From Streptomyces sp. CB01373 (lineage in GTDB: Bacteria > Actinomycetota > Actinomycetes > Streptomycetales > Streptomycetaceae): DNA of 64,000 nucleotides. The translations under genes were made by a program, and so were the position numbers. Positions within the stretch are counted from its first letter, which is position 1, and every line of letters begins with the position of its first letter. The stretch spans positions 372,001-436,000 of the forward strand of contig NZ_NNBK01000002.1 of assembly GCF_002803075.1 (NCBI RefSeq). The letters run 5' to 3'. This document shows, in pieces, positions 1-64,000 of the stretch. A model generated the notes under the pieces. It was given only the letters and a program-made list of their open reading frames with translations. It searched no databases and had not been told where the DNA came from.

Positions 1-378
1 GAGAGCCGGGACCAGCGGGGTGGCGACGGCGCCGACGGCCAGGACGAGGGCCGCGATGAAGCCGAGGATCAGGCCGGCGCCCGCGCTGTAGGCGTTCACC
101 AGGCTCCAGAACATGATCCAGGCCACCAGGACCGTGAACGCCACTCCCACCGCGCCCAGGTCCAGGCCCGCCACCTTGCGGGGCTGCGGCAGACTCCGGT
201 TGACGACGATCAGCGCGGCGCCGATCACCCCGCCCATGTAGACGCCGAAGCCCAGACCGAGGTTGTCCCAGGCATTGAGGGTGTAGCCCGAGCCGGTGTG
301 GAGGAACGACGCGATGAACAGCAACACCGCTGCTCCGATCACCACGCCGTCGCCCCGAGTGAGGGAGCGGATATTCAC
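1..378 (-). CDS. Multi-pass membrane protein, C-terminal part cut by window edge
   Basis: The reading frame starts with GTG at 378 and runs off the left edge, so only the first 126 codons are seen. The translation begins MNIRSLTRGDGVVIGAA and shows four hydrophobic stretches at about residues 12-25, 45-58, 72-90 and 98-120, with a short basic loop (NRSLPQPRK) between the second and third. This matches small four-helix integral membrane proteins common in Streptomyces (DUF5336-like, from memory). No catalytic or transport motif is visible and no function is assigned. The gene may be driven by the promoter-like region around 477-501. Confidence 0.7.
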   Translation of the reverse strand, partial: MNIRSLTRGDGVVIGAAVLLFIASFLHTGSGYTLNAWDNLGLGFGVYMGGVIGAALIVVNRSLPQPRKVAGLDLGAVGVAFTVLVAWIMFWSLVNAYSAGAGLILGFIAALVLAVGAVATPLVPAL

Positions 379-476
379 GTCAGGTCCTTCTGGTTCGTCG
401 TCTCGTCGGTGGAGGCGTCGCTGTCGCCGTCCCGCCGTCGGGCGGGGGTGCGAAAGCGCGGGGGTGGCACCTCATC

Positions 477-501
477 GTACGGGTGACACTATCGCCCGTA
501 C
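477..501. promoter_or_regulatory. Inverted repeat GTACGGG-N11-CCCGTAC upstream of the membrane protein gene
   Basis: Perfect 7-bp arms lie at 477-483 and 495-501. Read on the minus strand, the spacer holds GATAGT, a possible -10 element, so a regulator bound here would cover the promoter. This lies in the 155-bp gap between the amidase 3' end and the membrane protein start. The role is inferred. Confidence 0.4.
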
Positions 502-533
502 GGCCGCGATGTCCGCCGGGATGAGGGCCCTGA

Positions 534-1520
534 TCACGACCCGCGCAGGAAACTCACGATTCCCTCAGAGATCCCCTGGGCCGCCTTCTGCCGCCAGGCG
601 CCGCTGGTGAGCGAGGCGGCGTCCTTGCTGTCGCGCATGTTGCCGCATTCGATGAACACCTTGGGAACCGTCGACAGATTGAGGCCGCCCAGGTCCTTCC
701 GCGTGACGAGTCCGGTGCCGCCGCCGAGGTAGTTGGACGGCGCCTCGCCCGTGACCCGCACGAAGTTGCCCGCGATGCGCTCGCCCAGGTCGCGGGAGGC
801 GGAGACGATCGGGCGGGTGTCGGCGGAGCCGGAGTGCACGGCCCCCGGCAGGATGACGTGGAAGCCGCGGTCGCCGGACGCCGCGCCGTCGGCGTGGATC
901 GAGACGGCGGCATCCGCGTGCGCGTCGTTGCCGATCCGGGCGCGCTCGTCGACACACGGGCCCCAGGCCGGTGAATCGCCGTCGTGGGTCAGCTTCACGG
1001 TGGCGCCCTGCGCCTCGAGCAGCGCGCGCAGCCGGTGGGCCACGTCCAGCGTGAACCGGGCCTCGGAGTAACCGGCGTTCGTGGACGTGCCGGTGGTGTC
1101 GCACTCCTTGCGGTTGGTGCCGATGTCCACCTGGCGGTTGATCTCCGCCGTGTGCCGGAAGTTGCCCGGGTTGTGGCCCGGGTCGACGACCACGACCTTG
1201 CCCTTGAGCGGGCCGGAGGCGGCGGGCGCCGAGGGCTTCCGCGTGGGGGAGGAGCCGCCCCCCTTGTCGTCCTGTCCGGGGTACGAGGGCAGGAGCGGCC
1301 CCTCGGACCCCGAGGGGGAGCCGGACGCGGAGGCGGAGCCGGACGCCGACGGCGGGGCCGCCGTGTCCGAGCCTCCGGGGTCGCCCACCGCCTCGTACAC
1401 CAGCCAGCCCAGCAGGGCGCCGGGCACCAGTGCCGCGAGGGAGACGGTCAGCAGCCCCCGGCGCAGGCGGCCGGGGCGCTCGGGCTGCGGGACATCGAAG
1501 TCGGGGCCTTGGTACGACAC
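534..1520 (-). CDS. N-acetylmuramoyl-L-alanine amidase (Amidase_3), membrane-anchored
   Basis: A 328-residue protein that should cleave the amide bond between muramic acid and L-alanine of peptidoglycan outside the cell. A basic cytoplasmic N-terminus (RPGRLRRG) is followed by one membrane helix at about residues 22-46, a Ser/Pro/Gly-rich wall-spanning linker to about residue 105, and the zinc-dependent catalytic domain. Visible motifs are VVVDPGHNPGN with the zinc His116, a Glu-bearing segment after NAGYSEARF, SIHADG with the second zinc His, and the C-terminal FIECGNMRDSKDA carrying the catalytic Glu. Length and order fit secreted AmiC-type amidases of actinomycetes. It stands alone, 10 bp beyond the start of the next minus-strand unit, and is probably transcribed on its own or with its upstream neighbour. 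Confidence 0.9.
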   Translation of the reverse strand: MSYQGPDFDVPQPERPGRLRRGLLTVSLAALVPGALLGWLVYEAVGDPGGSDTAAPPSASGSASASGSPSGSEGPLLPSYPGQDDKGGGSSPTRKPSAPAASGPLKGKVVVVDPGHNPGNFRHTAEINRQVDIGTNRKECDTTGTSTNAGYSEARFTLDVAHRLRALLEAQGATVKLTHDGDSPAWGPCVDERARIGNDAHADAAVSIHADGAASGDRGFHVILPGAVHSGSADTRPIVSASRDLGERIAGNFVRVTGEAPSNYLGGGTGLVTRKDLGGLNLSTVPKVFIECGNMRDSKDAASLTSGAWRQKAAQGISEGIVSFLRGS

Positions 1521-1530
1521 GTCTGCGACT

Positions 1531-2193
1531 CTAACGGCGGTCGCGGGCGGCTGCTTCCGAACGCCGCAGTACGCGCAGCGATCCGGTCGCCGACACCTCG
1601 GTGAACCCGCCCGACTCCAGGGCGCGGAGGTACACGCGGTACGGGGCCTGCCCGGTGAACTCGTCCGCCGGGTCCGGGAACACGTCGTGGATCACCAGCA
1701 GCCCGCCCTCGGCCAGGTGCGGCGCCCACCCCTCGTAGTCGGCGCCGGCGTGCTCGTCGGTGTGGCCGCCGTCGACGAAGACCAGGCCGAGCGGGGTGTT
1801 CCACAGTGCGGCGATCTGCGGCGAGCGGCCGACGAGCGCCACCACGTGGTCCTCCAGGCCCGCCCGGTGCAGGGTCCTGCGGAACGTGGGGAGCGTGTCC
1901 ATCAGCCCGATCTCGGGGTCGACCGTCCCCGGGTCGTGGTACTCCCAGCCGGGCTGCTGCTCCTCGCTGCCGCGGTGGTGGTCCACGGTGAGCGCGGTGA
2001 CCCCGGCCCGCCGGGCCGCGTCGGCGAGCAGGATCGTCGAGCGCCCGCAGTACGTGCCGACCTCGAGGAGCGGCAGCCCGAGCCGCCCGGCCGTCACGGC
2101 CGCCGCGTACAGCGCCAGCCCCTCGTCGGTGGGCATGAACCCCTTCGCCGCCTCGAACGCGGCGAGGATCGGGGGTTCGGGTGCCACGGGCAT
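1531..2193 (-). CDS. Class I SAM-dependent methyltransferase (Methyltransf_24-like)
   Basis: A 220-residue cytoplasmic protein. The SAM-binding motif I appears as LLEVGTYCGRST at about residues 42-53, followed by TVDHHRG (acidic residue after strand 2) and LVFVDGGHTDEH, typical of the small O-methyltransferase/Methyltransf_24 fold. The substrate cannot be told from sequence. The ATG at 2193 follows an array of 13-bp repeats (2237-2287). The amidase gene follows after only 10 bp, so the two may be co-transcribed. An alternative reading is a macrocin-O-methyltransferase-like protein; the fold assignment is firm, the substrate unknown. Confidence 0.82.
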   Translation of the reverse strand: MPVAPEPPILAAFEAAKGFMPTDEGLALYAAAVTAGRLGLPLLEVGTYCGRSTILLADAARRAGVTALTVDHHRGSEEQQPGWEYHDPGTVDPEIGLMDTLPTFRRTLHRAGLEDHVVALVGRSPQIAALWNTPLGLVFVDGGHTDEHAGADYEGWAPHLAEGGLLVIHDVFPDPADEFTGQAPYRVYLRALESGGFTEVSATGSLRVLRRSEAAARDRR

Positions 2194-2236
2194 GGGGGTC
2201 CTTCCGGTCGGTCGTCAGGGTCGTCTCGGTCGCTCG

Positions 2237-2287
2237 TCCTGGTCGGTCATCCTGGTCGGTTGTCCTGGTGGTCGTCCTGGTCGTGCG
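2237..2287. repeat. Tandem ~13-bp repeat (TCCTGGTCGGTNN), four copies
   Basis: Units lie at 2237-2249, 2250-2262, 2263-2274 (one base shorter) and 2275-2287, with looser GGTCG-rich copies to the left. They fill the 181-bp gap between the MFS gene 3' end (2375) and the methyltransferase start (2193). No coding role is apparent. Confidence 0.75.
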
Positions 2288-2374
2288 TCCTTGCAGGCCG
2301 CCATGCTGCCGCACTTCCGGCCGCGCGGGCGACCGGGGGGCGCGGGGATGCGTCTCACGGGCGTGCGTCTCGTC

Positions 2375-4114
2375 TCAGGCGGTGACCGACTCGCTCGGCA
2401 GGGACAGGTCCAGGTCGACCGGGTGGTCCTCGCCGGTGTGGTTCGCCGCGCTGGCGAGCGGGCCGTGCCCGGCGGCGCGGGCGGCCAGGACGTACGGGCC
2501 CCGGGCCGGGACCGCGAGGGTGTAACCGCCGTCCTCGGCGGAGAGCGTGGCGCCCGCCTGGCGGCCGCGGCGGTCGATCAGCGTGACCTTGGCGCGGGCG
2601 ACCGGGGCGCCGCCCGCGTCCAGGACCCGGCCGCGGAAACCGCGCAGGACCGCCTCGGCCCGCGCAAGGTTGGCGTCCTCCTCGCTGCTCGCCCGCAGTC
2701 GCGGGCCCGTCGAGAGGTTCGGCCGGGGCAGGCACAGGGCCAGCGTCAGGCCCACGACGACGGCGGCCGTGGCGATCAGGAAGGAGACGCGGAAGCCGTG
2801 CATGGACGGGACCGCGAGACCGCCTGTGTGATGCGCGGTGTTGGCCAGCACCATGCCGATCACGGCGCTGGACACCGAGGTGCCGATGGACCGCATCAGG
2901 GTGTTGAGGCCGTTGGCCGCGCCCGTCTCGGACGCCGGGACCGCGCCGACGATCAGCGCGGGCAGCGAGGAGTACGCCAGTCCGATGCCGGCGCCCAGGA
3001 CCACCGAGACGACGACGGTCTGCCAGGCCGCGTTCATCAGGCCGAGGCCGGCGGCGTAGCCGACCGCGATGATCAGCAGGCCGATGATCAGGGTGACCTT
3101 CGGGCCGTAGCGGGCGGAGAGGCGGGCGTAGACCGGCGCGGTGAACATCATGGTCAGGCCCAGCGGCGCCACGCACAGACCGGCGACCACCATCGACTGC
3201 CCGAGCCCGTAGCCGGTGGCGGTGGGGAGCTGGAGCAGCTGGGGCAGGACGAGGGAGACGACGTAGAAACTGACGCCGACCATGATCGAGGCGAGGTTGG
3301 TCAGCAGTACCTCGCGGCGGGCGGTGGTGCGCAGGTCGACCAGCGGGGCCGCGACGCGCAGCTCCATCAGGCCCCACAGCAGCAGGACGGCGACGGCCGC
3401 GGCGAACAGGCCGAGCGTGGTGGGCGACGACCAGCCCCAGTCGCTGCCCTTGGTGACGGGCAGCAGGAGCAGGACCAGGCCGCCGGCCAGGCCCAGCGCG
3501 CCCGGCAGGTCGAAGGAGCCCTCGGCGCGCGCCGGGGACTCCGGTACGACGAGGAGGGTGAGGCCGATGGAGAGGACGCCGAGGCCGGCGGCGCCGTAGA
3601 AGAGGGTGTGCCAGTCGGCGTGCTGGGCGACCATGGCCGCGGCGGGCAGGGCGAGTCCGCCGCCGACGCCGATCGAGGAGCTCATCAGCGCCATGGCGGA
3701 GCCGAGCCGCTCGCGCGGCAGCATGTCCCGCATCAGGCCGATGCCGAGCGGGATCGCCCCCATCGCGAAGCCCTGGAGCGTACGGCCCGCGATCATGGGC
3801 AGCAGGGCGGAGGTGAACGCGCTGACCAGCGCGCCGACCACCATCACGGAGAGGCTGGCGATCAGCATGCGGCGCTTGCCGTACAGGTCGCCGAGGCGGC
3901 CCATGATCGGCGTGGCCACCGCGCCGGACAGGAGTGTGGAGGTCAGGACCCAGGTGGCGTCGCTGGGCGAGGTGTCGAGGAGTTGCGGCAGGTCCTTGAT
4001 GACCGGGACGAGCAGGGTCTGCATCACCGCGACGACGATCCCCGCGAAGGCGAGCACCGGGACGACGGCCCCGCTCCCGCTCCGCTCGGTCCGTCCGGTC
4101 GTCGTGAGCGTCAT
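2375..4114 (-). CDS. MFS drug-efflux transporter with C-terminal carboxypeptidase-regulatory-like domain
   Basis: A 579-residue membrane protein. Residues 1 to about 480 hold roughly 14 hydrophobic helices and the MFS loop motif GRLGDLYGKRRM after helix 2, which points to the DHA2 (14-helix, proton-driven drug exporter) group. After the last helix there is an acidic linker (about 485-500) and then an 80-residue segment, FRGRVLDAGGAPVARAKVTLIDRRG... DGGYTLAVPARGPYVLAARAAGH. This has the beta-sandwich pattern of carboxypeptidase-regulatory-like domains, usually found outside the cell. With an even helix count the tail should be cytoplasmic, which is odd. Transported substrate unknown. A weak divergent promoter (TTGACC/GATGAC, 4182-4153) lies upstream. 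Confidence 0.88.
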   Translation of the reverse strand: MTLTTTGRTERSGSGAVVPVLAFAGIVVAVMQTLLVPVIKDLPQLLDTSPSDATWVLTSTLLSGAVATPIMGRLGDLYGKRRMLIASLSVMVVGALVSAFTSALLPMIAGRTLQGFAMGAIPLGIGLMRDMLPRERLGSAMALMSSSIGVGGGLALPAAAMVAQHADWHTLFYGAAGLGVLSIGLTLLVVPESPARAEGSFDLPGALGLAGGLVLLLLPVTKGSDWGWSSPTTLGLFAAAVAVLLLWGLMELRVAAPLVDLRTTARREVLLTNLASIMVGVSFYVVSLVLPQLLQLPTATGYGLGQSMVVAGLCVAPLGLTMMFTAPVYARLSARYGPKVTLIIGLLIIAVGYAAGLGLMNAAWQTVVVSVVLGAGIGLAYSSLPALIVGAVPASETGAANGLNTLMRSIGTSVSSAVIGMVLANTAHHTGGLAVPSMHGFRVSFLIATAAVVVGLTLALCLPRPNLSTGPRLRASSEEDANLARAEAVLRGFRGRVLDAGGAPVARAKVTLIDRRGRQAGATLSAEDGGYTLAVPARGPYVLAARAAGHGPLASAANHTGEDHPVDLDLSLPSESVTA

Positions 4115-4523
4115 CGAGTGGGGCCTCCGGGCCGTGAGAGGTGAAGCGTGCGGTCATCCGTGCGGATCGAGCGCAGGGTCAACCCCGTCGACCGAGGCAA
4201 CTATTCCGATGCTTTGGCGTACTAACGAATTCTTGACCGTTCCGTGAGGTTCTGAACGCCGGTCAGACGGGCGGTGGGCCGGGGGAGTGGAGGCGGAAAA
4301 AGCGGGGCCGGCCCGGCGTTGGAAGCCCTTCTCACGGTTCTGGGCGGGGGCGTGGGCGGAGTTTCGTGCCGGGCCGGGGGCGTGTCCTTCCAGTGCGCGC
4401 CGTGGTCCCGCACCCGCCCGCACAGCGGTCCCGAAGGACCCCTCTCACCCCTGCTGACCTGGGCTTTCGTGGTGATCAACCCTAGACTTGACCCACTTCG
4501 ACACGGATACGGAAGGGGGCCGT
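4115..4523. other. Divergent intergenic region with candidate promoters
   Basis: This 409-bp gap separates the MFS gene (minus) from a methyltransferase (plus). On the minus strand TTGACC (4182-4177) and GATGAC (4158-4153) are 18 bp apart and may drive the MFS gene. On the plus strand TAGACT (4483-4488) is a -10-like hexamer giving a leader of about 30 nt. Around 4196-4262 the DNA is notably less GC-rich. No gene with convincing codon usage is seen inside. Confidence 0.45.
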
Positions 4524-5318
4524 ATGGAGCGGGACGTTCGCACGGTCGAGGACGTACTGGAGCTGCTGGACGGGCTGTTCGCGCCGGACGCCGACCGGTG
4601 GACCGGGGACGCGGCCGGCTGGTGGGACGGGTTCTACGCGGACCGGAACCGGCCGGTGCCGTTCTTCGCGGACAAACCGGACGAGAACCTCGTCGAGTGG
4701 CTGGAGCGGGGGCTGATCGGCGGGCGCCGGGCACTGGACCTCGGATGCGGCCCGGGACGCAACGCGCTGTACCTCGCGGAGCGGGGCTTCGCGGTGGACG
4801 CGGTCGACCTGTCGCCGCAGGCGATTGCCTGGGCCAGGGAGCGGGCCCGGGAGATGGGACTCGGCGAGACGGGGTCCGAGGGGGCGGGGTCCGAGGAGGC
4901 GGGGGTCGAGGGGACAGGGGCCGGGGTGCGGTTCCTGTGCCAGGACGCCTTCGGGTCCGCCGGGTCGCCGCTCACCGGCCCGTACGACCTGGTGTACGAC
5001 TCCGGTTGCTTCCACCATCTGCCGCCGCACCGTCGGATCAGCCACCTGGCCCTGCTCGACCGGGTCCTGGCCCCCGGCGGCCATCTGGCCCTGACCTGTT
5101 TCGCGGCCGGAGCCATGGGCTGCGAGCTGTCGGACGCGGAGCTGTACCGCACCTCACGCCTGCACGGCGGCCTCGCCTACACGCCCGACTCGCTGCGGCG
5201 CATCTTCGCGGACCTGACGGAGGTCGAACTACGCCGGATGCGCGACGAGCCGGAGGACTCACCACACTTCGGGGAGACGTTCCTGTGGGCGGGGCTGTTC
5301 CGGCGGGAGGCGGCGTAG
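4524..5318 (+). CDS. Class I SAM-dependent methyltransferase
   Basis: The ATG at 4524 is chosen because GGAAGGGGG (4511-4519) lies just upstream; an in-frame TTG at 4488 overlaps the likely -10. The 264-residue product has motif I ALDLGCGPGRNALYLAERGF, the acidic motif VDAVDLS, and DLVYDSGCFHHLPPHRR, which resemble thiopurine/tellurite-type small-molecule methyltransferases. An insert of GSE/GA repeats (GSEGAGSEEAGVEGTGAG) lies between the second and third beta strands and is probably a disordered loop created by repeat expansion. Substrate unknown. It converges on the response regulator gene, with a hairpin between. Confidence 0.85.
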   Translation: MERDVRTVEDVLELLDGLFAPDADRWTGDAAGWWDGFYADRNRPVPFFADKPDENLVEWLERGLIGGRRALDLGCGPGRNALYLAERGFAVDAVDLSPQAIAWARERAREMGLGETGSEGAGSEEAGVEGTGAGVRFLCQDAFGSAGSPLTGPYDLVYDSGCFHHLPPHRRISHLALLDRVLAPGGHLALTCFAAGAMGCELSDAELYRTSRLHGGLAYTPDSLRRIFADLTEVELRRMRDEPEDSPHFGETFLWAGLFRREAA

Positions 5319-5425
5319 CGAACGGTCAACGCGCTTGCGGACGGCGGGAGTGAGGGTGCGCGGGGGCCGCGCGGGCGGCCTGTGGTCGCGCCGTCCGGCG
5401 GTCCCGCCGTCCGGCGGCCAGGGGC

Positions 5426-5445
5426 GTGACCGTCGCAGCGGTCAC
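5426..5445. terminator. Hairpin between convergent genes
   Basis: GTGACCG (5426-5432) and CGGTCAC (5439-5445) form a 7-bp stem with a 6-nt loop. It lies in the 198-bp gap between the convergent methyltransferase and response regulator genes, which also carries three CCGTCCGGCGG repeats. There is no U-tract; terminator role inferred from position. Confidence 0.45.
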
Positions 5446-5516
5446 ACCGTCCGGCGGTGGCGGTCGTTCCTGGCGGCGGGATCCGTGACCGTCCCGGCGG
5501 TCGCGGCCCTCGGCGG

Positions 5517-6158
5517 TCACAGCCAGCCCTGGCGGCGGGCCTCCCGTACGGCCTCCGTGCGGTTGCGGGTGCCGGTTTTGCCGATCGCGGCGGACAGGTA
5601 GTTGCGGACGGTGGACTCCGACAGGTGCAGCTTCGCGGCGACGTCGGCGACCGTCGCCCCGTCGGCGGAGGCCCTCAGCACGTCGCACTCGCGGGCGGTG
5701 AGCGGGCTGGGGCCGGCGCTGAGGGCGGCCGCGGCGAGTACCGGGTCGACCACCGTCTCCCCGGCGAGCACCCGGCGGACCGCCGCCGCCAGTTCCTCCA
5801 CCGGCCCGTCCTTGACCAGGAAGCCCCCGGCCCCGGCCTCCATGGCCCGGCGCAGATAACCGGGCCGGCCGAAGGTGGTCAGGATCAGCACCCGGCAGTG
5901 GGGAACGCGCTCGCGCAGCTCGGCGGCGGCGTCCAGACCGCTCATCCCCGGCAGTTCGATGTCCAGCAGCGCCACGTCGGGACGGTGGGCCAGCGCGGCG
6001 TCCACGACGGCGTCGCCCGCCGAGACCTGGGCGACGACCTCCATGTCGTCCTCCATGCCGAGCAGCAGGGCGAGCGCGCCGCGCATCATCTGCTGGTCCT
6101 CCGCGAGGAGGAGGCGGATGCACTTGGCGGGTCGGCCGTCCCCGGTCATGTCGTCCAT
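5517..6158 (-). CDS. NarL/LuxR-family response regulator
   Basis: A 213-residue two-component regulator. The receiver domain (residues 13-130) carries the acidic pocket LLLAEDQ, the phospho-acceptor Asp66 in VALLDIELPGMSG, the conserved Thr in LILTTFGRPG and Lys in GFLVKDG. The C-terminal LuxR-type helix-turn-helix (about 145-205) reads PLTARECDVLRASADGATVADVAAKLHLSESTVRNYL. It lies 49 bp downstream of the histidine kinase gene, on the same strand, and is its obvious partner. The four-gene order ATPase-permease-kinase-regulator suggests that this system controls its own ABC exporter, as in DesK/DesR-like and LiaRS-like modules. Confidence 0.93.
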   Translation of the reverse strand: MDDMTGDGRPAKCIRLLLAEDQQMMRGALALLLGMEDDMEVVAQVSAGDAVVDAALAHRPDVALLDIELPGMSGLDAAAELRERVPHCRVLILTTFGRPGYLRRAMEAGAGGFLVKDGPVEELAAAVRRVLAGETVVDPVLAAAALSAGPSPLTARECDVLRASADGATVADVAAKLHLSESTVRNYLSAAIGKTGTRNRTEAVREARRQGWL

Positions 6159-6207
6159 GGACCAAGGGTATTGACTCGCGCCCCGCGGGCGTGGGCGCGT
6201 GGGCCGG

Positions 6208-7431
6208 TCACCTCACCGAGGAGCCGAGCCGGGCACCGCTGCTCTCCACCGTCTCTCCCGCCTCCAGAGGGACTTCGGCGGTCACCGTGAAGCCGCCGCG
6301 GGGCGAGGAACCGGCCCGCAGCGAACCGCCCGCCGCCGCGAGGCGTTCGGTCAGGCCCCGCAGGCCGGTGCCGCCCACCCGGTCCACCGGGTCCGGATCC
6401 CCCGACCGCCCGGCCGACGTGCCGTCCCCGTCGTCGGTGACCGTCAGACGGGCGCGCTCGGCCGTGCCGGTGACGGTGATCTCGCAGCGCCGCGCGCCGC
6501 TGTGCCGTACGGCGTTGGTGACCGCCTCGCGCACCACCCAGCCCAGCAGCGCCTCGGCGCCCGGCGTCAGCGGCGGGCCCGACCGGCGCACCACGGGCTC
6601 GATGCCGGCGGCGGTCAGCGCCGAACGGGCCCGGTCCAGCTCCGCGCCGAGGCCGCCCTCGCGGTAGCCGGTGACCGCCTCGCGGATCTCGGTGAGCGCC
6701 TGCCGTCCGACGGACTCGATGTCGGTGATCTGCGTCAGCGCCGCCCCCATGTCGCGGGGCGCCAGCCGCCGGGCCGCCTCCGACTTCACCACGATCACCG
6801 ACAGCGTGTGGCCGAGCAGGTCGTGCAGGTCCCGGGAGAAGCGCAGCCGCTCCTCCTCCACCGCGCGGCGGGCCAGCTCCTCACGGGCGGTGCGCAGTTC
6901 CCGTACGGCGTCGGACAGGCTGAGGATCACCGCCGTCACGACCGTCGACAGGAACGTGCCGTAGCCGACGTTGATGCCGTTCCAGCCCTCGCGCAGCCCG
7001 CCGACGGCCCCCGCGAACAGGCCGAGGCCCACACTGATCCGGCCGAGCAGCGGCCCGCGCAGGGACGCGCCCGCCGCCAGGCCGAACAGCGGCAGGAACA
7101 GCAGCCACGTACCGCCGTACCCGATGGCCAGTCCGCACGTCACCAGGAACAGCAGCAGCAGCGCGAGGCGGGTGGAGCGGGCCGTCCGCGCCCGCTGGTC
7201 GAAGGCGCGGAACACCACATAGATGTAGAGCGAGTTGAAGGCCAGCAGGCCCAGGCCGCCGATCCACGGGTTGGGGGTCTTGCCCTGGAAGAGGTTGGAG
7301 TAGGCGCCCATCCCCATCAGCAGCCAGGGCAGCAGGGAGAAGCCGGTGGGCGGCGGCCCCGGATGCTCCTGCCCGCCCTCGCACCTCGTGCCCTGCTCCG
7401 TGCGGCAGGAGCTCCTGCGTGACCAGCGCAT
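6208..7431 (-). CDS. Sensor histidine kinase (HisKA_3 / DesK type)
   Basis: A 407-residue membrane kinase. About five or six hydrophobic helices span residues 30-175, with almost no extracellular domain, so it probably senses the membrane itself or its transporter. The HisKA_3 dimerisation helix holds the phospho-acceptor His203 in RFSRDLHDLLGHTLSVI. The ATPase domain shows the N box VVREAVTNAVRHSGA and G box VTDDGDGTSA ... GTGLRGLTERL. The ATG start at 7431 is 16 bp from the permease stop. It phosphorylates, by inference, the regulator encoded downstream. Confidence 0.92.
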   Translation of the reverse strand: MRWSRRSSCRTEQGTRCEGGQEHPGPPPTGFSLLPWLLMGMGAYSNLFQGKTPNPWIGGLGLLAFNSLYIYVVFRAFDQRARTARSTRLALLLLFLVTCGLAIGYGGTWLLFLPLFGLAAGASLRGPLLGRISVGLGLFAGAVGGLREGWNGINVGYGTFLSTVVTAVILSLSDAVRELRTAREELARRAVEEERLRFSRDLHDLLGHTLSVIVVKSEAARRLAPRDMGAALTQITDIESVGRQALTEIREAVTGYREGGLGAELDRARSALTAAGIEPVVRRSGPPLTPGAEALLGWVVREAVTNAVRHSGARRCEITVTGTAERARLTVTDDGDGTSAGRSGDPDPVDRVGGTGLRGLTERLAAAGGSLRAGSSPRGGFTVTAEVPLEAGETVESSGARLGSSVR

Positions 7432-7446
7432 GTTCCGTTCCCCCGA

Positions 7447-8178
7447 TCAGACCTTGCCGGCATGGCGGCGGTAGGACAGGACAGCGTACGAACCGAACAG
7501 CGTCAGCCAGCCCGCCAGTACGAGGATGGCACCCGCCGCCGGGACGTGGCCCTCCGCGACCGAGACCCCGAGGTCGGCGATCCCGTGTGTGGGCGTGTAC
7601 GTGGACAGGGTGGCCATCCAGTGCGGGAACAGCTCGACCGGGAACCACAGGCCGCCGAGCACGGCGAGCCCCAGGTTGCACACCATGTTGACCACGCCGG
7701 TGGTCTGCGCGGTGAGCCCGTAGCCGTTGCCCAGTCCGAGCAGTGTGAACGGGACCGAGCCGAGCCACAGCAGCAGCGCCGTCGCCGCCCACTGCCACGC
7801 CGCCAGCCGTACGCCGTTGATCAGACCGCCCGCAAGGAGCACCGCGCAGATCGCGGGCAGCACGGTCACCGAGGCGGTCAGCGCCCGCCCGGCGACCACC
7901 TGGCGCGGGGTCATCGGGGTCACCCTGAGCTGCCGCAGCCAGCCGACCGTACGGTCCTCGGCGACCCCGCCGCCGGTGTTGAGGGCCGAGCCGACCGCGC
8001 CGTAGGCGGCCATGCCGACCATGGACGCGGTCCGCCAGCCCCGGTCGGCGCCGTCGCCGAGGTTGGTGAACAGCAGGTACATCATCACCGGCATCGCGAT
8101 CCCGCCGATCACGAAGCCCGTGTCGCGCAGGGTGCGCCGCACCTCGAGACGCAGGTAGTCGAGTATGTCGCGCATCAC
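7447..8178 (-). CDS. ABC-2 type transporter permease
   Basis: A 243-residue protein with six hydrophobic helices and the ABC-2 membrane domain pattern (LRLEVRRTLRDTGFVIGGIAMPVMMYLLF at the N-terminus, then GWLRQLRVTPMTPRQVVAGR before helix 3). Its ATG overlaps the stop of the ATPase gene by 4 bp (ATGA), so the two are translationally coupled and should form one exporter. The substrate is unknown; exporters coupled to DesK-type kinases often deal with membrane-active compounds. Confidence 0.9.
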   Translation of the reverse strand: MMRDILDYLRLEVRRTLRDTGFVIGGIAMPVMMYLLFTNLGDGADRGWRTASMVGMAAYGAVGSALNTGGGVAEDRTVGWLRQLRVTPMTPRQVVAGRALTASVTVLPAICAVLLAGGLINGVRLAAWQWAATALLLWLGSVPFTLLGLGNGYGLTAQTTGVVNMVCNLGLAVLGGLWFPVELFPHWMATLSTYTPTHGIADLGVSVAEGHVPAAGAILVLAGWLTLFGSYAVLSYRRHAGKV

Positions 8179-9113
8179 GCCGCCTCCCGTTCGCGCTCCA
8201 TGGCCGCCCGCGCGCCCGTCAGGGCCAGGAAGGCGTCGTCCAGCGAGGCCGGGGTGACCTCAATGCCGCGTACGGCACCCAGCTCGGCCAGCGCGATCAC
8301 GGTCGCGTCCGGGTCGTCGGTGCGCAGCCGCGCCCGGTCCCCGCGCACCTCGAGCGATCGCACGCCGGGCAGGAGTTCCAGGCCCTCGGTGCCCCGCCCG
8401 GCCAGGTCGAAGGCGACCAGGCCGCCGCCCGCCGCGCGCCGCAGTTCCTCACCGGTGCCGTCGGCGACGAGCCGGCCGTGGTCCAGGACGAGGATGCGGT
8501 CGGCGTGGGTGTCGGCCTCCTCCAGGTAGTGCGTGGAGAACAGCACCGTGCGACCGCCGCGCGCGTAGGTACCCATCGCGTCCCAGAAGGCGTGGCGCGC
8601 CTCCACGTCCAGGGCCGCCGTCGGCTCGTCCAGCACCAGCAGCGCGGGGTTGCCGGACACCGCGACCGCGAACCGCACCCGCTGGGTCTGGCCGCCGGAG
8701 AGCCGGTCCACCCGCCGTCCGGCCAGGTGGGGGATCCCGGCCAGCTCCAGGGCGCGCGCGGCGGACAGCGGCGCCGGGTACCGTCCGGCCACGAAGGTGA
8801 CCAGCTCGCGGACGGTGACCCGGGGCACCGCCCGCGCGTCCTGGAGCATGGCCCCGACCAGACCGGCGCGCACCGCCCGCTCGGGCGGCCCGCCGAACAG
8901 TTCGACGCCGCCCTCGTCGGGCGCGTGCAGTCCGAGCAGCAGCGAGATCGCCGTCGACTTCCCGGCTCCGTTGAGGCCGAGCAGGGCGACCGTCTCGCCC
9001 CGCTCGATGGTGAGGTCGACGCCGTCCACCGCGCGTACGGCGCCGAAGGTCCTGACCGCCCGTGTGAGGGACACGGCACGTTCCGTCTGCGTCATGTCTA
9101 CGACCTGTGTCAT
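8175..9113 (-). CDS. ABC transporter ATP-binding protein
   Basis: A 312-residue ATPase if the ATG at 9113 is used; a second in-frame ATG at 9095 would give 306 residues. Both starts lie inside an 18-bp tandem duplication, and neither has a strong ribosome binding site. Visible are Walker A GLNGAGKST, Q-loop region, signature LSGGQTQRVRFAVA, Walker B LLVLDEPTAALD and the H-loop STHYLEEAD, followed by a C-terminal domain of about 80 residues typical of drug-exporter ATPases. It drives the adjacent ABC-2 permease. Confidence 0.92.
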   Translation of the reverse strand: MTQVVDMTQTERAVSLTRAVRTFGAVRAVDGVDLTIERGETVALLGLNGAGKSTAISLLLGLHAPDEGGVELFGGPPERAVRAGLVGAMLQDARAVPRVTVRELVTFVAGRYPAPLSAARALELAGIPHLAGRRVDRLSGGQTQRVRFAVAVSGNPALLVLDEPTAALDVEARHAFWDAMGTYARGGRTVLFSTHYLEEADTHADRILVLDHGRLVADGTGEELRRAAGGGLVAFDLAGRGTEGLELLPGVRSLEVRGDRARLRTDDPDATVIALAELGAVRGIEVTPASLDDAFLALTGARAAMEREREAA

Positions 9114-9122
9114 GTCTACGAC
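9091..9122. repeat. 18-bp-period duplication over the ATPase start codons
   Basis: GTCATGTCTACGAC occurs at 9091-9104 and again at 9109-9122. On the minus strand each copy supplies an in-frame ATG (9095, 9113), and the duplication repeats the residues VVDMTQ. It also lies in the divergent promoter region shared with the MaoC gene. Confidence 0.8.
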
Positions 9123-9254
9123 GCTACGAACTCCCGTGCCGCGCACGGCAGATGCGCTTGTACGGACTCCGGCAGGACAAATGTCACGGCCGGCGGTTCC
9201 GGTGTGCGCGTCCGGCGGGGCGACAGGATCCTTCCCAGCCGTGCAGCGCTGGGC

Positions 9255-9260
9255 TAGATT
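9255..9260 (+). promoter_or_regulatory. Candidate -10 (TAGATT) of the MaoC gene
   Basis: TAGATT lies 10 nt before the ATG at 9271, so transcription would begin within about 4 nt of the start codon, giving a leaderless or near-leaderless mRNA. There is no Shine-Dalgarno sequence. Confidence 0.5.
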
Positions 9261-9270
9261 CTGGAAGCCC

Positions 9271-10170
9271 ATGCCCATCGACGCAGCCGAGGCCCTCGCG
9301 GCCGGACCCCGTAGCGGTGAGATCTCCTGGAGTCCCCGGGACGTCCTGCTCTACCACCTGGGCATCGGCGCGGGCCTGCCCGCCACCGACCCCGGCGAGC
9401 TGCGTTACACCCTGGAGACGCGGCTGCACGTCCTGCCGAGCTTCGCCACCGTCGCCGGCGGCGGCCCGCCCGGTGTGATCGGCGGACTGTCCATGCCCGG
9501 CGTCGACGTAGACCTCGCCCGTGTCCTGCACGGCGGCCAGTCGCTGACCGTGCACCGTCCCCTGCCCGTGGCGGGCACCGCGACCGCCACCAGCCGCATC
9601 GCCGCCGTGTACGACAAGGGCACGGCGGCCGTCCTGGTCATGCGCACGGAGGTCGCCGACGGGCACGGCCCTCTGTGGACCGGTGACGCGGAGATCTTCG
9701 TCCGGGGCGAGGGCGGTTGGGGCGGCGACCGCGGGCCCTCCGCCCGCACCGCGGCGACGGCCGGCGAGCGGGGCGGTGAGCCGGACCGCACGGTCGAGCG
9801 GGCGGTCCGCGAGGACCAGGCCCTTCTCTACCGCCTCAGCGGCGACTACAACCCGCTGCACGCCGACCCGGAGTTCGCCGAACGCGCCGGCTTCGACCGG
9901 CCCATCCTGCATGGGTTGTGCACCTACGGCATGACCCTCAAGGCGGTCGTCGACACACTGTTCGGCGGGGACGTGACCCGCGTACGGTCCTGGTCCACGC
10001 GTTTCGCCGGGGTGGTGTACCCGGGCGAGACCCTGCGCGTCCGCATGTGGCGGCGGGACGCCGAGGTGCGGGTGGCGGTGAGCGCCGTCGAGCGGGAGGA
10101 CGCGCCGGTGCTGACCGGCACGGTCGTCTGCGACGCCCCGGAGCGCGAAACGGCCCCGCCTGTCTGCTGA
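9271..10170 (+). CDS. MaoC-family hydratase/dehydratase (double hotdog)
   Basis: A 299-residue protein with two hotdog folds: an N-terminal MaoC-like half (to about residue 150) and a C-terminal half with the hydratase-2 motif DYNPLHADPEFAERAGFDRP (about residues 191-210) followed by ILHGLCTYG. The Asp and His of this motif are the catalytic pair of (R)-specific enoyl-CoA hydratases, so it probably adds water to 2-enoyl-CoA or reverses that reaction in fatty acid or polyketide precursor metabolism. The ATG at 9271 has a -10-like TAGATT shortly before it and no ribosome binding site. A hairpin overlaps its stop codon. Confidence 0.88.
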   Translation: MPIDAAEALAAGPRSGEISWSPRDVLLYHLGIGAGLPATDPGELRYTLETRLHVLPSFATVAGGGPPGVIGGLSMPGVDVDLARVLHGGQSLTVHRPLPVAGTATATSRIAAVYDKGTAAVLVMRTEVADGHGPLWTGDAEIFVRGEGGWGGDRGPSARTAATAGERGGEPDRTVERAVREDQALLYRLSGDYNPLHADPEFAERAGFDRPILHGLCTYGMTLKAVVDTLFGGDVTRVRSWSTRFAGVVYPGETLRVRMWRRDAEVRVAVSAVEREDAPVLTGTVVCDAPERETAPPVC

Positions 10171-10182
10171 CGGGCGGGGCCG
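10151..10182. terminator. Hairpin overlapping the MaoC stop codon
   Basis: CGGCCCCGCC (10151-10160) pairs perfectly with GGCGGGGCCG (10173-10182), with a 12-nt loop holding the TGA stop. It sits between the convergent MaoC gene and the 51-residue protein gene and could serve both strands. Confidence 0.7.
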
Positions 10183-10199
10183 CGGCGTTCGACGTGCGG

Positions 10200-10355
10200 T
10201 CAGGCCGCCGATTCGTTCTGCTCGGCAGGCCTGCGGTGGCGGCCGCTGGGTGCGGCCTCTCCGTCGCCCACCGAAACCGGACCCCGGTGCTTGCCGTGAG
10301 CCGCGGACTCTTCGACGTCGGCGGCGGACGGCTGGGTCGTGCTGGCGTCGCTCAT
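10200..10355 (-). CDS. Small hydrophilic protein, 51 residues
   Basis: The minus-strand frame starts at ATG 10355 and ends with TGA at 10200. The product begins MSDASTTQPSAADVEESA and ends RHRRPAEQNESAA, rich in Ala, Ser, Glu and basic HGKHRG/GRHRRP clusters, with no hydrophobic segment, so it is probably disordered and cytoplasmic. Codon third positions are strongly G/C, supporting a real gene, and it ends neatly at the terminator hairpin shared with the MaoC gene. The upstream DNA is relatively AT-rich (TTGTTGACGGGGTGAATTTC), as expected for a promoter. No family is recognised. Function unknown. Confidence 0.6.
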   Translation of the reverse strand: MSDASTTQPSAADVEESAAHGKHRGPVSVGDGEAAPSGRHRRPAEQNESAA

Positions 10356-10463
10356 CGGAAGAAATTCACCCCGTCAACAATGATCTTTCGTACAGCCCAG
10401 CGAGTCTAACCGGCGCACCTCAGGTCGTACCCAGGCGACCACGCCAACCGGCACCAGTTGGCA

Positions 10464-12290
10464 CTAGTTCGTTACAAGCCGTCCCAGCGGCGCCTGTTGA
10501 AGGGGAACGGGACGGGAGGCGGGGCGGGGCACGAAGGAGACCGGAGGGCTGGATTCCGGGGCGGGGGAGAAGCCGAGGGTGGGGCCGAAGGTGGGGTGGG
10601 GGCCGGATACGGATCCGTCTTCAAGGCCGGGGGCGGGGCGAGGGCCGGGGTGCAGGCCGTGGTCCGGGCCGGGGCGCAGGCGGAGGTGACCAGGGTCGTG
10701 CGGGCCGGCTTCGGGGGCGGGGAGGGGGCAGGATTCGGTACGGATGAGGAGCCCGGTTCCAAGGGTGGCGTGGGTTCTGGCTCTGGGGATGAGGCACTGG
10801 TGCGGGGTGGCTTCGCCTGGGGCGTCGGGCCCGCTCTCGGGCCCGAAGGGGGGCTTGGCGCCGGGCCCGGCCTCGGTTGTGAGGTGGAGTCCGGTATCGG
10901 GTCCGGCTCCGGGACTGGCCCCGGGGGTGAGGTCCGGTTCCGCCTGGGGTGCGGCTCCGGGGCCGGTGTGGTGCCCGGCTCCGAGTCCGGCGTGGCGTTC
11001 CGCTTCGGGGCCGGCGTGCGGTCCGGTTCCGGGTGGGACCTGGAGCCCCGGTACGGCGGGTGGGCCGAACTCGGCCCGCGGACCGGGGCCGGCGGCTGGT
11101 TCGGGGGTGGCGGGCGGTCCGGGTTCGGTTCCGGGGCGCGGTCCCCGTGACGTGCCCCGGTCCGGCGCTTCAGGTGGCGCGGGGAGAGGGATGCGCGCCG
11201 CCGTCGGCCCCGCTGTCGGTGCCGGTTCCGGTCGCGGTGCCGGTGCCGACTGGCTCGTCGGAGAGGTCCACCGGGCCACACCGCACGGCACGGTGCTCGT
11301 GGCGTAGGGGAGACGGAGCACGCCGTCGTCGGTCCACAGGCCGGACCCGGCCAGCCACCCCTCGGGTGCCGGAAGATGACGTACCTGGCGCTCGGCGGGC
11401 CGCCACACGGCCACCCAACTGCCGGACGCGCCGTCGCACCGCAGCGCCACCCCGCACTGCTCGGGGGTGAGCACCTGCCCCGGCTGGATCGCGAACGGCG
11501 TCACCACGCAGTCCGGCAGCCGCAGGCACTCCGGGAAGCGGACCGGCTGCGTGCTGCCCAGCACGCCCCAGCCCAGCCGCTGCCGCCCGGGCGAGGGGGC
11601 GTCCGAGCGGATCAGCAGCAGTCCGCTGTCGAGGTCGGCGAGCAGCAGCCGGTCGTCGCTTCCCGCGGCGATCTGGAGCAGAGGCGACGTCTCGCCGCCG
11701 CGCTCCAGGTCCACCACGACCGCCTTCGTGCGCCCGCCGGTCTCCCGGTCCAGGGCCAGCATCCGCCCGGCGCGGTCCAGCCAGACCCCGCCCGAGCAGC
11801 GGCCCGGCACCTCGGCCAGGTGCTCGGGCCCGAAGGCGCCGCCCACCACCAGCCACACCGCCGAGGACCGCTGGCCCACGGCGAGCGCGTAGGCCCGCTC
11901 GCCGCCAGGGGCTGGGGGCAGCAGCCGCAGCCCGGTGCCTTCGGGGCACTCGATGGCGCCGAGCGGCAGCTCACCGGTGCCCGGGCCGGTCGGGTACAGC
12001 AGTGAGAAGGTGTGCCGGCCGTCCACCAACCGCCGGATCAGCACCCGGCCGTCGCCCATCGGCAGCACCTCCGTGCCGGGCTCCTCGGGCTGGTTGGCCG
12101 GCAGCGGCACCGCGTACGGCTCGGGGCCGTCCAGTGTCCAGCGCTCCGGGTACAGGGAGTCGCCGCTGCCCGCGAGCCGGGCGGCGTAGGCACCGTCCAC
12201 CGTGATCGTGCAGCCCGCCCACGGGGTACCGTCCTTCTCCTCACCGGCCTTCTCACCGGCCGCCGAAGTCTCGACAATGCAGGCTGTCAT
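10464..12290 (-). CDS. Hypothetical protein with long Pro/Gly-rich C-terminal tail
   Basis: The ATG at 12290 is preceded by a strong GGAGGTGACC ribosome binding site, giving 608 residues. The first about 355 residues form a globular domain with repeated short strands (for example GRVLIRRLVDGRHTFSLLY, RLLLADLDSGLLLIRSDAP), suggesting a beta-propeller-like fold, without signal peptide or membrane helix. From about residue 360 to the end the sequence is low-complexity, with repeats of the PGAGP, AGPGP and PGTEPG kind. Third-position G/C bias persists in this frame to the stop codon, so the tail is coded, not an artefact. No enzyme motif is recognised. The start is well supported, function unknown. 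Confidence 0.75.
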   Translation of the reverse strand: MTACIVETSAAGEKAGEEKDGTPWAGCTITVDGAYAARLAGSGDSLYPERWTLDGPEPYAVPLPANQPEEPGTEVLPMGDGRVLIRRLVDGRHTFSLLYPTGPGTGELPLGAIECPEGTGLRLLPPAPGGERAYALAVGQRSSAVWLVVGGAFGPEHLAEVPGRCSGGVWLDRAGRMLALDRETGGRTKAVVVDLERGGETSPLLQIAAGSDDRLLLADLDSGLLLIRSDAPSPGRQRLGWGVLGSTQPVRFPECLRLPDCVVTPFAIQPGQVLTPEQCGVALRCDGASGSWVAVWRPAERQVRHLPAPEGWLAGSGLWTDDGVLRLPYATSTVPCGVARWTSPTSQSAPAPRPEPAPTAGPTAARIPLPAPPEAPDRGTSRGPRPGTEPGPPATPEPAAGPGPRAEFGPPAVPGLQVPPGTGPHAGPEAERHAGLGAGHHTGPGAAPQAEPDLTPGASPGAGPDTGLHLTTEAGPGAKPPFGPESGPDAPGEATPHQCLIPRARTHATLGTGLLIRTESCPLPAPEAGPHDPGHLRLRPGPDHGLHPGPRPAPGLEDGSVSGPHPTFGPTLGFSPAPESSPPVSFVPRPASRPVPLQQAPLGRLVTN

Positions 12291-12474
12291 CGTTCGGTCA
12301 CCTCCTGCCAGGACGGTAGTTTTCCTACGCACACCGGACGGACCGGCGGGCGGCTGCTTCACACATACGGGTGGCCGAAAAACGATTCGCCTGAGGAAAC
12401 CGCGACCGATGTGCTGGACGGCCCCGGTCCGGCCGGGGGCGACGGCACCGGTTCAGCCGCGGCGAACACCCAGG

Positions 12475-12480
12475 TAGCCT
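12475..12480 (+). promoter_or_regulatory. Candidate -10 (TAGCCT) for a leaderless nif3-like mRNA
   Basis: TAGCCT ends 7 nt before the GTG at 12488 and no ribosome binding site is present, as in leaderless actinobacterial transcripts. Confidence 0.55.
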
Positions 12481-12487
12481 TGCACCC

Positions 12488-13357
12488 GTGCCCCGTCTGT
12501 CTGAAGTCATCGCCGCGCTGGAGAACCTGTGGCCCGCCGAGCGGGCCGAGTCCTGGGACGCGGTCGGCACCGTCGTGGGCGACCCCGAGCAGGAGGTCGG
12601 CCGGGTCCTGTTCGCCGTCGACCCGGTCCAGGAGACCGTCGACGAGGCGGTGAAGCTGGGCGCCGACCTGCTGGTCACCCACCACCCGCTCTACCTGCGC
12701 GGTACGACGACCGTGGCGGCCTCGACCTTCAAGGGCCGCGTGGTGCACACCCTGATCAAGAACGACATCGCCCTGCACGTGGCCCACACCAACGCGGACA
12801 CCGCCGACCCGGGCGTCTCCGACGCGCTGGCCGGCGCCCTCGACCTCAGGGTCGTACGCCCCCTGGTTTCGGACGCCACCGACCCGGAGGGCCGCCGGGG
12901 CCTCGGCCGGGTCTGCGAGCTGGACCACCCGCTGACCGTGCGTGAACTCGCGGCCCGCGCCGCCGAGCGGCTGCCCGCCACCGCGCAGGGCATCCGCGTG
13001 GCCGGCGACCCGGAGGCGGTCGTCCGCACGGTCGCCGTCAGCGGCGGCTCGGGCGACAGCCTCTTCGACGACGTACGGGCCGCGGGCGTCGACGCCTTCC
13101 TCACCGCGGACCTGCGCCATCACCCGGCCTCCGAGTTCATCGCGGACCGCGCCCACAGTCCCCTCGCGCTGCTCGACGCGGCGCACTGGGCCACCGAGTG
13201 GCCCTGGTGCGAGCTGGCCGCCGCCCAGCTCGACGAGATCTCCGACCGGCACGGATGGGGCCTGCGCGTCCACGTCTCCACGACGGTCACCGACCCCTGG
13301 ACCGCCCACGCGGCGTCCACCACCGCCACTTCTAGCGACCTGGGAGCCCCCAACTGA
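12488..13357 (+). CDS. Nif3-like dinuclear metal centre protein (DUF34)
   Basis: A 289-residue member of the Nif3/YbgI family, toroidal hexamers with a two-metal site; often annotated as GTP cyclohydrolase I type 2 homologue, but the true reaction is uncertain. Metal-ligand motifs visible are DLLVTHHPLYLRG (about residues 58-70), VAHTNADTADPGVSDALA, and, near the end, DLRHHPASEFI and DAAHWATEWPW. The GTG start has a -10-like TAGCCT 7 nt upstream. The stop overlaps the next gene by 4 bp at CTGA. The gene order Nif3-zinc ribbon protein-RNase H/phosphatase is typical of actinomycetes. Confidence 0.92.
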   Translation: MPRLSEVIAALENLWPAERAESWDAVGTVVGDPEQEVGRVLFAVDPVQETVDEAVKLGADLLVTHHPLYLRGTTTVAASTFKGRVVHTLIKNDIALHVAHTNADTADPGVSDALAGALDLRVVRPLVSDATDPEGRRGLGRVCELDHPLTVRELAARAAERLPATAQGIRVAGDPEAVVRTVAVSGGSGDSLFDDVRAAGVDAFLTADLRHHPASEFIADRAHSPLALLDAAHWATEWPWCELAAAQLDEISDRHGWGLRVHVSTTVTDPWTAHAASTTATSSDLGAPN

Positions 13358-14097
13358 ACGCCGCGCCCGCCGACCAGATCCGACTCCTCGACGTCCAGGC
13401 CCTGGACGTCCGCCTCCAGCAGCTCGCCCACAAGCGGAAGTCGCTGCCCGAGCACGCCGAGATCGAGTCGCTGAACCGGGACCTCGCGCAGCTGCGCGAC
13501 CTCCTGGTGGCCGCGCAGACCGAGGAGAGCGACTGCGCCCGCGAGCAGACCAAGGCCGAGCAGGACGTGGACCAGGTGCGCAAGCGTGCCGCCCGCGACC
13601 AGCAGCGCCTGGACTCCGGTGCGATCACCTCGCCCAAGGATCTGTCGAACCTCCAGCACGAGATCGTGTCCCTCGCCAAGCGGCAGGGCGACCTCGAGGA
13701 CGTCGTCCTTGAGGTCATGGAGCGCCGCGAGTCCGCGCAGGAGCGGGTCACCGAGCTGACCGGGCGCGTCGCCTCAGTCCAGGCCAAGGTCGACGACGCG
13801 ACCGTGCGCCGGGACGCGGCCTTCGAGGAGATCGACGGCGAGGTGGCCTCCGTGACGAAGGATCGCGAGGTCATCGCCGCCGCCGTGCCCGCGGACCTGA
13901 TGAAGCTCTACGACAAGCTGCGCGGGCAGCAGGGCGGCATCGGCGCGGCCAAGCTGTACCAGCGCACCTGCCAGGGCTGCCGGCAGGAGCTCGCCATCAC
14001 CGAGCTGAGCGAGATCCGCGCGGCCGCCCCCGACACGGTCGTCCGCTGCGAGAACTGCGGCCGCATCCTGGTGCGCACCGCCGAGTCCGGTCTGTAG
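13354..14097 (+). CDS. Coiled-coil protein with C-terminal C4 zinc ribbon
   Basis: The protein sequence NAAPADQIRLLDVQALD is in frame directly after the Nif3 stop, but the first ATG/GTG/TTG is a GTG at 13507, which would remove about 50 conserved-looking residues. The codon at the stop-start overlap (CTGA) is CTG at 13354, with GGGAG 7 nt upstream, so a CTG start giving 247 residues is proposed. Residues 5-190 are a long charged coiled coil, and the end holds CQGCRQELAITELSEIR ... VRCENCGRIL, two CxxC pairs that bind zinc (zf-RING_7/CT398-like). Family members are suggested to act in envelope or RNA-related functions; no reaction is known. Confidence 0.85.
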   Translation: MNAAPADQIRLLDVQALDVRLQQLAHKRKSLPEHAEIESLNRDLAQLRDLLVAAQTEESDCAREQTKAEQDVDQVRKRAARDQQRLDSGAITSPKDLSNLQHEIVSLAKRQGDLEDVVLEVMERRESAQERVTELTGRVASVQAKVDDATVRRDAAFEEIDGEVASVTKDREVIAAAVPADLMKLYDKLRGQQGGIGAAKLYQRTCQGCRQELAITELSEIRAAAPDTVVRCENCGRILVRTAESGL

Positions 14098-14140
14098 CCG
14101 GGTTCGTAGTCCGTAGTCCGGTTTGTAAGGAGCAGGCGGC

Positions 14141-15523
14141 GTGCGGGAGTTCATCGTCGAGGCCGACGGCGGGTCACGGGGCAATCCGGGGCCCGCGGGC
14201 TACGGGGCGGCGGTGCTCGACGCGGCGACGGGCGAGACCCTGGCGGAGCACGCGGAGTACCTCGGCGTGGCCACGAACAACGTGGCCGAGTACCGGGGCC
14301 TGCTGGCCGGACTGCGCGCCGCGCACGCGCTGGACCCCGCGGCGGCCGTGCACGTGCGCATGGACTCCAAGCTCGTCATCGAGCAGATGTCGGGCCGCTG
14401 GAAGATCAAGCACCCCGATCTGAAGCCGCTCGCGGCGGCGGCGGGCCGGGTGTTCCCGGCCGACCGGGTCACCTACGAGTGGATCCCGCGCGAGCGCAAC
14501 AAGCACGCCGACCGCCTGGCCAACGAGGCGATGGACGCGGGCGCCCGCGGCGAACAGTGGTCCGCCGCGTCGGCTCCGGACACCAGGGCCAGGCCGAACG
14601 CCGCCCCGGCCCCCGAACCCGGCCCGGCCACCCACGAGGCGGGTGCTCCGCCTGCCCCTGGCGGTGCTGCCGGCGCGGGCGTCCGCGCGGAGGGTGCCCC
14701 GCCCGTCTCCGGCGGGGCTGCCGATGCCGGTGCGGGTGACCGTACGGCCTGTGCCTCGTCCGCCTCGGGCGGGCCCGCCGACACCGGTGCGGGCGCCGAC
14801 GTCCGGGCGGCGCGTGCCACCGCCACGGCCGGCCGGACGGCTTCCGGCGCGGGGCCCGAGGGGGCCGTGGCCACCCCCGGCTGGGCGCCCGCCGATCTCG
14901 GCGCGCCCGCCACCTTCGTGCTGCTGCGGCACGGGGAGACGCCGCTGACGCCGCAGAAGCGTTTCTCGGGCAGCGGCGGCACCGATCCGTCGCTGTCCGG
15001 CGTGGGCCGCGAGCAGGCCGAGAAGGTCGCGGCGGCGCTCGCCCGGCGCGGCACCGTCCAGGCCGTCGTGTCCTCGCCGCTCGCCCGCACCCGCGAGACC
15101 GCCGGCATCGTCGCCGCCCGCCTCGGCCTCGGCGTGACCGTGGAGGAAGGGCTGCGCGAGACCGACTTCGGCGCCTGGGAGGGCCTCACGTTCGGCGAGG
15201 TGAGCGAGCGCTACCCGGACGACCTGAACGCCTGGCTGGCCTCCCCGGAGGCCGCGCCCACCGGCGGCGGCGAGAGCTTCGCGACCACCGCGGTACGGAT
15301 CGCCGCCACCAGGGACAAGCTGGTCGCCGCGCACGCGGGCCGCACGGTGCTGCTCGTCACGCACGTCACCCCGATCAAGACGTTCGTCCAACTGGCGCTC
15401 GGCGCCCCGCCGGAGTCCCTGTTCCGCATGGAGCTGTCGGCGGCGTCCCTGTCGGCGGTGGCGTACTACGCGGACGGCAACGCGAGCGTCCGCCTGTTCA
15501 ACGACACGTCCCACCTGCGCTGA
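14141..15523 (+). CDS. Bifunctional RNase HI / histidine phosphatase
   Basis: A 460-residue fusion. The N-terminal RNase HI domain (residues 1-135) opens REFIVEADGGSRGNPGPAGYG with the first catalytic Asp, keeps NVAEYRGLLAGL (Glu), VRMDSKLVIEQM (Asp) and ERNKHADRLANEAM (Asp), so it should cut RNA in RNA:DNA hybrids. The C-terminal half (from about residue 260) is a phosphoglycerate-mutase-like phosphatase with LLRHGETPLTPQKRFSG (catalytic His) and VTHVTPIKTF. The same fusion is known in mycobacteria, where the phosphatase acts on alpha-ribazole phosphate-like substrates. The linker (about 140-255) is unusually long and Ala/Gly/Pro-rich. The GTG start has AAGGAG upstream. Confidence 0.92.
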   Translation: MREFIVEADGGSRGNPGPAGYGAAVLDAATGETLAEHAEYLGVATNNVAEYRGLLAGLRAAHALDPAAAVHVRMDSKLVIEQMSGRWKIKHPDLKPLAAAAGRVFPADRVTYEWIPRERNKHADRLANEAMDAGARGEQWSAASAPDTRARPNAAPAPEPGPATHEAGAPPAPGGAAGAGVRAEGAPPVSGGAADAGAGDRTACASSASGGPADTGAGADVRAARATATAGRTASGAGPEGAVATPGWAPADLGAPATFVLLRHGETPLTPQKRFSGSGGTDPSLSGVGREQAEKVAAALARRGTVQAVVSSPLARTRETAGIVAARLGLGVTVEEGLRETDFGAWEGLTFGEVSERYPDDLNAWLASPEAAPTGGGESFATTAVRIAATRDKLVAAHAGRTVLLVTHVTPIKTFVQLALGAPPESLFRMELSAASLSAVAYYADGNASVRLFNDTSHLR

Positions 15524-15571
15524 CCGTCCCGCCGCGCGGGCAGGCGGATGCACCCGCGAGGGGACCTCCGC

Positions 15572-15635
15572 GTCAGTGGGTCCCGGCGTCAGTCGATCCC
15601 GGCATCAGTGGATCCCGGCGTCAGTGGATCTCCGT
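15572..15635. repeat. Four 16-bp tandem repeats at the yaaA 3' end
   Basis: Units GTCAGTGGGTCCCGGC, GTCAGTCGATCCCGGC, ATCAGTGGATCCCGGC and GTCAGTGGATCTCCGT lie at 15572, 15588, 15604 and 15620. The last overlaps the yaaA stop codon, so on the minus strand the final codons (ATCCACTGA) are reiterated three times downstream. Confidence 0.85.
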
Positions 15636-16421
15636 CACCACCACGTCCAGCGACCACGGCCGCCCCGCCTTCGCCGGCGGCTCCGCCTCCACCACGTACC
15701 CGAGGTCCCGCAGCGCCTCGACCAGCCCCGCCGGGTCCTTCGGAGCGGCCGCCCCGGTCAGCAGGGCGCGTACGATCCGGCCCTTGGTCGCCTTGTTGAA
15801 GTGGCTGACCACGGACCGCTTCTCCACCCCGTCCACGACCTGGGAGTGCAGCACCCGCACGGTCGCCGTCCGGTCCGCGACCTCCCCCTTCGGCTTCCAC
15901 GCCGCCGCGTACGCCGAGGACCGCAGGTCAAGGACCAGTCCGTCACCGGCCGCCTCGGGCAGCACCGAGGCCATCGGCGTACGCCAGTACGCGGCCAGCG
16001 CGCCGAGGCCGGGCAGCTTCACCCCCATCGAGCAGCGGTAGGACGGGATCCGGTCGCTCACCCGTACCGCGCCCCACAGCCCCGAGAAGACCAGCAGCGA
16101 CCGCGCGGCGCGCTGCTTGGCCGACGGGTCGAGGGAGGCCAGGTCCAGGGCGTCGTAGAGCACCCCCGTGTAGATCTCCCCGGCGGGCCGCGTCCCCGCC
16201 GTGCGCAGCCCGGCGTTCTTGGCGACCTCGCCGCGCAGGCCCTCGCTCAGCCCGAGCACCTCGCTGGCCTTGTCCTCATCCCCGGCGCACAGCTCGACCA
16301 GCTCCGTCAGCACCGACTCGCGGGCGGCGGCCAGCCCCGGCAGCGACAGCGACTCGGGCCTCAGCGGGGCGCCACGGCCGGCGGCGGCCTTGCCTTCGGA
16401 CGGGGGCAGCAGCACAAGCAC
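15621..16421 (-). CDS. yaaA: YaaA-family peroxide stress protein (DUF328/UPF0246)
   Basis: The GTG at 16421 is chosen because GAAGGAG lies 7 nt upstream; the product has 266 residues. It begins VLVLLPPSEGKA, the family hallmark, and later shows LLVFSGLWGAVRVSDRIPSYRCSMG and VSHFNKATKGRIVRALL. In E. coli YaaA lowers free intracellular iron during hydrogen peroxide stress and binds DNA; a similar protective role is inferred. It is cytoplasmic, monocistronic, and divergent from a broken RNB ribonuclease gene. Its 3' end carries four 16-bp tandem repeats. Confidence 0.9.
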   Translation of the reverse strand: MLVLLPPSEGKAAAGRGAPLRPESLSLPGLAAARESVLTELVELCAGDEDKASEVLGLSEGLRGEVAKNAGLRTAGTRPAGEIYTGVLYDALDLASLDPSAKQRAARSLLVFSGLWGAVRVSDRIPSYRCSMGVKLPGLGALAAYWRTPMASVLPEAAGDGLVLDLRSSAYAAAWKPKGEVADRTATVRVLHSQVVDGVEKRSVVSHFNKATKGRIVRALLTGAAAPKDPAGLVEALRDLGYVVEAEPPAKAGRPWSLDVVVTEIH

Positions 16422-16497
16422 GGGGGTTACTCCTTCGGATAGCGCTCCGCGCCAGCGTACGGCGTGCCGCCCGCGGCCCCCGCCCCACGCTCGCTGT

Positions 16498-16724
16498 ATG
16501 CCCCGCCGCCCGCTCCGCGTGACCGGCGCCTCCGAGGCACCCCTGAGGGCCGCCCTCGCCGCGGTGCGCACCGCACTCGACGTGCCCGGCGGCTTGAGGG
16601 CGGCACCGCCCCGCTGCCGCTGGGCGAGCGGCTGAGAGTCCGGCTCACGCGGGCCGATCCATCCCCCGATCCAGCCACGCCGAAGGTGCGCTTCGCGCCC
16701 GCGTACGAGCGCGTACGTCCCTGA
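16498..16724 (+). pseudogene. Relic of an RNB-domain ribonuclease with nearly whole gene deleted
   Basis: From ATG 16498 the frame reads MPRRPLRVTGASEAPLRAAL then AAVRTALDVPGG, matching (from memory) the start of the RNB-domain ribonuclease of Streptomyces. At about 16595 the frame breaks and, in another frame, APLPLGERLRVRLTRADP ... KVRFAPAYERVRP follows to a TGA at 16722-16724, resembling the extreme C-terminus of the same protein. About 400 residues, including all catalytic Asp residues, are missing between. Third positions on both sides remain G/C-rich, so the deletion looks recent. The remaining peptide would be 45 residues and inactive. Confidence 0.65.
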
Positions 16725-16830
16725 CGGGGGCCGTGCTTGTGTGCCACGATCGAGAGAACGGTTCCCGATCTTACGGACAGGTGGTCCTGGGATGTCCGAG
16801 TCCGGCGAGCGACCGAAGGAGGGGCGTGAC

Positions 16831-17408
16831 ATGCCTGCCGTGGCTCATGAGCCCATCACGCCGGCTGAGGGCCTGCTGGAGATCTTCCTGTCCCTCGACA
16901 CCCCGGAGGGCTTCCGGGCCGAACTGATCGAGGGGGAGATCGTCGTGACACCGCCGCCGGACGGGGACCATGAGGACTGCATCAGCCTGATCATGAAGCA
17001 GGTGATCCGCCGGTCCCGGACCGACATGGACTCTCCGGGAACAAGGGCCTGAAGCTGAGGCGCGGGGGCGCCTGCCCGAAGGACCACGCGATTCCGGACG
17101 GCACGTTCGCGCCGACGAAGCTGCGCCTCTACCGGGGCGCCGACTCCTGGATGCCCTGTGACGGTGTGGCCATGGTGCTCGAGGTGACGTCGACCAAGCC
17201 CCAGGCCGACCGCGAGGCCAAACGCCGCTGCTACGCACGCGGCGGCATCCCTCTGTATCTGCTCGTCGACCGGGAAGCCTCATCGGTCACCCTCTTCAGC
17301 GAGCCGGAGAACGACGACTACCGGGAGCTCTGCACCCGCCCCTTCGGCAAGCCCCTCACGGTTCCCGAGCCCTTCGCCTTCGAACTGGACACCGCGGACT
17401 TCCTCTGA
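16831..17408 (+). pseudogene. Uma2-family (DUF820) endonuclease-like gene, frameshifted
   Basis: The ATG at 16831 has a strong AGGAGG site upstream. The first frame (MPAVAHEPITPAEGLLEIFL ... GFRAELIEGEIVVTPPP ... IRRSRTDMD) ends at a TGA at 17050. The family continues in the next frame from about 17036: SGNKGLKLRRGG, the PKDHAIPDGTFAPTKLRLYR segment, AMVLEVTSTKPQADREAKRR, then GIPLYLLVDREASSVTLF. Restoring one base near 17030 rejoins them into a normal-length (about 190-residue) PD-(D/E)XK-fold Uma2 protein with the E-V-T-S-x-x-x-x-x-D-R-x-x-K core. So this is a single-base deletion or a sequencing error. Uma2 proteins are very numerous in Streptomyces and of unknown role. Confidence 0.85.
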
Positions 17409-17447
17409 CGGTGACGGTGCTCGGGCAGCGCCGTCCGACGCGCCGGG

Positions 17448-17453
17448 TACGAT
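17448..17453 (+). promoter_or_regulatory. -10 element (TACGAT) of rnpB
   Basis: TACGAT lies 9 nt before the 5' end of the P1 helix of RNase P RNA, exactly where a sigma-70-type -10 is needed. The -35 region around 17425-17430 is weak. Confidence 0.65.
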
Positions 17454-17462
17454 GGTCCACAC

Positions 17463-17874
17463 GGCAGACGAGCCGGGCGGGCGGCCGCGTGGAGTCCCCT
17501 CAAGGGGGCTTCCCGAGGAACGTCCGGGCTCCACAGGGCAGGGTGGTGGCTAACGGCCACCCGGGGTGACCCGCGGGACAGTGCCACAGAAAGCAGACCG
17601 CCGGGGATCTCGGTCCTCGGTAAGGGTGAAACGGTGGTGTAAGAGACCACCAGTGCCCAGGGTGACCTGGGCAGCTAGGTAAACCCCACCTGGAGCAAGG
17701 TCAAAAGGAAACACCCCGGTGTTTCTGCGCGGACGTTCGAGGGCTGCCCGCCCGAGTCCGCGGGTGGACCGCACGAGGCCGGCGGCAACGCCGGCCCTAG
17801 ATGGATGGCCGTCGCCCCGGGCTCCGCGAGGAACCCGGGGAACAGAACCCGGCGTACAGCCCGACTCGTCTGCC
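17463..17874 (+). ncRNA. rnpB: RNase P RNA, bacterial class A
   Basis: The catalytic RNA that removes 5' leaders from pre-tRNA. The ends GGCAGACGAG (17463-17472) and CTCGTCTGCC (17865-17874) pair as helix P1. Hallmarks in order are GAGGAACGTCCGGGCTCC (17515-17532, conserved region I), AGTGCCACAGAAA, GGTAAGGGTGAAACGGTG (conserved region II/III), GGTAAACCCC and the universal ACAGAACCCGGCGTA before P1 closes. The length, about 412 nt, fits GC-rich actinobacterial class A RNAs. The frameshifted Uma2 gene ends 55 bp upstream. Confidence 0.97.
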
Positions 17875-18469
17875 TTTGGCATGTGTACGGGCCGTGGGGC
17901 GGGGCGAATCTCGGAGTCCTCTCTGCCGCACTGTCCGACCAACTTCGCGGAGCGCGGTGGCGTGCGCGTCGAGTAAGGCGCGGAGGGCTGCGTGGAAGGG
18001 TGTGGCCGAACCCGGTTCTGAGTGACAGGATCACGCCAACGTCGGCGCTTCGGATCGTGATCCGTCGCTCTGCTCAAAAGCCTTCCAATCTACGTGAGTT
18101 CGGCTTCCGGCGGCGTATGGTTGGCTGGAAAGTGGCTGCTGGCGTTCGGAGTTGACGTGCTGGTGGCGATTTTCTTTGCGATTTTGACACTCCGTCAGCA
18201 CATTTGGCAGCCTGTCCTCGTTGTCAGCGCGGGTGAGGGAGCGTCATCTCCCCTATCACGGGCGGGCGTTCAGGCGGTCGGTTCGCGACGAACTTGCGTC
18301 ACCGGCTGACTGGGCGGTCAGCCAGATCTTCTCGCGCGGCGGTGTGGCTAGCATGAGCGGGTACCCGGTCGGAAGATCGTCGTCCTCTTGGCGACCCCCT
18401 TTCCGGCCCGCGGCCGCCGTGAGCCGGCTGCCCCGTTTCTTCTGATCTCATGGACCGAGGGACCGCGGA
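17875..18469. other. Gene-free, locally AT-richer region before the conservon
   Basis: This 595-bp gap holds no convincing gene. From about 18020 to 18230 the GC content drops visibly (GATTTTCTTTGCGATTTTGACA). TTGACA at 18184-18189 is a good -35-like hexamer without a matching -10. A 7-bp hairpin GGCTGAC-TGGGCG-GTCAGCC lies at 18304-18323, and TAGCAT (18349-18354) is a possible -10 for cvnA. A 71-codon frame at 18094 has weak codon bias and was not called. Confidence 0.5.
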
Positions 18470-20257
18470 ATGTCAGTGCCTGCACCGCCCAGTCAGCACC
18501 GGCCGGCGAAGGCGCCGCACACCTCGCCGACCGCGCCCCTCGCCGTACTGGTGGTGGCCGCCGCGGCCGGCGGTGCGGCCGTCGCCCTGGCGCCGTCCGG
18601 CGCCCGAACCTGGGCGCTGACCTTCGCGGCGGTCGCCTGGGTGTGCCTGGCCGTGACCGTCCTCGTCAGTCGCCGGCTCATCCACCGGGCCCGGCGTACG
18701 GCCGCGGCGCAGGCCTCCGAGACCGGCCGTCTCAAGGCGCAGGCCGCGCAGCTTTCGGCGGAGACCGCGCACCTGGTCAACGTGACCCTGCCCGCCGTGG
18801 CCAAGCAGCTCCGGGACGACACCAGCGCGGAGGACGCGGTGGGCAGCGTGCCGCCGCCGTCCGACCCGCAACTCGGCCGGATCGTGCACACCTTCGCCGC
18901 CGCCGTCGAGGAGGACGTGCGGCGCGCGGCCGCCCTGGACGACGAGCGCAGGCAGGCCCGCCAGGAGCTGGCGGAGGCCACCGCCGCGCTGGAGCGGCTG
19001 GAGCAGGAGACGCTGCCCGCCGCGATCGCCCGGCTGCGCGACGGCCAGTCCGCCGACACGGTGCTCGCCGAACTCGACCTGCCGCGGCCGGCCGTGGTGC
19101 GCACCCCGACCGAGTCGTTCGTCCGCGAACTCGCCCACAGCGAGCGGCGCGCCGCCGCCGCCCAGGCCGCCTCCGCCAAGGCGCTCAGCCGCGTCCAGGC
19201 CAAGTCCGTCAGCATGCTCGCCGACCTGCGGGAGATGCAGGAACGCCACGGCGAGGAGGTCTTCGGCGACCTGCTCAAGCTGGACCACAGCACCTCCCAG
19301 CTCGGCCTGATGACCGACCGGCTGGCACTCCTCATGGGCGGCCGGTCCAGCCGCGCGTGGAACAAGCCGATCGTGATGGAGAGCATCCTGCGCGGCGCCG
19401 TCGGCCGTATCGCCGCCTACCAGCGGGTGCGCCTGCACTGCTCCACCACCGCCGCGGTCTCCGGCTTCGCCGCCGAGGGCGTCATGCATCTGCTCGCCGA
19501 ACTGATGGACAACGCCGCGAACTTCTCCCCGCCCATCGACGAGGTGCACGTCTACGTCGAGGACCGCGCCGCCGGCATGGTCGTCACCATCGAGGACAGC
19601 GGCCTGAAGATGGCCGACGCGGCGATGCGCCGCGCCGAGGAGGCGGTGTCCGGCCGCGTGAACGACCTCGCCTCGCTCCAGGGCACCCGGCTCGGACTCG
19701 CCGTGGTCGGACGGCTCGCGGGCAAGTACGGCATCAGCGTCAACTACCGCCCCTCCTCGCGCGGCGGCACCGGCGTCGTCGTCCTGCTGCCCCCGCAACT
19801 GCTCGCCCAGCAGCGCGAGTCGATCCCGCGGGAGGCGACCGGCCGCCCCGCCGCGGGAACCGCGCCCACGCCCGGTCCCGCCGCCACGTCGCCGGCCCCC
19901 GCCGCGTCGCCCGCCCCGGCCCCGGCGCCCGAGGCCCCCGCGCGTCCACGAGCCCCGGAGCGGCCCGCCACCCGGCCGGAGCCGCCCGAACAGGGACAGC
20001 GTGCCACCGGCGCCACGCTGAACGGCCTGCCCGTCCGCGCCCCCGGCCGCACCATGGCCGAGGCGGAACGGGAGCGCGAGCAGCGCCGGTCGGCGGCCGA
20101 GGCGGCGTCCGGCACGAAGTCCGAGGCGCCCGACGGAGACCGCCCGGCACGCGACGCCGGTTCACGCTTCGGCGCCTTCCACCGCGGGCGCCGGGCCGCG
20201 GGCGGCACCGAGGGACCGGACCCCCGGCCCGAGTCCGAGCCGCCGGCCGCCCCCTAG
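18470..20257 (+). CDS. cvnA: Conservon protein CvnA, histidine-kinase-like
   Basis: A 595-residue membrane protein. Two hydrophobic stretches (about residues 22-42 and 48-66) anchor it, followed by coiled-coil segments, a helical dimerisation-like region (LLKLDHSTSQLGLMTDRLALL) and an HATPase domain with N box LLAELMDNAANFSPP and G1 box VTIEDSGLKM, where the second Gly of the usual DxGxG is Lys. The tail after about residue 450 is Pro/Ala-rich and disordered. Conservons in S. coelicolor form a membrane complex reminiscent of eukaryotic G-protein signalling, with CvnA as sensor; the other four components follow directly. It is separated from cvnB by 317 bp containing a hairpin repeat. Confidence 0.9.
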   Translation: MSVPAPPSQHRPAKAPHTSPTAPLAVLVVAAAAGGAAVALAPSGARTWALTFAAVAWVCLAVTVLVSRRLIHRARRTAAAQASETGRLKAQAAQLSAETAHLVNVTLPAVAKQLRDDTSAEDAVGSVPPPSDPQLGRIVHTFAAAVEEDVRRAAALDDERRQARQELAEATAALERLEQETLPAAIARLRDGQSADTVLAELDLPRPAVVRTPTESFVRELAHSERRAAAAQAASAKALSRVQAKSVSMLADLREMQERHGEEVFGDLLKLDHSTSQLGLMTDRLALLMGGRSSRAWNKPIVMESILRGAVGRIAAYQRVRLHCSTTAAVSGFAAEGVMHLLAELMDNAANFSPPIDEVHVYVEDRAAGMVVTIEDSGLKMADAAMRRAEEAVSGRVNDLASLQGTRLGLAVVGRLAGKYGISVNYRPSSRGGTGVVVLLPPQLLAQQRESIPREATGRPAAGTAPTPGPAATSPAPAASPAPAPAPEAPARPRAPERPATRPEPPEQGQRATGATLNGLPVRAPGRTMAEAEREREQRRSAAEAASGTKSEAPDGDRPARDAGSRFGAFHRGRRAAGGTEGPDPRPESEPPAAP

Positions 20258-20574
20258 CGCTGTGACCGGAAAGGTTCACCGGCTCGCGACGCCCGGCACG
20301 GCACCTCGCCGCGTTGTCGCATCACCCGAGTACATCCAGTACACGGGCGATGCTCCGCCTTGCGATGCTCCCCCACTGCCCGAAGGGCGTGGGAGGTGCC
20401 CCCAGCACCGGACGCCGCGAGCTTCCCGGCAAACCTTTCCGGCCACAGCACTGGCCGCCGCCCCCTTCCCGTACGGCGCAGGGGCGTCGGCGCCCACGTC
20501 CCGCTCGATTTCCTGAGATTGGAGGAACGGGCCGGTGACCGGTCGAACCGGGCACCACCGTCCCATCACCCATC
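20258..20574. repeat. Intergenic spacer with dispersed Streptomyces-type hairpin repeat
   Basis: The 317-bp space between cvnA and cvnB is unusual because cvn genes are normally close. At 20347-20402 it holds a GC-rich imperfect hairpin, CTCCCCCACTGCCC-GAA-GGGCGTGGGAGG followed by TGCCCCC, of a kind dispersed in Streptomyces genomes. A related CCCCCGGAC-GAA-GTCCGGGGG hairpin sits at 52849 in this window. No gene is seen here. Confidence 0.6.
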
Positions 20575-20994
20575 ATGCAGACCACAGACAACAGCCTCAC
20601 CTGGCTTCTCCAGAGCCTCCTGGAGCGCACCCGCGGCACCCGCCACGCCCTGGCCCTGTCCCGGGACGGCCTCAAGCTGTGCTGGACCGAAAACCTGGCC
20701 CTGGACCAGGCCGACCAACTGGCCGCGATCTGCTCCGGCATCCAGGCCCTCGCCCAGGGCGCGTCCATGGAGTTCGGCGACGGCAGCGGCGGCGTGCGGC
20801 AGTCCATGACCGAGTTCCACGGCGGCCTGCTGTTCATCATGGAGGCCGGCGAGGGAGCGCACCTGGCCGTCCTCGCCGACGAGGACGCCGACCCCGGCGT
20901 CGTCGGCCATCAGATGACGGAACTGGTCGAGCAGATCGGCGAGCACCTGCGCGCCCTGCCCCGAGAGCCCGTTCCGGGGAGTGCCGCGTCGTGA
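20575..20994 (+). CDS. cvnB: Conservon protein CvnB, roadblock/LC7 domain
   Basis: A 139-residue cytoplasmic roadblock/LC7 protein, beginning MQTTDNSLTWLLQSLLERTRG and with the alpha/beta pattern HALALSRDGLKLCWTENL ... GGVRQSMTEFHGGLLFIM ... HLAVLADEDADPGVVGHQM. Roadblock proteins bind Ras-like GTPases; in the conservon model CvnB may serve as a regulator of the GTPase CvnD, like MglB for MglA. Its stop overlaps the cvnC start, so they are coupled. Confidence 0.93.
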   Translation: MQTTDNSLTWLLQSLLERTRGTRHALALSRDGLKLCWTENLALDQADQLAAICSGIQALAQGASMEFGDGSGGVRQSMTEFHGGLLFIMEAGEGAHLAVLADEDADPGVVGHQMTELVEQIGEHLRALPREPVPGSAAS

Positions 20995-21347
20995 TGCGCA
21001 AACCCGTGGACACCGGTGACCCCGACCGGCTCTACACGGTCACGGCCGGCCGGAGCCGCGCCGACGAATCCTTCGACCTGGTCACCCTCATCGTCAGTGA
21101 GTCCCGGCCCACCGCGGGAATGCAGTCGGAGCACACCCGGATCCTGGAGCTGTGCGAACACCCCACGGCCGTCGTGGAGATCGCGGCGGAGCTGAAACTG
21201 CCCATCACGGTGGTGCGGATCCTGCTCGGCGACCTGCTCGACATGGGCCGTATCACCGCCCGCCACCCGCGCGCGGCGCAGTCCGTCGCCTCGCTCCCCG
21301 ATTCCGCCCTTCTCAAGGAGGTGCTCCATGGGCTCCGCAACCTCTGA
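20991..21347 (+). CDS. cvnC: Conservon protein CvnC, DUF742
   Basis: The GTG at 20991 overlaps the cvnB stop (GTGA); an adjacent ATG at 20994 is equally possible (118 or 117 residues). The sequence RLYTVTAGRSRADESFDLVTLIV, then ILELCEHPTAVVEIAAELKLPITVVRILLGDLLDMGRI, is the DUF742 winged-helix-like domain. It is probably a small adaptor within the CvnABCD membrane complex. The coding region overlaps the start of cvnD by 20 bp. Confidence 0.92.
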   Translation: MMRKPVDTGDPDRLYTVTAGRSRADESFDLVTLIVSESRPTAGMQSEHTRILELCEHPTAVVEIAAELKLPITVVRILLGDLLDMGRITARHPRAAQSVASLPDSALLKEVLHGLRNL

Positions 21348-21945
21348 GCTGCCCTCCCACCGCACGCCCCTGGACGACGCCGCGGAGACCGGCCTGAAGA
21401 TCGTCATCGTGGGCGGTTTCGGTGTCGGCAAGACCACCCTGGTGCGCTCGGTGAGCGAGATCCGGCCGCTGAACACCGAGGAGGTGATGACGCAGGCCGG
21501 CGTCGGCGTCGACGAGACCAGCGCGGTCGCGACGAAGACGACCACCACGGTGGCGTTCGACTTCGGGCGGATCAGCCTCAACGAGCGCATGGTGCTGTAC
21601 CTGTTCGGCGCGCCGGGCCAGGAGCGCTTCTGGTTCCTGTGGGACAGGCTGTTCTCCGGAACCCTGGGCGCCGTGGTGCTCGTGGACACCCGCCGGATGG
21701 ACGACTCCTGGTACGCGATCGACCGGCTCGAGCACCACAAGACGCCGTTCGTGGTGGCCGTCAACCGGTTCGACGACGACACCAACCGGTACTCCCTCGA
21801 TGAGATCCGCCAGGCGCTCGCACTGCCCGAGCACGTGCCGATGCTCGACTGCGACGCGCGGGTCCGGCAGTCCGGCAAGGACGTGCTGATCACCCTCGTG
21901 GACCACCTGTACGAACTGGCCATGGCCCAGGAGGCGACAACGTGA
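21328..21945 (+). CDS. cvnD: Conservon GTPase CvnD (Ras/MglA-like ATP/GTP-binding protein)
   Basis: A 205-residue small GTPase-like protein. The P-loop is VGGFGVGKTTLV (about residues 30-41), switch II region is LFGAPGQERFWFLWD, and the nucleotide-base motif is AVNRFD in place of NKxD. The ATG at 21328 has AAGGAGG upstream, inside the end of cvnC. Family proteins bind GTP and, in S. coelicolor cvn9, interact with the other Cvn components. Its stop overlaps the P450 start (GTGA), so the whole cvnB-cvnE segment is translationally coupled. Confidence 0.94.
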   Translation: MGSATSELPSHRTPLDDAAETGLKIVIVGGFGVGKTTLVRSVSEIRPLNTEEVMTQAGVGVDETSAVATKTTTTVAFDFGRISLNERMVLYLFGAPGQERFWFLWDRLFSGTLGAVVLVDTRRMDDSWYAIDRLEHHKTPFVVAVNRFDDDTNRYSLDEIRQALALPEHVPMLDCDARVRQSGKDVLITLVDHLYELAMAQEATT

Positions 21946-23201
21946 CCGACCCCTCTTCCGCGCGACCGGCCCCGCCGGGCTACCCCGCCCACCAGCCCGA
22001 CGCGGTGCGCCTGGCGGGGCTGGAGTACCAGCAGACGCCGTCGCAGCTCTACCGCGCGCTGCGCTGGGAGCACGGCCCGGTCGCGCCGGTGCTGCTCGAC
22101 GGGGACATACCGGCCTGGCTGGTGCTCGGCTACTCCGAGGTCACCTACGTGACCAGCCACGACGAGCTGTTCGCGCGGGACTCGCGGCGCTGGAACCAGT
22201 GGGAGAACATCCCGGCGGACTGGCCGCTGATGCCGTACGTCGGTTACCAGCCATCGGTGCTGTTCACCGAGGGCGACGAGCACCGACGGCGGGCCGGGGT
22301 GATCACCCAGGCGCTGGAGGGCGTCGACCAGTTCGAGCTGGCCCGCAACTGCCAGTCGATCGCCGACCGGCTCATCGCCGACTTCGCGGGCAGCGGCCAC
22401 GCGGAGCTGATGTCCGGTTACGTGCACGCCCTGCCGATGCGGGCGGTGGTGCAGATGTGCGGCATGCCGACCTCGGGCGAGGACACCCAGCAGCTCGTCG
22501 AGGACCTGCGGATCTCGCTGGACGCCGCCGAGGGCGACGACCCGGTGGCCGCGTACGGGCGTGTGGGCGAGCGGCTGCAGCAGCTCGTGAAGGACAAGCG
22601 GGTCAGCCCGGGCCCCGACGTCACCTCGCGCATGCTGCAGCATCCGGCGGGGCTGACGGACGAGGAGATCGTCCAGGACCTGATCTCGGTGATCGCCGCG
22701 GCGCAGCAGCCGACGGCGAACTGGATCTGCAACACGCTGCGACTGCTGCTGACGGACGAGCGGTTCGCCGTGAACGTGTCGGGCGGCCGGCTCAGCGTGG
22801 GTGAGGCGCTCAACGAGGCGCTGTGGCTGGACACGCCGACGCAGAACTTCATCGGCCGCTGGGCCGTCCGGGACATCCAGCTGGGCGGGCGGCAGATCCG
22901 GGCCGGCGACTGCCTGGTGCTGGGGCTCGCCGCGGCCAACACCGATCCGCAGATCTGGCCCGAGTCGAACGTGGGCGCGGAGAACGCCGCGCACCTGTCG
23001 TTCAGCAACGGCGAGCACCGCTGCCCCTATCCGGCACCGCTGCTGGCGGACGTGATGGCGCGGACGGCGGTCGAGACGCTGCTGGAGCGGCTGCCCGACC
23101 TGGTCCTCTCGGTGGAGCCGGAGACGCTGACCTGGCGTCCGTCGATCTGGATGCGGGGGCTGACGTCGCTCCCGGTGCGGTTCACGCCGGTGGTGCAGTA
23201 A
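21942..23201 (+). CDS. cvnE: Conservon cytochrome P450 CvnE, CYP157-like, lacking ExxR
   Basis: A 419-residue P450. The haem-binding loop reads LSFSNGEHRCPYP with the thiolate Cys361. Two otherwise near-invariant motifs deviate: the I-helix has ISVIAAAQQPTANW in place of AGxET, and the K-helix has EALNEALWLDTP, where the Arg of ExxR is replaced by Trp. This matches the CYP157 family, conservon P450s for which loss of ExxR has been described. Catalytic activity is therefore uncertain, and a sensing role for haem ligands or redox state is conceivable. It is coupled to cvnD by a 4-bp overlap and ends at a bidirectional hairpin. Confidence 0.9.
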   Translation: MTDPSSARPAPPGYPAHQPDAVRLAGLEYQQTPSQLYRALRWEHGPVAPVLLDGDIPAWLVLGYSEVTYVTSHDELFARDSRRWNQWENIPADWPLMPYVGYQPSVLFTEGDEHRRRAGVITQALEGVDQFELARNCQSIADRLIADFAGSGHAELMSGYVHALPMRAVVQMCGMPTSGEDTQQLVEDLRISLDAAEGDDPVAAYGRVGERLQQLVKDKRVSPGPDVTSRMLQHPAGLTDEEIVQDLISVIAAAQQPTANWICNTLRLLLTDERFAVNVSGGRLSVGEALNEALWLDTPTQNFIGRWAVRDIQLGGRQIRAGDCLVLGLAAANTDPQIWPESNVGAENAAHLSFSNGEHRCPYPAPLLADVMARTAVETLLERLPDLVLSVEPETLTWRPSIWMRGLTSLPVRFTPVVQ

Positions 23202-23209
23202 GCGGGCGG

Positions 23210-23238
23210 ATGGGCCCCTGTTCCTGGAAGGGGCCCAT
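23210..23238. terminator. Bidirectional terminator between the two P450 genes
   Basis: ATGGGCCCCT (23210-23219) pairs perfectly with AGGGGCCCAT (23229-23238) over a 9-nt loop, midway between the two convergent P450 stop codons. Confidence 0.8.
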
Positions 23239-23266
23239 TGCCTCGGCGGCGGTGCGGGTCGGATGA

Positions 23267-24493
23267 TCAGGCGGTCACGGGTGTGAACTGCACCGGCAGA
23301 CGCTCCGGTCCGCGGGTGAAGACACCCTGCTCGACCGGGTCGAAGCCGTCGGCGAGGCGCAAGTCAGGCATGGCGTGCAGCAGTTGGCTGACCCCGATCT
23401 CGACCTCCGCCTTGGCGAGCAGCGCGCCCACGCAGAAGTGCCGGCCGAGCGCGAAGGCCAGGTGGTCGGCGGCGGCCGAGAAGGCCGTCGTGGCGGTGAG
23501 GTCGTCGCGGAAGATGTCGAAACGGTCGGGGTCGCGGTAGCGGCTCTCGTCGCGGTTGGCGGCGCCGATCAGACAGGTGACGGTGACGCCCGCGGGTATG
23601 GTGCCGCCGCTGAGCTCCACCTCGGTCGCGGACTGCCGCATGATCATGTGGACGGGCGGGGTGTACCGCAGGGTCTCGGCGAAGGCGCGCGGGATCAGGT
23701 CCCGGTCCGCGCGGACGGCGGCGAGCTGGTCGGGGTGGAGCAGCAGGTTCGCGAAGATGCTGGCGATCGCCTTGTCGGTGGTCTCGCCGCCGGCGGCGAG
23801 CAGCAGGCTGCAGAACGCCTTGATGTCCTCGTCGCTCATCCGGACGCCGTCGACCTCCGCGGCGCACAGCGTCGACAGCAGGTCGTCGCCCAGGTTGTCG
23901 CGGCGCTCGCGGATGATCGGCAGGATGTACTCGGCGAACTCGACGCGGGTCCGCTCGCCCGCCGCGGCCACCTCGGGGTCGCCCGACAGGTTGCCGAGGA
24001 AGGCGATCACGGACGTGTACCAACGGTGGAAGCGTGCGTGGTCGGCCTTGTCGAGGCCCAGCATGTCGGCGATCACGTTGACCGGGAAGCGGGTGGCGTA
24101 GTCGCCCACCAGGTCGGCGGAGCCGGACTTCCGGAAGCCGTCGATCAGTTCGCGCGAATTGCGCTCGATGACGGGCAGGAACTTCTCCTGGAGGTCGGCG
24201 CCGCGGAAGGCGGGGGCCACCAGGGCGCGGCGCACGGCGTGCTCACGGCCGCTGAGCTGGAGGATCGTCTTGCCGTGCACCGGCTCGATCTGCCAGTCGT
24301 AGTTGTCGGTGGTGAACTCGCCCTTCTTGTCCTTGAAGACGCGCTCGACGTCCTCGTAGCGCGAGACGATGTAACTCTGAGTGGCCTCGTGCCAGATGAG
24401 GGGCGCGGTGTCGCGCATCAGACGGTACGCCGGGTACGGGTCCGCGGCGAACTCGGGCGAGAGGATGTCGGGCACCTGCTGCGCGGTGGACAT
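23267..24493 (-). CDS. Cytochrome P450 (CYP107/CYP105-like)
   Basis: A 408-residue bacterial class I P450 with all canonical motifs: I-helix LLLAAGGETTDKAI (acid-threonine pair), K-helix ETLRYTPPVHM (ExxR), and haem loop LAFALGRHFCVGALLAKAE with the thiolate Cys. It needs ferredoxin and ferredoxin reductase partners, which are not encoded nearby. Substrate unknown. It faces cvnE, and in other conservons a second P450 lies downstream on the same strand, so a link through substrate is possible but not shown. The ATG has GAGGGAG just upstream and a TTGACT/TGTCGT promoter candidate. Confidence 0.92.
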   Translation of the reverse strand: MSTAQQVPDILSPEFAADPYPAYRLMRDTAPLIWHEATQSYIVSRYEDVERVFKDKKGEFTTDNYDWQIEPVHGKTILQLSGREHAVRRALVAPAFRGADLQEKFLPVIERNSRELIDGFRKSGSADLVGDYATRFPVNVIADMLGLDKADHARFHRWYTSVIAFLGNLSGDPEVAAAGERTRVEFAEYILPIIRERRDNLGDDLLSTLCAAEVDGVRMSDEDIKAFCSLLLAAGGETTDKAIASIFANLLLHPDQLAAVRADRDLIPRAFAETLRYTPPVHMIMRQSATEVELSGGTIPAGVTVTCLIGAANRDESRYRDPDRFDIFRDDLTATTAFSAAADHLAFALGRHFCVGALLAKAEVEIGVSQLLHAMPDLRLADGFDPVEQGVFTRGPERLPVQFTPVTA

Positions 24494-24522
24494 GGGGCTC
24501 CCTCAAAGTGAGTGACTGGCTT

Positions 24523-24551
24523 ACGACACAAGGTAATTGATCAACAGTCAA
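24523..24551 (-). promoter_or_regulatory. Candidate promoter of the convergent P450 gene
   Basis: On the minus strand TTGACT (24551-24546) and TGTCGT (24528-24523) are separated by 17 bp. The spacer holds the perfect palindrome TTGATCAA (24537-24544), a possible operator. Confidence 0.4.
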
Positions 24552-24650
24552 CCAAGACAGCCCCAGCCCCTCCCCAGCCGCCCCACCAGCATCCCTTGGC
24601 CGAAAACCGCCTCTTGCGCCTGGCCGGGGCAGCCAGGTCGGTCCGCCGTG

Positions 24651-25454
24651 TCAGCCCGTGACCGTCCGCGACCCCGGCGTCGGCAGGCCGGTCAGGCCAC
24701 GGTCGAGGTACCGGCGCAGGGTGAGGGCGTCGTCGGCCAGGGCGGTGAGCAGGGTGACGCCGGGGGACAGGGGCATGACGGCCGCGTCGGCGGTGGGGGG
24801 CGCGGGTGGGAGCGCGGGACTGCCGGGGGCGACGACGAGCAGGGTGCCCAGGGCCCGCCGGCCGCCGGTCACGGCCGGGCCGCGCCAGCCCGGGACGTCC
24901 GGGCCGACGGCGAACTCCTGGTCGTGCAGGGGGCGGCCGGCGAGGGTCACCCGCAGGCGCTGTCGGACCGTACCCGGCGTCTCGCCGTGGCGTCCCAGGA
25001 GCAGTTCCTCGCGGACGAGCAGGCGGGCGCCCGGCTCCAACTCGATGCGCGTCGTGGCGTGGTGGTCGCAGCGGCCGGCGGCGATCACGGGTTCGGGCAG
25101 CCAGACCAGGGTGCCGGCCGGCGCGACCCGCAGGCGGGTCTCGGTGTGCGAGGGGCGGCTGTGCGGCCCCGGCAGCACCAGGGTCGCCGCCACACCGCGT
25201 ACGACGAGCGCCGCACCCGCCGCGACCTCGACGTCCAGCCGCAGGTGGTCGCCGCCGACCGGGCCCGCGGCCGCGGCGGCCAGCGCCACGTGGGCGGCGC
25301 CGGGCGGGTTCCACCGGCCCGTCGGCTCGACGGCGGAGGGGATGGTGGGCCGCCAGATCAGCGGCGCCTCGGAGCGGAGGCGGCTGATCCGGGTCCTGGT
25401 CCCGCCGGACCCGTCCCGGTCGGCCGTCACCGCCAGGCGGGCGTGGGCACGCAT
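24651..25454 (-). CDS. ureD: Urease accessory protein UreD
   Basis: A 267-residue protein starting MRAHARLAVTADRDG at 25454, 7 bp after the ureG stop. UreD (UreH) binds apo-urease with UreF and UreG and guides nickel delivery. Typical features are SEAPLIWRPT, the GPVGGDHLRLDVEVAAGAALVVRGVAATLVLPG stretch, and LVWLPEPVIAAGRCDH. It is the last gene of the urease operon; the order ureABCFGD is the usual actinomycete one. A GTG at 25457 is an alternative start. Confidence 0.92.
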   Translation of the reverse strand: MRAHARLAVTADRDGSGGTRTRISRLRSEAPLIWRPTIPSAVEPTGRWNPPGAAHVALAAAAAGPVGGDHLRLDVEVAAGAALVVRGVAATLVLPGPHSRPSHTETRLRVAPAGTLVWLPEPVIAAGRCDHHATTRIELEPGARLLVREELLLGRHGETPGTVRQRLRVTLAGRPLHDQEFAVGPDVPGWRGPAVTGGRRALGTLLVVAPGSPALPPAPPTADAAVMPLSPGVTLLTALADDALTLRRYLDRGLTGLPTPGSRTVTG

Positions 25455-25461
25455 CACCGGG

Positions 25462-26154
25462 TCACCCGGCGGGGACGGCGAGGCACTGCCGTACCCACGC
25501 GGCGACGTCGGCCGCGGACGGGTCCCGGACCAGCGAGGTGAACAGCACCGGCAGGTCGCCGCGCTTGGCGCGGGCGTCACGGTCCATGACGGCGAGGTCC
25601 GCGCCGACCTGCGGCGCCAGATCGGTCTTGTTGACGACCAGCAGGTCGGCCGAGGTGACCCCTGGCCCGCCCTTGCGGGGCACCTTGTCCCCGCCGGCCA
25701 CGTCGATGACGAAGATCTGGTGGTGGACCAGTCCGCGGCTGAACGTGGCGGTGAGGTTGTCCCCGCCGCTCTCCAGAAGGACGAGGTCGAGCGGCGGCAG
25801 CGTCGCCTCCAGCTCCTCCACCGCTTCGAGGTTGGCGGAGATGTCGTCGCGGATCGCGGTGTGCGGGCAGGCTCCGGTCTCGACCGCCCGGACCCGTTCG
25901 GCGGCCAGTACGCCGTTGCGCAGCAGGAAGTCGGCGTCCTCGGTGGTGTAGATGTCGTTGGTGACCACGGCCAGGGAGAGTTCCGGGGCCAGCGTGCGGC
26001 ACAGCGCCGCGACCAGCGCGGTCTTGCCGGATCCGACCGGGCCGCCGATGCCGATGCGCAGGGCCCGGCCGGGGCGGCGGGGCAGAGTCCCTCGCGCCTC
26101 GGCGTGCGCGTGGACATGGGCTCGGTCGGGACGCGGGGTGGGGTCAGGACGCAA
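25462..26154 (-). CDS. ureG: Urease accessory GTPase UreG (TTG start)
   Basis: The nickel-dependent GTPase of urease maturation. The P-loop is [19 protein letters not shown]; further motifs are [15 protein letters not shown], the metal-binding GACPH motif, [12 protein letters not shown] and [12 protein letters not shown]. No ATG or GTG lies at a sensible place; the TTG at 26154 has GGGAGGTG about 6 nt upstream and overlaps the ureF stop by 11 bp, giving 230 residues with a His-containing N-terminus (HVHAHAE) that may bind nickel. With ureE absent, this stretch may partly replace the usual nickel chaperone. Confidence 0.93.
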
Positions 26155-26872
26155 AGAGACGCACCTCCCAGACGGAGTGGTGTTCGGCACGGATGTCGAG
26201 CAGGGGGCCCGCACGGGACGGGAGATCCGCGGGCGCGGTGTCCGCGTGGCGCGCGGCCCCGGCGGCGACGGCGGCGATCCGCAGGCCCAGCCGGGCGAGG
26301 ACGGCGTGGACCGCGAACGGGTCGAGTCCGAGCAGCCGCACGGCGGCCGTCGCCGGGGTGAGCACCGCTTCATGGGCGGCGGCCAGCGCCGCGGCGTCCG
26401 TACCCAGGCCGGCCGCCGCGGCCACCGCGCCGAGGGCGACCGGCTGATGGGGGCCGTGCCGGGGCGCCGCGCCCAGCTCGTCCAGGCGGGGGTGGGGCCA
26501 GACCGTACGGCCCGCCCGCAGCAGTTGCCGTCCCAGACGGCGGGAGGCGGTGCGCAACGCCGGTGACGGGGTCCTGGCGGCGAACTCGCGGTCCAGCAGC
26601 TCAAGTTGCTCGGTGCTGGACTCCCCTCGGCGGCCCGTACCGCCGAAGGCGGCGCACGCCGCGGCCGTGAACGCGGCGCTCACCGCGCCGGTCGTCGCCA
26701 GCCGTCCTTGCAGGAACTCCTCCAGCGCGGCCAGGTCGTCCACGCCGTCCAGGGCCGCCGCCGCTTCCAGACCGCCGGAATGCGCGTGCCCGCCGGAGGG
26801 GAAGCGCCCGTCGGCGAGCAGCAGCAGCGCCGGCGGCGTCGGCTGCGGCTGATTGGCGTCCTGGGCGTTCAT
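26144..26872 (-). CDS. ureF: Urease accessory protein UreF
   Basis: A 242-residue all-helical protein, start [36 protein letters not shown]. The [16 protein letters not shown] segment is the family signature. UreF forms the UreDFG complex and gates GTP hydrolysis by UreG. It follows ureC after 23 bp and overlaps ureG. Confidence 0.92.
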
Positions 26873-26895
26873 CGAGGCGCGTCGATGTCGTCGGG

Positions 26896-28605
26896 TCAGA
26901 AGAGGAAGTAGCGCTGTGCCATGGGCACTTCGGCCGCGGGTTCGTGCTCGATCAGCTCCCCGTCGACCCGCACGGCGTACGTGTCGGCGTCGACCTCGAT
27001 GCGCGGAGTGGCCGTGTTCTCCGGAAGGTCCCGCTTGCCGCGGCCGCGTACGTTCTCCACGGCGACGAGCCGCCGCCGCAGCCCCAGGCGGTCCGCGAGG
27101 CCGTCCTCGACGGCCGCCGGTGCGACGAAGGCGACGCCGCTCGCGGCGGCGGCCGGGCTGCCCACGTTGTAGCCCATCCGGTTCAGCACCGGCTGGGGCG
27201 TGGGAATCGACGCGTTCGGGTCGCCGAGGGCGGCGCTCGCGGCCATCCCGGCCTTGAACACGACCGTGGGCCGCACCCCGAACAGGGCGGGCTGCCACAG
27301 CACCAGGTCGGCCAGCTTCCCGGGCTCGACGGAACCGATCTCGCGTTCCAGGCCGTGCGCCACCGCCGGGCAGATCGTGTACTTGGCGACGTAGCGGCGG
27401 GCCCGGTGGTTGTCGGCCCCGCTGTCGCCGGGCAGTGAACCGCGCAACTCCTTCATCCGGTGGGCGGTCTGCCACGTCCGCGTCACGACCTCCGCGACCC
27501 GGCCCATCGCCTGAGCGTCCGAGGACATGATCGAGAGCGCTCCGAGGTCGTGCAGCACGTCCTCGGTGGCGATGGTCGTGGGCCGTACCCGGCTCTCGGC
27601 GAAGGCGAGGTCGTTGGGCACCTGCGCGTTGAGGTGGTGGGCCACCATGACCATGTCCAGCGCCTCGGCCACCGTGTTGACGGTGAACGGGCGGGTCGGA
27701 TTGGTCGACGCGGGCAGCACGTTCGGCTCACCGGCGATGCGGATGATGTCCGGTGCGTGGCCGCCGCCCGCGCCCTCGGTGTGGTACGCGTGGAACGTCC
27801 GGCCGCCCACGGCGGCGAGCAGATCCTCCACGAAACCCGCCTCGTTGAGGGTGTCGCTGTGGATCGCGACCTGAACTCCGGCCCGGTCGGCGACGGTCAG
27901 CGCGGCGTCGATCGCGGCCGGGGTGGCGCCCCAGTCCTCGTGCACCTTGAACCCGCCCGCCCCGCCGCGCAGTTGCTCCCACAGCGCCTCGGGGGACACG
28001 GTGTTGCCGCGGGCCAGGAACAGCACGTTGAGCGGCCAGGGCTCGCAGGCCTCCAGCATCCGCCGCAGCCACCAGGCGCCCGGCGTGGCCAGGGTCGCCT
28101 TCGAGCCCTCGGTGGGTCCGGTCCCGCCGCCGACGAACGTGGTGGTGCCCGCCGCGAGGGCCTCCTCGAACATGGCCGGGCCGACGAAGTGCACATGGGT
28201 GTCGATCGTGCCCGCCGTCAGGATCAGCCCGTTGCCGGCCGCGATCTCCGTGGAGGGGCCGATGACGAGGCCGGGGTGGACCCCGTCCATGGTCTCGGGG
28301 TTGCCCGCCTTGCCCAGCGCCACGATCCTGCCGTCCCGCACGCCGACGTCGGCCTTGACCACTCCCCAGTGGTCCAGGACCACCGCGCCGGTGATGACCA
28401 GGTCCGGTGTTCCCTCGCCGCGGGTGGCCCGCGACTGGCCCATGGACTCCCGGATGGATTTGCCACCGCCGAAGACGGCCTCGTCTCCGCCGCCGCAGAG
28501 ATCCCGCTCGACCTCGATGAACAGGTTGGTGTCGGCCAGGCGGACCCGGTCCCCGGTGGTCGGGCCGAACGATGCCTCGTACTCGCGCCGGCTGATCTCA
28601 GCCAT
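26896..28605 (-). CDS. ureC: Urease alpha subunit
   Basis: The 569-residue catalytic subunit, hydrolysing urea to ammonia and carbamate at a dinickel site. ATG 28605 has GGAGGTG 6 nt upstream and overlaps the ureB stop by 8 bp. Visible nickel-site motifs are [12 protein letters not shown] (two His), [12 protein letters not shown] (the carbamylated Lys and adjacent His), [27 protein letters not shown] (catalytic flap His region) and MVAHHLN. The end, MAQRYFLF, is the typical C-terminus. All catalytic residues appear intact. Confidence 0.96.
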
Positions 28606-29089
28606 CGAGTTCACCTCCGCACAGACCGCGCAGTCCGGCCACGATCCGCCGCCCCCCGATCGGGACCAGCTCCACCTCCTCCACGGCCCCGGGCTCGAAA
28701 CGCACCGAGCCGCCCGAGAGCACGTTGAGCCGCCGCCCCCACGCGGCCTCGCGGTCGAACTCCAGCGCGGCGTTGACCTCCGCGAAATGGAAGTGCGAAC
28801 CGACCTGGACGGGACGGTCGCCGGTGTTCTCCACCCGCAGCCGGGTGACCTCCTTGCCTGCGTTGATCACGACCGGGTCGTCGCCGTAGAGCACTTCGCC
28901 CGGGATCAGGGGCTCGTCGGCCTCCGGATGTCCCCCCGTGTAGTGCCGCCGGGCCGCCTGCCGCGACCCGGTTCCGCCCCGCCGTGGCAGGCTGGGGCTG
29001 CCGACGCCGCTGGACGGGTGCAGCACCGAGCCGTGCTGGTCCTGCCGGCCGGGGTCGTCGCTGGGATGCTCGTCGCTCCTCATGATCAT
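28598..29089 (-). CDS. ureB: Urease beta subunit with long N-terminal extension
   Basis: A 163-residue protein; stand-alone beta subunits are usually near 105 residues. The conserved part begins at [19 protein letters not shown] (about residue 60) and continues with [18 protein letters not shown] and [17 protein letters not shown]. The first about 58 residues are hydrophilic, rich in Ser, Gly, His and Arg, and probably disordered. The ATG at 29089 overlaps the ureA stop (ATGA-like), and another in-frame ATG lies at 29083. An internal start closer to the domain is not excluded. Confidence 0.92.
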
Positions 29090-29388
29090 GAGATCGGCCC
29101 CGTCACCGTGATCAGATTCGTGCCGTCGGGGAAGGTCGCCTCGACCTGCACCTGTCCCAGCATCTCCGGCACCCCCTCCATCACGTCGTCGCGACCAAGC
29201 ACGGCCCGTCCGGACTCCATGAGCTCGGTGACCGTACGGCCGTCGCGCGCACCCTCCAGCAGGAACGACGTGATCACCGCGGTGGCCTCCGGCAGATTCA
29301 GCTTCAGGCCCCGCTCCTTGCGCTCCAGGGCCAGCTTCGCCGCCGTGTAGATCATCAGGCGCTCACGCTCGTGCAACGTCAGAAGCAT
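29086..29388 (-). CDS. ureA: Urease gamma subunit
   Basis: A 100-residue structural subunit, start [20 protein letters not shown] with the conserved [20 protein letters not shown] and [19 protein letters not shown] segments. ATG 29388 has GGAGGC upstream. It opens the ureABCFGD operon; no ureE or nickel transporter gene adjoins. The upstream gap of about 95 bp must hold the operon promoter, but no clear -10/-35 pair stands out. Confidence 0.95.
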
Positions 29389-29483
29389 CGGCCGCCTCCA
29401 CGGGGTGAGAGGAAGAACCACGCTCTTGCAGTTAAGCCCAAACGTGCCACCGTCGCAGAGCGAGAGCTCACACCGCGTGACGC

Positions 29484-29975
29484 TCAGCGGGCCCTTCCGA
29501 CAGGCCGGACCTCCTCCGCGCGTACGCCACCGGTCCTGGCGTGCGCCAGGACCGCCCGCCGCGACTGGCCGTCCAGGGGCAGGTGGAAGGCCTGGAGCGA
29601 ATGGCGTGCTCCACCCGTGTCGAAGCGGTCGACGACCTTGCCCAACGGGTTCCGCAGCCGCCCGTCCGGCATGAGGACGCCGGCCGGCTGGGAGAAACGG
29701 GCCCGCTGGCCGGCGTCGAAGTCCACCCAGCTCGCACCGGCGTGGCGCACCAGCACCTCACCCACGTACGCCCCGAGGCCGAGCAGCGGCCCCCGTACGC
29801 GCTCGCGCGACGCGCCGCTCTTGCGCATGCCGTCGATCAGGAAGTCGACGATCCGCAGACTCGCCACGGAGTAGTCCAGGGGCAGCCGGCTGCGCTCCGT
29901 GAGACGGGCGACCAGGACGGCCGCGCGCCGGGGCATCCCTTCCGCGCACGGATTGATCTCGTCGGCCTCGGCCAT
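29484..29975 (-). CDS. Conserved hypothetical protein, 163 residues
   Basis: The ATG at 29975 (GGGTGGAAG upstream) gives a soluble protein, [20 protein letters not shown]... A central segment, [16 protein letters not shown] ... [24 protein letters not shown], resembles a helical domain seen in many uncharacterised actinobacterial proteins in which a conserved GAYLGE-like motif is followed by a Trp. No catalytic motif is recognised. It lies 107 bp downstream of the mazG-like gene, beyond a terminator hairpin, and ends 96 bp before ureA. Confidence 0.75.
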
Positions 29976-30053
29976 GGAACTTCCACCCTTCGCTTGCCAG
30001 AGGGCCTTGACGGGCCCCTGATCAGCAAGCGGATTCAGCCGCCGGAACGTCAC

Positions 30054-30077
30054 GCCCCGCCGGTGCGCGGGCGGGGC
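30054..30077. terminator. Hairpin after the mazG-like gene
   Basis: GCCCCGCC (30054-30061) and GGCGGGGC (30070-30077) form an 8-bp perfect stem just beyond the stop codon of the minus-strand mazG-like gene. Confidence 0.65.
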
Positions 30078-30082
30078 CTCGG

Positions 30083-30451
30083 TCAGGTCTCCCCGCCCGG
30101 CCCCAGTGACCGCTGCCTGACCCGGTCCAGATGCCGGGCGAAGACCTCCCGGGCCTGAGGGGTCAGGGTGCGCAGGGCCACCAGGGCGGTGATCACCACG
30201 TCGCACAGTTCCGCCTCGACGTCGTCCCAGGTGTGGGTGGTGCCCTTGCGCGGGTTCTGGCCGGTCGCGCCGATCACCGCCTGGGCGACCTCGCCGACCT
30301 CCTCCGACAGTTTCAGAACCCGCGGCAGCACCGTCGCCTCCCGGCTCTCGCCGAGGGGGCGGTGCCCGTCCAGCCAGGCCCACAGGTCGTCGACGGCGGA
30401 CCAGAGATCCTCGGGCGGTGCCGGCGCGGAGCCGGGGTGCTGATCGCTCAT
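30083..30451 (-). CDS. MazG-like nucleotide pyrophosphohydrolase
   Basis: A 122-residue all-alpha NTP pyrophosphatase-like protein. The magnesium-binding signature appears as VLKLSEEVGEVAQAVIG and the second acidic pair as DVEAELCDVVITALVAL. Such proteins remove pyrophosphate from house-cleaning nucleotides. Short single-domain MazG-like proteins of this size are common in Streptomyces; their natural substrate is unclear. Monocistronic by the hairpin downstream. Confidence 0.88.
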   Translation of the reverse strand: MSDQHPGSAPAPPEDLWSAVDDLWAWLDGHRPLGESREATVLPRVLKLSEEVGEVAQAVIGATGQNPRKGTTHTWDDVEAELCDVVITALVALRTLTPQAREVFARHLDRVRQRSLGPGGET

Positions 30452-30557
30452 GCGGCGCAGCCTGCCACGAGCCGCCCGTCCGGCTCCGCGGAAAGCGCCT
30501 CCCGCCGGTCCTCGCCACTCCGCGAAAGCGGCTCCCGCCGCTCCTCGCTGTTCCTCG

Positions 30558-31103
30558 CTACTCCTCGAAGAGAGCCTCCTGCTCGCCCTCCTTCTCCTGG
30601 CGCAGCCGCCGGACGCGGGCGCCGAGGACCAGGGACGTCGCCGCGGCCACCGTCGCGAACGCCGCGGGGACCATCCAGCCGCGGTTGACGGCGTGCCCGA
30701 GGGCGTGGTCCACGGAGAGCCGGCCGGGGCCCGTGATCGCCAGGCCTGCGGAGGTCAGGCCCAGCGAGGCCGCGTACTCGTAGCCGCCGCTCTGGGCGAA
30801 GAAGCCGCTGGGCGCGTGCACCGCCGCCGCCCCCGCCATCGCGCCGGCCGCCGCCGCGCCCGCCGCCGGGGTCGCCAGGCCCATGGCGAGGAGCAGGCCG
30901 CCGCCGGCCTCCGACAGCCCGGCCGCCATCGCGCTCGCCTTCCCGGGCCGGTAGCCCACGGACTCCATGAACCGGCCGGTCCCCTCGATCCCGCCCCCGC
31001 CGAACCAGCCCAGCAGCTTCTGCGCTCCGTGCGCTGCCAGCACGCCGCCGGTACCCAGCCGGAGCAGCAGCAGGCCAAGATCGCGTCGGTCGTAACAGGT
31101 CAC
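30558..31103 (-). CDS. DoxX-family membrane protein
   Basis: A 181-residue protein with four hydrophobic helices, starting at GTG 31103 (GGGAG 5 nt upstream): MTCYDRRDLGLLLLRLGTGG. The RLGTGGVLAAHGAQKLLGWFGG motif marks the DoxX/YphA family, membrane proteins linked in some bacteria to oxidoreductase complexes and thiol stress. The C-terminus is charged and cytoplasmic (RRLRQEKEGEQ). No partner gene is adjacent, so the role is not inferred further. Confidence 0.88.
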   Translation of the reverse strand: MTCYDRRDLGLLLLRLGTGGVLAAHGAQKLLGWFGGGGIEGTGRFMESVGYRPGKASAMAAGLSEAGGGLLLAMGLATPAAGAAAAGAMAGAAAVHAPSGFFAQSGGYEYAASLGLTSAGLAITGPGRLSVDHALGHAVNRGWMVPAAFATVAAATSLVLGARVRRLRQEKEGEQEALFEE

Positions 31104-31245
31104 GGTGACTCCCAGGCGGACGGCGGAGGATCAGCGGCTTCGGACCGCTTCCGGGTCTCCACCGTCGCACCGCCCACACTCCACCGGCCCGTCCTGGGCG
31201 CCGTCCGGGTGGCGGGGTCCCCGGGACCGGTGTGACGCTGCCGAC

Positions 31246-31572
31246 ATGACGATTCAGACCGCCAGACTGAGCGACCCGGCCGTCCGTGCCTTCGTCACCG
31301 CCGTCAACGCCCACGACCGCGAGGGCTTCATGCAACTGCTCGCGCCCGGCGCGACCATGGCGGACGACGGGGCCGACCGCGACCTCGCGGAGTGGATCGA
31401 GGAGGAGATCTTCTCCACGCACGGCCACATGGACGTCGACAACGAGTCCGCCGGCGGCCGCGCCCTCCTCGCCCGCTACCGCAACGACACCTGGGGCGAG
31501 ATGCGCACCCGGTGGTCGTTCACCATCACCGACGACGGCCGGATCTCCCGGTTCGAGACCGGCCAGGCATAG
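31246..31572 (+). CDS. NTF2/SnoaL-like domain protein
   Basis: A 108-residue protein starting MTIQTARLSDPAVRAFVTAVNAHD, then MQLLAPGATMADDGADRDLAEWIEEEIF and RTRWSFTITDDGRISRFETGQA. The alpha+beta cone pattern fits the NTF2-like superfamily, whose members include small isomerases, hydrolases and binding proteins. It precedes an aldo/keto reductase gene by 67 bp on the same strand but that gene has its own promoter-like element. Substrate unknown. Confidence 0.8.
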   Translation: MTIQTARLSDPAVRAFVTAVNAHDREGFMQLLAPGATMADDGADRDLAEWIEEEIFSTHGHMDVDNESAGGRALLARYRNDTWGEMRTRWSFTITDDGRISRFETGQA

Positions 31573-31625
31573 CCCACCGACACAGGCCCCGTACCGGGCC
31601 TTGCCCTCGCGTGCGCTCCAACTCG

Positions 31626-31631
31626 TAGCGT
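31626..31631 (+). promoter_or_regulatory. Candidate -10 (TAGCGT) of the aldo/keto reductase gene
   Basis: TAGCGT lies 8 nt before the ATG at 31640 and there is no ribosome binding site, consistent with a leaderless transcript. Confidence 0.5.
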
Positions 31632-31639
31632 CCCAGGGC

Positions 31640-32635
31640 ATGGAGACCACCACCTTCGCAAGGACACTGGGACACGGCGGGATCGAGGTCAGCGCACTCG
31701 GCTTCGGGTGCTGGGCGATCGGCGGGGAGTGGCGGTCGGCGGACGGGCAGCCGCTCGGCTGGGGCAGGGTGGACGACGAGGAGTCCGTACGGGCGATCCG
31801 GCGCGCTCTCGATCTCGGCGTCACCTTCTTCGACACCGCTGATGTCTACGGCTGCGGGCACAGCGAGCGGGTGCTCGGGCGGGCCCTGGGCAAGCGGCGG
31901 GACGAGGTCGTCGTCGCCACCAAGTGGGGCAACCTGTTCGACGAGCGCACCCGCACCGCCGACGGCCAGGACGCCACCCCCGAGCACGCGCGCCGCGCCC
32001 TCACCGCGTCCCTCGCCCGCCTCGGCACCGACCACGTCGACCTCTACCAGCTGCACATCTCCGACGCACGGCCCGGCGACGCGGCCGCCCTGCGGGACGC
32101 CTGCGAGGACTTCGTGGCCGAGGGGCTGATCAGGGCCTACGCCTGGAGCACGGACGACCCCGCCCGCGCGGCCGTCTTCGCCGAGGGCGAGCACTGCACG
32201 GCGGTGCAGCACGCGCTGAACGTGCTCCAGGACGCGCCCGGGATGCTCGCGCTGTGCGAGGAGCGGGGCCTCGCGAGCGTGAACCGCAGCCCGCTGGCCA
32301 TGGGACTGCTCACCGGCAAGCACGCCGGGCGCGCGCCCCTGGAGGCGGGGGACATCCGCAGCCGGCCGCCCGCCTGGCTGAAGGGCTTCGGCGACGGCTC
32401 CGGCGCCGACCCGGAGTGGCTGGCCCGCACCGAGGCGCTGCGCGAGGTCCTGACCAGCGGCGGCCGTACGCTCGCCCAGGGCGCCCTGGCCTGGCTGTGG
32501 GCGCGCAGCGGGCGGACGGTTCCCATCCCCGGCTTCCGCTCGGTCGCCCAGGCCGAGGAGAACGCGGGCGCCCTCGCCAAGGGCCCGCTGACCGCCGCCC
32601 ACCTGGCCGAGACCGACCGCATCCTGGGGCGCTGA
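31640..32635 (+). CDS. Aldo/keto reductase
   Basis: A 331-residue NADPH-dependent oxidoreductase of the TIM-barrel AKR superfamily. The catalytic tetrad is visible: Asp and Tyr in FFDTADVYGCGHSE, Lys in VVVATKWG, and His in VDLYQLHISDA. The C-terminal cofactor-binding segment GRTVPIPGFRSVAQAEENAGAL follows. It probably reduces aldehydes or ketones, detailed substrate unknown. The start ATG has no ribosome binding site. Confidence 0.92.
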   Translation: METTTFARTLGHGGIEVSALGFGCWAIGGEWRSADGQPLGWGRVDDEESVRAIRRALDLGVTFFDTADVYGCGHSERVLGRALGKRRDEVVVATKWGNLFDERTRTADGQDATPEHARRALTASLARLGTDHVDLYQLHISDARPGDAAALRDACEDFVAEGLIRAYAWSTDDPARAAVFAEGEHCTAVQHALNVLQDAPGMLALCEERGLASVNRSPLAMGLLTGKHAGRAPLEAGDIRSRPPAWLKGFGDGSGADPEWLARTEALREVLTSGGRTLAQGALAWLWARSGRTVPIPGFRSVAQAEENAGALAKGPLTAAHLAETDRILGR

Positions 32636-32684
32636 GGAGCCGCGGGCCGGGGACGGAGGGGCGCGGGCGTCGAGCGGGCCGGGG

Positions 32685-32752
32685 GGCGTGGGCCTCGCGC
32701 GGGCCGGGGCCGAGGGGCGGGGCGTGGGCGCGGCGCGGGCCGGGGCGCGATT
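32685..32752. repeat. G-rich imperfect 36-bp tandem repeat
   Basis: GGCGTGGGC followed by CGCGCGGGCCGGGGC-like sequence recurs at 32685 and 32721 in the 214-bp gap between the aldo/keto reductase and the carboxypeptidase gene. The strand is extremely G-rich and might form G-quadruplexes. No gene is present; the right part (32760-32810) is AT-richer. Confidence 0.6.
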
Positions 32753-32837
32753 CGGCGGGGCATTCGGCGACTCGTCCTTTGGTGATCTTTTGATCAGACT
32801 TTGAGGACATGTCGCGCACGGGCTCAGGCTCGCTCTG

Positions 32838-32843
32838 TACGGT
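32838..32843 (+). promoter_or_regulatory. Candidate -10 (TACGGT), leaderless carboxypeptidase mRNA
   Basis: TACGGT is followed by exactly 6 nt (CCCGGG) and the GTG start at 32850, with no ribosome binding site. Confidence 0.55.
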
Positions 32844-32849
32844 CCCGGG

Positions 32850-34058
32850 GTGCGTGTTTCCTCTCGGTCCCCCCACGGCCCGTCCCGGCGTTCCCTGCTC
32901 ACCCTCGCCACGGCCGCCCCGCTGGCAGCCGTGACCGCCGCCGGCCCGGTCGCGGCCGCCGCCCCCGCCCGCGCCGCCACCGTGATCGGCGGCGAGCGGC
33001 TGGCCCATACGAAAGTGCAGGTGAGCGGCGCCACCGGCCTGCCAGGCGGGCTCACCGCCCGTGCCTGGCTCCTCGCCGACGGGGAGACGGGGCACGTGCT
33101 CGCCGCGTACCGCGCGCACCAGCCCCTCGCGCCCGCCTCGACGCTGAAGATGCTGTTCGCGGACACGGTGCTGAGGAAGTTCCACCGCGCCGAGCGGCAC
33201 ACCGTCACCGAGGCCGAGCTGGCCGACATCCCCGGCGGCTCAAGCCTCGTCGGGATCCAGGCCGGGACCACCTACACGGTGGAGCAGTTGTGGCAGGGCG
33301 TGTTCCTGCGCTCGGGCAACGACGCCGTGCACGTGCTCGCGCACATGAACGGCGGGGTGGCGAAGACGGTCGCCGAGATGCAGGCCAGGGCCCAGGACCT
33401 CCAGGCCCTGGACACCCACGTGGTCAGCCCGGACGGTTTCGACCACCCCGGTCAGCTGTCCTCGGCGTACGACCTGACGCTGATCGCCCGGCACGGACTG
33501 CGCAACGCCGACTTCCGCGGCTACTGCGGCACGCACGCCGCCGACTTTCCGGCTGGCCGGAGCAAGACGTTCCAGATCCAGAACACCGACCGCCTGCTGA
33601 CCGGAGCGTGGGGCCTGAAGGCGTACCACGGCCTGATCGGGGTGAAGAACGGCTACACCAGCGACGCCGGCAACACCTTCACCGGCGCGGCCGTACGCGG
33701 CGGCCGCACCCTGCTGGCCACGGTGCTGAACCCCGCGGCCGGCAGCAACGCCGTCTACGAGGAGACCGCCGCCCTGCTCGACTGGGGCTTCGGGAAGGGC
33801 AGTTCCGCGCGGCCCGTCGGCACGCTGGTCGAGCCGCTGAGCGAGGGCGGGAAGAAGGCGGACGCGGACACCCCGCCCGTGAAGCAGGCGGCACCGGCCG
33901 CCGCCGGACCGCCGGGCGCGGCGGCGGACGGCGGGCCCTCGGCCTGGCGGCTGCTGGAAGGCGCGGGCGGTACGGTCGCGCTGCTGACCGGCGGCGTGTG
34001 GGCGCTGCGCCGGCGCCGGGCCGCGTCCGCCGAGTCCGGGGGGCGCCACCGGCGCTGA
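32850..34058 (+). CDS. D-alanyl-D-alanine carboxypeptidase (PBP5/DacA type)
   Basis: A 402-residue exported serine peptidase trimming the terminal D-Ala of peptidoglycan stem peptides. A signal sequence with a twin-Arg (SRRSLLTLATAAPLAAV) ends near AAPARA (about residue 46). Active-site motifs are STLKM (SxxK, near residue 97), SGNDAVH (SxN) and KNGYTSDAGNT (KTG-type box with Asn replacing Thr). The C-terminus has a membrane helix and a RRRRAAS tail, so the enzyme is tethered to the outer membrane face. It begins with GTG, apparently leaderless, and ends at a bidirectional terminator. Confidence 0.92.
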   Translation: MRVSSRSPHGPSRRSLLTLATAAPLAAVTAAGPVAAAAPARAATVIGGERLAHTKVQVSGATGLPGGLTARAWLLADGETGHVLAAYRAHQPLAPASTLKMLFADTVLRKFHRAERHTVTEAELADIPGGSSLVGIQAGTTYTVEQLWQGVFLRSGNDAVHVLAHMNGGVAKTVAEMQARAQDLQALDTHVVSPDGFDHPGQLSSAYDLTLIARHGLRNADFRGYCGTHAADFPAGRSKTFQIQNTDRLLTGAWGLKAYHGLIGVKNGYTSDAGNTFTGAAVRGGRTLLATVLNPAAGSNAVYEETAALLDWGFGKGSSARPVGTLVEPLSEGGKKADADTPPVKQAAPAAAGPPGAAADGGPSAWRLLEGAGGTVALLTGGVWALRRRRAASAESGGRHRR

Positions 34059-34121
34059 GCCGCCCGCGCGGCAGGCGTTCCACGCACCGGCGCGCATCCG
34101 TTGGTGAGGATCGCCCGCCCG

Positions 34122-34150
34122 CGGCCCGGGTCGGCGTCCGTCCCGGGCCG
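34122..34150. terminator. Bidirectional hairpin between carboxypeptidase and SDR genes
   Basis: CGGCCCGGG (34122-34130) pairs perfectly with CCCGGGCCG (34142-34150) over an 11-nt loop, between convergent stop codons. Confidence 0.7.
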
Positions 34151-34171
34151 TTCGGGCCCGTTCCGGGCGGC

Positions 34172-34930
34172 TCAGCCCCGCCCCACGTACGGCATCGTCG
34201 TCGCCAGCACCGTCGCGAACTGCACGTTCGCCTCCAGCGGCAGCTCCGCCATGTGCCGCACGGTGCGCGCCACGTCGGCCACGTCCATCACGGCTTCCGG
34301 GACCACCTCCCCGTTGGCCTGGAGGACGCCCGATTCCATCCGGGCCGTCATGTCGGTGGCCGCGTTGCCGATGTCGATCTGCCCGACCGCGATCCGGTAC
34401 GGCCGGCCGTCCAGGGACAGCGCCTTGGTCAGGCCGGTCAGAGCATGCTTGGTGGCGGTGTAGGGCGCCGAGTGGGGCCGGGGCGTGTGCGCCGAGATCG
34501 AGCCGTTGTTGATGATCCGGCCGCCCTGCGGGTCCTGCTCCTTCATCCGCCGGTACGCCGCCTGGGCGCACAGGAAGGCCCCGTTGAGGTTGGTGTCCAC
34601 CACGTGCCGCCACGCCTCGTAGGACAGCTCCTCCACCGGTACGCCGCCCGGCCCGAAGGTGCCCGCGTTGTTGAACAGCAGGTCGACCCGTCCGAACCGG
34701 TCGACGGTGGCGGCGAACAGCGCTGCCACGTCGTCCGGCCGGGCCACGTCGGTGCGCACGGCGAGGGAGGCGGCCCCCGGGGCGAGCGCCGCCGTCTCCT
34801 CCAGCGTCTCGGGGCGGCGCCCCGCCAGGGCCACGGACCAGCCCGCGCGCAGCAGTTCCACGGCGACGGCCCGCCCGATGCCCGAGCCGGCTCCGGTCAC
34901 CACCGCGATCTTCGATTGCCTGTCGGTCAT
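34172..34930 (-). CDS. Short-chain dehydrogenase/reductase
   Basis: A 252-residue classical SDR beginning [25 protein letters not shown], with the nucleotide motif TGAGSGIG, the NNAG motif in [10 protein letters not shown], and the active site Ser in [13 protein letters not shown] plus YTATKHAL (YxxxK). It reduces or oxidises a small hydroxyl/keto compound of unknown identity. The promoter region carries two 13-bp palindromes (34954-34987), implying control by a dimeric repressor that is not encoded next to it. ATG 34930 is taken as the start because upstream codons run into these operators. Confidence 0.9.
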
Positions 34931-34953
34931 GGCACCGGAGCGTACGAGGACGG

Positions 34954-34987
34954 TCCGCCAAGCGGAATCCACTGTCCGCCATACGGA
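34954..34987 (-). promoter_or_regulatory. Twin palindromic operator of the SDR gene
   Basis: TCCGCCAAGCGGA (34954-34966) and TCCGCCATACGGA (34975-34987) share the half-site TCCG-CGGA and start 21 bp apart, two helical turns. They lie 24-57 bp upstream of the SDR start codon. Confidence 0.6.
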
Positions 34988-35037
34988 TGCCGGCGAGGGC
35001 CGCGGAGGCCTCCGGAAGCTCGCCGGTGTCGCGGGGC

Positions 35038-36096
35038 TCAGGCGAGCGCGGCCTCCCGGGCCCGCCCGGCGTCCGGTCCGTCCGCCTCTCCGGGATAGCG
35101 CACGCCGATCCGCTCCCGCACCGCGTCCAGCGTCCGCATCACCGCCAGGGTGCCCTCCAGCGGCACGAGCGGGGACTCCGTCTCGCCCGCGCGCAGGGCC
35201 CGCATCACCTCCCGCGCCTCGTGCCGCAGGGTGGTGCGCGGACCGTCGGCCGGGGCCGCGGTGAACTCCTCCGGGTCACGGCCGTGCCGGCGCAGCACGA
35301 AACGGTCGGGGTGGAAGAAGCCGGAGGGCACGTCGATCCGGCCCTTGGACCCGGTGACCGAGGCGCAGGTGGCCGTGGATCCCGTGATGGAGCAGTGCAG
35401 TTGGGCCAGCGCGCCCCCGTCCCAGGAGAGCAGCGCGCCGGTCTGGAGGTCGACGCCCTCCGCGGAGAGCACCGCCCTGGCCGTCACGTCCGACGGCTCG
35501 CCGAGCAGCAACTGGGCGAACGAAACCGGGTAGACGCCGAGATCGAGCAGCGCCCCGCCGCCCAGGTGCGGGTCGCGCAGCCGGTGCGAGGGCGGGAAGG
35601 GACCGGCGAGCCCGAAGTCGGCCTGAACGGTGCGTACTTCGCCGATCGCGCCGTCGTCGACCAGTGCCTTCAGGCGCCGTATCAGTGGATTGCAGTACAT
35701 CCACATGGCCTCCATCAGGAACCGGTCGTGCTCACGGGCGAGCGCGACGAGTTCCCCCGCCTGCCGCAGGTTCAGCGTGAACGGCTTCTCGCACAGCACG
35801 TTCCGACCGGCCTCCAGGCACAGGCCGGCGGCCGCCCGGTGGGCCGTGTGCGGGGCGGCGACGTAGACGACGTCGACGTCCGGGTCCCGGGCGAGCGACT
35901 CCCAGTCGCCGTACGCCCGCGGGATCCCGAACCGTTCCGCGAACGCATTCGCGGACTCCTCGGTGCGCGAGGCCACCGCCACGACCTCGGCGTCCGGCAG
36001 GTCCACCAGGTCCGCGGTGAACGCGGCCGCGATCTGGCCGGTCGCCAGAACACCCCAGCGCACCGTCTGTTCCGCCACCCCGGACACTTCCGACAT
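35038..36096 (-). CDS. Gfo/Idh/MocA-family oxidoreductase
   Basis: A 352-residue NAD(P)-dependent oxidoreductase. The Rossmann motif is [17 protein letters not shown], then [19 protein letters not shown], and the catalytic CEKPFTLN (EKP motif) followed by the C-terminal alpha/beta substrate domain. Relatives act on sugars, inositols or trans-dihydrodiols; the segment [20 protein letters not shown] resembles the dihydrodiol dehydrogenase branch. Substrate not deducible. ATG 36096 has GAGG upstream. Confidence 0.9.
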
Positions 36097-36228
36097 CCCG
36101 GACCTCACCCTCGCTCGCGCGTTCCTCGGCACGGTGTACGAGCTGAGAGCATAGGCGGCGGATCAGCCGGGGAGGCCCGGAGAGGGCCGAAGAAGGCCAC
36201 GAGAGGGCCGGGAGAGGAAGGGACACAC

Positions 36229-37536
36229 ATGTCGGAGGGTGGGGCGCCCGCACCGCACGCGCCGCGGACGGCCGTACCGGAACGGGGACTCGCCGGACCA
36301 CCGGCGCGCTCGGCCCGCCGCGCCGGACTGCTGGTGACCCTGATTCTCGGCGGGCTCACCGCGACGCCTCCGCTCGCGATGGACATGTACCTCCCCTCCC
36401 TGCCGGAGGTCACCCGGTCCCTGCACGCCCCGGCCGCGACCGTCCAGCTCACACTGACCGCCTGCCTGGCCGGCATGGCGCTCGGGCAGATGGTGGTCGG
36501 CCCGATGAGCGACCGGTGGGGGCGCCGCCGCCCGCTGCTGACGGGGCTCGCCGTCTACGTCCTCGCCACCGCGCTGTGCGCGTTCGCCCCGAACGTCGAG
36601 ACGCTGGTCGCCTTCCGGCTGGCCCAGGGCCTGTCGGGCGCGGCCGGCATCGTGATCGCCCGTGCGGTCGTGCGGGACCTGTACGACGGCGTGGCCATGG
36701 CCCGCTTCTTCTCCACCCTGATGCTGATATCCGGCGTCGCCCCGATCGTGGCCCCGCTGATCGGCGGGCAGATCCTGCGGGTGACTGACTGGCGCGGCGT
36801 GTTCGTCGTCCTCACGGTGGTCGGGGCGCTGCTGGCCGTGGTCGTCTGGACCCGGCTGCCGGAGACCCTGCCGCCCGACCGCCGGCACGGCGGCGGGGTG
36901 GGCGAGACGCTCGGCTCGATGCGCCGGCTGCTCGCCGACCGCGCCTTCACCGGATACCTGCTCGCGGGCGGCTTCGCCTTCGCGGCGCTGTTCGCGTACA
37001 TCGCCGCCTCGCCGTTCGTGATCCAGGAGATCTACGGCGCCTCCCCGCAGACGTACAGCCTGCTGTTCGGGCTCAACTCTGTCGGGCTGGTCATCGTGGG
37101 CCAGGTCAACGGCCGGGTGCTCGTCGGCCGGGTCCGCCTCGACCGGGTGCTGGCCGTCGGCCTCGTGGTGATCAACCTGGCCGCGGCCGCCCTGCTGCTG
37201 ATGGCCCAGGGGGTGTTCGGCGAGGTGGGCCTCGTGCCCGTGGCCGCCGGGCTGTTCGTGCTCATGTCCGCGATGGGCGTCACCCTGCCCAACACCCAGG
37301 CGCTCGCACTGATGCGCACCCGCGAGCACGCCGGTTCCGCGTCCGCCCTGCTCGGCACGTCCTCCTTCCTCATCGGCGCGATCGCCTCCCCGCTGGTCGG
37401 GATCGCCGGGGAGCACACCGCCGTGCCCATGGCGCTGGTCCAACTGGCGGCCGCGCTGGTGGCGCTGGCCTGCTTCATGGGAATGTGCCGTCCCTGGAGG
37501 CCACATGCGGCCGAGAGCATGCAGGAGGAGAGCTGA
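36229..37536 (+). CDS. Bcr/CflA-family MFS drug exporter
   Basis: A 435-residue membrane protein with about 12 helices and the family motif AMDMYLPSLPEVTRSL in helix 1, GPMSDRWGRRRPLL in loop 2-3 and RLAQGLSGAAGIVIARAVVRDLYDG in helix 4-5. It exports small molecules by proton antiport, like Bcr (bicyclomycin, sulphonamide resistance). ATG 36229 has GGAGAGGAAGGG upstream. The stop overlaps the next gene by CTGA, so transporter and serine hydrolase are coupled; the pair may deal with beta-lactam-like or ester compounds. Confidence 0.92.
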   Translation: MSEGGAPAPHAPRTAVPERGLAGPPARSARRAGLLVTLILGGLTATPPLAMDMYLPSLPEVTRSLHAPAATVQLTLTACLAGMALGQMVVGPMSDRWGRRRPLLTGLAVYVLATALCAFAPNVETLVAFRLAQGLSGAAGIVIARAVVRDLYDGVAMARFFSTLMLISGVAPIVAPLIGGQILRVTDWRGVFVVLTVVGALLAVVVWTRLPETLPPDRRHGGGVGETLGSMRRLLADRAFTGYLLAGGFAFAALFAYIAASPFVIQEIYGASPQTYSLLFGLNSVGLVIVGQVNGRVLVGRVRLDRVLAVGLVVINLAAAALLLMAQGVFGEVGLVPVAAGLFVLMSAMGVTLPNTQALALMRTREHAGSASALLGTSSFLIGAIASPLVGIAGEHTAVPMALVQLAAALVALACFMGMCRPWRPHAAESMQEES

Positions 37537-38672
37537 GCGCACCGAGACTGCGCGGGGACACACCGGAGAGGGCCGGACTCGACCCCGCCGAGCTGCGTCA
37601 CCTCGTCCGTGAGGTCCACGACCTCACCACCGGGGAGCACCCCTGGGCGGCAGGTGCCGTCGTGCTCGCCGGACGCGGCCCGGTGGTCGCCGTCGCCGAG
37701 GCGGCGGGCTGGGCGGTGCGGTACGCGTCCTACGACCCCGCCACCGACCGGGGCGTCGAACTCCCGGCCGACCGGCGGGTGCCGATGACCGTGGACACGC
37801 CGTTCGATCTGGCCTCCCTGACCAAGCTGTTCACCGCGGTCGCCGCCGTGCAGCAGATCGAGCGGGGCACGCTGGGCATCGACGCGCGGGTGGGGGCGTA
37901 CCTGCCGGAGTTCCGGGCCGCCGCCGCACACGGCGTCACCGTACGGCAGTTGCTCACCCACACCTCCGGGCTGCGCCCCGAACTCCCGCTGTACGACTGC
38001 CCCGACGCCGCCTCCCGGTCGGCGATGCTGCGCGCCGAGGCCCCGGTGGGCGTGCCCGGCACGTACACCTACTCGGACCTCAACCCGCTGCTGCTCCAGC
38101 ACGTCCTGGAGCGGATCACCGGCCGCACCCTGGACGTCCTGGTCCGCGACGGGATCACCCGCCCGCTGGGCATGGCGTCCACCCGCTTCGGCCCGTGCCC
38201 CGGCGCGGCGGCGACCGAGGACCAGCGGCGGCCGTGGGCCAAGGCGGACCGGGGGATGCTGCGTGGCGAGGTCCACGACGAGAACGCCTGGGCGCTGGGC
38301 GGTGTGGCCGGTCACGCGGGCCTGTTCTCGACGGGCCCCGACCTCGCGGTGTTCTGCCGCGCGCTGCTCGCGGGCGGCTCCTACGGCCCCGCCCGGATCC
38401 TCGGCCCCGACCTCGTCGACCTGCTCCTCGCCCCACCGGGCCTGGGCTTCGCCGTGGACCAGCCCTGGTTCATGGGCGAACTGGCGGGCCACGGAGCAGC
38501 GGGCCACACGGGCTTCACCGGCACGTCCCTGACCCTCGACCGGGCCACGGACACTTTCCTGATCCTCCTGGCCAACACGGTCCACCCCCGCCGCCGCCCA
38601 TCATCGAGCACCCCCCGCGCGACAGCGGCGACACGCCTGTCACGAGCGGTCCGCGGCACCCGCCGCGCCTGA
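37533..38672 (+). CDS. Serine hydrolase of the beta-lactamase/PBP4* family (probable CTG start)
   Basis: A 379-residue protein if translation begins with CTG at 37533, where AGGAGG lies 4 nt upstream and CTGA overlaps the transporter stop; a GTG at 37485 inside the transporter gene is the only conventional alternative. The sequence APRLRGDTPERAGLD then leads to the active site LASLTKLFTAVA (SxxK), YSDLNPLLL (YxN), and HTGFTGTSL (HxG). This is the class C beta-lactamase-like/esterase fold. No signal peptide is seen, so it acts in the cytoplasm. Its final codons are duplicated in the DNA downstream. Confidence 0.88.
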   Translation: MSAPRLRGDTPERAGLDPAELRHLVREVHDLTTGEHPWAAGAVVLAGRGPVVAVAEAAGWAVRYASYDPATDRGVELPADRRVPMTVDTPFDLASLTKLFTAVAAVQQIERGTLGIDARVGAYLPEFRAAAAHGVTVRQLLTHTSGLRPELPLYDCPDAASRSAMLRAEAPVGVPGTYTYSDLNPLLLQHVLERITGRTLDVLVRDGITRPLGMASTRFGPCPGAAATEDQRRPWAKADRGMLRGEVHDENAWALGGVAGHAGLFSTGPDLAVFCRALLAGGSYGPARILGPDLVDLLLAPPGLGFAVDQPWFMGELAGHGAAGHTGFTGTSLTLDRATDTFLILLANTVHPRRRPSSSTPRATAATRLSRAVRGTRRA

Positions 38673-39133
38673 GGCGGCGAACGCTCCCGGCAGCCTGCCG
38701 GGCTCGGCGGGCTGCGGCAGCAGGCCGGGCCTTACAGACGCGAGACCACTACGCGCGGTGGCGGCCCGGCCGGCGTAAGCAGTCGGGGGCTCGTGCCGGG
38801 CTCGGGAGGGGTGAGCGGGCCACCGCGCGGCTGGGGGCGACCCGGCCGGTGGAGGCGAGGGGGCGGCGGTGGCCAGCCCGTCCAGCGCACCGACCCTGCT
38901 GTCGCAGGCGGTCCGCGGCGTCCGCCGGGCTTGAGGGGGCGAATGCTCCAGGCGGCCTGCCGGGCTCGGCGGGTCAGGGCAGCCGGCCGGGCCTGAGAGA
39001 CGCGAGGCCCCTGCACGCGGCGGCGGCCCGCGGCCGACGTAGGCGAGGGGGCGCGACGCCCACCCCGTCCAGCGTGCCGGCCCCGCTGTCGCGGGCGGCG
39101 TCGGCGGTTCCGGTGGTTCGTCGGACCTGAGAG
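38646..39133. repeat. Degenerate tandem duplications of the serine hydrolase 3' end
   Basis: The gene's last codons (LSRAVRGTRRA then stop) and the following intergenic DNA recur at about 38908 (LSQAVRGVRRA, stop) and, more degenerate, near 39087 (LSRAASAVPVVRRT, stop). Shared blocks include GCGGTCCGCGGC, CTGCCGGGCTCGGCGGG and CCGTCCAGCG. Unit spacing is 262 bp and about 185 bp. The 470-bp gap contains no other gene. Confidence 0.7.
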
Positions 39134-39142
39134 AATCGGACG

Positions 39143-40138
39143 GTGAACGACGTTGTACCGCCGTCGGAGACTCTCCGTGCCGCGCTTTCCGGGTTGCTCG
39201 ACGGGCTGCCGCCCCGGCAGGCCGCGGGCGCCGTGGAGCGGCTGATCGCCAACTACCGGGGGAGCACCCCGACCGACGCGCCGATCCTGCGCGACCGCGC
39301 CGACGTGGTCGCGTACGCCGCGTACCGGATGCCGGCCACCTTCGAGGCGGTGCGCTCGGCGCTGGCCGCGTTCGCCGAGGCCGCCCCGGAGTGGACGCCC
39401 GCCGGCCACACCGACGTCGGCGGCGGCACCGGCGCCGCCGCCTGGGCCACCGCCGCCACCTGGGACGGCATCCGCCCGGTGACCGTGCTCGACTGGGCCG
39501 AGCCCGCGCTCGCCCTCGGCCGGGAGATCGCCGAGGCCGACCCGGCCCTGCGGGACGCCCGCTGGCAGCGCGCCCGGATCGGCGCGGCGCTCACCCTCGA
39601 CCACACCGACCTCGTCACCGTCTCCTACGTCCTGGGCGAGCTGACCGCGCCCGACCGCGCGGCCGTCGTGGACGCCGCCGCGGCCGCCGCCCGCGCCGTC
39701 GTGGTCGTCGAACCCGGCACACCCGACGGGTACGCCCGCGTCATCGAGGCCCGGGACCGCCTGACAGCGGCCGGCTTCCACATCGCCGCGCCCTGCCCGC
39801 ACAGCGCCGCCTGCCCGATCGTGCCCGGCACCGACTGGTGCCACTTCTCGGCCCGGGTCAGCCGGTCCTCCCTGCATCGGCAGGTCAAGGGCGGCTCCCT
39901 CGCCTACGAGGACGAGAAGTTCAGCTACGTCGCCGCCACCCGCTTCCCGGTCACCCCCGCCCCCGCACGCGTCGTCCGCCGCCCCCAGATCCGCAAGGGC
40001 CAGGTCCTGCTCAACCTGTGCACGCCGGACGAGGGCCTGAGCCGCGAGACGGTCACCAAACGCCACGGCGATCTGTACAAGGCGGCCCGCGACACGGACT
40101 GGGGCGACCCCTGGCCGCCCCCCGACCCGACGCGCTAG
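39143..40138 (+). CDS. Rsm22-family small ribosomal subunit methyltransferase-like protein
   Basis: A 331-residue protein starting with GTG 39143: MNDVVPPSETLRAALSGLLDG. It has the Rossmann-type SAM site HTDVGGGTGAAAWATAA and a cysteine cluster CPHSAACPIVPGTDWCHF (about residues 213-232), the Rsm22 signature that binds an iron-sulfur cluster in the mitochondrial homologue METTL17. It probably aids 30S ribosomal subunit assembly; methyltransferase activity in bacteria is not established. A -10-like GAGAAT lies 6 nt before the start. Confidence 0.9.
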   Translation: MNDVVPPSETLRAALSGLLDGLPPRQAAGAVERLIANYRGSTPTDAPILRDRADVVAYAAYRMPATFEAVRSALAAFAEAAPEWTPAGHTDVGGGTGAAAWATAATWDGIRPVTVLDWAEPALALGREIAEADPALRDARWQRARIGAALTLDHTDLVTVSYVLGELTAPDRAAVVDAAAAAARAVVVVEPGTPDGYARVIEARDRLTAAGFHIAAPCPHSAACPIVPGTDWCHFSARVSRSSLHRQVKGGSLAYEDEKFSYVAATRFPVTPAPARVVRRPQIRKGQVLLNLCTPDEGLSRETVTKRHGDLYKAARDTDWGDPWPPPDPTR

Positions 40139-40192
40139 GCGACCGGACCCGGCCCGCTGGGAGCGGCGAGACGCACCGTCTCCCCGCCCTGC

Positions 40193-40198
40193 TACCGT
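40193..40198 (+). promoter_or_regulatory. Candidate -10 (TACCGT), leaderless tetR mRNA
   Basis: TACCGT is separated by 6 nt from the ATG at 40205 and there is no ribosome binding site. Confidence 0.55.
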
Positions 40199-40204
40199 CG
40201 GCGC

Positions 40205-40834
40205 ATGCCCGACAAGCCCGCCCCCGACGCCAGCCGCCGCAGCGAGAAGTCCCGCCGCGCGATCTACGCCGCCGCCCTCGCGCTCGTCGCCGAGACCGGG
40301 TATCCGAAGACCACGATCGAGGCGATCGCCGCGCGGGCCGGGGTGGGCAAGCAGACGATCTACCGCTGGTGGCCCTCGAAGGCGGACGTCCTCATGGAGG
40401 CGTTCTTCGACCTCGGCGAACAGGCGGCGGCCCGGCAGGAGGACGCGCGGGCAGACCGGCAGCCCGACGGGATCCCCGACACCGGCGACCTCGCCGCCGA
40501 CCTCAAGACCGTCCTGCGCGCCACCGTCGACGCACTCTTCGACCCGGCGTTCGAGGCGCCCGCCCGGGCCCTGGCCGCCGAGGGCCTGGTGAACGACCAG
40601 GTCGGCCGGCAGTACGTGGCCAAGCTGCTCCAGCCGCAGCTCGAGCTGTACGTCCACAGGCTCCGCTCGGCCCAGGACACCGGCGCCGTACGCCCCGACA
40701 TCGATCCGCGCATCGCCCTGGAACTCTTCGTCTCCCCGCTGGCCCAGCGCTGGCTCCAGCGCACCGCGCCCGTCTCCTACGAGTACACCGACACCCTCGT
40801 CGACTACGCGCTGCACGGGCTCGCGCCCCGCTGA
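40205..40834 (+). CDS. TetR/AcrR-family transcriptional regulator
   Basis: A 209-residue repressor-type protein. The N-terminal DNA-binding domain reads SRRAIYAAALALVAETGYPKTTIEAIAARAGVGKQTIYRWWPSKADVL (residues 15-65); the rest is the helical ligand/dimer domain with a TetR_C-like DPRIALELFVSPLAQRWL segment. The target is unknown; no divergent transporter adjoins, and it might act on itself. Confidence 0.92.
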   Translation: MPDKPAPDASRRSEKSRRAIYAAALALVAETGYPKTTIEAIAARAGVGKQTIYRWWPSKADVLMEAFFDLGEQAAARQEDARADRQPDGIPDTGDLAADLKTVLRATVDALFDPAFEAPARALAAEGLVNDQVGRQYVAKLLQPQLELYVHRLRSAQDTGAVRPDIDPRIALELFVSPLAQRWLQRTAPVSYEYTDTLVDYALHGLAPR

Positions 40835-40934
40835 GCACCGCCCCGGCCACCCCGGTTGCGGGCTCCGGCCCCCCGAGGCGCAGGATGGTGGGACCATGGG
40901 ACATGCTGTCCACACCAGCGAGGTCAGGGGATAA

Positions 40935-41672
40935 ATGAGCGCGGAGTTCGGCGGTCGTACCGGCCGGGAGGGCAAACTCACCAGGTGGCTGCGCGGACGT
41001 CGCCCCAAGGAGACCGCCGGAGACGGCGGCCGTGAGGACCTGCTGCTCGCCGCCGCCACCGCGGGACTGCCCCTCGCGCCCGCCGCGCACCCGGGCACCG
41101 GATACGGCTGCTCCTGCGACCGCGTCGGCTGTCCCACCCCTGCCCGGCACCCGGTGTCGTTCGCCTGGCAGACGCAGTCGACCACCGACCGCGCCCAGAT
41201 CGAGCGCTGGGCCCGGCACCAGCCGCAGGCCAACTTCATCACTGCGACCGGAATGGTGCACGACGTCCTCGACGTGCCCGTGGAGGCCGGCGACGAGGCC
41301 CTGGAGCGGCTGCTCGCCGAGGGCGTCGAGGTCGGTCCGGTCGCGGAGAGCGACGACGGCCGCATGCTGTTCTTCACCCTCACCCGCGGCACGCCCGAGG
41401 ACGAGGACGAGTGGTGGCCCTGCGAGCTGGACTGCCACCCGGAGACCATGGACGAGCATCCGGGCCTGCGCTGGCACTGCCGCGGCTCCTACGTCCTGGT
41501 CCCGCCGGCCCGCCTGCCCGGCGACGACGACCAGCAGGTGCGCTGGCTGCGCGGCCCCGAGTACGCCCTCCCGGACCCCCTGAGCCTGCTGGAACCCCTC
41601 ACCGACGCCTGCGCCCGCCACGCCGCCGGGGCATCGGACCCCCACTCCTCGACCTGGCCCCTGCACCGCTGA
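40935..41672 (+). CDS. Prim-Pol-like (AEP N-terminal) protein
   Basis: A 245-residue protein assigned to the bifunctional primase/polymerase N-terminal domain family. It keeps LPLAPAAHPGTGYGCSCDRVGCPTPARHPVSFAWQ (the CxC..C/PxxH entry) and ANFITATGMVHDVLDVP, where active Prim-Pols have a hydrophobic-DxD metal site; here the second acid is lost (DVPVEAG). Priming activity is therefore doubtful. No helicase or replication gene is nearby, so it is not a plasmid remnant by context. ATG 40935 has AGGGGAT upstream. Confidence 0.85.
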   Translation: MSAEFGGRTGREGKLTRWLRGRRPKETAGDGGREDLLLAAATAGLPLAPAAHPGTGYGCSCDRVGCPTPARHPVSFAWQTQSTTDRAQIERWARHQPQANFITATGMVHDVLDVPVEAGDEALERLLAEGVEVGPVAESDDGRMLFFTLTRGTPEDEDEWWPCELDCHPETMDEHPGLRWHCRGSYVLVPPARLPGDDDQQVRWLRGPEYALPDPLSLLEPLTDACARHAAGASDPHSSTWPLHR

Positions 41673-41692
41673 ACCCCGGGGGAACCCGGCTC

Positions 41693-42694
41693 CTACCCGC
41701 CCTGGGCCGAGGTCAGGCCCTGGACGCGGGCCAGTATCGACACCTGCTGTCCGGCCGCGCCCTTCGGTGGGTCGAGGGCCACTTCGTTGGAGAAGAACTC
41801 CATCGTCAGGGACTGCCTGACCTCGCCCGTGGTGAGGGCCTGGACGTCCTTGTTGGGGGTGGGCACGGAGGCGCCCTCGGCGGCGGTCTGCTTCTCGTAG
41901 TGGCGGGTGGTGAAGAACACCAGCGCCCCGCCGTCCGCGGTGCGCAGCGCCAGCGGGGCGAAGGCGCCGTCCGTTCTGGGCTGGTCGATGTACTGCCGCG
42001 CCAGCCCCGGACGGCTCGCGGCCCTGTCGCGCAGCTCGCGCCAGCCGGTGGTGTGCGGGCCGTCGGCGAAGGTGTCCCCGCCGTTGCTCAGGTACGTCGC
42101 GTAGCCCTGGCTCAAGTCACCGGGCACGACAGCCAGTTCGCCACTGCTCTCGGGCAGGGCCTCGGCCAGGCCGTCCTCGTCCTTCCGGAACTCCGGTATG
42201 TCCCCGGGGGCCACCAGCGTCAGATACGCCACCCGCCACTCCTCGGTGACGCCGTAGCGCAGGAACACCATCAGCCAGCGCTGGTTCCCGCCCTTGTTGC
42301 CCTTGGCGTCGGCGAGGAACCAGCGCGGCCAGCCCGCCTTCTGGGGGATCGTGAACCTGGCGTCCGTCAGCGTCAGCGGTGTGTGCGCGGGGTTGCCCTC
42401 CGGGTGGTTGGCACGCCCGGCCTTCAGCCGTGCCCCGTCGATGGCGCCGAGCGCGCCCACCACGAAGCCCGCGTCCAGGGTGCGGTCGTAGGCCTTGTCG
42501 GCCGCGTTGTACGCCTCGGTGAACCGATTCAGCGCCTTCGCGGCCTCCGCGGGGGTGGTGGCCGGAAGCACCTCGCGCTCACCGTGCACCACCACGCACC
42601 CGCTCGCCGTCAGCGTCAGCGCGGCCGCCGTGACCGTCGCCGTCGCCCAGCGCTCAAGCCTGCGAAGCCTGCGAGGGCCGCGAACCCTGCTCAT
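41693..42694 (-). CDS. Putative lipoprotein coupled to efeU
   Basis: A 333-residue exported protein. The signal peptide (basic RRLRRLERW, hydrophobic TVTAAALTLTASGC) ends at a lipobox with Cys at about residue 33. The mature part shows no recognised domain; it contains LNRFTEAYNAADKAYDR and repeated beta-type segments. Its ATG lies 41 bp inside the 3' end of efeU on the same strand, so it is translationally coupled and probably belongs to the iron-uptake operon. A scaffold or binding role at the membrane is an inference only. Confidence 0.8.
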   Translation of the reverse strand: MSRVRGPRRLRRLERWATATVTAAALTLTASGCVVVHGEREVLPATTPAEAAKALNRFTEAYNAADKAYDRTLDAGFVVGALGAIDGARLKAGRANHPEGNPAHTPLTLTDARFTIPQKAGWPRWFLADAKGNKGGNQRWLMVFLRYGVTEEWRVAYLTLVAPGDIPEFRKDEDGLAEALPESSGELAVVPGDLSQGYATYLSNGGDTFADGPHTTGWRELRDRAASRPGLARQYIDQPRTDGAFAPLALRTADGGALVFFTTRHYEKQTAAEGASVPTPNKDVQALTTGEVRQSLTMEFFSNEVALDPPKGAAGQQVSILARVQGLTSAQGG

Positions 42695-43526
42695 CAGCCA
42701 CCGTCACCTTCCTCTTCCCGGAGGCGAACCCTACCGGGGCGAAGAAGAAGGTGAGCGTCGGGACCAAGTACAGCAGCCACACCGTGACCTGAAGCACCGT
42801 CGGGTCGGGCTGGAAGTTGAACACGCCCTTCAGCAGCGTGCCGTACCAGCTGTCCGGCGGGATGGCGCCGCTGATGTCGAAGGCCAGGTTGCCAAGCCCC
42901 GGGACCCAGCCGGCCTCCTGGAGGTCGTGCAGGCCGTATGCCAGCACACCCGCCGCGACGACGACCAGCATGGCGCCGGTCCAGGTGAAGAACTTGGCGA
43001 GGTTGATCCGCAGCGCGCCCCGGTAGAACAGCCAGCCGAGCAGGACGGCCGTGGCCAGGCCGAGGGCGACGCCGATGAGCGGGCGCGGGGTGCCGTCGGA
43101 GGCCGCGTGCACCGACGCCCACACGAACAGCGCCGTCTCCAGGCCCTCCCGGCCCACGGCCAGGAACGCGGTGGCGACCAGCGCGCCTGTCCCCATCGCC
43201 AGCGCCTGGTCCAGCTTGCCGTGCAGCTCGGACTTCAAGTGCCGGGCGGTGCGCCGCATCCAGAAGACCATCCAGGTCACCAGGGCGACGGCGAGGACCG
43301 ACAGGCCGCCGCCGAGCGCCTCCTTCGCCTGGAACGTCAGCTCCTGGGAGCCGAATTCGAGGACGCAGCCGAAGCCCATGGCGATGGCGACCGCGATGCC
43401 GATACCGGTCCAGATCGGCTTCAGGGCGTCCCTGCGGCCGGTCTTGACCAGATAGGCGATGAGGATGCACACGACGAGGCTGGCTTCCAGCCCCTCGCGC
43501 AGGCCGATCAGATAGTTGGAGAACAC
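42654..43526 (-). CDS. efeU: Ferrous/ferric iron permease EfeU (FTR1 family)
   Basis: A 290-residue, seven-helix permease. The two iron-carrying RExxE motifs are LREGLEASLVV at residues 9-19 and VGREGLETALF midway. It moves iron across the membrane as part of EfeUOB. The GTG start is 3 bp after the efeB stop, and the 3' end overlaps the lipoprotein gene. The cytoplasmic tail is charged and variable. Confidence 0.94.
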   Translation of the reverse strand: MFSNYLIGLREGLEASLVVCILIAYLVKTGRRDALKPIWTGIGIAVAIAMGFGCVLEFGSQELTFQAKEALGGGLSVLAVALVTWMVFWMRRTARHLKSELHGKLDQALAMGTGALVATAFLAVGREGLETALFVWASVHAASDGTPRPLIGVALGLATAVLLGWLFYRGALRINLAKFFTWTGAMLVVVAAGVLAYGLHDLQEAGWVPGLGNLAFDISGAIPPDSWYGTLLKGVFNFQPDPTVLQVTVWLLYLVPTLTFFFAPVGFASGKRKVTVADEQGSRPSQASQA

Positions 43527-43529
43527 GGG

Positions 43530-44789
43530 TCACGCCTCCTCGGACAGCAGGGTGCGGCCCCACCAGTCGTGCGTGTCACGCACGCCGGGCGGGATCGCGA
43601 AGACCGCCGAACCCACGTGCTGGATGTACTGGTTGAGCGCGTCCGACGCCGCCAGCCTGCGCTGGAGCGGGATGAACCCGTGGCGCGGGTCGCGCTGGTA
43701 GGCCAGGAAGAACAGTCCGGCGTCCAGGCGGCCGAGGCCGTCGGTGCCGTCGGTGAAGGAGTAGCCGCGGCGCAGGATCGTGATGCCGTCGTTGGAGTCG
43801 GGGTGCGCGAGCCGTACGTGCGCGGTGGGCTTCATCGCCTTCAGGAACGGCTCGTCGTGCTCCTTGGGCTTGCCGACCGGCGCGCCCTCGCCCTTGTCCC
43901 GGCCGAAGATTTCCTCCTGCTCCTGGAGCGGAGCCCGGTCCCAGGTCTCGATGTTCATCCGGATGCGCCGGGCGACGAGGTACGAACCCCCGTGCATCCA
44001 GGCGTCGTTCGCGCCGCCGTCCTGGTCGCCGACCCAGACGTGCTCCGTCAGCCGGCCGGTCTCGGTGCCCGCGATGTTGCGGGTGCCGTCCTTGAACCCG
44101 AAGAGGTTGCGCGGGGTGTGGGCGTCCGGGGTGGTGGAGGAGGTCTTGCCGAAGCCGAGCTGGGACCAGCGGACGGCGACCTTGCCGAAGCCGATGCGGG
44201 CCAGGTTGCGGATCGCGTGCACGGCGACCTGCGGGTCGTCCGCGCAGGCCTGGATGCACAGGTCGCCGCCGGTGCGGGAGCGGTCCAGGTTGTCGCCGGG
44301 GAACTTGGGCAGGTCCACCAGGGCGGCCGGCCGCTTGTCCCGCAGCCCGAACCTGTCGAACAGCGACGGCCCGAAGCCGATGGTCAGCGTCAGCCGCGAG
44401 GGGTTGAGGCCCAGCGCCTCGCCGGTGTCGTCGGGCGGCGCCTCGGGGAGTCCGCCGTACGCGCCCTCGCCGACCTCCTTGCCGGCGGTCATCCGGCGTG
44501 CGGCGGCCGTCCAGTCCTTCAGCAGCCGTACGAACTCGGCGCGGTCGTCGGTCTTCACGTCGAACGCGGCGAAGTGCAGCCGGTCCTGCACGGCCGTGGC
44601 GATGCCGGCCTGGTGGGCGCCGTGGAACTCCACCGCGCCGCCCGCTTCCGCGCCGACCGGGTCCAGGTCGGAGCCGGCCTTGGTCATCGCCACCGCGCCG
44701 CCGGCCGCGACGGCGCCGAGCGCGATCCCCGCCCCGCCCCAGCCGATCACGGCGCGGCGGGACGGAGTGCTGCCCTGGGTATCGGTCAT
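43530..44789 (-). CDS. efeB: Dye-decolourising peroxidase EfeB (deferrochelatase), Tat-exported
   Basis: A 419-residue haem enzyme. The N-terminus carries a twin-arginine signal (PSRRAVIGWGGAGIALGAV). The DyP core shows FGFKDGTRNIAGTE (GxxDG motif with the catalytic Asp), GGSYLVARRIRMNIETWD and HVRLAHPDSNDGITILRRGYSF with the proximal haem His region. In the Efe system it oxidises ferrous iron or, as proposed for E. coli, recovers iron from haem without opening the ring. Located between efeO and efeU. Confidence 0.94.
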   Translation of the reverse strand: MTDTQGSTPSRRAVIGWGGAGIALGAVAAGGAVAMTKAGSDLDPVGAEAGGAVEFHGAHQAGIATAVQDRLHFAAFDVKTDDRAEFVRLLKDWTAAARRMTAGKEVGEGAYGGLPEAPPDDTGEALGLNPSRLTLTIGFGPSLFDRFGLRDKRPAALVDLPKFPGDNLDRSRTGGDLCIQACADDPQVAVHAIRNLARIGFGKVAVRWSQLGFGKTSSTTPDAHTPRNLFGFKDGTRNIAGTETGRLTEHVWVGDQDGGANDAWMHGGSYLVARRIRMNIETWDRAPLQEQEEIFGRDKGEGAPVGKPKEHDEPFLKAMKPTAHVRLAHPDSNDGITILRRGYSFTDGTDGLGRLDAGLFFLAYQRDPRHGFIPLQRRLAASDALNQYIQHVGSAVFAIPPGVRDTHDWWGRTLLSEEA

Positions 44790-44806
44790 CTCCAGCCTCT
44801 GCTTCA

Positions 44807-45943
44807 CTACTTCACGACGGCCGCGGCGAGCTTGGACAGCGGCTCGGCGAGCGCGTTCACCGCGTCCGAGAGCTCCTTGCGGTCGTCCTTGCCGACCTTG
44901 TCGTAGGAGACGAACTCGTACGACGTCTTGTCCTTGCGGTACTTGTCGAGAAGCGTCTCGAGCGCGGCGAACTGCTTGTCGAGCTCCTTGGCCAGCGCCG
45001 GGTCGTTCTTCGAGGCGACCGGCCTGAGGAGTTCGTACGCCTTCTGCGCGCCCTCGACGTTGCCCTTGAAGTCGACCAGGTCGGTGTGGGCGTAGCGGTC
45101 CTCCTCGCCGGTGACCTTGCCCTGGGCGACCTCGTCGAGGAGTTCCTTGGCGCCGTTGGCCATGGAGGTCGGGGTGATCTCGGCGGTGCCCACCCGCTGC
45201 TGCCAGTCCTTGAGGTCGGTGAGGAGCTGGTCGGCGAGCGTCTTCTCCTCGGCGCCGATCTTTCCGTCCTTCCACAGCGACTTCTCCAGGCGGTGCCAGC
45301 CGGTCCACTTCTGGCCGTCCTCCAGGCCGTCCTCGCGGACGTCGACCTTGGGGTCGATGTCGCCGAAGGACTCCGCGACCGGCTCCGTGCGCTCCCAGCC
45401 GAGGCGGGAGATCGCGTACGCCTTCTTGGCGGCCGGCACGTCGCCGGCCTTGATCGCCTTCACGAAGGCCTCGACGCGGGGCAGGGTCTCGTCGGCCTGG
45501 TCCTGGGCGTACTGGCGGTAGTCGGCGACGGCCGTGTCCAGCTTCGGGTCGCGCTTGGCGACCGCGCCGCCGGTCGCCTTGACCTCCTGGCGGATGCCCT
45601 TGCCCTTCATGCCCGGCTTGCAGGCGATGAGGTAGTCGCCGGCCTTCACCTCTGCGGTGATCTTCTGCTTGATGCCGGGGCCGATGTTCTCGCGCTCGGC
45701 GACGATCCGGTCGTCCGGGAAGAGGAGGTAGACCTCGGTGACCTTCGAGCCCTTGTTCTCGATGGCGAGCTCGACGTGCCCGGCCGGGAACTCCTTCTTC
45801 GAGACCTCGCAGGAGTCGTCCTTCGCGGTCACGTCGACCACCCGGTCGGTGTCCTGGGCACCGCTCTTCTGCGTACAGGCCGTCACGGCGGTCAGCGCGA
45901 CCGCTGCCGCGGCGGTGATGACGGAGAAGCGGACGGCTCGCAC
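44807..45943 (-). CDS. efeO: Iron uptake lipoprotein EfeO (M75 peptidase domain)
   Basis: A 378-residue secreted protein starting at GTG 45943 (GGGAG 6 nt upstream), with signal peptide VRAVRFSVITAAAAVALTAVTAC and lipobox Cys. An N-terminal cupredoxin-like domain (DDSCEVSKKEFPAGHVELAIENKGSK) is followed by the M75 domain with the HxxE motif GWHRLEKSLW. It binds periplasmic-equivalent iron and passes it to EfeB/EfeU. Two abutting iron boxes precede it, so the efeOBU-lipoprotein operon should be repressed by iron. Confidence 0.94.
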   Translation of the reverse strand: MRAVRFSVITAAAAVALTAVTACTQKSGAQDTDRVVDVTAKDDSCEVSKKEFPAGHVELAIENKGSKVTEVYLLFPDDRIVAERENIGPGIKQKITAEVKAGDYLIACKPGMKGKGIRQEVKATGGAVAKRDPKLDTAVADYRQYAQDQADETLPRVEAFVKAIKAGDVPAAKKAYAISRLGWERTEPVAESFGDIDPKVDVREDGLEDGQKWTGWHRLEKSLWKDGKIGAEEKTLADQLLTDLKDWQQRVGTAEITPTSMANGAKELLDEVAQGKVTGEEDRYAHTDLVDFKGNVEGAQKAYELLRPVASKNDPALAKELDKQFAALETLLDKYRKDKTSYEFVSYDKVGKDDRKELSDAVNALAEPLSKLAAAVVK

Positions 45944-45990
45944 GAGGGCTCCCGGAAGTGGCTGGAAGGTGACCTGACACCCCACAACCC

Positions 45991-46028
45991 TTGGTGAGGC
46001 TTGCCTAACTTAACCGAGGCTTACCTGG
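45991..46028. promoter_or_regulatory. Two abutting DmdR/IdeR-type iron boxes before efeO
   Basis: TTGGTGAGGCTTGCCTAAC (45991-46009) and TTAACCGAGGCTTACCTGG (46010-46028) each resemble the 19-bp palindrome TTAGGTTAGCCTAACCTAA. They lie 48-85 bp upstream of the efeO GTG. Confidence 0.8.
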
Positions 46029-46130
46029 TTCCTACCCGTGCGGACCGTGATTCCTGTCTCATGATCCGCGTACGGGAACGAACTGATCGCGAATGCGCCA
46101 AGAACGGGCAAAGGGGAGGTCAAGGCAGAG

Positions 46131-46955
46131 TCAAGGGGTCCTTCTGGGGGTCACCAGGACCGCACCCGTACGCGGATGCGGCAGCACCTCGACCTGCTGG
46201 TCGTAGACCCGTGAGAGCAGCGCCTCGGAGAAGACCTCGGCGGGCGGGCCGTCGGCCACGACACGACCGGCGCACAGGATCGCGACCCGGTGCGCGTACG
46301 CGGCGGCCAGTCCCAGGTCGTGCAGCACCACGACGACCGCGTCCCCGGCGTGCGCCCTTTCCCGGCACAGCCGCAGCACCATCTCCTGGTGCTTCAGGTC
46401 GAGCGCGGCGGTCGGCTCGTCGAGCAGCAGCAGCGGTGCCCGCTGGGCCAGCACCCGGGCGAGCGCGACCCGGGCCCGCTCACCGCCGCTGAGCGCCGGG
46501 AACGGGCGCGCGGCGAACGCGGTCACCTCGGTGGCGGCCATCGCCTCGGCCACGATCCGCTCGTCCTCGTCCGGGGACGCCGAGGACGCGTGCGGGGCAC
46601 GGCCCATCCGTACGACCTCCTCGACGGCGAAGGGGAAGGAGAGCGCCGCCGACTGCGGCAGCACGGCGCGGCGCAGCGCGAGTTCGGGCGCGGACCACTC
46701 GTGGGCCGGGCGGCCGTGCACGCGTACCACGCCCCCCGTGGGCGGGAGATCGGCGGCGAGCGCGGCCAACAGGGTCGACTTTCCGGCGCCGTTGGGGCCG
46801 ACCAGGGCCAGCACCTCCCCGGCGCGGACCGCGACGTCGACGCCGTCGAGCACCTCGCGGGCGCCGCGGCGCACTCGCAGCGCCTCCGTCTCGGCGAGCA
46901 CGTCGCCCGGACCGGCCGGGGCGGGGGGAACCGGTCGGATCCTCGGCAGTCTCAT
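46131..46955 (-). CDS. hmuV: Haem ABC transporter ATP-binding protein HmuV
   Basis: A 274-residue ATPase with Walker A VGPNGAGKSTLLAALA, signature PALSGGERARVALARVL, Walker B LLLLDEPTAALD and H-loop VVLHDLGLAAAYA. The ATG overlaps the hmuU stop by 4 bp. The combination with a FecCD permease and the HmuT-type binding protein identifies the haem importer; ferric siderophore import is the alternative, made less likely by the neighbouring HtaA and haem oxygenase genes. Confidence 0.92.
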   Translation of the reverse strand: MRLPRIRPVPPAPAGPGDVLAETEALRVRRGAREVLDGVDVAVRAGEVLALVGPNGAGKSTLLAALAADLPPTGGVVRVHGRPAHEWSAPELALRRAVLPQSAALSFPFAVEEVVRMGRAPHASSASPDEDERIVAEAMAATEVTAFAARPFPALSGGERARVALARVLAQRAPLLLLDEPTAALDLKHQEMVLRLCRERAHAGDAVVVVLHDLGLAAAYAHRVAILCAGRVVADGPPAEVFSEALLSRVYDQQVEVLPHPRTGAVLVTPRRTP

Positions 46956-48046
46956 GCCCAGCCTCCTTGCCTGCGGCGGGTACGGCGCAGCAGCCAGAAG
47001 AAGAACGGGCTGCCGACCAGTGCGGTGAGCACGCCGAGCGGAAGCTCGGCGGGTGCGGCGACGGTGCGGGCGGCCAGATCCGCGCCGAGCAGGACGAGCG
47101 CGCCGAGCAGGGCGCTGCCCGGCACCAGGAAGCGGTGCCCGGGCCCGGCCGCCATCCGCAGCAGATGCGGTACGACCAGACCGACGAAGCCGATGATTCC
47201 GGCGACGCTGACGGCCGCCGCGGTCAGCAGGGCGATGACCAGCACCAGCACGACGCGCAACCGCTCCACGTCCACGCCCAGGTGCCGGGCCGGACCCTCG
47301 CCGAGCGAGAGCAGGTCCAGGCGGCGCGCGTACAGCGGCGCGACGCCCAGTCCGAGCACCGCGCACGGCAGGACGGCCATGACCTTCGGCCAGGTGGCCT
47401 GGGAGAGCGAGCCGAGCTGCCAGAAGGCGATCTGGTTGACCGCGGCGGAGTCGGCGAAGAACAGGAACAGGCCGATCAGCGCGCCCGCGAAGGCGTTCAC
47501 CGCGATCCCGGTGAGGATCAGCGTCACCACCTCCGTCCGGCCGCCCGAGCGCGCCATCGCGTACACCAGCAGGACCGTGCCGAGGCCCGCCGCGAAGGCG
47601 GCCACCGAAACCGTCCAGGTGCCGAGGAAGTCGAGCCCGAGGGCGATCGCGGCGACCGCGCCGACCGCCGCGCCCGAGGAGACCCCGATGACGCCCGGCT
47701 CGGCCAGCGGATTGCCGAACACGCCCTGCATCAGCGCGCCCGCGCAGCCCAGTGAGGCGCCCACGAGCAGGGCCAGCACGATGCGCGGGAAGCGCACGTT
47801 CCACAGCACCGACTCCGCGACCCGGTCGAGACCGCCGCCGCCGAGGCCGATCCGGTGCAGCACGGAGGAGAGCACCTCGCCGGTCGGGATCGGGTACGCG
47901 CCGGTCCCGGCGGCGACCGGCACCAGCACGAGCAGGCCGAGCACCAGACCACCCGTCAGGAACCAGGCCGTGCCGCGCCGCTTCCGCCCGGCGGGGGCGG
48001 GCGGCGCCTGGAGAGGGCGTACGGGTTTGTCGTCCAGTGCCGTCAC
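46952..48046 (-). CDS. hmuU: FecCD-type haem permease HmuU
   Basis: A 364-residue permease with about nine or ten helices, beginning with GTG 48046. Signature segments are LRFPRIVLALLVGASLG-like NVRFPRIVLALLVGA, GALMQGVFGNPLAEPGVIGVSSGAA and RVVLVLVIALLTAAAVSVAGIIGFVGLVVPHLLR, all FecCD-typical. It forms the membrane channel of HmuTUV. Confidence 0.93.
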   Translation of the reverse strand: MTALDDKPVRPLQAPPAPAGRKRRGTAWFLTGGLVLGLLVLVPVAAGTGAYPIPTGEVLSSVLHRIGLGGGGLDRVAESVLWNVRFPRIVLALLVGASLGCAGALMQGVFGNPLAEPGVIGVSSGAAVGAVAAIALGLDFLGTWTVSVAAFAAGLGTVLLVYAMARSGGRTEVVTLILTGIAVNAFAGALIGLFLFFADSAAVNQIAFWQLGSLSQATWPKVMAVLPCAVLGLGVAPLYARRLDLLSLGEGPARHLGVDVERLRVVLVLVIALLTAAAVSVAGIIGFVGLVVPHLLRMAAGPGHRFLVPGSALLGALVLLGADLAARTVAAPAELPLGVLTALVGSPFFFWLLRRTRRRQGGWA

Positions 48047-49065
48047 CGGGCACCGCCCGCGTAGAGCTGGTCGACGATCGAGCGCAACACCTGGTCCGTG
48101 CGCGGGCCGTAGTTGAGCAGCACGCCGTCCTCGACGGACACGACCCGGCGCTCCATGCCCGCCGGTGTCTGGGCGATACCGGGGATCTTCACCAGCCCGT
48201 CGAGGCCGCCGACGGATTCGAGGCCCTTGCTCATCACCAGGATCGCGTCCGGAGCCGCCTTCGCCAGCGCCTCGGTGGTGATGGCGGTGAAGTCCTTCGT
48301 CAGCCCCGAGTCGGCGCCCGCGTCGATCCCGCCGCCCGCCTCGATGAGCGAGGCCGCGCCGGACCCGGCGCCGCCGATCAGATAGACCGAGGCCGAGCCG
48401 CGCAGGTACAGGAAGGCGACGCGGGGATGGTCGGCGTGCGCCGGGATCGCCTCGCGCACGGCGTCGATCCGGTCCTGGGAGCGCCTGGTCAGCTCCTGGC
48501 CCGCGGCCGGTACGCCGAGCGCGCCGGCGACCGCCTGGATGCGCGCCCCCACGTCGGCGAGGCCGGCGGCCGGCTTCACCACGAGCACGGGGACGCCCGC
48601 GGCGCGGATCTGGTCCATGGCCTCCACCGGCCCGCTGGTGGTCTCGGCCAGCACCAGGTCCGGGGCGAGGGACAGGACGCTCTCGGCGGACACGTCGTGA
48701 TTGCGGGTCACCACCGGCAGCTCGGCCGCCTGCTGGAAGGTGGCGGTGATGTCACGGGCGACGACCCGGTCGCCGAGCCCCAGCGTGAACACGATCTCGC
48801 TGAGACTTCCGGACAACGGGACGATCCGGCGCGCCTTCTTGACGGTCACCTCCTTGCCGTCGGCGGAACGGACCGTGGCGGGCAGCCGGGGCGAGGGTGT
48901 GCCGGCCAGGGGTTCGACCCGGTTGTCGACGGCGGCGGCAGCCGTCGTCGCGGCGGATCCCCGGTCCGTGCCGGAGGGTCTTGAGCCGGAACAACCGGTA
49001 GCGGTCAGGGTGAGGGCGAGCACGGACACCAGTGCTCCCGCCAGTGTTGTGCGCAAGCGTCGCAC
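48043..49065 (-). CDS. hmuT: Haem-binding lipoprotein HmuT
   Basis: A 340-residue substrate-binding lipoprotein, start GTG 49065, signal VRRLRTTLAGALVSVLALTLTATGC. The class III binding-protein fold is indicated by RRIVPLSGSLSEIVFTLGLGDRVVARD, SLAPDLVLAETTSG and PRVAFLYLRG. The Tyr/His ligands of haem were not traced with certainty. Its stop overlaps the hmuU start. A perfect iron box (49117-49135) lies upstream, shared with the divergent htaA gene. Confidence 0.92.
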   Translation of the reverse strand: MRRLRTTLAGALVSVLALTLTATGCSGSRPSGTDRGSAATTAAAAVDNRVEPLAGTPSPRLPATVRSADGKEVTVKKARRIVPLSGSLSEIVFTLGLGDRVVARDITATFQQAAELPVVTRNHDVSAESVLSLAPDLVLAETTSGPVEAMDQIRAAGVPVLVVKPAAGLADVGARIQAVAGALGVPAAGQELTRRSQDRIDAVREAIPAHADHPRVAFLYLRGSASVYLIGGAGSGAASLIEAGGGIDAGADSGLTKDFTAITTEALAKAAPDAILVMSKGLESVGGLDGLVKIPGIAQTPAGMERRVVSVEDGVLLNYGPRTDQVLRSIVDQLYAGGAR

Positions 49066-49116
49066 GGTTCCGTCCGTTCCTTTCGGGGGGTACTGCCAGC
49101 ATCTGACCGGCACATC

Positions 49117-49135
49117 TTAGGTTAGCCTTACCTTC
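49117..49135. promoter_or_regulatory. Iron box between hmuT and htaA
   Basis: TTAGGTTAGCCTTACCTTC matches the DtxR-family consensus palindrome at nearly every position and lies 52 bp from hmuT and 34 bp from htaA, so one repressor dimer pair could control both. Confidence 0.9.
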
Positions 49136-49168
49136 GTTTGCTACCGGTTGTGGATCGGGAGGTTCCCC

Positions 49169-50635
49169 ATGCCCGCGCGCCTTCGCGCTCTGGTCACCGC
49201 GTCGTTCACGGCTCTCGCCGTGCTCGCCGCGGCCCTGTCGGCGGTCCTGCTGCCGGCCACCGCCGCCCACGCCGAGAGCCGTACCGTCCAGGGCGGCCGG
49301 CTGGACTGGGGCATCAAGTCCTCCTTCCAGAGCTATGTCACCGGGCCGATAGCCAAGGGGAGTTACTTCCTGACCGGCGGTGCCGCGACGGTCGGCGGCA
49401 GCACCTTCCGCTTCCACTCGGCGACCGGCTCCTACGACGGCGCCACGGGCGCGTTCCGTGCCTCGTTCTCCGGCGGTGTCCGCTTCGTCGGCCATCAGGC
49501 GGCAAGCGGCGGCTACCAGCTCGACCTCACCCTCAGCCGGCCCACCGTGAGCGTCAACGGCTCCGTCGGCACGCTCTACGTGGACGTCGTCAGCAAGGCG
49601 AAGGACACCGGGAGCGTCACGACCGCCGCTCAGGTGCCCTTCGCCACCCTCTCCCTCGGCGGGGTCGACATGAGGGGCGGCGGTGACGCCGTCGTCCTCA
49701 ACAACCTGCCCGCCACGCTCACCCCCCAGGGCGCGCGGTCCTTCGCCGGCTACTACACGGCCGGAACCCCGCTGGACCCGGTGAGCCTCGCGGCGGACGT
49801 ACGCCCGGCCGCGAAGGCGGCGGCCCCCTCGCTCACGCCCACCCCGTCCAAGTCCGCGCAGAAGAAGGCGGCTTCGCACCGGGCGCTCGTGAACGGCGCC
49901 GTCGACTGGGGCGTGCGCCGCACCTTCCGCGAGTACGTCACCGGCGACATCGCCCGCGGCAAGTGGACCCTGACCGGCGGGGCCCAGGACGGCGGCGCCC
50001 TCTTCCGCTTCCCCTCCGGCCGGGGCACGTACGACAAGGGCGCACTCGACGCCACCTTCAAGGGCGCCGTCCGCTTCACCGGCGCGCACGGCCTGGACCT
50101 GGAACTCAGCGCCGTCCGCGTCACCGTCGCCAAGGGCACGGGCACGCTCTACGCCGACGTGACGAGCGACCGCCTGACCGGCAGGAAGGTCCCGCTGGTC
50201 ACCTTCGCGGCCAAGGACCTGACCGCCCGCGACGGCCTGGCGAAGGTGACCGAGGCACCGGCCGAGCTGACCGCCCGCGGCGCCGAGGCGTTCGGCGGGA
50301 TGTACCCGGCGGGCACCGCGATGGACCCGGTGTCCCTGGCCGTCGCCCTCACCGAGGGCGCCGAACTGCCCGCGCTGCCCGACCTGGGCAGCGCGGTCAC
50401 CGACACCGCCGCGCCCGCCCCCACGACGGCCGCCCCCGACCCCGACCCGTCGGTCGAACCGGTCGCGGCCACCGGCGACGACGGCACCCCGGTCCTGCCG
50501 GTCGCACTCGGCGCGGGAGGCGCGCTGGTGCTGGCACTCGGCGGCGCGGCGCTCCTCCGCCGCAGGAACCGCACGGCCGCCGCCGCGTCGGCCACGGGTT
50601 CCGGCACCGACGAGGAGCGGTCCGGCGGATCGTGA
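49169..50635 (+). CDS. htaA: HtaA-domain haem-binding surface protein (first)
   Basis: A 488-residue exported protein; ATG 49169 has GGGAGG upstream. A signal peptide ends near ATAAHA (about residue 38). Two HtaA domains follow: LDWGIKSSFQSYVTGPIAKG (about 44-200) and VDWGVRRTFREYVTGDIARG (about 240-395), each with the conserved Tyr and later His/FxG segments that bind haem in Corynebacterium HtaA. The end has VAATG, a membrane helix and an RRRN tail, resembling a class E sortase signal (LAxTG). It divergently faces hmuT across an iron box and would hand haem to HmuT. Confidence 0.9.
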   Translation: MPARLRALVTASFTALAVLAAALSAVLLPATAAHAESRTVQGGRLDWGIKSSFQSYVTGPIAKGSYFLTGGAATVGGSTFRFHSATGSYDGATGAFRASFSGGVRFVGHQAASGGYQLDLTLSRPTVSVNGSVGTLYVDVVSKAKDTGSVTTAAQVPFATLSLGGVDMRGGGDAVVLNNLPATLTPQGARSFAGYYTAGTPLDPVSLAADVRPAAKAAAPSLTPTPSKSAQKKAASHRALVNGAVDWGVRRTFREYVTGDIARGKWTLTGGAQDGGALFRFPSGRGTYDKGALDATFKGAVRFTGAHGLDLELSAVRVTVAKGTGTLYADVTSDRLTGRKVPLVTFAAKDLTARDGLAKVTEAPAELTARGAEAFGGMYPAGTAMDPVSLAVALTEGAELPALPDLGSAVTDTAAPAPTTAAPDPDPSVEPVAATGDDGTPVLPVALGAGGALVLALGGAALLRRRNRTAAAASATGSGTDEERSGGS

Positions 50636-50698
50636 CCCTTCGCGGCCGTCCGGCCCGCTGAGCCAGAGACCCTCACTCCCCACCCCCCCCACGTCCGA

Positions 50699-50729
50699 TT
50701 CCCTTTCCCTCTCCCTTTTCCTTCCTTCC
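50699..50729. repeat. 31-nt uninterrupted polypyrimidine tract
   Basis: A run of only C and T with a TTCC/TCCC character lies between the two htaA genes, preceded by eight C residues at about 50682-50690. It lies 40 bp upstream of the second htaA start and would be in its leader. Confidence 0.7.
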
Positions 50730-50768
50730 GCCGCCCCACCGGTGGACCCCGTCACGAGGAGAACCGCC

Positions 50769-52361
50769 ATGCCCGCCACCGCCACCCGCGCCCGCAGACG
50801 GCCGGTGATGTTCGCCGCCGCCGTGGCCACGGCCACCGTGATGGGAGCCGCCGCCCTGGCCACGGCTCCCGGTGCCGCCGCGGCCTCCGTGCCCCTGACC
50901 GGCTACGAACTGAGCTGGGGCATCAAGGAGTCGTACCGGAACTACGTCACCGGCCCCTACACCAAGGGCACCTTCACCGCCTCCGACGGCGCCTCGCAGG
51001 CCGACGGCAACGGCGTCTTCACCTTCACCGACGGCCAGGGCACCTACGACAGCACCAACCACACGCTGCACCTGGCCTTCAAGGGCACCCTCGTCTCCGA
51101 GTCGCCGGTGCACGGGTTCAAGCGGGTGATGAGCGACTTCCAGTACGACAGCGCCACGGGCATCCTCACCGCCGACCTCACCGCCGACGACGGCCCGACC
51201 CAGCAGGACGTGCCGTTCGCCGAGGTCGCGGCCCCGACCGGCTCGGACATGAGCGGCCTGGCCACCACCCTCACCACCGAGGCCGGCACCTTCCTCGGCG
51301 GCTCCAACTACGCGGGCGCGGCAGGCGATCCGCTGTCGGTGGTGAAGAAGCCGGGCACGACGTCGCCGAGCCCGTCGCCCAGCGAGCCGGAGACCACCTC
51401 GCCGGAGCCGACGTCCCCGCCCGCCTCGTCGGCCTCGCCGAGCGAGTCGGAGACCGGCAACCCGTCGACGTCCCCGAAGCCCAGTGACTCGGCCTCCCAG
51501 AGCGCCGAGCCCACGGCGTCCACCTCCCCGTCCGCCTCCACCGCGCCCGCCCCCTCCAAGGGCGACATCGCCGACGGCAGGCTGACCTGGGGCGTGAAGG
51601 ACTCCTTCCGCGGCTATGTCGTGGGCCCGGTGGCCAAGGGCCGGATCACGGCGTCGGGCGGTGCCTCCCAGGCGTCCGGCAACGGTGCCTTCACCTTCGC
51701 GGACGCCACCGGCGTCTACGACACCGAGGCCGGCACCCTGTCCGCCGCGTTCAAGGGCTCGGTCAACTTCAAGGGCCACCAGGGCGAGGGCGAGGGCGGC
51801 GGCTACGGCCTCGACCTCACCCTCGACAACGTCAGGGCCGGCCTCGACGGCGGATCCGGCAGGCTGACCGCCGATGTCACCAGCCTCGGCGAGAAGTCGC
51901 CGAACGTGGTCCTGGCCGACCTGAAGGCCGGCTCCACCGAGCTCAGCGCCAAGAACGACGTCATCACCGTGAACGACGTGACGGCGACGCTGACCGAGGC
52001 CGGCGCCAAGGCGTTCGGCGGCTTCTACGACAAGGGCACCGCGCTCGACCCGGTGATCCTGTCCGTCGCCCTCACCAAGGACGCCGAACTTCCCTCCGGC
52101 AACGGCACGTCGGGCGGCGGCTCGGGCACGGGCGGCACGGGCACCTCCGGCGGAACGGGCGGTACGGGCGGCACCGGTACGGGTGGTACCGGTTCGACGA
52201 CCGGCGGCATCGGCTCCACCACCGGCGGCATCGGCGGCAGCATGGCCGCCACCGGCTCCGACGTCCCGGTGGGCGCCCTGGGCGCGGCCGCCGCGGCGAC
52301 CGTGGCGGCGGGCGCGGGCGTGCTCTACGCCCTGCGCAGGCGCCGCGACACGCAGGCCTGA
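50769..52361 (+). CDS. HtaA-domain haem-binding surface protein (second)
   Basis: A 530-residue relative of the first HtaA protein; ATG 50769 is preceded by ACGAGGAGAA. The signal peptide ends near GAAAA (about residue 40). The HtaA domains start at LSWGIKESYRNYVTGPYTKG (about 47) and LTWGVKDSFRGYVVGPVAKG (about 275), separated by a Pro/Ser/Glu linker of about 70 residues. A Gly/Thr-rich stalk leads to MAATG, a membrane helix and RRRRD. Two paralogues in tandem may form a haem relay from outside to HmuT. The gene ends at a strong terminator. Confidence 0.9.
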   Translation: MPATATRARRRPVMFAAAVATATVMGAAALATAPGAAAASVPLTGYELSWGIKESYRNYVTGPYTKGTFTASDGASQADGNGVFTFTDGQGTYDSTNHTLHLAFKGTLVSESPVHGFKRVMSDFQYDSATGILTADLTADDGPTQQDVPFAEVAAPTGSDMSGLATTLTTEAGTFLGGSNYAGAAGDPLSVVKKPGTTSPSPSPSEPETTSPEPTSPPASSASPSESETGNPSTSPKPSDSASQSAEPTASTSPSASTAPAPSKGDIADGRLTWGVKDSFRGYVVGPVAKGRITASGGASQASGNGAFTFADATGVYDTEAGTLSAAFKGSVNFKGHQGEGEGGGYGLDLTLDNVRAGLDGGSGRLTADVTSLGEKSPNVVLADLKAGSTELSAKNDVITVNDVTATLTEAGAKAFGGFYDKGTALDPVILSVALTKDAELPSGNGTSGGGSGTGGTGTSGGTGGTGGTGTGGTGSTTGGIGSTTGGIGGSMAATGSDVPVGALGAAAAATVAAGAGVLYALRRRRDTQA

Positions 52362-52370
52362 TCCGCGTCG

Positions 52371-52405
52371 GCGGCGGTGCCGTCCGGTTCGGACGGCACC
52401 GCCGC
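52371..52405 (+). terminator. Terminator of the htaA pair
   Basis: GCGGCGGTGCCGTCC (52371-52385) pairs perfectly over 15 bp with GGACGGCACCGCCGC (52391-52405), loop GGTTC. Confidence 0.85.
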
Positions 52406-52410
52406 GATGC

Positions 52411-52416
52411 TTGAAT
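52411..52416 (+). promoter_or_regulatory. Candidate -10 (TTGAAT), leaderless phzF-like mRNA
   Basis: TTGAAT directly follows the terminator and is separated by 6 nt from the GTG at 52423. The absence of a ribosome binding site supports a leaderless transcript. Confidence 0.5.
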
Positions 52417-52422
52417 GCCCGG

Positions 52423-53106
52423 GTGACTGATTACGACGTGCTGCGCGTCTTCTGCGGGCCGCGCGGTGGCTACGGGAACGAACTCGGTGTCGTCCGGGAC
52501 GGCTCGCGCGTCCCCGACCGGGACGACCGCCAGGAACTGGCCGCCAAACTCGGCTTCAGCGAGACGGTGTTCGTCGACGACCCCGAGCGTGGCGTCATCG
52601 ACATCTTCACCCCCACCCTGCGCCTGCCGTTCGCGGGCCACCCGTGCGTGGGGGTGGCGTGGCTCCTGGACGTGCCGGAACTGGTCACCCCCGCCGGGAC
52701 CGTGGGCACCCGCCTGGACGGCGAGTTCACCTGGATCGAGGCCCGACCGGAGTGGGCCCCGCCGTGCACCCTGCGCCAGTACGCCACCGCCGCCGAGGTC
52801 GACGACCTGCCCGTACCGCCGCCCGGCGAGCGAAGCGAGATGGGGGTCCCCCCGGACGAAGTCCGGGGGAGGATCTACGCCTGGTCCTGGGAGGACGAGG
52901 CCGCCGGCCGCATCCGCGCCCGCGCCTTTCCCGGTCGCGACGATGGCATCGACGAGGACGAGGCGACAGGCGCGGCGGCCCTGCTCCTCACGGCCGAACT
53001 GGGCCGTGCCCTGAACATCGTCCAGGGCACGGGCTCACAAATCCTCACGGCCCCCCAGCCGGGCGGCTGGGTCGAGGTCGGCGGCCGGGTGATCCTGGAG
53101 CGCTGA
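52423..53106 (+). CDS. PhzF-family isomerase-like protein, carrying an in-frame hairpin insertion
   Basis: A 227-residue PhzF/DapF-fold protein: VLRVFCGPRGGYGNELGVV, then KLGFSETVFVDDP, LRLPFAGHPCVGVAWLL and DEATGAAALLLTAELG. The Glu of the first motif is the family's usual catalytic acid position in the GNxxGV context. Reaction unknown; relatives isomerise phenazine precursors or similar acids. Residues GERSEMGVPPDEVRGR (about 136-151) are encoded by a hairpin repeat (52830-52872), so the protein tolerates or uses an inserted loop. Not obviously related to iron, despite its location. Confidence 0.82.
   Translation: MTDYDVLRVFCGPRGGYGNELGVVRDGSRVPDRDDRQELAAKLGFSETVFVDDPERGVIDIFTPTLRLPFAGHPCVGVAWLLDVPELVTPAGTVGTRLDGEFTWIEARPEWAPPCTLRQYATAAEVDDLPVPPPGERSEMGVPPDEVRGRIYAWSWEDEAAGRIRARAFPGRDDGIDEDEATGAAALLLTAELGRALNIVQGTGSQILTAPQPGGWVEVGGRVILER
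52830..52872. repeat. Dispersed hairpin repeat inside the phzF-like gene
   Basis: GGGGG-T-CCCCC (52842-52852) overlaps CCCCCGGAC-GAA-GTCCGGGGG (52849-52869). The flanking GCGAGCGAAGCGAGAT is typical of repeats scattered in Streptomyces genomes. Insertion is in frame. Confidence 0.65.
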
Positions 53107-53142
53107 CGCGCACGGTCCACGCCCCGCCGACCCCGGCCGCGG

Positions 53143-53790
53143 TCAGGCCGACAGGGGGAACTCCTCGGCCAGGGCGTGGAAGACGGCCGTGTTCAGGGAG
53201 AACGCCTTCTTGCACTCGGTCACGATCCGCTGCTTCTCCAGGTCGTCTGCGTTCACGCCGTCCAGGAGTTCGCGGTAACCCCGCTTGAAGGCGGCCGGGT
53301 TGGTGATCTCCTCGAAGACGTAGAAACGGACGCCGTCGCCCTTCTTCGTGAAGCCCCACGTCTTCTCCGCCTTGTCGCGGATGATCTGGCCGCCGGAGAG
53401 GTCGCCGAGGTAGCGGGTGTAGTGGTGGGCGATGTAACCGGCCGGCCACTGCTCGGCGCACTCGCGCACCCGCTCCGCGTACGCCTCGGTCGCGGGCAGC
53501 GCGCTCACCTCCGAGCGCCAGGAGGCGCCGCGCAGATGCTCGAGGTCCCGCTCCAGCGCGGCCAGGCGGAACAGCTCGGGCTGGATGAACGGGCCCGCCG
53601 CCGGATCCGACGCCAGCCGTTCGGCTCCGTCCTCCAGTGCCGCGTACACGAACCAGAGCTGCTCGGTGTACCGCGCGTACGCGTCCACGCCGAGCCGGCC
53701 GCCGAGCAGATCGCTCATGAAGGTGGAGGTCTCCGCCTCCGTGTGCTGCTCGTGGGAGGCGGTGCGGATGAGTGTCGAGAAGGAGTCCAT
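53143..53790 (-). CDS. hmuO: Haem oxygenase (biliverdin-producing)
   Basis: A 215-residue enzyme opening haem to biliverdin, CO and ferrous iron. The N-terminal ATASHEQHTEAE-type segment (RTASHEQHTEAETSTFM) holds the proximal His, and the distal helix reads YLGDLSGGQIIRDKAEK with the flexible GDLSGG motif. Size matches HmuO of Corynebacterium. The ATG 53790 is preceded by an iron box (53803-53821). With HtaA and HmuTUV it completes a haem-iron acquisition route; a reductase partner is not encoded nearby. Confidence 0.95.
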   Translation of the reverse strand: MDSFSTLIRTASHEQHTEAETSTFMSDLLGGRLGVDAYARYTEQLWFVYAALEDGAERLASDPAAGPFIQPELFRLAALERDLEHLRGASWRSEVSALPATEAYAERVRECAEQWPAGYIAHHYTRYLGDLSGGQIIRDKAEKTWGFTKKGDGVRFYVFEEITNPAAFKRGYRELLDGVNADDLEKQRIVTECKKAFSLNTAVFHALAEEFPLSA

Positions 53791-53802
53791 GTGGCCATCC
53801 TC

Positions 53803-53821
53803 TAAGGTAAGGCTTGCCTAA
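53803..53821. promoter_or_regulatory. Iron box before haem oxygenase
   Basis: TAAGGTAAGGCTTGCCTAA (19 bp) is a near-perfect DtxR-family palindrome, 13 bp upstream of the haem oxygenase ATG. Confidence 0.88.
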
Positions 53822-53898
53822 GTCAATGGCTTTACCGACACCGTGTCGGGAAAACTTTACCCCGAATTCCGGCCAAACGGACATGGGGGACAAGGAAA

Positions 53899-53923
53899 GG
53901 CCCGCCCCCGGAGGGAGCGGGCC
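53899..53923 (-). terminator. Hairpin after the map gene
   Basis: GGCCCGC (53899-53905) and GCGGGCC (53917-53923), 7 bp with an 11-nt loop, followed on the minus strand by a short CTTTCC tract. Confidence 0.6.
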
Positions 53924-53942
53924 GCGGCGGAGGGGAGCGGTA

Positions 53943-54800
53943 CTACGGCAGCGTCAGGATCTCCGCCCCCGAGTCCGTCACCACCAGCGTGTGCTCGAAC
54001 TGGGCGGTGCGCCTGCGGTCCTTCGTGACGACCGTCCAGCCGTCGTCCCAGACGTCGTACTCGTGGGTGCCCAGCGTCAGCATCGGCTCGATCGTGAAGG
54101 TCATCCCGGGCTGGATGAGCGTCGTGGCGTGCGGGCTGTCGTAGTGCGGGACGATCAGCCCCGAGTGGAACGACGTGTTGATGCCGTGGCCGGTGAAGTC
54201 CCGGACCACGCCGTAGCCGAACCGCTTGGCGTAGGACTCGATGACGCGGCCGATGATGTTGATCTGCCGTCCGGGGCGGACCGCCTTGATCGCGCGGTTG
54301 AGGGCCTCCCGGGTGCGCTCCACCAGCAGGCGGCTCTCCTCGTCCACGTCACCCACGAGATACGTCGCGTTGTTGTCCCCGTGCACCCCGCCGATGTACG
54401 CCGTCACGTCCAGGTTGACGATGTCGCCGTCCCGCAGCACGGTCGAGTCCGGGATGCCGTGGCAGATGACCTCGTTGACCGAGGAGCACAGCGACTTGGG
54501 GAAGCCGCGGTAGCCGAGCGTGGAGGGGTAGGCGCCGTGGTCGCACATGAACTCGTGCGCCACTCGGTCCAGTTCGTCCGTGGTGACGCCGGGCGCGATG
54601 TGCCGGGCCGCCTCCTCCATGGCCTGCGCGGCGATCCGCCCGGCGATCCGCATCGCCTCGACGGTCTCCGGCGTCTGCACCTCCGGCCCGCTGTACGGCT
54701 TCGGTGCGGGCCTGCCGACGTACTCGGGGCGGCGGATGTTTCCGGGCACGGAACGGGGCGGGGACAGCTCCCCGGGGACGAGCAGCGACTGGCCAGACAT
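53943..54800 (-). CDS. map: Type I methionine aminopeptidase
   Basis: A 285-residue enzyme that removes initiator Met. The first about 40 residues ([23 protein letters not shown]) are the extension of actinobacterial type Ic enzymes. Metal ligands are seen in [20 protein letters not shown] (two Asp), [13 protein letters not shown] (His), FTIEPML (Glu) and AQFEHTLVV (Glu). Its haem oxygenase neighbour is unrelated. ATG 54800 lies 58 bp from the divergent small-protein gene. Confidence 0.95.
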
Positions 54801-54858
54801 GTCGGCGAGTCTATCCGGGGGCAATGGGGGAACATGTCCGTGGCGAGAGGAGCTGGTC

Positions 54859-55089
54859 ATGGCCCTGTTCAAGAAGCGGACCGCAGGAAAACCGGGCGAG
54901 TGGTACTACTGCCTGGAGCACAAGAAGGTCGAGGAGGGGCCCGAGTGCCCCGCCAAGGACCGGTTCGGCCCGTACACCTCCCGCGGGGAGGCCCAGCACG
55001 CGATGGACACCGCCCGCGAACGCAACCTCGAGTGGGAGAACGACCCCCGCTGGCACGACGCCCCGACGGGCGGCACCGAGGAGGGCTGA
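54859..55089 (+). CDS. Small conserved protein with CxxH...C motif, 76 residues
   Basis: ATG 54859 (GAGAGGAG upstream) gives [30 protein letters not shown], then [23 protein letters not shown]. The CLEHxxVEEGPEC segment with two Cys and one His may bind a metal, and [15 protein letters not shown] sequences resemble a SPOR-like helix start. Conserved among Streptomyces from memory. Function unknown. Divergent from map. Confidence 0.8.
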
Positions 55090-55301
55090 ACAGCCCCGAA
55101 GGCACCGGTCGCGCGGCCGCGCGCAGGGCGCCGGCCGCGGGATCCGCCCGCATGTGCACCGCGTGCTCGTTCGTCCGCGTGTCGTACGCATCAGCTCCGG
55201 CAGGCACAGCGCCGGCACCACACCGACGCCCGGACGCCCCACCATGCGGCGAACGACCCCGAGCGGACCTGCCCGAGCCGAACCGGTTTCCGTTCGCCCC
55301 G

Positions 55302-55901
55302 CTACCAGCGCGGCGGTGGAGGTGCCGTCAGGAGGTCCGTCAGCCGGGACAAGCGGTCGCGGAAGCGGCCGCGGCCGCGCTGGGCCGGCAGCGGGTTCTC
55401 CCCGGCCGCCGCACTCACCAGGTGCTGCACGGTGTCCAGGTCCAGCTCGGAGCCGGGCGGCACCGCCAGCGTCTCGTGCGCCATCGCCTCCAGCTCGCCC
55501 CCGCCCGAGCCCAGCGCCAGCACCGTCGCTCCGGCCCGCCGGGCCTCGTGCACCCGCTCCAGGAGCGGGGCGGGCTCCTCGGGGGCGACCACGAGCAGCG
55601 TCTCGCCGCGCCGGGCCGCCGCGAGCCGTCCCAGGCCCACGGCCAGATGCGCCCGGTCCGAGGGGCGCGGGGCGTGTCGTACCAGCGTCGGGGCCAGCTC
55701 CGGGGTGCCCGACCAGGCGGCCTCGTCCACCAGGTGGGCCGCCAGGTGCCAGGGCTCGTCCCGCGGGGTGCCCACGAGCAGCAGCCCGCCCCCGTGCGAC
55801 ACCACGGACCCCCGCAGCACCCCCGCGAACCGCCGGGTGGTCACCAGCCACTCGGTCCCGGCGAGCACCTCGCGCAGCAGCGCGACCCGTACGGCGTCCA
55901 T
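55302..55901 (-). CDS. Conserved hypothetical protein, SIS-like pattern
   Basis: A 199-residue soluble protein, MDAVRVALLREVLAGTEWLV. The central part alternates strands and helices (GGLLLVGTPRDEPWHLAAHLVDEAA ... GETLLVVAPEEPAPLLERVHEARRAGATVLALGSGGGELEAMA ... HETLAVPP), which resembles the Rossmann-like SIS sugar-isomerase fold, but active-site residues were not identified. The end TAPPPPRW is Pro-rich. The 212-bp gap to the upstream small gene holds no gene. Confidence 0.7.
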   Translation of the reverse strand: MDAVRVALLREVLAGTEWLVTTRRFAGVLRGSVVSHGGGLLLVGTPRDEPWHLAAHLVDEAAWSGTPELAPTLVRHAPRPSDRAHLAVGLGRLAAARRGETLLVVAPEEPAPLLERVHEARRAGATVLALGSGGGELEAMAHETLAVPPGSELDLDTVQHLVSAAAGENPLPAQRGRGRFRDRLSRLTDLLTAPPPPRW

Positions 55902-55995
55902 ACGCGCGCATCCTGCCGCAAACGGGTACGGGCGGGGCGGACTTCGACCGGCGTTCGCCCTTCCGGGGGACCCGGCGCAGGCGGGGCCGCGGACG

Positions 55996-56001
55996 TAGAG
56001 T
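55996..56001 (+). promoter_or_regulatory. Candidate -10 (TAGAGT), leaderless npdG mRNA
   Basis: TAGAGT is followed by CGGCCC and the ATG at 56008; no ribosome binding site. Confidence 0.6.
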
Positions 56002-56007
56002 CGGCCC

Positions 56008-56712
56008 ATGACCTCTAGCGACAGTGCACACAAGGCCCCCGCAAAGGACCCCTGGGACCTCCCCGACGTCTCCGGGCTGGTCGTGGGCGTGCTCGGGGGA
56101 ACCGGCCCGCAGGGCAAGGGCCTGGCCTACCGGCTCGCCCGGGCCGGCCAGAAGGTGATCATCGGCTCGCGCGCGGCCGAACGGGCCCGGGCGGCGGCCG
56201 AGGAGACCGGCCACGGCGTCGAGGGCGCCGACAACGCCGAGACCGCGCGCCGCAGCGACATCGTGATCGTCGCCGTTCCGTGGGAGGGCCACGGCAAGAC
56301 CCTCGACGCCCTGCGCGAGGAGCTGGCCGGCAAGCTCGTCGTGGACTGCGTCAACCCGCTCGGCTTCGACAAGAAGGGCGCCTACGCGCTCAAGCCGGAG
56401 GAGGGCAGCGCCGCCGAGCAGGCCGCCGTCCTGCTGCCGGACTCACGGGTGACGGCGGCCTTCCACCACCTGTCGGCCGTCCTCCTCCAGGACGCCGGGA
56501 TCGAGCGGATCGACACCGACGTGATGGTCCTCGGCGAGGAGCGCGCCGACGTGGAGATCGTCCAGGCGCTGGCCGGCCGCATCCCCGGCATGCGGGGCGT
56601 CTTCGCGGGCCGGCTGCGCAACGCCCACCAGGTGGAGTCGCTGGTCGCGAACCTGATCTCGGTCAACCGCCGCTACAAGGCACACGCGGGGCTCCGGATC
56701 ACGGACGTATGA
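56008..56712 (+). CDS. npdG: NADPH-dependent F420 reductase (F420:NADPH oxidoreductase)
   Basis: A 234-residue enzyme exchanging hydride between NADPH and coenzyme F420. The dinucleotide motif is VVGVLGGTGPQGKGLAYRLARAGQKVIIGSR, with Ser-Arg for NADP preference, followed by GVEGADNAETARRSDIVIVAVPW and the F420-binding FHHLSAVLLQD segment. F420 is used in Streptomyces antibiotic biosynthesis and redox reactions. Its transcript appears leaderless. Confidence 0.92.
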   Translation: MTSSDSAHKAPAKDPWDLPDVSGLVVGVLGGTGPQGKGLAYRLARAGQKVIIGSRAAERARAAAEETGHGVEGADNAETARRSDIVIVAVPWEGHGKTLDALREELAGKLVVDCVNPLGFDKKGAYALKPEEGSAAEQAAVLLPDSRVTAAFHHLSAVLLQDAGIERIDTDVMVLGEERADVEIVQALAGRIPGMRGVFAGRLRNAHQVESLVANLISVNRRYKAHAGLRITDV

Positions 56713-56766
56713 GCCGATGGGGGACACTGGTGGCCGTAGCAGTGTCCCCCGACAGGAGCCGACCCC

Positions 56767-56952
56767 ATGCCTCGCCTCGCCCTCTACGCCCTGATCGTCT
56801 GCCTGCTCGCGGTGGCCGCGGCCGTCGTCTCCTTCGTCCAGGGCAGCTGGCTCGGGGTGGTGTGGGTGCTGCTGGCCGGGCTGTCGTCCAACATGACCTG
56901 GTACTACGCCCGCCGCGGCCGGACGGGGCAGGGCGGCTCCGTCACAGGCTGA
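56767..56952 (+). CDS. Small two-helix membrane protein, 61 residues
   Basis: ATG 56767 after CAGGAGCCG gives MPRLALYALIVCLLAVAAAVVSF, VQGSWLGVVWVLLAGLSSNMTWYY and an RRGRTG tail. Two hydrophobic helices and a charged C-terminus; no family recognised. It overlaps the convergent site-2 protease gene by 11 bp. Spaced 54 bp after npdG. Confidence 0.75.
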   Translation: MPRLALYALIVCLLAVAAAVVSFVQGSWLGVVWVLLAGLSSNMTWYYARRGRTGQGGSVTG

Positions 56953-57751
56953 CCGAGCAGAACTCGCTGGTGCGCTGCCAGAAGCGGTACAGGTCGTGGC
57001 CGCAGTACTGGTCGAGGGGGCCGACGCCGAGGTGACGCAGCAGCGTGTGGATCACGTCGAAGAACGCGATGTTGAGCGAGGGCACCCACAGCAGCGCGAA
57101 GACGAAGATCAGGCCGAACGGTGCGAACGGCTCCACCTGGCGCTTGATGCTGTACGACAACCAGGGTTCGATCACGCCGTAGCCGTCCAGGCCCGGGACC
57201 GGCAGGAAGTTCAGGATCGCGGCCGTCACCTGCAGCAGCGCGAGGAAGGCCAGGGCGAACCGGAAGCCGCTGGGCACGCCGTCCAGCGCGTGCAACCAGA
57301 ACGGTGCCGTGCACACCACCGCGAACAGTACGTTCGTCAGCGGTCCCGCCGCCGAGACCAGGCTGTGCCGCCAGCGGCCCCGGATCCGGCCGCGCTCGAT
57401 GAACACCGCGCCGCCGGGCAGCCCGATCCCGCCCATGACCAGGAACAGCAGCGGAAGCAGGATGCTCAGCACGGCATGCGTGTACTTCAGCGGGTTCAGT
57501 GTCAGATAGCCCTTGGCGCCGACCGTGAAGTCACCACTGTGCAGCGCGGTGCGCGCGTGCGCGTACTCGTGCAGGCACAGCGAGACGACCCAGGCCGCGG
57601 TCACGAACACGAACACCCACAGACCCTGGTGGCCCGGAATCGGGGCGAACCCGGTCCAGGCGGCCCAGCCCCCGACCGCGGTGACGGCCAGGATGCCGAG
57701 GAAGACGGGGCTGATCCGGCGGTCGCCGTGGCGGGTGGTGACGGACGTCAT
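56942..57751 (-). CDS. Site-2 protease family membrane metallopeptidase (M50)
   Basis: A 269-residue protein with about six helices. The zinc motif is SLCLHEYAHA (His61, Glu62, His65) and the third ligand is in NFLPVPGLDGYG (xPxPxLDG). Unlike RseP it lacks a PDZ domain, matching the short rhomboid-like group 3 of S2Ps, including SpoIVFB-like enzymes. The substrate is unknown. It ends by overlapping the small membrane protein gene. Confidence 0.9.
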   Translation of the reverse strand: MTSVTTRHGDRRISPVFLGILAVTAVGGWAAWTGFAPIPGHQGLWVFVFVTAAWVVSLCLHEYAHARTALHSGDFTVGAKGYLTLNPLKYTHAVLSILLPLLFLVMGGIGLPGGAVFIERGRIRGRWRHSLVSAAGPLTNVLFAVVCTAPFWLHALDGVPSGFRFALAFLALLQVTAAILNFLPVPGLDGYGVIEPWLSYSIKRQVEPFAPFGLIFVFALLWVPSLNIAFFDVIHTLLRHLGVGPLDQYCGHDLYRFWQRTSEFCSVSL

Positions 57752-57904
57752 GGGGGACGGCTCCTGTGCTCGTACGGTTCGTGCGGCGAGCCCGACCGTA
57801 CCGGGCACACGGGCGGAACGTCCCGCCCTGGGGCACGGGTTCCCGGACCGCCCGCGCGCCGCGCCGCCGAAATCCCGTGACCGTCCGTGAGACCACCGGA
57901 GACA

Positions 57905-60900
57905 ATGGACCTCGTGCGCTATCGCATCCTCGGCACCACCCAGGCACTCCGCCCCGACGGCACCGCCGTTCCGCTCGGCGGGGCCCGGCTGCGTGCCCTG
58001 CTGACCGTGCTCGCCCTGCGACCCGGCCGTACGGTCCCGGTGCGCGCGCTCGTCGACGAGGTGTGGGACGGCGAGCCGCCCGCCGACGCCACCGGCGCGC
58101 TCCAGGCCCTGGTCGGGCGGCTGCGCCGGACGCTCGGCGCGGGCGCGGTGGCCTCGGCGGAGGGCGGCTACCGGCTCGCCGCCGCGACCGACGACGTCGA
58201 CCTGCACCGCTTCGAGCGGCTGGCCGGCGAGGGCCTGCGCGCGCTGAGCGACGGTGACCCGGCGAAGGCGGCCGCCGTCCTCGACGACGCTCTCGCGCTG
58301 TGGCGCGGCCCCGCCCTCGCCGACCTGCCCGACCGCACCGCCGAGGCGGCCCGCTGGGACACCCGCCACCTGGACGTGCGCCGCGCCCGCCTCACCGCCG
58401 CCCTCGCCCTCGGGCACGCCGAGCGGAGCCTGCCCGAGTTGACCGCGCTGTGCGACACGCACCCCCTGGACGAACCCCTCCAGACCCTCCGCCTGCGCGC
58501 CCTGCGCGACGCGGGCCGCACCGCCGAGGCCCTGGCCGCCTACGAGGACGTACGCCGGCTGCTGGCCGACCGCCTCGGCTCCGACCCCGGCCCGGAACTG
58601 CGCGCGCTGCACGCGGAACTGCTGCGGCCCACCGGCGGGACGCGGCCGGCGCCCGGCCTTGTCGCAGGCGGTGGGGGCTGGGCTGCTGAGCCCGCTTCCG
58701 GCGCGGCGTCCGGCCCGGGCGTGGCCCGGATCGCTGCGCCTGGTCCCGGTGCGGTGTCCGGTTCCGGTGCGGCATCCGGCCCCGCCACGGGCGGCGGGGC
58801 CCGGACCCCCGAGGCCGGTTCCGGTGCGGTGGCCGGGCCGCGTGCCGCGGGTGAGGCCGCCGTCCCCGCGGCGGTGCTCTCCCGCGTTGCTCCCTCGGCG
58901 GTACCCCTCGCCGGGCCCGATGCCGGTGTCCCGGACGGTGCCGCGGGCGAGGAGGTGGGCCCCGGTACGGCCGATGCCCGGCCCCCGAGCAACCTCCGCG
59001 CCCGGATCACCTCCTTCGTGGGCCGCGAGGCCGACATCGGGACGATCCGGGCCGACCTGGACGCCGCGCGTCTGGTGACGCTGCTCGGGCCGGGCGGGGC
59101 CGGGAAGACCCGGCTGTCGCAGGAGGCCGCCGAGGCCGTGCGGCCGGTGCCGCTGGACGGCGTGTGGCTGGCCGAGCTCGCCCCCGTCGACGACGCCGAG
59201 GCCGTGCCCGGGGCCGTGCTCACCGCCGTCGGCGCCCGCGAGACCGTGCTGTACGGCGCCGGTGCGGAGGAGATGCGGGCCGCCGTCGCCGACCGGCACA
59301 ACGACCCCGTCGAGCGGCTGGTCGAGCACTGCGCCAGGCGCCGCATGCTGCTCCTGCTCGACAACTGCGAGCACGTCGTCGACGCGGCGGCCCGCCTCGT
59401 CGAGGAGCTGCTGGCCCGTTGCCCGCACCTCACCGTCCTCGCCACCAGCCGGGAACCCCTCGGCATACCCGGCGAGGTGCTGCGGCCGGTCGAGCCCCTG
59501 CCCGACCCGGTGGCGCTGCGACTGTTCGCCGAACGCGGGGCCGCCGTACGGCCCGGCTTCCGCACCGACGCCGACCAGGAGACCGCGGACGCCTGCGCCG
59601 AGATCTGCCGGCGCCTGGACGGGCTGCCGCTGGCCATCGAACTCGCCGCCGCCCGGCTGCGGATGCTGACCCCGCGGCAGATCGCCGACCGGCTCGACGA
59701 CCGCTTCCGCCTGCTCACCTCGGGCAGCCGTACCGTCCTGCCCCGCCAGCAGACCCTGCGCGCCGTCGTCGACTGGTCCTGGGACCTGCTCGACGCCGAC
59801 GAACGGGACGTCCTGAGCCGGCTGTCCGTCTTCGCCGGCGGCTGCGACCTCGCCGCGGCCGAGGCCGTGTGCGGCCCCGCCGCCTTCGACGCCCTCGCCT
59901 CCCTCGTCGACAAGTCCCTCGTGGTGGCCGCCCCCGCCGCCGACGGCGGGATGCGCTACCGGCTGCTCGAGACCGTCGCCGAGTACGCGCGGGAACGGCT
60001 CGACGAGACCGGTGGCCGCACCGCGACCGAGCGCGCCCACCTGACGTACTACCGCGAACTGGCCCGCACCACCGAGCCGTTGATGCGCGGCTCCAGCCAG
60101 CGGGAGGCGATGGCCAGGATCGAGCTGGAGTACGAGAACCTGCGCACGGCGCTGCGTCACGCCGTCGCCGCACGCGACGAGCAGGAGGGCCTGTGCCTGA
60201 TCCTCTCGCTCGCCAACTACTGGCAGATGCGCGACATGCGCCTCGAGGCCCGCAACTGGTGCGCCGAGTTCATCGAGTTCGGCCCCGACCCCTTCACCGA
60301 GCCGGTCCGGCCCGCCGAACCCGTCTGGCAGCGGTGCACGGACGCCCCGCCCCCGATGACCGGCGAGGTGCTCGCCGAGGCCCGCCGGGGTCTGCACCTG
60401 GTCCATCTCTCCTGCATGGACACCGAGTTGGAGGCCTGGGAGTCGCCCGAGGCGAAACGGAAGCTGCGGCTCATCACCCAGGTCTACCAGCCCGGCCAGC
60501 CGCAGATCTGCCGCAGTCCCGGCATGCTCTGGATGTTCGCGGTGATGCTGACCGGCGAGGTGAAACGCCTGCTCGAGGTCACCGACGCCGCGGTACGCAC
60601 CTGCCGCGAGACCCCGGGATTCGAGTGGGAGCTGGCCCACGCCCTCCAGTGGCGCGCCAACCTGCTGGCCAACCGCACCGACTGGGCCGGGGACGCCGGC
60701 CGGGACGCCGACGAGTCGCTGGAGATCTTCCGCCGTCTCGACGACGCCTGGGGTACCGCCGAGGCACTCTCCGCGCGCGCGGAGGCCCATGAGCGCACCG
60801 GCGCCTACCTGTCGGCCGCGGCCGACTACCGGTCGGCCATCGACCACGCCGAACGCCTCGGCGCCGCCGCCCAGGTCACCGTCCTCACCGCCCGTCTGGG

Positions 60901-61498
60901 CAGCGCGCTGATGGAGTCGGGCGACACCGAACAGGGCGAACGGCTGCTGTGGGAGGTCGTCGAGCAGAGCCGGAACAGCCACAACGAGGCCATGCCCCCC
61001 GCCCGCCTCTACCTCGCCGGCCGACTGGGCATGACCGGACGCATCCCCGAGGCGCGCGAACAACTGCGTTTGCTGCGCGAGGAGTTCGGTATCTCGCACT
61101 TCGTCGTCTTCGACGCCTTCATCCTCGGTGCCGAGTCCTGGGTCGACGCGGTCGACGGCCTGTACGAGGACGCCCTGGACAAGGTCCGCCGGGCCCTCCA
61201 GCGCGCCCAGGACCCGCTGTCCGAGGCCATCGCGCCCCATATGCCCTCGGCGTACCTGACCATCGCCGCCAGGGCCCTCGCCGGCGTGGACGGCGGACGC
61301 CGGGCCCGGGACGCCGCCCGCTGCCTCGGAGCCGCCGACGCCCTGCTGCCGCCCCGCCACGTCGCCTCGGCCATGGAGCGCCACGTCCGCGACGAGGTCG
61401 TCGCGCTCACCCGGGAACTGCTCGGCGACGAGGCGTACGAGGCCGCGTACGCGGAGGGCGGCGGCCTCTCCGCGCAGGAGGCCGCCGCCCTGATCTGA
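57905..61498 (+). CDS. AfsR/SARP-family transcriptional regulator with NB-ARC ATPase and TPR-like domains
   Basis: A 1197-residue regulator; ATG 57905 (CCGGAGAC upstream). Residues 1-95 form the OmpR-type winged helix (VRYRILGTTQALRPDG ... VDEVWDGEPPADATGALQALVGRLR), residues 100-245 the BTAD domain (VDLHRFERLAGEGL ... PLDEPLQTLRLRALRDAGRTAEALAAYEDVR), 250-355 an Ala/Gly/Pro-rich linker, 365-650 an NB-ARC ATPase (LLGPGGAGKTRLSQEA Walker A, MLLLLDNCEHVVDA Walker B, HCARR), and the rest a helical TPR-like array. Such proteins activate secondary metabolism genes by binding 11-bp direct repeats. It converges on the ABC exporter operon whose promoter holds such repeats. Confidence 0.93.
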   Translation: MDLVRYRILGTTQALRPDGTAVPLGGARLRALLTVLALRPGRTVPVRALVDEVWDGEPPADATGALQALVGRLRRTLGAGAVASAEGGYRLAAATDDVDLHRFERLAGEGLRALSDGDPAKAAAVLDDALALWRGPALADLPDRTAEAARWDTRHLDVRRARLTAALALGHAERSLPELTALCDTHPLDEPLQTLRLRALRDAGRTAEALAAYEDVRRLLADRLGSDPGPELRALHAELLRPTGGTRPAPGLVAGGGGWAAEPASGAASGPGVARIAAPGPGAVSGSGAASGPATGGGARTPEAGSGAVAGPRAAGEAAVPAAVLSRVAPSAVPLAGPDAGVPDGAAGEEVGPGTADARPPSNLRARITSFVGREADIGTIRADLDAARLVTLLGPGGAGKTRLSQEAAEAVRPVPLDGVWLAELAPVDDAEAVPGAVLTAVGARETVLYGAGAEEMRAAVADRHNDPVERLVEHCARRRMLLLLDNCEHVVDAAARLVEELLARCPHLTVLATSREPLGIPGEVLRPVEPLPDPVALRLFAERGAAVRPGFRTDADQETADACAEICRRLDGLPLAIELAAARLRMLTPRQIADRLDDRFRLLTSGSRTVLPRQQTLRAVVDWSWDLLDADERDVLSRLSVFAGGCDLAAAEAVCGPAAFDALASLVDKSLVVAAPAADGGMRYRLLETVAEYARERLDETGGRTATERAHLTYYRELARTTEPLMRGSSQREAMARIELEYENLRTALRHAVAARDEQEGLCLILSLANYWQMRDMRLEARNWCAEFIEFGPDPFTEPVRPAEPVWQRCTDAPPPMTGEVLAEARRGLHLVHLSCMDTELEAWESPEAKRKLRLITQVYQPGQPQICRSPGMLWMFAVMLTGEVKRLLEVTDAAVRTCRETPGFEWELAHALQWRANLLANRTDWAGDAGRDADESLEIFRRLDDAWGTAEALSARAEAHERTGAYLSAAADYRSAIDHAERLGAAAQVTVLTARLGSALMESGDTEQGERLLWEVVEQSRNSHNEAMPPARLYLAGRLGMTGRIPEAREQLRLLREEFGISHFVVFDAFILGAESWVDAVDGLYEDALDKVRRALQRAQDPLSEAIAPHMPSAYLTIAARALAGVDGGRRARDAARCLGAADALLPPRHVASAMERHVRDEVVALTRELLGDEAYEAAYAEGGGLSAQEAAALI

Positions 61499-61523
61499 GC
61501 CGCGACGGTGCGACGCCGTACCG

Positions 61524-62354
61524 TCAGCTCTTCGTACGGAACTTGTGGATCGCGATCGGTGCCATCACCACCGTGATCCCCGCCGACCAGGCCAGCGTCA
61601 ACCACATGCTGTGCGCCACCGGGCCGCCCACCATCAACCCTCGGGCGCTGTCCGCGAGGGCGGACAGCGGGTTGTACTCGGTGAAGTTCCGCAGCCATCC
61701 CGGCATCGTCCCGGGCGGTGCGAAGATGGACGAGCCGAACTGGAGCGGCATCAGCACCAGGAAGCCCATCGCCTGCACGGACTGCGCGTTCTTCATCACC
61801 ACGCCGAGCGTGAGGAACACCCACATCAGCGCCGAGCCGAACACCGCCGACAGCCCCACGGCGGCGAACAGGCCTGGCCAGTTCTCGATCTCGAAGCCCA
61901 CGAGGACGCCGACGACCAGCAGGACGGCCGTCGCGATCATCATCCGCAGCAGCTCCACCGAGATCTTGGCGAACAGCACCGAGCCGCGCCCGATCGGCAG
62001 GGACCGGAAGCGGTCCATGACACCGGAGTTGAAGTCCGTGTTGAAGCCGGTGCCCACGCTCTGGGCCAGGTTCATGCCCATCATGGCCATCAGGCCGGGC
62101 ACGATGTACTGCACGTACTGCTGCTGCCCGCCGCCCAGCGACTGCCCGATCGAGCCGCCGAAGACGTACACGAACAGCAGCGTGAAGATCACCGGGAACA
62201 GGATCGCGTCGAACATCGATTCCGGGTCCTGCCGTATCCACAGCAGGTTGCGGCGGACCAGCGCGCCGGTGTGCCGCAGATGGCTGCGCAGCGGGATCCG
62301 GGCATCGGCCTTGAGGCCGGGGGAGCCCAGAGGGGTTGTGGTGACGGCGCTCAT
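61524..62354 (-). CDS. ABC-2 type drug exporter permease (DrrB-like)
   Basis: A 276-residue permease with six helices. The ABC-2 motif GVMDRFRSLPIGRGSVLFAKI (the E-loop region) and MPLQFGSSIFAPPGTMPGWLRNFTEYNPLS (the FAPxxxMPxWL motif) are characteristic of the DrrB/OleC5-like group exporting antibiotics. The ATG overlaps the ATPase stop by 4 bp. It ends 25 bp from the regulator's stop, convergent. Confidence 0.92.
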   Translation of the reverse strand: MSAVTTTPLGSPGLKADARIPLRSHLRHTGALVRRNLLWIRQDPESMFDAILFPVIFTLLFVYVFGGSIGQSLGGGQQQYVQYIVPGLMAMMGMNLAQSVGTGFNTDFNSGVMDRFRSLPIGRGSVLFAKISVELLRMMIATAVLLVVGVLVGFEIENWPGLFAAVGLSAVFGSALMWVFLTLGVVMKNAQSVQAMGFLVLMPLQFGSSIFAPPGTMPGWLRNFTEYNPLSALADSARGLMVGGPVAHSMWLTLAWSAGITVVMAPIAIHKFRTKS

Positions 62355-63376
62355 GCGGCGACCTCTTCGCGGATGTCGGCGGGCACGGTGTCCTGCGGGG
62401 CACTGGCGCGGTGGCCGGTGAGGGACAGGAACACCTCGTCCAGGCTGGGCAGTTCGGTGGTGATGGAGCTGATCGTGATGCCGCGCGCGGTGACCGCGCC
62501 GACCACGGCGGTCAGTTGCTCGTCGCTGAGGATCGGTACGAGCAGGGAGCCGGTCGCGGTGTCGACGGTTGTCGCGGCGAGCCCGGTGATGCCCAGTTCG
62601 TCGAGCATCCCGGCCAGCGGGCGCACTTCGAGCGGGTCGGCCGGCTTCACGCGCAGGGTGCGCCCGCCGACCTTCGCCTTCAGCTCCTCGATGCCGCCGT
62701 TCGCGATGACCTTGCCGCGGTCGACGACGGTCAGTTCGGAGGCGAGCTGTTCGGCCTCCTCCATGTACTGGGTGGTCAGCAGGACGGTGACCCCGTCGCC
62801 GACCATCGTCTTGACCTCGTCCCACACCTCGTTGCGGGTACGGGGGTCGAGGCCCGTGGTGGGCTCGTCCAGGAAGAGGACGGCGGGCCGCCCGATCATC
62901 GAGGCGGCGAGGTCGAGCCGCCGCCGCATGCCGCCGGAGTAGGTGCGGGCCGGCCGCCGCGCGGCCTCGGTGAGCGAGAACCGCTCCAGCAGCTCGTCGG
63001 CGCGGGCGCGGGCCTCCTTGCGGGGCAGGTCGAGCAGCCGGCCGATCAGGTAGAGGTTCTCCCAGCCGGGGAGCTTCTCGTCCACGGAGGCGTACTGCCC
63101 GGTCAGCCCGATCACCCGGCGCAGCTGCCGGGGCTGCCGTGCCACGTCGTAGCCCGCCACGGTGGCCTGTCCCGCGTCCGGGGCGAGCAGCGTGGACAGG
63201 ATGCGTACGAGGGTGGTCTTGCCGGCTCCGTTCGGCCCGAGCACGCCCATCACGGTGCCCTCGCGCACGTCCAGGTCCACGCCGTCCAGTGCCTTGGTCT
63301 CGCCGTAGTGCTTGACCAGCCCCCGCACGGTCACGGCGTTCGGCACGCCGCCGGGGTTGTCGTCGATTCGCGTCAT
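62351..63376 (-). CDS. Daunorubicin-resistance-type ABC exporter ATPase (DrrA-like)
   Basis: A 341-residue ATPase starting MTRIDDNPGGVPNAVTVRGL at 63376. Walker A GPNGAGKTTLVRIL, signature RTYSGGMRRRLDLAASM, Walker B AVLFLDEPTTGLDPRTRNE and H-loop LLTTQYMEEAEQLA are all present. The C-terminal about 90 residues (LEVRPLAGMLDELGI ... ITTELPSLDEVFLSLTGH) match the DrrA-specific domain. Its start codon lies 7 nt after CACTGT, a -10-like hexamer, beneath three 11-bp repeats. It exports an unknown hydrophobic compound with its permease. Confidence 0.93.
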   Translation of the reverse strand: MTRIDDNPGGVPNAVTVRGLVKHYGETKALDGVDLDVREGTVMGVLGPNGAGKTTLVRILSTLLAPDAGQATVAGYDVARQPRQLRRVIGLTGQYASVDEKLPGWENLYLIGRLLDLPRKEARARADELLERFSLTEAARRPARTYSGGMRRRLDLAASMIGRPAVLFLDEPTTGLDPRTRNEVWDEVKTMVGDGVTVLLTTQYMEEAEQLASELTVVDRGKVIANGGIEELKAKVGGRTLRVKPADPLEVRPLAGMLDELGITGLAATTVDTATGSLLVPILSDEQLTAVVGAVTARGITISSITTELPSLDEVFLSLTGHRASAPQDTVPADIREEVAA

Positions 63377-63383
63377 GCCCCGA

Positions 63384-63427
63384 ACAGTGCCAGCCCCCAC
63401 CGACAAACCACCGACAGTCCACCGACA
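63384..63427 (-). promoter_or_regulatory. Candidate SARP operator: three 11-bp direct repeats plus -10
   Basis: On the minus strand TGTCGGTGG occurs three times (63427-63419, 63416-63408, 63405-63397) with an exact 11-bp period. Nine nt after the last heptamer TGTCGGT comes CACTGT (63389-63384), a possible -10, and then 7 nt to the ATG. Repeats overlapping the -35 position about 8 bp from the -10 are the known SARP arrangement. Confidence 0.7.
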
Positions 63428-63539
63428 GACGGCACCGGGCGCCGACATGTCCCCGACGAGCACCGCAACCATCGATTGAGGAACCACGACGGTGAGCAAC
63501 CACCTCCGCGAGAGCGGCGCCGGGTCAGGCGCAAAAACC

Positions 63540-63577
63540 GGCAGCCCCGCCGACGGGGGAAGATCGGCGGGGCTGCC
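63540..63577 (-). terminator. Rho-independent terminator of panB
   Basis: GGCAGCCCCGCCGA (63540-63553) and TCGGCGGGGCTGCC (63564-63577) form a perfect 14-bp stem, 10-nt loop; on the minus strand it is followed by GGTTTTTGCG. Confidence 0.92.
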
Positions 63578-63604
63578 CTGGTACCGCGATGGCTCAACCG
63601 GAGG

Positions 63605-64000
63605 TCAGTGCACCGAGTGCTCCTCCAGCGGGAACGTCCCGCCCACCACGTCCTCGGCGAACGCCTTGGCCGCGCCGCCGATGACCTCCCGCAGATCGGC
63701 GTACTTCTTGACGAACTTCGGCACGCGCCCGCCGGTCAGTCCGAGCATGTCGGTCCACACCAGCACCTGCGCGTCCGTGTCGGGCCCGGCGCCGATGCCG
63801 ACGGTCGGGATGTGCAGCATCCGCGTCACCTCGGCGGCCAGTTCGGCCGGCACCAGCTCCAGGACCACCGCGAACGCGCCCGCGTCCTGAACGGCCTTGG
63901 CGTCCCGCAGCAGTTGCTGCGCCGCCTCCTCGCCGCGGCCCTGGACGCGGTAGCCCATGGCGTTGACGGACTGCGGGGTCAGGCCGATGTGGGCCATGAC
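63605..64000 (-). CDS. panB: Ketopantoate hydroxymethyltransferase PanB, 5' end beyond window
   Basis: Only the C-terminal 131 codons are seen; the frame is open through the right edge. Segments [72 protein letters not shown] (with the catalytic Glu in VLELVP) and [11 protein letters not shown] are strongly conserved in PanB. The enzyme adds a hydroxymethyl group from methylene-tetrahydrofolate to 2-oxoisovalerate, the first step of pantothenate synthesis. It ends at a strong terminator. Confidence 0.95.

What the first reader, a model, noticed from the sequence alone, without database searches (positions are those of the whole stretch)
61524..63430. Three 11-bp-spaced repeats under a DrrAB-like exporter next to a SARP/AfsR-type regulator
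Seen: TGTCGGTGG occurs three times with exact 11-bp period just upstream of the exporter ATPase, then 9 nt to CACTGT and 7 nt to the ATG. Known: SARP-family activators bind direct repeats of 11-bp period overlapping the -35, about 8 bp from the -10. The neighbouring convergent gene (57905-61498) encodes an AfsR/SARP-type regulator with NB-ARC and TPR-like domains. Inference: it activates the exporter, forming a self-contained sensing-and-export module outside any obvious biosynthetic cluster.
Basis: partly seen in the sequence, partly recalled or inferred. Interest (0 to 1): 0.75.

Follow-up and report, generated by a model that had tools for sequence, protein, structure and literature searches.

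The report
Regulator-pump module with repeated promoter words
In this bacterium and the Streptomyces relatives examined, three evenly spaced copies of a short DNA word stand in front of a predicted drug-pump gene, where the regulator encoded next door likely binds and switches the pump on, and in some relatives the same words also stand before genes for enzymes that resemble antibiotic-destroying ones.

Summary
The repeats are real: TGTCGGTGG occurs three times with exact 11-bp period, the only three-copy 9-mer at any period of 8-24 bp in the window. A fourth TGTCGG lies 20 bp upstream. Orthologous Streptomyces exporter promoters keep the period and the spacing to the ATG: three repeats 28/29 nt before the ATG in 78 of 78 usable named loci (of 80) and in 31 of 32 loci that a strict pattern had missed; 0 of 22,200 shuffles. 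The register to the -10 equals that of the AfsR box in its cryo-EM complex (PMC10936776). Regulator and exporter are kept or lost together (116 both, 9 neither, 6 one only, of 131 genomes). The window's genome holds one such site. Activation by the neighbour is thus well supported, but binding was not measured. "Self-contained" is not general: the operator also precedes FAD monooxygenases resembling Tet(X) or rifampin monooxygenase in relatives, some on plasmids. Some paralogous regulators face a siderophore-interacting-protein gene with similar repeats. The exporter mRNA is predicted leaderless. Best reading: an AfsR-type STAND regulator of a detoxification regulon; its signal is unknown.

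The parts
57905..61498 (+). large SARP-type regulator: OmpR-type DNA-binding domain, BTAD, STAND-type ATPase domain, long C-terminal half (ORF open from GTG 57887)
   Evidence: Pfam Trans_reg_C 35-85, BTAD 104-246, AAA_16 377-511; phmmer match of residues 7-247 to AfsR chains, best E 2.1e-35
61524..62354 (-). ABC-2 type exporter permease
   Evidence: Pfam ABC2_membrane 102.2 bits; below the TIGR01247 drrB cutoff
62351..63376 (-). exporter ATPase, DrrA subfamily, likely translated from a leaderless mRNA
   Evidence: TIGR01188 403.9 bits, cutoff 312.45; ATG 7 nt after the -10
63397..63405 (-). proximal repeat TGTCGGTGG (-28 to -20 if CACTGT is -12 to -7)
   Evidence: conserved in orthologues
63408..63416 (-). 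middle repeat TGTCGGTGG (-39 to -31)
   Evidence: conserved in orthologues
63419..63427 (-). distal repeat TGTCGGTGG (-50 to -42)
   Evidence: conserved in orthologues
63439..63447 (-). fourth, imperfect copy TGTCGGCGC, 20 bp above the distal repeat
   Evidence: upstream copies are frequent in orthologues, most at 31-34, 42-45 and 52-56 bp from the proximal one
63384..63392 (-). extended -10 element TGG-CACTGT; no TTGACA-like hexamer 17-18 bp above it
   Evidence: sequence; T, G, A and the last T are fixed in 74, 76, 72 and 76 of 76 aligned promoters
63540..63577 (-). hairpin followed by a T run between panB and the exporter, likely the panB terminator
   Evidence: sequence and fold

Best explanation
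The three TGTCGGTGG copies are a conserved promoter element at which the neighbouring large SARP regulator likely binds as side-by-side protomers and activates the convergent exporter operon, predicted to be of DrrAB type and leaderless. Two protomers would sit on the middle and proximal repeats (-40 to -19), over the -35 position, and hold sigma region 4 there, as AfsR does; further copies upstream would take additional protomers. The extended -10 without a recognisable -35 fits a promoter that needs such help. The C-terminal STAND ATPase half would hold the regulator off until a toxic compound or metabolite is sensed. In relatives the same operator is attached to FAD monooxygenases resembling Tet(X) or rifampin monooxygenase, so the regulon likely combines export with chemical inactivation. 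Shown by sequence: the repeats, their conservation, their register, the co-occurrence and the shared operator. Inferred: binding, activation, signal and substrate.
For: Three repeats at fixed distance from the ATG in 78 of 78 usable named promoters (of 80) and 31 of 32 pattern-missed ones, 0 of 22,200 shuffles. Same register to the -10 as the AfsR box at -40 to -19 (PMC10936776). Composite promoter in 63 of 131 genus genomes, reversed control 0 of 131; all 30 fetched matches front the exporter. Regulator and ATPase: 116 both, 9 neither, 2 and 4 single, of 131. DNA-contact residues W74, P79, R92, R94 of AfsR kept; recognition helix nearly invariant in 65 orthologues. One site in the own genome at up to 1 mismatch, control 0. 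Same operator before monooxygenases in 9 of 392 genomes, control 0, all 9 with the regulator. Paralogous regulators converge on a SIP gene with similar repeats in 5 of 8 loci, three of them within 2 mismatches of 18.
Against: No binding, expression or start-site data. AfsR residues T88 and Q48, conserved in many SARPs, are A and R here. The 2 x 2 association is between neighbouring genes and ignores relatedness, so linked inheritance alone would give it. G069 keeps the operator although its regulator gene has lost its middle. In the diverged group the -10 is less clear (for example TCCCAT). Twenty of 69 monooxygenase upstreams carry a palindrome instead of the repeats, and the window's own genome has no such monooxygenase at E 1e-100. 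TPR repeats were not detected by Pfam.
Confidence: 0.8

Rival explanations
1. The repeats are bound by a different regulator (another SARP or an unrelated protein), and the adjacent large SARP acts elsewhere.
For: Streptomyces genomes hold several SARPs; regulator paralogues with a similar helix exist in some genomes. G069 keeps the operator with a broken regulator gene. Linkage explains co-occurrence.
Against: Regulator and exporter are missing together in 9 of 131 genomes and single in 6, of which three are cut by contig ends next to or inside the regulator (G028, G126, G136). Paralogues sit beside their own repeat-bearing target. All 9 genomes hold this regulator. The geometry is that of a SARP box.
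Confidence: 0.13
2. The SARP binds the repeats but represses the exporter until the signal arrives.
For: A review describes a SARP, Atr32, as a negative regulator (PMC10972967, passage).
Against: The repeats end upstream of the -10, in the AfsR activation register, and do not cover -10 or start; no TTGACA-like -35 is seen.
Confidence: 0.04
3. The repeats are a by-product of sequence duplication next to the panB terminator, without regulatory function.
For: In 18 of 33 loci of the second promoter set the hairpin's 3' arm reads TCGGCGGGCTGTC and runs towards the array; the number of upstream copies varies.
Against: The two proximal copies keep sequence and distance to the ATG in all promoters scored, while sequence above the array is poorly kept. 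Monooxygenase promoters at other places carry the same kind of array.
Confidence: 0.03

Closest known systems
AfsR on the afsS promoter, Streptomyces coelicolor (PMC10936776, sections 6, 7 and 9 read)
   Same: SARP + ATPase architecture; 11-bp direct repeats at -40 to -19 over the -35; many DNA-contact residues
   Different: Not the AfsR equivalog (189 of 1430 bits); three or more repeats of another sequence; target is a neighbouring exporter; T88 and Q48 differ
Cluster-situated SARPs such as OtcR of the oxytetracycline cluster (PMC4393881, passages)
   Same: 9-nt direct repeats at 11-bp steps, the 3' repeat about 8 bp from the -10; OtcR is encoded next to an efflux gene (otrB)
   Different: OtcR activates biosynthetic genes of its cluster; here panB and ordinary metabolic genes flank the pair and the likely target is the exporter
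PimR, a SARP-LAL of pimaricin synthesis (PMC10972967, passages)
   Same: Three repeats at 11-bp steps, with a secondary site at 10-bp steps as in some upstream arrays here (L059)
   Different: LAL-type C-terminus, per the review; PimR drives a biosynthetic regulator; its site does not overlap the -35
DrrAB and OtrC drug exporters
   Same: ATPase passes the drrA subfamily cutoff
   Different: OtrC and drrB cutoffs not reached; substrate unknown
Tet(X) and rifampin monooxygenase (second targets in relatives)
   Same: FAD_binding_3 fold; these are the best NCBIfam models
   Different: Far below the curated cutoffs (129 and 124 of 750; 319 of 800); the closest solved chain of the first kind is AbsH3; activity unknown

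Membership tests
SARP family, large STAND type | N-terminal OmpR-type DNA-binding domain followed by BTAD | tested here: met
   Trans_reg_C 31.1 bits (cutoff 26.2), BTAD 142.5 bits (cutoff 22.1)
SARP family, large STAND type | NOD/STAND ATPase domain | tested here: met
   AAA_16 34.2 bits, cutoff 32.6; P-loop GPGGAGKT in the sequence
SARP family, large STAND type | C-terminal TPR domain | tested here: inconclusive
   No TPR family at E 1e-3 in Pfam; only weak NCBIfam matches to TPR-bearing proteins below cutoff
SARP family, large STAND type | Target site of 11-bp direct repeats over the -35, about 8 bp before the -10 | tested here: met
   Sequence and conservation: 11-bp steps, 7 nt between the last TGTCGGTGG and the -10
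SARP family, large STAND type | DNA-contact residues of AfsR (Q48, W74, P79, T88, R94, K95) | tested here: inconclusive
   W74, P79, R94 kept, K95 is R, Q48 is R, T88 is A
SARP family, large STAND type | Binds the repeats and activates transcription | not testable with these tools
   needs EMSA, footprint or transcription assay
AfsR equivalog | NF053617 score at or above cutoff | tested here: not met
   189.1 against 1430 bits
DrrA subfamily ATPase | TIGR01188 score at or above cutoff | tested here: met
   403.9 against 312.45 bits
DrrB subfamily permease | TIGR01247 score at or above cutoff | tested here: not met
   53.9 against 223.05 bits
OtrC oxytetracycline exporter ATPase | NF000106 score at or above cutoff | tested here: not met
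   415.1 against 750 bits
Tet(X) (second targets in relatives) | NF033111 score at or above cutoff | tested here: not met
   128.9 and 124.0 against 750 bits, 2 proteins scanned
Rifampin monooxygenase (second target in G086) | NF033145 score at or above cutoff | tested here: not met
   319 against 800 bits; protein cut by the end of the fetched stretch

The most novel reading that the evidence does not exclude
This SARP is the chromosomal hub of a genus-wide chemical-defence regulon: a STAND sensor that switches on a leaderless exporter, and into which chromosomal and plasmid-borne detoxifying monooxygenases plug simply by carrying its 11-bp-repeat operator, exchanging it with a palindromic (TetR-type) operator in evolution. 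A sister SARP runs a parallel module with a siderophore-interacting flavoprotein. SARPs would then be sensors of toxic compounds as well as activators of antibiotic synthesis.
Probability: 0.45. Interest if true: 0.75.

Novelty: new variant of a known kind. Interest (0 to 1): 0.6.

Why it matters
SARPs are known as activators of antibiotic biosynthesis. A SARP found in 118 of 131 genus genomes, with one strong site in the window's genome and facing an exporter, would be a simple system for asking what a STAND-SARP senses. The operator is easy to recognise, so it gives a testable regulon in related species, including plasmid-borne enzymes of families that also hold antibiotic-inactivating members. 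The natural set of promoters with three to six repeats, and the sister SARP-SIP pairs, give material for reading the SARP recognition code.

Tried and rejected
Chance origin of the repeats: rejected. Autoregulation by the same operator: not seen, 0 of 64 regulator upstreams (350 nt, of 80 loci) with tandem TGTMGG. Other strong targets in the window's genome: none at up to 1 mismatch of the composite; with a plain two-repeat pattern, 16 hits at 3 mismatches against 12 for the reversed control. Anti-phage STAND protein: no PADLOC match. AfsR orthology: rejected. Presence outside the genus: none in the four other genera of the order in that sample (12 such genomes listed, 3 more not listed). Operator type at the monooxygenases, one old split or many swaps: the tree of 35 rows needs about 6 changes of label, but well-supported branches force only 1, so exchange is likely, not proven.

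Literature: the locus tags SCO2256-SCO2259, recalled by me as the S. coelicolor counterpart and not checked, gave no paper (SCO2259) and one listing for SCO2256 only, not opened. TGTCGGTGG with Streptomyces gave 4 listings, none on this by title. Searches with SARP plus exporter, monooxygenase, leaderless, BTAD, efflux or resistance terms listed no paper on this module by title; they were listings of the best rows only and cover open-licence PMC text alone. Opened: PMC10936776 (outline, sections 6, 7, 9); passages only of PMC10972967, PMC8780764 and PMC4393881.

Full report
Observation. The window's minus strand reads CTGTCGGTGGA CTGTCGGTGGT TTGTCGGTGGG GGCTGG CACTGT TCGGGGC ATG. The three TGTCGGTGG copies (63419-63427, 63408-63416, 63397-63405) are the only three-copy 9-mer at any fixed period of 8-24 bp in 64 kb, and 30 Markov simulations had none at period 11. 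A fourth TGTCGG starts at 63447. The spacer to CACTGT is 7 nt, not 9.

Genes. The regulator (57887 or 57905 to 61498, +) has Trans_reg_C, BTAD and AAA_16 domains, and residues 7-247 match AfsR chains. The exporter is an ATPase (62351-63376) of the DrrA subfamily and an ABC-2 permease (61524-62354), overlapping by 4 nt. Upstream on the same strand is panB (ketopantoate hydroxymethyltransferase, cut by the window end), then a hairpin with a T run at 63577-63540. Of seven other ORFs scanned, panB included, an M24 peptidase and an F420-type oxidoreductase were the only further matches. I saw no biosynthetic cluster genes beside the module; the rest of the window was not annotated.

Conservation. 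A search with the regulator kept the best 80 loci, all named Streptomyces. All 80 hold the exporter ATPase and permease on the opposite strand behind the regulator. Aligned on the proximal repeat (76 of 81 promoters, window included; 5 dropped through script errors), the repeat cores, TG and the A and last T of the -10 are nearly fixed, and the ATG follows the proximal repeat start by 29 nt (69) or 28 nt (7). With the start codon set without regard to the repeats, 78 of 78 usable named promoters have three repeats (at most 3 of 18 mismatches) at 28/29 nt; other offsets gave 23 of 8,268, and shuffles of both promoter sets 0 of 22,200. These loci were picked by similarity to the regulator, so I also fetched 39 stretches, nearly all from genomes that the strict promoter pattern had missed. 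Thirty-three hold the ATPase, one of them pattern-positive (L184). Of the other 32, all have the two proximal repeats (at most 2 of 12 mismatches) and 31 have three. In this more diverged group the -10 is often less clear. Further copies upstream are common, mostly 31-34, 42-45 and 52-56 bp from the proximal one, roughly on one face of the helix.

Distribution. In 131 genus genomes (unnamed) the composite pattern (three repeats + extended -10) occurs in 63, the reversed control in 0. The 30 fetched matches all front the exporter. Two genomes, G086 and G133, have a second match, before a monooxygenase. The regulator's C-terminal piece is found in 118 (E 1e-20), the exporter ATPase in 120 (E 1e-135), both in 116, neither in 9 (Fisher p 1.6e-9, with no correction for linkage or relatedness). 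Of the six single cases, G028 and G126 are cut by a contig end inside the regulator and G136 just behind the permease; G103 has its ATPase in two frames; G081 lacks the ATPase and keeps pieces of permease and regulator; G069 has a regulator gene that appears to have lost its middle beside an intact operator. The piece was not found in the four other genera of the order that were sampled.

Own genome. Two repeats plus extended -10, up to 1 mismatch: one site in 7.88 Mb, reversed control 0. The regulator's own promoters carry no tandem repeats (0 of 64).

Mechanism. PMC10936776 (sections read) shows two AfsR SARP protomers side by side on 11-bp repeats at -40 to -30 and -29 to -19, one per repeat, with sigma region 4 on top of them, and the NOD and TPR parts inhibiting until ATP binds. 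If CACTGT here is -12 to -7, the middle and proximal 11-bp units fall exactly on those two places and the distal repeat is a third unit above. W74, P79, R92 and R94 of AfsR are kept, K95 is R, and T88 and Q48 differ (A and R). The helix GALQALVGRLRR is nearly invariant in 65 orthologues, which fits a different but stable recognition sequence. With 7 nt between -10 and ATG the mRNA is predicted leaderless; about 22% of mRNAs are so in S. avermitilis (PMC8780764, passages). Binding and activation are inference.

Second targets. A pattern with two repeats and a leadered start hit 9 of 392 genus genomes (10 places), control 0. In 8 genomes the gene encodes one kind of FAD monooxygenase (translations); the two of these scanned have Tet(X) as best NCBIfam model. 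In G086 it is a rifampin-monooxygenase-like enzyme behind a similar promoter. Scores are far below the curated cutoffs, and the nearest solved chain of the first kind is AbsH3. All 9 genomes have the regulator, which is weak evidence as the regulator is common. The first kind occurs in 184 of 382 genomes at E 1e-100 (at most 5 candidates scored per genome), not in the window's own. Of 69 upstream stretches (70 taken, one misplaced; the best hits and others that I chose, not random), 45 carry a repeat triple only, 20 a TGGAACNNNGTTCCA palindrome only, 2 both, 2 neither; of 6,900 shuffles 3 had the triple and 43 the palindrome. Calling the palindrome TetR-type is recalled knowledge: two plasmid copies without repeats have a TetR gene beside them, but so has one copy with repeats. 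On plasmids, 9 of 14 examined copies (of 15 listed) have a triple within 3 mismatches, one of them (L320) far upstream and weak. No plasmid record holds 80% of the regulator (0 of 512 with any match). One repeat-bearing copy lies on a 316,404-bp plasmid of Streptomyces sp. NBC_01237. Contig C3 of G019 has the same length and the same gene, and the large contig C1 of G019 has regulator, exporter and operator.

Sister module. Eight loci around regulator paralogues were read. Five have a siderophore-interacting-protein gene converging on the paralogue, with triples upstream at 1, 2, 2, 4 and 4 mismatches of 18. The two at 4 may be chance, as no shuffles were run. Three loci have no such gene (Pfam SIP for one protein). 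In four paralogues the helix ALQALVGRLRR was read off; in the others my script did not return it. This repeats the architecture with another target.

Verdict. The repeats are real and under strong constraint, and activation by the neighbour is well supported but unmeasured. What is new is the genus-wide fixed module, the predicted leaderless exporter, and an operator shared with movable detoxification-type enzymes.

Noticed in passing
L166, L172, L176, L186 and others of L165-L203: In 18 of 33 loci the hairpin behind panB has a 3' arm reading TCGGCGGGCTGTC, so the terminator arm itself looks like distal operator repeats: one stretch may serve as terminator and operator.
   Followed up: partly
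L248-L310, L312-L317: Upstreams of one FAD monooxygenase family fall into two nearly exclusive kinds, 11-bp direct repeats or a TGGAACNNNGTTCCA palindrome (45, 20, both 2, neither 2, of 69), suggesting operator exchange between two regulators.
   Followed up: partly
L209, L210, L211, L212, L215: Paralogous large SARPs converge on a siderophore-interacting-protein gene with TGTCGG-like 11-bp repeats upstream, clearest in L215 near 7962 on the minus strand.
   Followed up: partly
L018, L044, L059, L068: Some exporter promoters carry longer arrays, such as six units in register in L018, or upstream units at 10-bp steps in L059.
   Followed up: no
L184 (G069): The regulator gene appears to have lost most of its middle while exporter and operator look intact; a monooxygenase upstream in the same genome also keeps repeats.
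   Followed up: no
L236 (G086): A rifampin-monooxygenase-like enzyme stands behind a promoter and leader similar to those of the Tet(X)-like genes, as if the enzyme had been swapped under one promoter.
   Followed up: partly
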